A program made the translations under genes and the position numbers. Below are positions 1-5,969 of a stretch of DNA of 5,969 bases, piece by piece. The stretch comes from Candidatus Sumerlaeota bacterium (lineage in GTDB: Bacteria > CG03 > SLGR01): positions 1 through 5,969 of the forward strand of contig SLGR01000104.1 of assembly GCA_007136585.1 (NCBI GenBank), in the 5' to 3' direction. Under the pieces are notes generated by a model. That model saw only the letters and a list, made by a program, of their open reading frames with translations. It searched no databases and had not been told where the DNA came from. The stretch's first letter is position 1. Every line of letters starts with the position of its first letter.

Positions 1-858
1 CTCCCTCCATATCCGCATAACCGGATCCCGGTGTATATTTCCTGCTGCGGCATCTTTTGCAGTACTTCCTATCCCGCATATAGAGACGCTTCCGTCAGGA
101 AGTATGCTTAAACTGCTCCTGATACCGCATAAACACCCTTTTCTTATCTCTTCCGGTTTTAGAAAAACCGGGGGTATATCAAAAAGCACCCTTATTCCCT
201 TTATATCCCCGGCGCTGAACCGGTCTTTCAACTCAAGTATCCCGGATGCCTCCAGAAGAAGCCCCTTCGAACCGAGTCCGGCCCCCCTTGCTACGGGGGT
301 AACAGGGTTGATTTTAATAAGAGCCGCTCCCAGGTCACGGGCAAGGGATACCGTATTCACAATATCTGAGGCGTTTCCTTTCCAGAGGGAAAAGATGAGT
401 TTTACATAAAGCCCGGCTTCCGCGGCGCTCCTTATCCCCTCCAAGGCCCTGTAAAAGGCGTCCCCGCTTCCCCTTAAGGCGCCGTAAACCTCAGGGGAAG
501 ATCCGTCCAGGGATACTGATACCTCTTCCATCCCGGAATCCTTCATCATACGGGCTGATTCCCGGGTAATAAGCGTCCCGTTTGTCTCAACCGTAAACCT
601 TATCCCTCTCTTCCCGAGCCAGGAAGCAAGACCAGTAAGATCACTGTATAGAAAAGGCTCGCCCCCGGTGATTTTGACCGAGTTCAAACCCCCTGCGGAG
701 GCACTTGATAGAGCTTCCCGGAGTTTCCCGGGATCAAGCTCCTTCTCCCCCGGAGACTTTTCTCCGTCCCTGTATACCCAGCAGTGGCGGCAGCTTAAAT
801 TACACTTTTCGGTCAGGTGAAGGTATATACAGGAAACCGGATATTCAGACAATCTCAA
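1..858 (-). CDS. Radical SAM/SPASM domain enzyme, 3' end beyond the window (partial)
   Basis: An uninterrupted frame of 286 codons runs off the left edge. It has no ATG near its beginning, so it starts at a TTG (858, or 852), just after an in-frame TGA. An AGAAAGG stretch a few bases upstream of TTG 858 can serve as ribosome binding site. The start overlaps the end of the GT-B glycosyltransferase gene by 14 (or 8) nt, suggesting translational coupling. The radical SAM motif CNLSCRHC is at residues 19-26 (C19, C23, C26 bind the 4Fe-4S cluster). TGGEP at 64-68 contacts the SAM amino group, and VETNGTLI (90-97) and VSLDG (115-119) are typical barrel strands. A SPASM-like region begins near residue 242 with C242, C244 and C261 and a GNI...MRIW segment at 273-284; its remaining cysteines would lie outside the window. 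SPASM enzymes usually modify peptides or proteins by radical chemistry. The substrate is unknown; the small peptide encoded at 2738-2893 is the nearest candidate. The family is certain, the exact start and substrate are not. Confidence 0.9.
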   Translation of the reverse strand, partial: MRLSEYPVSCIYLHLTEKCNLSCRHCWVYRDGEKSPGEKELDPGKLREALSSASAGGLNSVKITGGEPFLYSDLTGLASWLGKRGIRFTVETNGTLITRESARMMKDSGMEEVSVSLDGSSPEVYGALRGSGDAFYRALEGIRSAAEAGLYVKLIFSLWKGNASDIVNTVSLARDLGAALIKINPVTPVARGAGLGSKGLLLEASGILELKDRFSAGDIKGIRVLFDIPPVFLKPEEIRKGCLCGIRSSLSILPDGSVSICGIGSTAKDAAAGNIHRDPVMRIWRE

Positions 859-1891
859 GAAGCCTTTCTCTCATTATTTCAAGTGTGTAGTTTTCTTTTA
901 TTTTTCCGTACCCGCCCGAGGATATTTTCTGCCATATTTCACTCTCATTGTAAAGACTGATAATATGGGAGGCAAACCCTTCAGCGTCTCCGCTTACAAG
1001 GACCTCTCTTCCGTTGATCAATCCTGGACCGGCAGCGGCGGCGGGGGTAGCTACCACGGGGGTCCCGTAAGCAGCAGCCTCAATAATCTTATGCTGCAGC
1101 CCGGAACATATCCTGAGCGGGGCCACCGATATCAGAGCCGATGAGGCATAGACCTCCGTATCCGGGACATACCCGGTTACCCTGAGAGAACCTCCCTCCA
1201 GGCCCCTTACCTTCTCGGAAGGATTATTCCCCACAATTGTAAATTCCACCCCGGGGACTCTTTCTTTTATAAGAGGGTATATCCTCTCTGTAAAGTAAAT
1301 TACAGCATCCTGGTTCTGAAAATTATTCATACTCCCGGTAAATACAATTCCCTTCCTTCCCTTTCTTTCCCTTACCTTCCGGGGAAGGTTTATACCCGTT
1401 ATCAGGGTCTCGGACCTTACCCCGGTCTCCCTGCTTATGATATCCCTTTCGCGGTCTGTAACAGCAAGCAGAATATCCGCTCTCTTATAGACCCCCAGCT
1501 CCTCCTCCCGGGAGAGCCTGCTGCTCTTAAGGTCCGGTCTTTCAGGAAACTTCTCCAGGAAACCGATCCGGTGTGAGTCTATAATCCTGCGGCAACCCGG
1601 AAGCCTGTTAAAACACCTTAGAAATCTTATTACGGTCCCGCAGAACTCGAAAATTACCGTATCTACTTTCTCCCGGACGAAAAATTTTTTAAGATCGGTC
1701 CATTCCAGGACCCGGACCCCGTTTTTTTTCAGAGCATCAAGATACCTTATCTCGGGAACATGGCTGCGGTAGCAGGAAAAAAAAACCCTGTACTTCTCTG
1801 AAAGTATCTTAAGCATCCGGTATATACGGTAATCTCCCGCGTTAGTATCAAATAACGGGATATTCGGGGCCAGCATAACCAGGGTCTTCAT
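845..1891 (-). CDS. GT-B fold glycosyltransferase (GT4 / group 1 type)
   Basis: A 348-residue protein of normal length for GT4-like enzymes, which move a sugar from a nucleotide-sugar donor to an acceptor at the cytoplasmic face. The N-terminal acceptor domain (about 1-165) has the NAGDYRIYRML segment at 17-27, seen in many members of this group. The C-terminal donor domain begins with FTGSMNN (184-190), continues with FTIVG (217-221) and GYVPD (240-244), and has the donor-site stretch SGLQHKIIEAAAYGTPVVAT at 263-282, where E271 matches the first Glu of the EX7E motif. No signal peptide or membrane segment is evident. The ATG follows the GT2 stop codon by 6 nt; the only upstream GGAG is about 15 nt away, so the start probably depends on coupling. 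The gene end overlaps the downstream radical SAM gene. Donor and acceptor cannot be read from the sequence: a polysaccharide, a lipid carrier or the small peptide of this cluster are all possible. Long A/T runs lie early in the gene. Confidence 0.9.
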   Translation of the reverse strand: MKTLVMLAPNIPLFDTNAGDYRIYRMLKILSEKYRVFFSCYRSHVPEIRYLDALKKNGVRVLEWTDLKKFFVREKVDTVIFEFCGTVIRFLRCFNRLPGCRRIIDSHRIGFLEKFPERPDLKSSRLSREEELGVYKRADILLAVTDRERDIISRETGVRSETLITGINLPRKVRERKGRKGIVFTGSMNNFQNQDAVIYFTERIYPLIKERVPGVEFTIVGNNPSEKVRGLEGGSLRVTGYVPDTEVYASSALISVAPLRICSGLQHKIIEAAAYGTPVVATPAAAAGPGLINGREVLVSGDAEGFASHIISLYNESEIWQKISSGGYGKIKENYTLEIMRERLLEIV

Positions 1892-1897
1892 TAGGGT

Positions 1898-2710
1898 CTA
1901 TACGGGCTCCGGGAACGCATCCCGGGAGATAATAACCTCACGGGGCCTTTCCCCCCTGGATCCGTAGGGCTGCCCTATACCTTCAAGATACTCAAGGGCC
2001 TTATTCCCGAACTTCCAGAGAAAATACTCCCTGTTTCTCCTGTCAAGAGAAACCATATCAAAACCGCCTAAGGTTCTACTGTAATAGTGAAATATAAAGG
2101 TATCCAAGGCGCATATTATCTTAAACCCGGCCAGGCGCAGCCTGAGGCAGAAGTCATGGTCGTCATTAGTTCCCAGGCCGTAACCCTCATCAAAGAACCC
2201 TGCTCGCTCAATCACATCCTTTCCGGTAAGCAGGCAGCAGGTAGTGGCACCGGGAATATATTGAAACTCATCTTTTCTTGAAAGTTCAAGGTACGCCGCC
2301 TCGCGGGCTATATTAGCCGGATCCATATCATTCCTGCCGGAGGGGTTGAAACAGGGAACAACAGCTCCGGCGCGGGGTATATTCAGAAATTTTTCAAGCA
2401 TTTTTCCGGCCCAGGATTCTGTTACAATTGTATCGTTATTTAAGAAAATAATATACCGGGAAGAGGCGACCCGTATCCCCTGGTTAAAAGCCGCGGGGGC
2501 GCCGCGGTTTATGGAATTTCTTATAACTCTTATTCCCGCCTCACTTTTCATACCTTCAAGGTACTCTGAGGTTCCATCGGAAGAGCCGTTATCCACTACT
2601 ATTATCTCAAACGAAACCTGAGTTTTACTTAAGACACTTTCAAGTGTCTTTTTTGTAAACTCGAGGTTATTCAGGCAGGGTATAATTACCGATACGGGTT
2701 CTTTTTTCAT
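1898..2710 (-). CDS. Family 2 glycosyltransferase (GT-A fold, rhamnosyltransferase-like group)
   Basis: A 270-residue inverting GT2-type enzyme. The nucleotide-binding strand SVIIPCLNN is at residues 7-15, VVDNGSSDGTSEYL at 38-51, and the metal-binding FLNND (DXD equivalent) at 89-93. The acceptor-side region is also present: PGATTCCLLTG (153-163), AGFFDEGY (170-177) and DDHDFCLRLRLAGFK (183-197), which holds the likely catalytic acid/base cluster, plus a His-Tyr-Tyr at 208-210. This arrangement is typical of soluble GT2 enzymes in O-antigen, cell-wall and protein glycosylation loci; donor and acceptor are not predictable here. An in-frame TGA directly precedes the ATG and the first fold strand begins at residue 7, so the start is well fixed even though no good ribosome binding site lies at normal spacing. 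It follows the small peptide gene by 27 nt and precedes the GT-B gene by 6 nt, so the three probably share one transcript. Confidence 0.93.
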   Translation of the reverse strand: MKKEPVSVIIPCLNNLEFTKKTLESVLSKTQVSFEIIVVDNGSSDGTSEYLEGMKSEAGIRVIRNSINRGAPAAFNQGIRVASSRYIIFLNNDTIVTESWAGKMLEKFLNIPRAGAVVPCFNPSGRNDMDPANIAREAAYLELSRKDEFQYIPGATTCCLLTGKDVIERAGFFDEGYGLGTNDDHDFCLRLRLAGFKIICALDTFIFHYYSRTLGGFDMVSLDRRNREYFLWKFGNKALEYLEGIGQPYGSRGERPREVIISRDAFPEPV

Positions 2711-2737
2711 TCAGGCGGGGATAGAGCAATCTGAAAA

Positions 2738-2893
2738 TCAGTTTTCCTCCTCTTCCTTTACGGATGATGAGGTCCCGCTGGAGCAGCTTGACCACGCCGG
2801 AGGTGTTTGAACCTTCATAACGGTAAGTTTGGGTTTTACCCATCTGCCCCGAACGTTTTCCCCGGCGCTGCCGCCGTTTTTTTCATTACTCAT
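2738..2893 (-). CDS. Small peptide, candidate radical SAM-modified RiPP precursor (51 aa)
   Basis: A 51-codon ATG frame fills the gap between the radical SAM gene (23 nt upstream) and the GT2 gene (27 nt downstream). It is preceded by AGAAGGAG nine bases before the ATG, the strongest ribosome binding site in the window. The product begins with a Gly/Asn-rich hydrophilic stretch (1-16), then the basic segment RWVKPKLTVMK (17-27), then VQTPPAW (28-34), a patch of seven Ser, one Thr, one Gly and a single Cys (C37) at 35-44, and an acidic end of four Glu and Asn (47-51). A K-P-x-L element in the leader half is common in precursors read by RRE (PqqD-like) domains, and the position beside a SPASM enzyme is the classic context. 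No signal peptide or membrane helix is seen. The family is not recognised. It could instead be a small regulatory or accessory protein, or a chance frame, but the strong RBS and exact fit in the operon argue against chance. Confidence 0.72.
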   Translation of the reverse strand: MSNEKNGGSAGENVRGRWVKPKLTVMKVQTPPAWSSCSSGTSSSVKEEEEN

Positions 2894-2902
2894 TAACTCA
2901 AA

Positions 2903-2910
2903 CTCCTTCT
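2903..2910 (-). promoter_or_regulatory. Strong Shine-Dalgarno for the small peptide gene
   Basis: AGAAGGAG on the minus strand, nine bases ahead of the ATG at 2893. It fixes the start of the small gene and is much better than the sites before the neighbouring enzymes, which have none or only partial matches. This suggests the peptide is translated in excess over the enzymes, as expected for a substrate. Confidence 0.75.
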
Positions 2911-2916
2911 GATTTA

Positions 2917-3975
2917 TTATAGAAAATTACAGTGCTCTTTATCCCGGGTTATATCCCATAACACCTCATTAATCCCGTCACACCGGCAGAGCAGCGGACA
3001 GTCACGGAAATCAAGTTTAGCTACTGTCTCCGCTCTCCTTCGGGAACTCCATATTTCCTTTAAGGAATCCCGGGAGAGGTCCCCTATACAGTACTTTTCC
3101 ACTCCCCGCATATGGCAGCAGAGGTACATTTTTTTATCTGCGGCTATAACTGTCGCGAAATTATGGCCAAAACATTCCCTGTATTTCCGGGCAGTACAAC
3201 CCTTCTCCATCTTCTCGTACTTGCTGAGAGAATAAAGCACCCGGAACCCGTTCCTGCTTTTCTTAAGGACGTTTTTAAGTTCATCCATAACTGAGACTGA
3301 ACCGCCGGGGTCTGAGTTAAGTTCACTTCCGTTAAACCCTTTCAGAAGCGGGCGAAACTGGGCGTAATCCACCCCTATACCGCTACTGATATCCACAAAT
3401 TTTTCCATCTCCCCCGTTATCTCCGGAAAAGTCAGGAACCCGGTCCCTACAGTCACGGAAGACCCCGTCCTTTTTTTCTCTTCTACAAGCATTGCGGTAT
3501 TTTCAATAACTTTCTGAAAAGTATCGCTGTCCAGCCCGTGGGTTAACCTGTAATACTTCTTTGAACCGGCATCCAGGCTTACCCGGACCCAGGTGCAGTA
3601 TTCGGCCAGCGCCGCGCATTTCCGACGATCCAGCATTATACCGTTAGTTATGAACCCTACATCCAGACCGATCTCCTTAGCGTACTTGACAGCTTTAAAA
3701 GTATCCCTGTTACAAAGGGGTTCGCCCCCTCCGGTAAAAGTCACCCCCATCCCCCCGAAACCCCTTATCTGATCCAACATATCCCTTACCTCTTCAATCC
3801 GAAGTGAGAAGGGGTTCTCTTCCCTGTTTCTGTAACCGAAACAGAAACTGCACCTGGAATCGCAGGCATTGGTCATATCCAGCTCATAGGTAACAGGACG
3901 CGAAAACCCCGTCTGCTGCCATTCAAGTACCCGGTCCAAGTGCTTAAGAATCTTATTTGATGAAAACTGGCTCAT
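2917..3975 (-). CDS. Radical SAM/SPASM enzyme, likely peptide maturase
   Basis: A 352-residue enzyme. A short N-terminal stretch (1-30) leads into CDSRCSFC at 38-45 (C38, C42, C45 for the SAM-binding 4Fe-4S cluster), then TFTGGGEP (79-86), GFITNGIML (107-115), VRVSLDAG (130-137) and the barrel strand DYAQFRPLLKG (203-213). The C-terminal part holds nine cysteines (260, 268, 286, 287, 296, 326, 330, 332, 349) with the SPASM hallmark CIGDLSRDSLKEIWSS (296-311), so it probably binds one or two auxiliary Fe-S clusters. Known SPASM enzymes form thioether or C-C bonds in RiPP precursors or activate sulfatases; SPASM or twitch relatives also act on sugars. The N-terminus is too short to contain an RRE domain, so any recognition protein must be separate. 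It heads the accessory cluster behind a promoter-like spacer and ends in tandem TAA stops just before the small peptide gene, its most likely substrate. Upstream of the ATG there is only a weak AGCGG. Family sure; reaction and substrate inferred. Confidence 0.92.
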   Translation of the reverse strand: MSQFSSNKILKHLDRVLEWQQTGFSRPVTYELDMTNACDSRCSFCFGYRNREENPFSLRIEEVRDMLDQIRGFGGMGVTFTGGGEPLCNRDTFKAVKYAKEIGLDVGFITNGIMLDRRKCAALAEYCTWVRVSLDAGSKKYYRLTHGLDSDTFQKVIENTAMLVEEKKRTGSSVTVGTGFLTFPEITGEMEKFVDISSGIGVDYAQFRPLLKGFNGSELNSDPGGSVSVMDELKNVLKKSRNGFRVLYSLSKYEKMEKGCTARKYRECFGHNFATVIAADKKMYLCCHMRGVEKYCIGDLSRDSLKEIWSSRRRAETVAKLDFRDCPLLCRCDGINEVLWDITRDKEHCNFL

Positions 3976-4014
3976 ATCCGCTATTTTAAAGAGAAATCTT
4001 ATAAAACCTTTTGT

Positions 4015-4050
4015 ATTATATTATTTTACCCAAAAAACTTATTTTTTCAA
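4015..4050 (-). promoter_or_regulatory. Putative sigma-70-type promoter of the radical SAM/peptide/GT cluster
   Basis: In the AT-rich spacer, reading leftward, TTGAAA (4050-4045) is followed after 16 nt by TAAAAT (4028-4023), and a perfect TATAAT sits at 4020-4015, though without a well-spaced -35. Either -10 would give a short 5' leader of roughly 35-40 nt before the radical SAM ATG at 3975. AT-rich DNA produces such matches by chance, so this is suggestive only. Confidence 0.45.
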
Positions 4051-4059
4051 ACGTGGTTT

Positions 4060-4079
4060 AAAGCCTATTTAAAGGCTTT
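4060..4079 (-). terminator. Perfect 7-bp hairpin after cysS, weak terminator candidate
   Basis: The inverted repeat AAAGCCT / AGGCTTT with a 6-nt AT loop lies 11 nt beyond the cysS stop. On the minus strand the T run is only the last three bases of the stem, followed by AAACC, so it is not a canonical intrinsic terminator. Read on the plus strand it is followed by TTTTCTCTT. It may attenuate cysS read-through or stabilise the 3' end of the cysS message. Confidence 0.4.
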
Positions 4080-4090
4080 TCTCTTCAATA

Positions 4091-5485
4091 CTAACCGGGC
4101 GAAACCTTTCTCCATCGGGGACCGGATGGGGTGTCCTTTATCTCTATCCCCTTTTCAAGGAGTTTATCCCTTATCACATCGGCTTCCCCGAACCGGCGCT
4201 GATTTCTCAGCTTCTCCCGCCTGGATATCAACTCCTCTATACCACTATTATCCATACCGGCGGAGGGAGTATTAAGTTCAATACCCAGCACCTCTTCTGT
4301 TACAAAAATTATCCTCCGCGCCAGAGCCGCATCATCTTCTGTATGGGTTTTGCCGTATATTTTTTCAAGCAAGGGCCCCGCGGCGGTAAAGATCCGGCCG
4401 AGAGTCCGGGCAGTATTAAGGTCATCGCTTAGAGCCTCTACCAGAGGATCGTTCCAATCACAGAAGCCCTGCTCATAAAACTTTCCCGCGCGGATGAGCT
4501 CTTCCTTAAGTTCAACCAGACGACGGAAAGCTTTCTCCGTTCCTTTAAGCGCCTCGGGATCGTAATCAAGGCTCTGCCTGTAGGAAGAGCTCAGGAGAAA
4601 AATCCGCAGGGCGCCGGGCGAAACCTCCTTCAGGGCCTCGTTCAACAGAAATAAATTACCCGTTGATTTTGCCATCTTATCACCGCGGAGGGTGACCATC
4701 CCGTTATGGACCCAGTACCTTGCCGGAACCCGTCCGGTCAGCGCCGTTGACTGGGCTATCTCGTTCTCATGGTGGGGAAACAACAGGTCAAGCCCCCCTC
4801 CGTGTATATCAAAAAAGTCTCCCAGGATATCCTTTGACATTGCCGAACACTCTATATGCCACCCGGGGCGCCCCTGCCCCCAGGGAGAATCCCAGCCGTA
4901 TTCGGGGTCCTGTTTCCAGAGGGCAAAATCCCTGGGGTCCTTTTTCGCGCGCAAACCTTTTGATTCTTCCCCTATAACTTTTTCCCCCTCACCCCGCCCG
5001 GAGAAATCCCCGTAACCGTCCAGGGATGAGACACGGAAATATACGCTCCCCGAGATTTCGTAAGCAGAACCCTTCTTAATAAGGGCCTTTATGAAACTAA
5101 TTATCTTATCAATATTCTCCGTAACCCTGGGGTAGATATCCGCTGGTTTTACGTTAAGTTTCTCCATCTCCCCCATAAAAGAGCTGAAGTACCTGGAGGC
5201 TATATCTGAAGGAGTATCGCCTGTCTCCATACTTTTTGCAATTATCTTGTCGTCAATATCCGTTATATTCTGGACATAGGTAACCTCATACCCCAGAAAC
5301 TCCAGGTACCTCCTGAGCGTATCAAAAACAACATAGCACCTGGCGTGGCCCAGGTGAGCCTCGGAGTAGGGGGTCACACCGCAAACGTACATTCCCACGA
5401 GTCCTGTCCTGATACTTTCAAACGCCTCTTTCTTCCGGGTCAGGGTATTGTAAATTTTAAAATTTCCCGTCTTACTGTCTCTCAT
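4091..5485 (-). CDS. cysS: Cysteinyl-tRNA synthetase
   Basis: Charges tRNA-Cys with cysteine using ATP in the cytoplasm (class I synthetase, EC 6.1.1.16). The 464-residue length matches the bacterial family. Counting from the ATG: MYVCGVTPYSEAHLGHAR at 32-49 holds the zinc ligand C35 and the HIGH-type signature HLGH (44-47). WHIECSAMS (209-217) gives zinc ligand C213, FPHHENEIAQS (236-246) gives H238 and E242, and the second signature KMAKS is at 270-274. The C-terminal helical anticodon-binding part, with DDLNTARTLG (354-363) and FGEADVIRDKL (432-442), is complete. An in-frame GTG at 5491 could add two residues; the ATG at 5485 is preferred, and neither has a clear ribosome binding site. The start overlaps the ispF end by 14 nt, so translation is probably coupled. 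It is separated from the left-hand cluster by 115 bp. All catalytic and zinc residues are present, so it should be functional. Confidence 0.98.
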   Translation of the reverse strand: MRDSKTGNFKIYNTLTRKKEAFESIRTGLVGMYVCGVTPYSEAHLGHARCYVVFDTLRRYLEFLGYEVTYVQNITDIDDKIIAKSMETGDTPSDIASRYFSSFMGEMEKLNVKPADIYPRVTENIDKIISFIKALIKKGSAYEISGSVYFRVSSLDGYGDFSGRGEGEKVIGEESKGLRAKKDPRDFALWKQDPEYGWDSPWGQGRPGWHIECSAMSKDILGDFFDIHGGGLDLLFPHHENEIAQSTALTGRVPARYWVHNGMVTLRGDKMAKSTGNLFLLNEALKEVSPGALRIFLLSSSYRQSLDYDPEALKGTEKAFRRLVELKEELIRAGKFYEQGFCDWNDPLVEALSDDLNTARTLGRIFTAAGPLLEKIYGKTHTEDDAALARRIIFVTEEVLGIELNTPSAGMDNSGIEELISRREKLRNQRRFGEADVIRDKLLEKGIEIKDTPSGPRWRKVSPG

Positions 5486-5963
5486 AATCACTGGTGGGTA
5501 TTATGGTGGCAACAGCGACCGCTGCCGCGGCTTCACCCCTGCCTATTCCCCCCACCCCCTCGTTCGTGGTGCCCTTTATATTAATATCCTTCGCAGGAAC
5601 CGATATTATCCGGGAAATATTATCCGCCATCTCTCCGGCGCGGGAGGTTATTTTAGGTTCCTCGCATATAACCGTGATATCAAGGTTGTTAACCTCATAA
5701 CCTTTCTCCCTAATCAAAAGATTCACCTTCTCAAGAAGGACAAGCGACGAAATCCCTCTGTATTCGGGCGACGTATCTGGAAAGTGTCTTCCTATATCGC
5801 CCAGCGCCGCCGCCCCCAGAATGGCATCGCAGACCGCGTGAAGCAAGACATCGGCGTCAGAGTGACCTTCAAGTCCCGCGGAAAAGTCAAAACTGACCCC
5901 GCCCAGCGTGCACTTCCGCCCTTTGGAGAACCTGTGTATATCATACCCTATCCCGGTTCGCAT
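5472..5963 (-). CDS. ispF: 2-C-methyl-D-erythritol 2,4-cyclodiphosphate synthase
   Basis: Converts CDP-methylerythritol 2-phosphate to the cyclic diphosphate with release of CMP, in the MEP pathway to isoprenoids (EC 4.6.1.12); a homotrimer with a metal site per active site. The 163 residues match the usual length of about 157-160 plus a short tail. MRTGIGYDIHRF carries metal ligands D8 and H10. EGHSDADVLLHA (32-43) carries H34 and the third ligand H42, and GDIGRHFPD (55-63) is the substrate loop. KGTTNEGVGGIGRGE (130-144) holds the conserved T132, T133, E135 and R142 of the CMP-binding region. The ATG lies only six bases from the right edge, where GGAAAC precedes it, so most of the upstream signal is outside. 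This is a stand-alone IspF as far as the window shows; an ispD just upstream is common in relatives but cannot be seen. It overlaps cysS, forming a housekeeping pair. Confidence 0.98.
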   Translation of the reverse strand: MRTGIGYDIHRFSKGRKCTLGGVSFDFSAGLEGHSDADVLLHAVCDAILGAAALGDIGRHFPDTSPEYRGISSLVLLEKVNLLIREKGYEVNNLDITVICEEPKITSRAGEMADNISRIISVPAKDINIKGTTNEGVGGIGRGEAAAAVAVATIIPTSDYERQ

Positions 5964-5969
5964 GTTTCC

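Follow-up and report, generated by a model that had tools for sequence, protein, structure and literature searches.

The window analyzed here is the whole of contig C207 (5,969 bp) of genome G000, a metagenome-type assembly of 1.88 Mb that is 88% complete and belongs to a phylum represented in our sample by 16 genomes. All genes in the window lie on the minus strand, in the order ispF-like gene, cysS, a radical SAM/SPASM gene (rSAM A), a small gene encoding a 51-residue peptide, two glycosyltransferase genes of the GT2 and GT4 types, and a second radical SAM/SPASM gene (rSAM B) (Table 1). From rSAM A to rSAM B, the genes are separated by 23, 27, and 6 nt and then overlap by 14 nt, a spacing like that in an operon. 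The 352-residue product of rSAM A matched the Radical_SAM and SPASM domains with 83.5 and 34 bits, respectively.

TABLE 1 Features of the window and the basis for each assignment
Feature	Position	Strand	Basis or remark
51-aa candidate RiPP precursor peptide	2738..2893	-	ATG start; homologue at L030:333-497(-)
Ribosome binding site of the peptide gene, AGAAGGAG	2903..2910	-	Sequence
Candidate leader recognition element W18-V-K-P-K-L23 (WxxPxL)	2825..2842	-	Sequence; W, P, K, and L invariant with G002
Conserved core T30-P-P-A-W-S-S-C-S-S-G40	2774..2806	-	Invariant P31, P32, W34, S36, C37, S39, and G40
GT2-family glycosyltransferase	1898..2710	-	PF00535, 107.6 bits; 27 nt past the peptide gene
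GT4-like glycosyltransferase	845..1891	-	PF13692, 82.8 bits; 45% identity to the GT4 beside the G002 rSAM B counterpart
rSAM B, ScmF-like radical SAM/SPASM enzyme	1..858	-	3' end lost at contig end
rSAM A, radical SAM/SPASM enzyme encoded 23 nt before the peptide gene	2917..3975	-	PF04055, PF13186
cysS, cysteinyl-tRNA synthetase (flanking housekeeping)	4091..5491	-	PF01406, 384.6 bits
ispF-like gene (flanking housekeeping)	5472..5963	-	Read from translation

The peptide gene and its leader

A preliminary description of this DNA had proposed that the small gene encodes a RiPP precursor and that the adjoining SPASM enzyme, rSAM A, modifies it. Its account of the 51-residue frame, the ribosome binding site, the 23-nt gap to the end of rSAM A at position 2917, and the placement of KPKL at residues 20 to 23 and TPPAW at residues 30 to 34 was verified. 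A homologue of the peptide, MKSADKNKKTKAPTKKKKWEEPKLTVMKVESPPRWTSCTSGSGGEFSDICATGS, was found in G002, a genome of the same family (E = 1.7e-9; 44% identity over residues 3 to 43). Alignment of the two peptides gave 20 invariant columns, and both contain the block W-x-x-PKLTVMKV-x-(S/T)-PP-x-W-x-SC-x-SG. Over a 26-codon block, 8 of 16 identical residues are encoded by different codons, and third positions hold 15 of the 28 base differences (third-position excess, p = 0.005); the identity of the proteins exceeds that under randomly placed changes (P = 0.001). The shared block thus retains its amino acids as the codons change. Because the homologue is conserved at the protein level with synonymous change, the frame is a real coding gene. 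That it is a chance open reading frame, as its short length and the lack of any database family match might suggest, has a negligible probability given this conservation, the good ribosome binding site, and the shared position beside a GT2 gene described below.

The peptide is rare. It is absent from G001, a 97% complete genome of the same family, and a two-sequence profile run over 386 genomes gave real matches in G000 and G002 only, the remaining matches being short and attributable to chance. Searches of viral contigs and plasmids and of the four genomes of the phylum of G057 gave no match.

The preliminary description had also pointed to KPKL as a KPxL-like leader element. A recognition element is present, but KPKL is the end of a WxxPxL motif, whose counterpart in the G002 peptide is WEEPKL. 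The window motif fits exactly the pattern [Y/W]xxPx[L/V/I/F/A], to which discrete RREs of the lasso type bind, and a WxxPxL leader has been seen as an RRE ligand in a crystal structure (PMC13381572). Motifs of the W/Y/LxxP type recur across the PqqD, StsC, and lasso RRE groups (PMC12710340). Both the window and G002 contain a short open reading frame with such a leader; when the window peptide was shuffled, the motif alone appeared in about 2% of the shuffles. Because the frame is conserved and its leader carries an RRE-type element, the best reading of the sequence is that the peptide is probably a RiPP precursor.

Genes associated with the peptide in related genomes

In G002, the peptide gene again directly precedes a GT2 gene on the same contig (C38), and the GT2 proteins are 50% identical over the part present. 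This pair is the only linkage found on one contig in both genomes; the gene preceding the peptide in G002 encodes a B12-binding radical SAM enzyme, not rSAM A. The G002 GT2 homologue (L030:1-274(-)) has one in-frame stop (TAA), which may reflect either assembly error or decay.

A second G002 contig, C246, starts inside a GT4 gene (45% identity to the window GT4) and continues with a gene for an ScmF-like SPASM enzyme (39% identity to rSAM B), a PqqD gene, a B12 radical SAM gene, an ABC-2 permease gene, and the start of an ABC ATPase-like frame. The 88-residue PqqD protein matched PF05402 with 59.5 bits. C38 and C246 would join into one cassette in the order of the window, whose contig ends inside rSAM B, before the place where PqqD follows in G002; PqqD was not found elsewhere in the 88% complete window genome. 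The conserved neighbor of the peptide is thus GT2 and, by this contig order, presumably also GT4 and an ScmF-like SPASM enzyme with PqqD.

The closest NCBIfam model of the G002 PqqD is lasso_PqqD_Bac, and among solved structures it matched TbiB1 and 9x90, both lasso RREs, best. Together with the WxxPxL leader, this similarity might suggest a lasso peptide precursor. Neither an asparagine-synthetase-like cyclase nor a leader protease was read or matched in the genes of the window or of the G002 contigs, however, and, counting from a plausible end of the leader, neither Asp nor Glu stands at the position expected for the ring, making a lasso precursor very improbable. We also considered covariation of the Tyr-binding Asp of RREs with W or Y leaders, as Gly takes the place of the usual Asp in the G002 PqqD. 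This pattern is suggestive only and was not used as support, since a W-leader peptide at L146 adjoins an Asp-bearing PqqD.

Radical SAM enzymes as candidate partners

The pairing of the peptide with rSAM A as its dedicated maturase was not supported. We compared 15 loci with rSAM A homologues, from G002, G003, G057, Endomicrobiaceae, Elusimicrobia, and Omnitrophota, and found no credible peptide, no conserved small frame containing KPKL, and no PqqD gene nearby. Homologues in the last three groups are 44 to 54% identical to rSAM A, and next to them are further radical SAM enzymes and, in part, genes resembling glycosyltransferases. One motif match near a homologue, at L025, lies 3 kb off in the frame of a membrane protein. 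In G002, the rSAM A homologue is on a different contig from the peptide, as a solitary gene flanked by a pilus-type gene on one side and an rpsP-like gene on the other. Because the homologues lack the peptide and PqqD and are sited separately in G002, the adjacency in the window is probably only local. The refuting condition set in the preliminary description, homologues of the enzyme that lack any such peptide, thus removes the pairing with rSAM A but leaves the peptide standing as a conserved coding gene with an RRE-type leader element. That rSAM A, alone or with rSAM B, matures the peptide is unlikely: it is a SPASM enzyme, lies 23 nt away on the same strand, and is separated from the peptide by no strong terminator on that strand, but against this stand the homologue loci, the separate contigs in G002, and the stretch of only about 37 residues before the radical SAM cysteines, which leaves no fused N-terminal RRE. 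Matches of rSAM A to viperin in PADLOC reflect generic radical SAM similarity.

The family closest to rSAM B is ScmF (TIGR04251), and a profile of rSAM B returned ScmF loci followed by a clear drop in score. PqqD domains occur at 10 of the 13 ScmF loci examined in other genomes, and most of the 13 have a small open reading frame that begins with YxxP and continues with Cys-Gly repeats. A small frame with the strict motif [YW]xxPx[LVIFA] was found within 6 kb at 7 of the 13 loci and within 2.5 kb at 6, versus none within 2.5 kb at 26 control loci, a comparison that is approximate, since the controls were drawn from other radical SAM loci and from arbitrary stretches. At L094, ScmC, ScmD, ScmE, and ScmF all score above their curated cut-offs, and a peptide of this kind, MKYEKPELKSLNLKN..., is encoded between ScmF and ScmC. 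Cys/Gly-rich frames with YxxP leaders beside ScmF are located at L094:9159-9326(-), L098:4302-4532(+), L101:10676-10975(+), L102:8246-8524(-), L103:11273-11569(+), and L104:3750-3992(-); these are candidate precursors of the SynChlorMet cassette.

In G003, a genome assigned to the same taxonomic order as that of the window, a PqqD gene is followed by a 32-residue YKKPKL peptide, MQKKTGTKKKKTYKKPKLVKYQKLKKIGTTTI (L125:4704-4802(+)), with GT4 and GT2 genes upstream; the cassette also contains radical SAM enzymes and an S24-like peptidase frame. Eight PqqD-linked YxxP-type peptides, including that of G003, gave no match to NCBIfam models. Elsewhere at L125, a GT2 glycosyltransferase has a PqqD domain fused at its C terminus (L125:2198-3376(+); PF05402, 35.6 bits). 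Leader peptides of the [Y/W]xxP type near PqqD were seen in other genomes at L143:110-268(+) (YGKPKL) and L146:199-468(-) (WKKPEL). Contig C12 of G003 carries several B12-type radical SAM genes in tandem (L077:7247-14000(+) and L123:1-3717(+)). A set of three radical SAM genes and one B12 radical SAM gene is conserved in G000, G002, and G003 (L119:1358-6281(+), L121:899-5690(-), and L124:8821-15613(-)).

A proposed pathway and its relation to known systems

We propose that the peptide is a RiPP precursor whose leader is bound by a PqqD-type RRE and whose core is modified by the ScmF-like enzyme, an explanation to which, as a whole, we assign a probability of roughly two in three. Residues 1 to about 29 would form the leader, with the WxxPxL strand bound by the small RRE. 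The RRE would hand the core (T/S-PP-x-W-x-SC-x-SG and a variable tail) to rSAM B, encoded three genes downstream, which would most likely introduce a cross-link at invariant Cys37 or Trp34. GT2 and GT4 may glycosylate the Ser/Thr/Cys-rich core, and the ABC-2 exporter seen in G002 may export the product. Several points count against this mechanism. The exact peptide occurs in two genomes only, its core has none of the Cys-Gly repeats seen in the other peptides linked to ScmF, and its leader motif also arises at the low rate given above when the peptide is shuffled. PqqD was not found in the window genome, whose contig stops within rSAM B; the G002 arrangement is pieced together from two contigs; rSAM B scores well below the ScmF cut-off; and the G002 GT2 carries an in-frame stop.

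The glycosyltransferase genes could instead serve a surface polysaccharide pathway. The peptide might then be a conserved small component of a gene cluster for surface glycans, serving the glycosyltransferases as anchor or carrier and left unmodified by the radical SAM enzymes, consistent with its GT2 and GT4 neighbors, the polysaccharide-type ABC-2 permease in G002, and the fact that GT2 is its sole linked neighbor in both genomes. We consider this improbable in view of the WxxPxL leader, the PqqD gene in the G002 cassette, and the parallel YxxP peptides at ScmF loci.

If the peptide is instead the precursor that we propose, radical SAM/PqqD cassettes of an orphan class gain a concrete candidate substrate whose docking motif can be tested and whose core is conserved, and a natural product joining radical SAM chemistry with glycosylation is suggested in an uncultured phylum. 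Since the YxxP-leader peptides next to genuine ScmF genes match no NCBIfam model, they could fill the substrate gap in a cassette whose name comes from its enzymes only. We tentatively suggest, as a possibility less likely than not, that the window peptide and the YxxP Cys-Gly-repeat peptides are unmodelled precursors of the SynChlorMet type, with glycosylation added to the radical SAM modification of the core in the branch that this lineage represents.

Glycocins are made with GT2 S-glycosyltransferases such as SunS. A GT2 gene beside a Cys/Ser-rich peptide recalls these systems and is a lead only; the window GT2 did not match them specifically, and unlike them the cassette has radical SAM enzymes and, in G002, an RRE. 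The resemblance to SynChlorMet (ScmC/D/E/F, TIGR04248 to TIGR04251) lies in the ScmF-family SPASM enzyme as the closest relative of rSAM B, the PqqD that accompanies its G002 counterpart, and a small peptide with a [Y/W]xxP leader in the cassette. The cassette differs in its two glycosyltransferases, its B12 radical SAM enzyme, and a core free of Cys-Gly repeats. Neither rSAM B (173.4 bits for the truncated protein) nor the full G002 protein (281.8 bits) reaches the ScmF cut-off of 400 bits, and the G002 PqqD scores 28.1 bits against an ScmD cut-off of 100; ScmE and ScmC are not among the annotated genes of the window and the G002 cassette, whose contigs are incomplete. Lasso systems with a B1/RRE and paeninodin-like WxxPxL leaders (PMC13381572) share the leader element and the discrete RRE type, whereas here there are radical SAM enzymes, no cyclase or protease, and a core that is not lasso-like. 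PQQ (PqqA/D/E) and streptosactin (StsA/B/C) follow the same logic of a peptide, a discrete RRE, and a SPASM enzyme, and PqqD and StsC are among the RREs that bind W/Y/LxxP-type motifs (PMC12710340); their precursors are unrelated in sequence, and glycosyltransferases are present here. The system would work like a PqqD/SPASM RiPP system, and we file it neither as SynChlorMet, because the curated cut-offs are unmet, nor as a lasso peptide.
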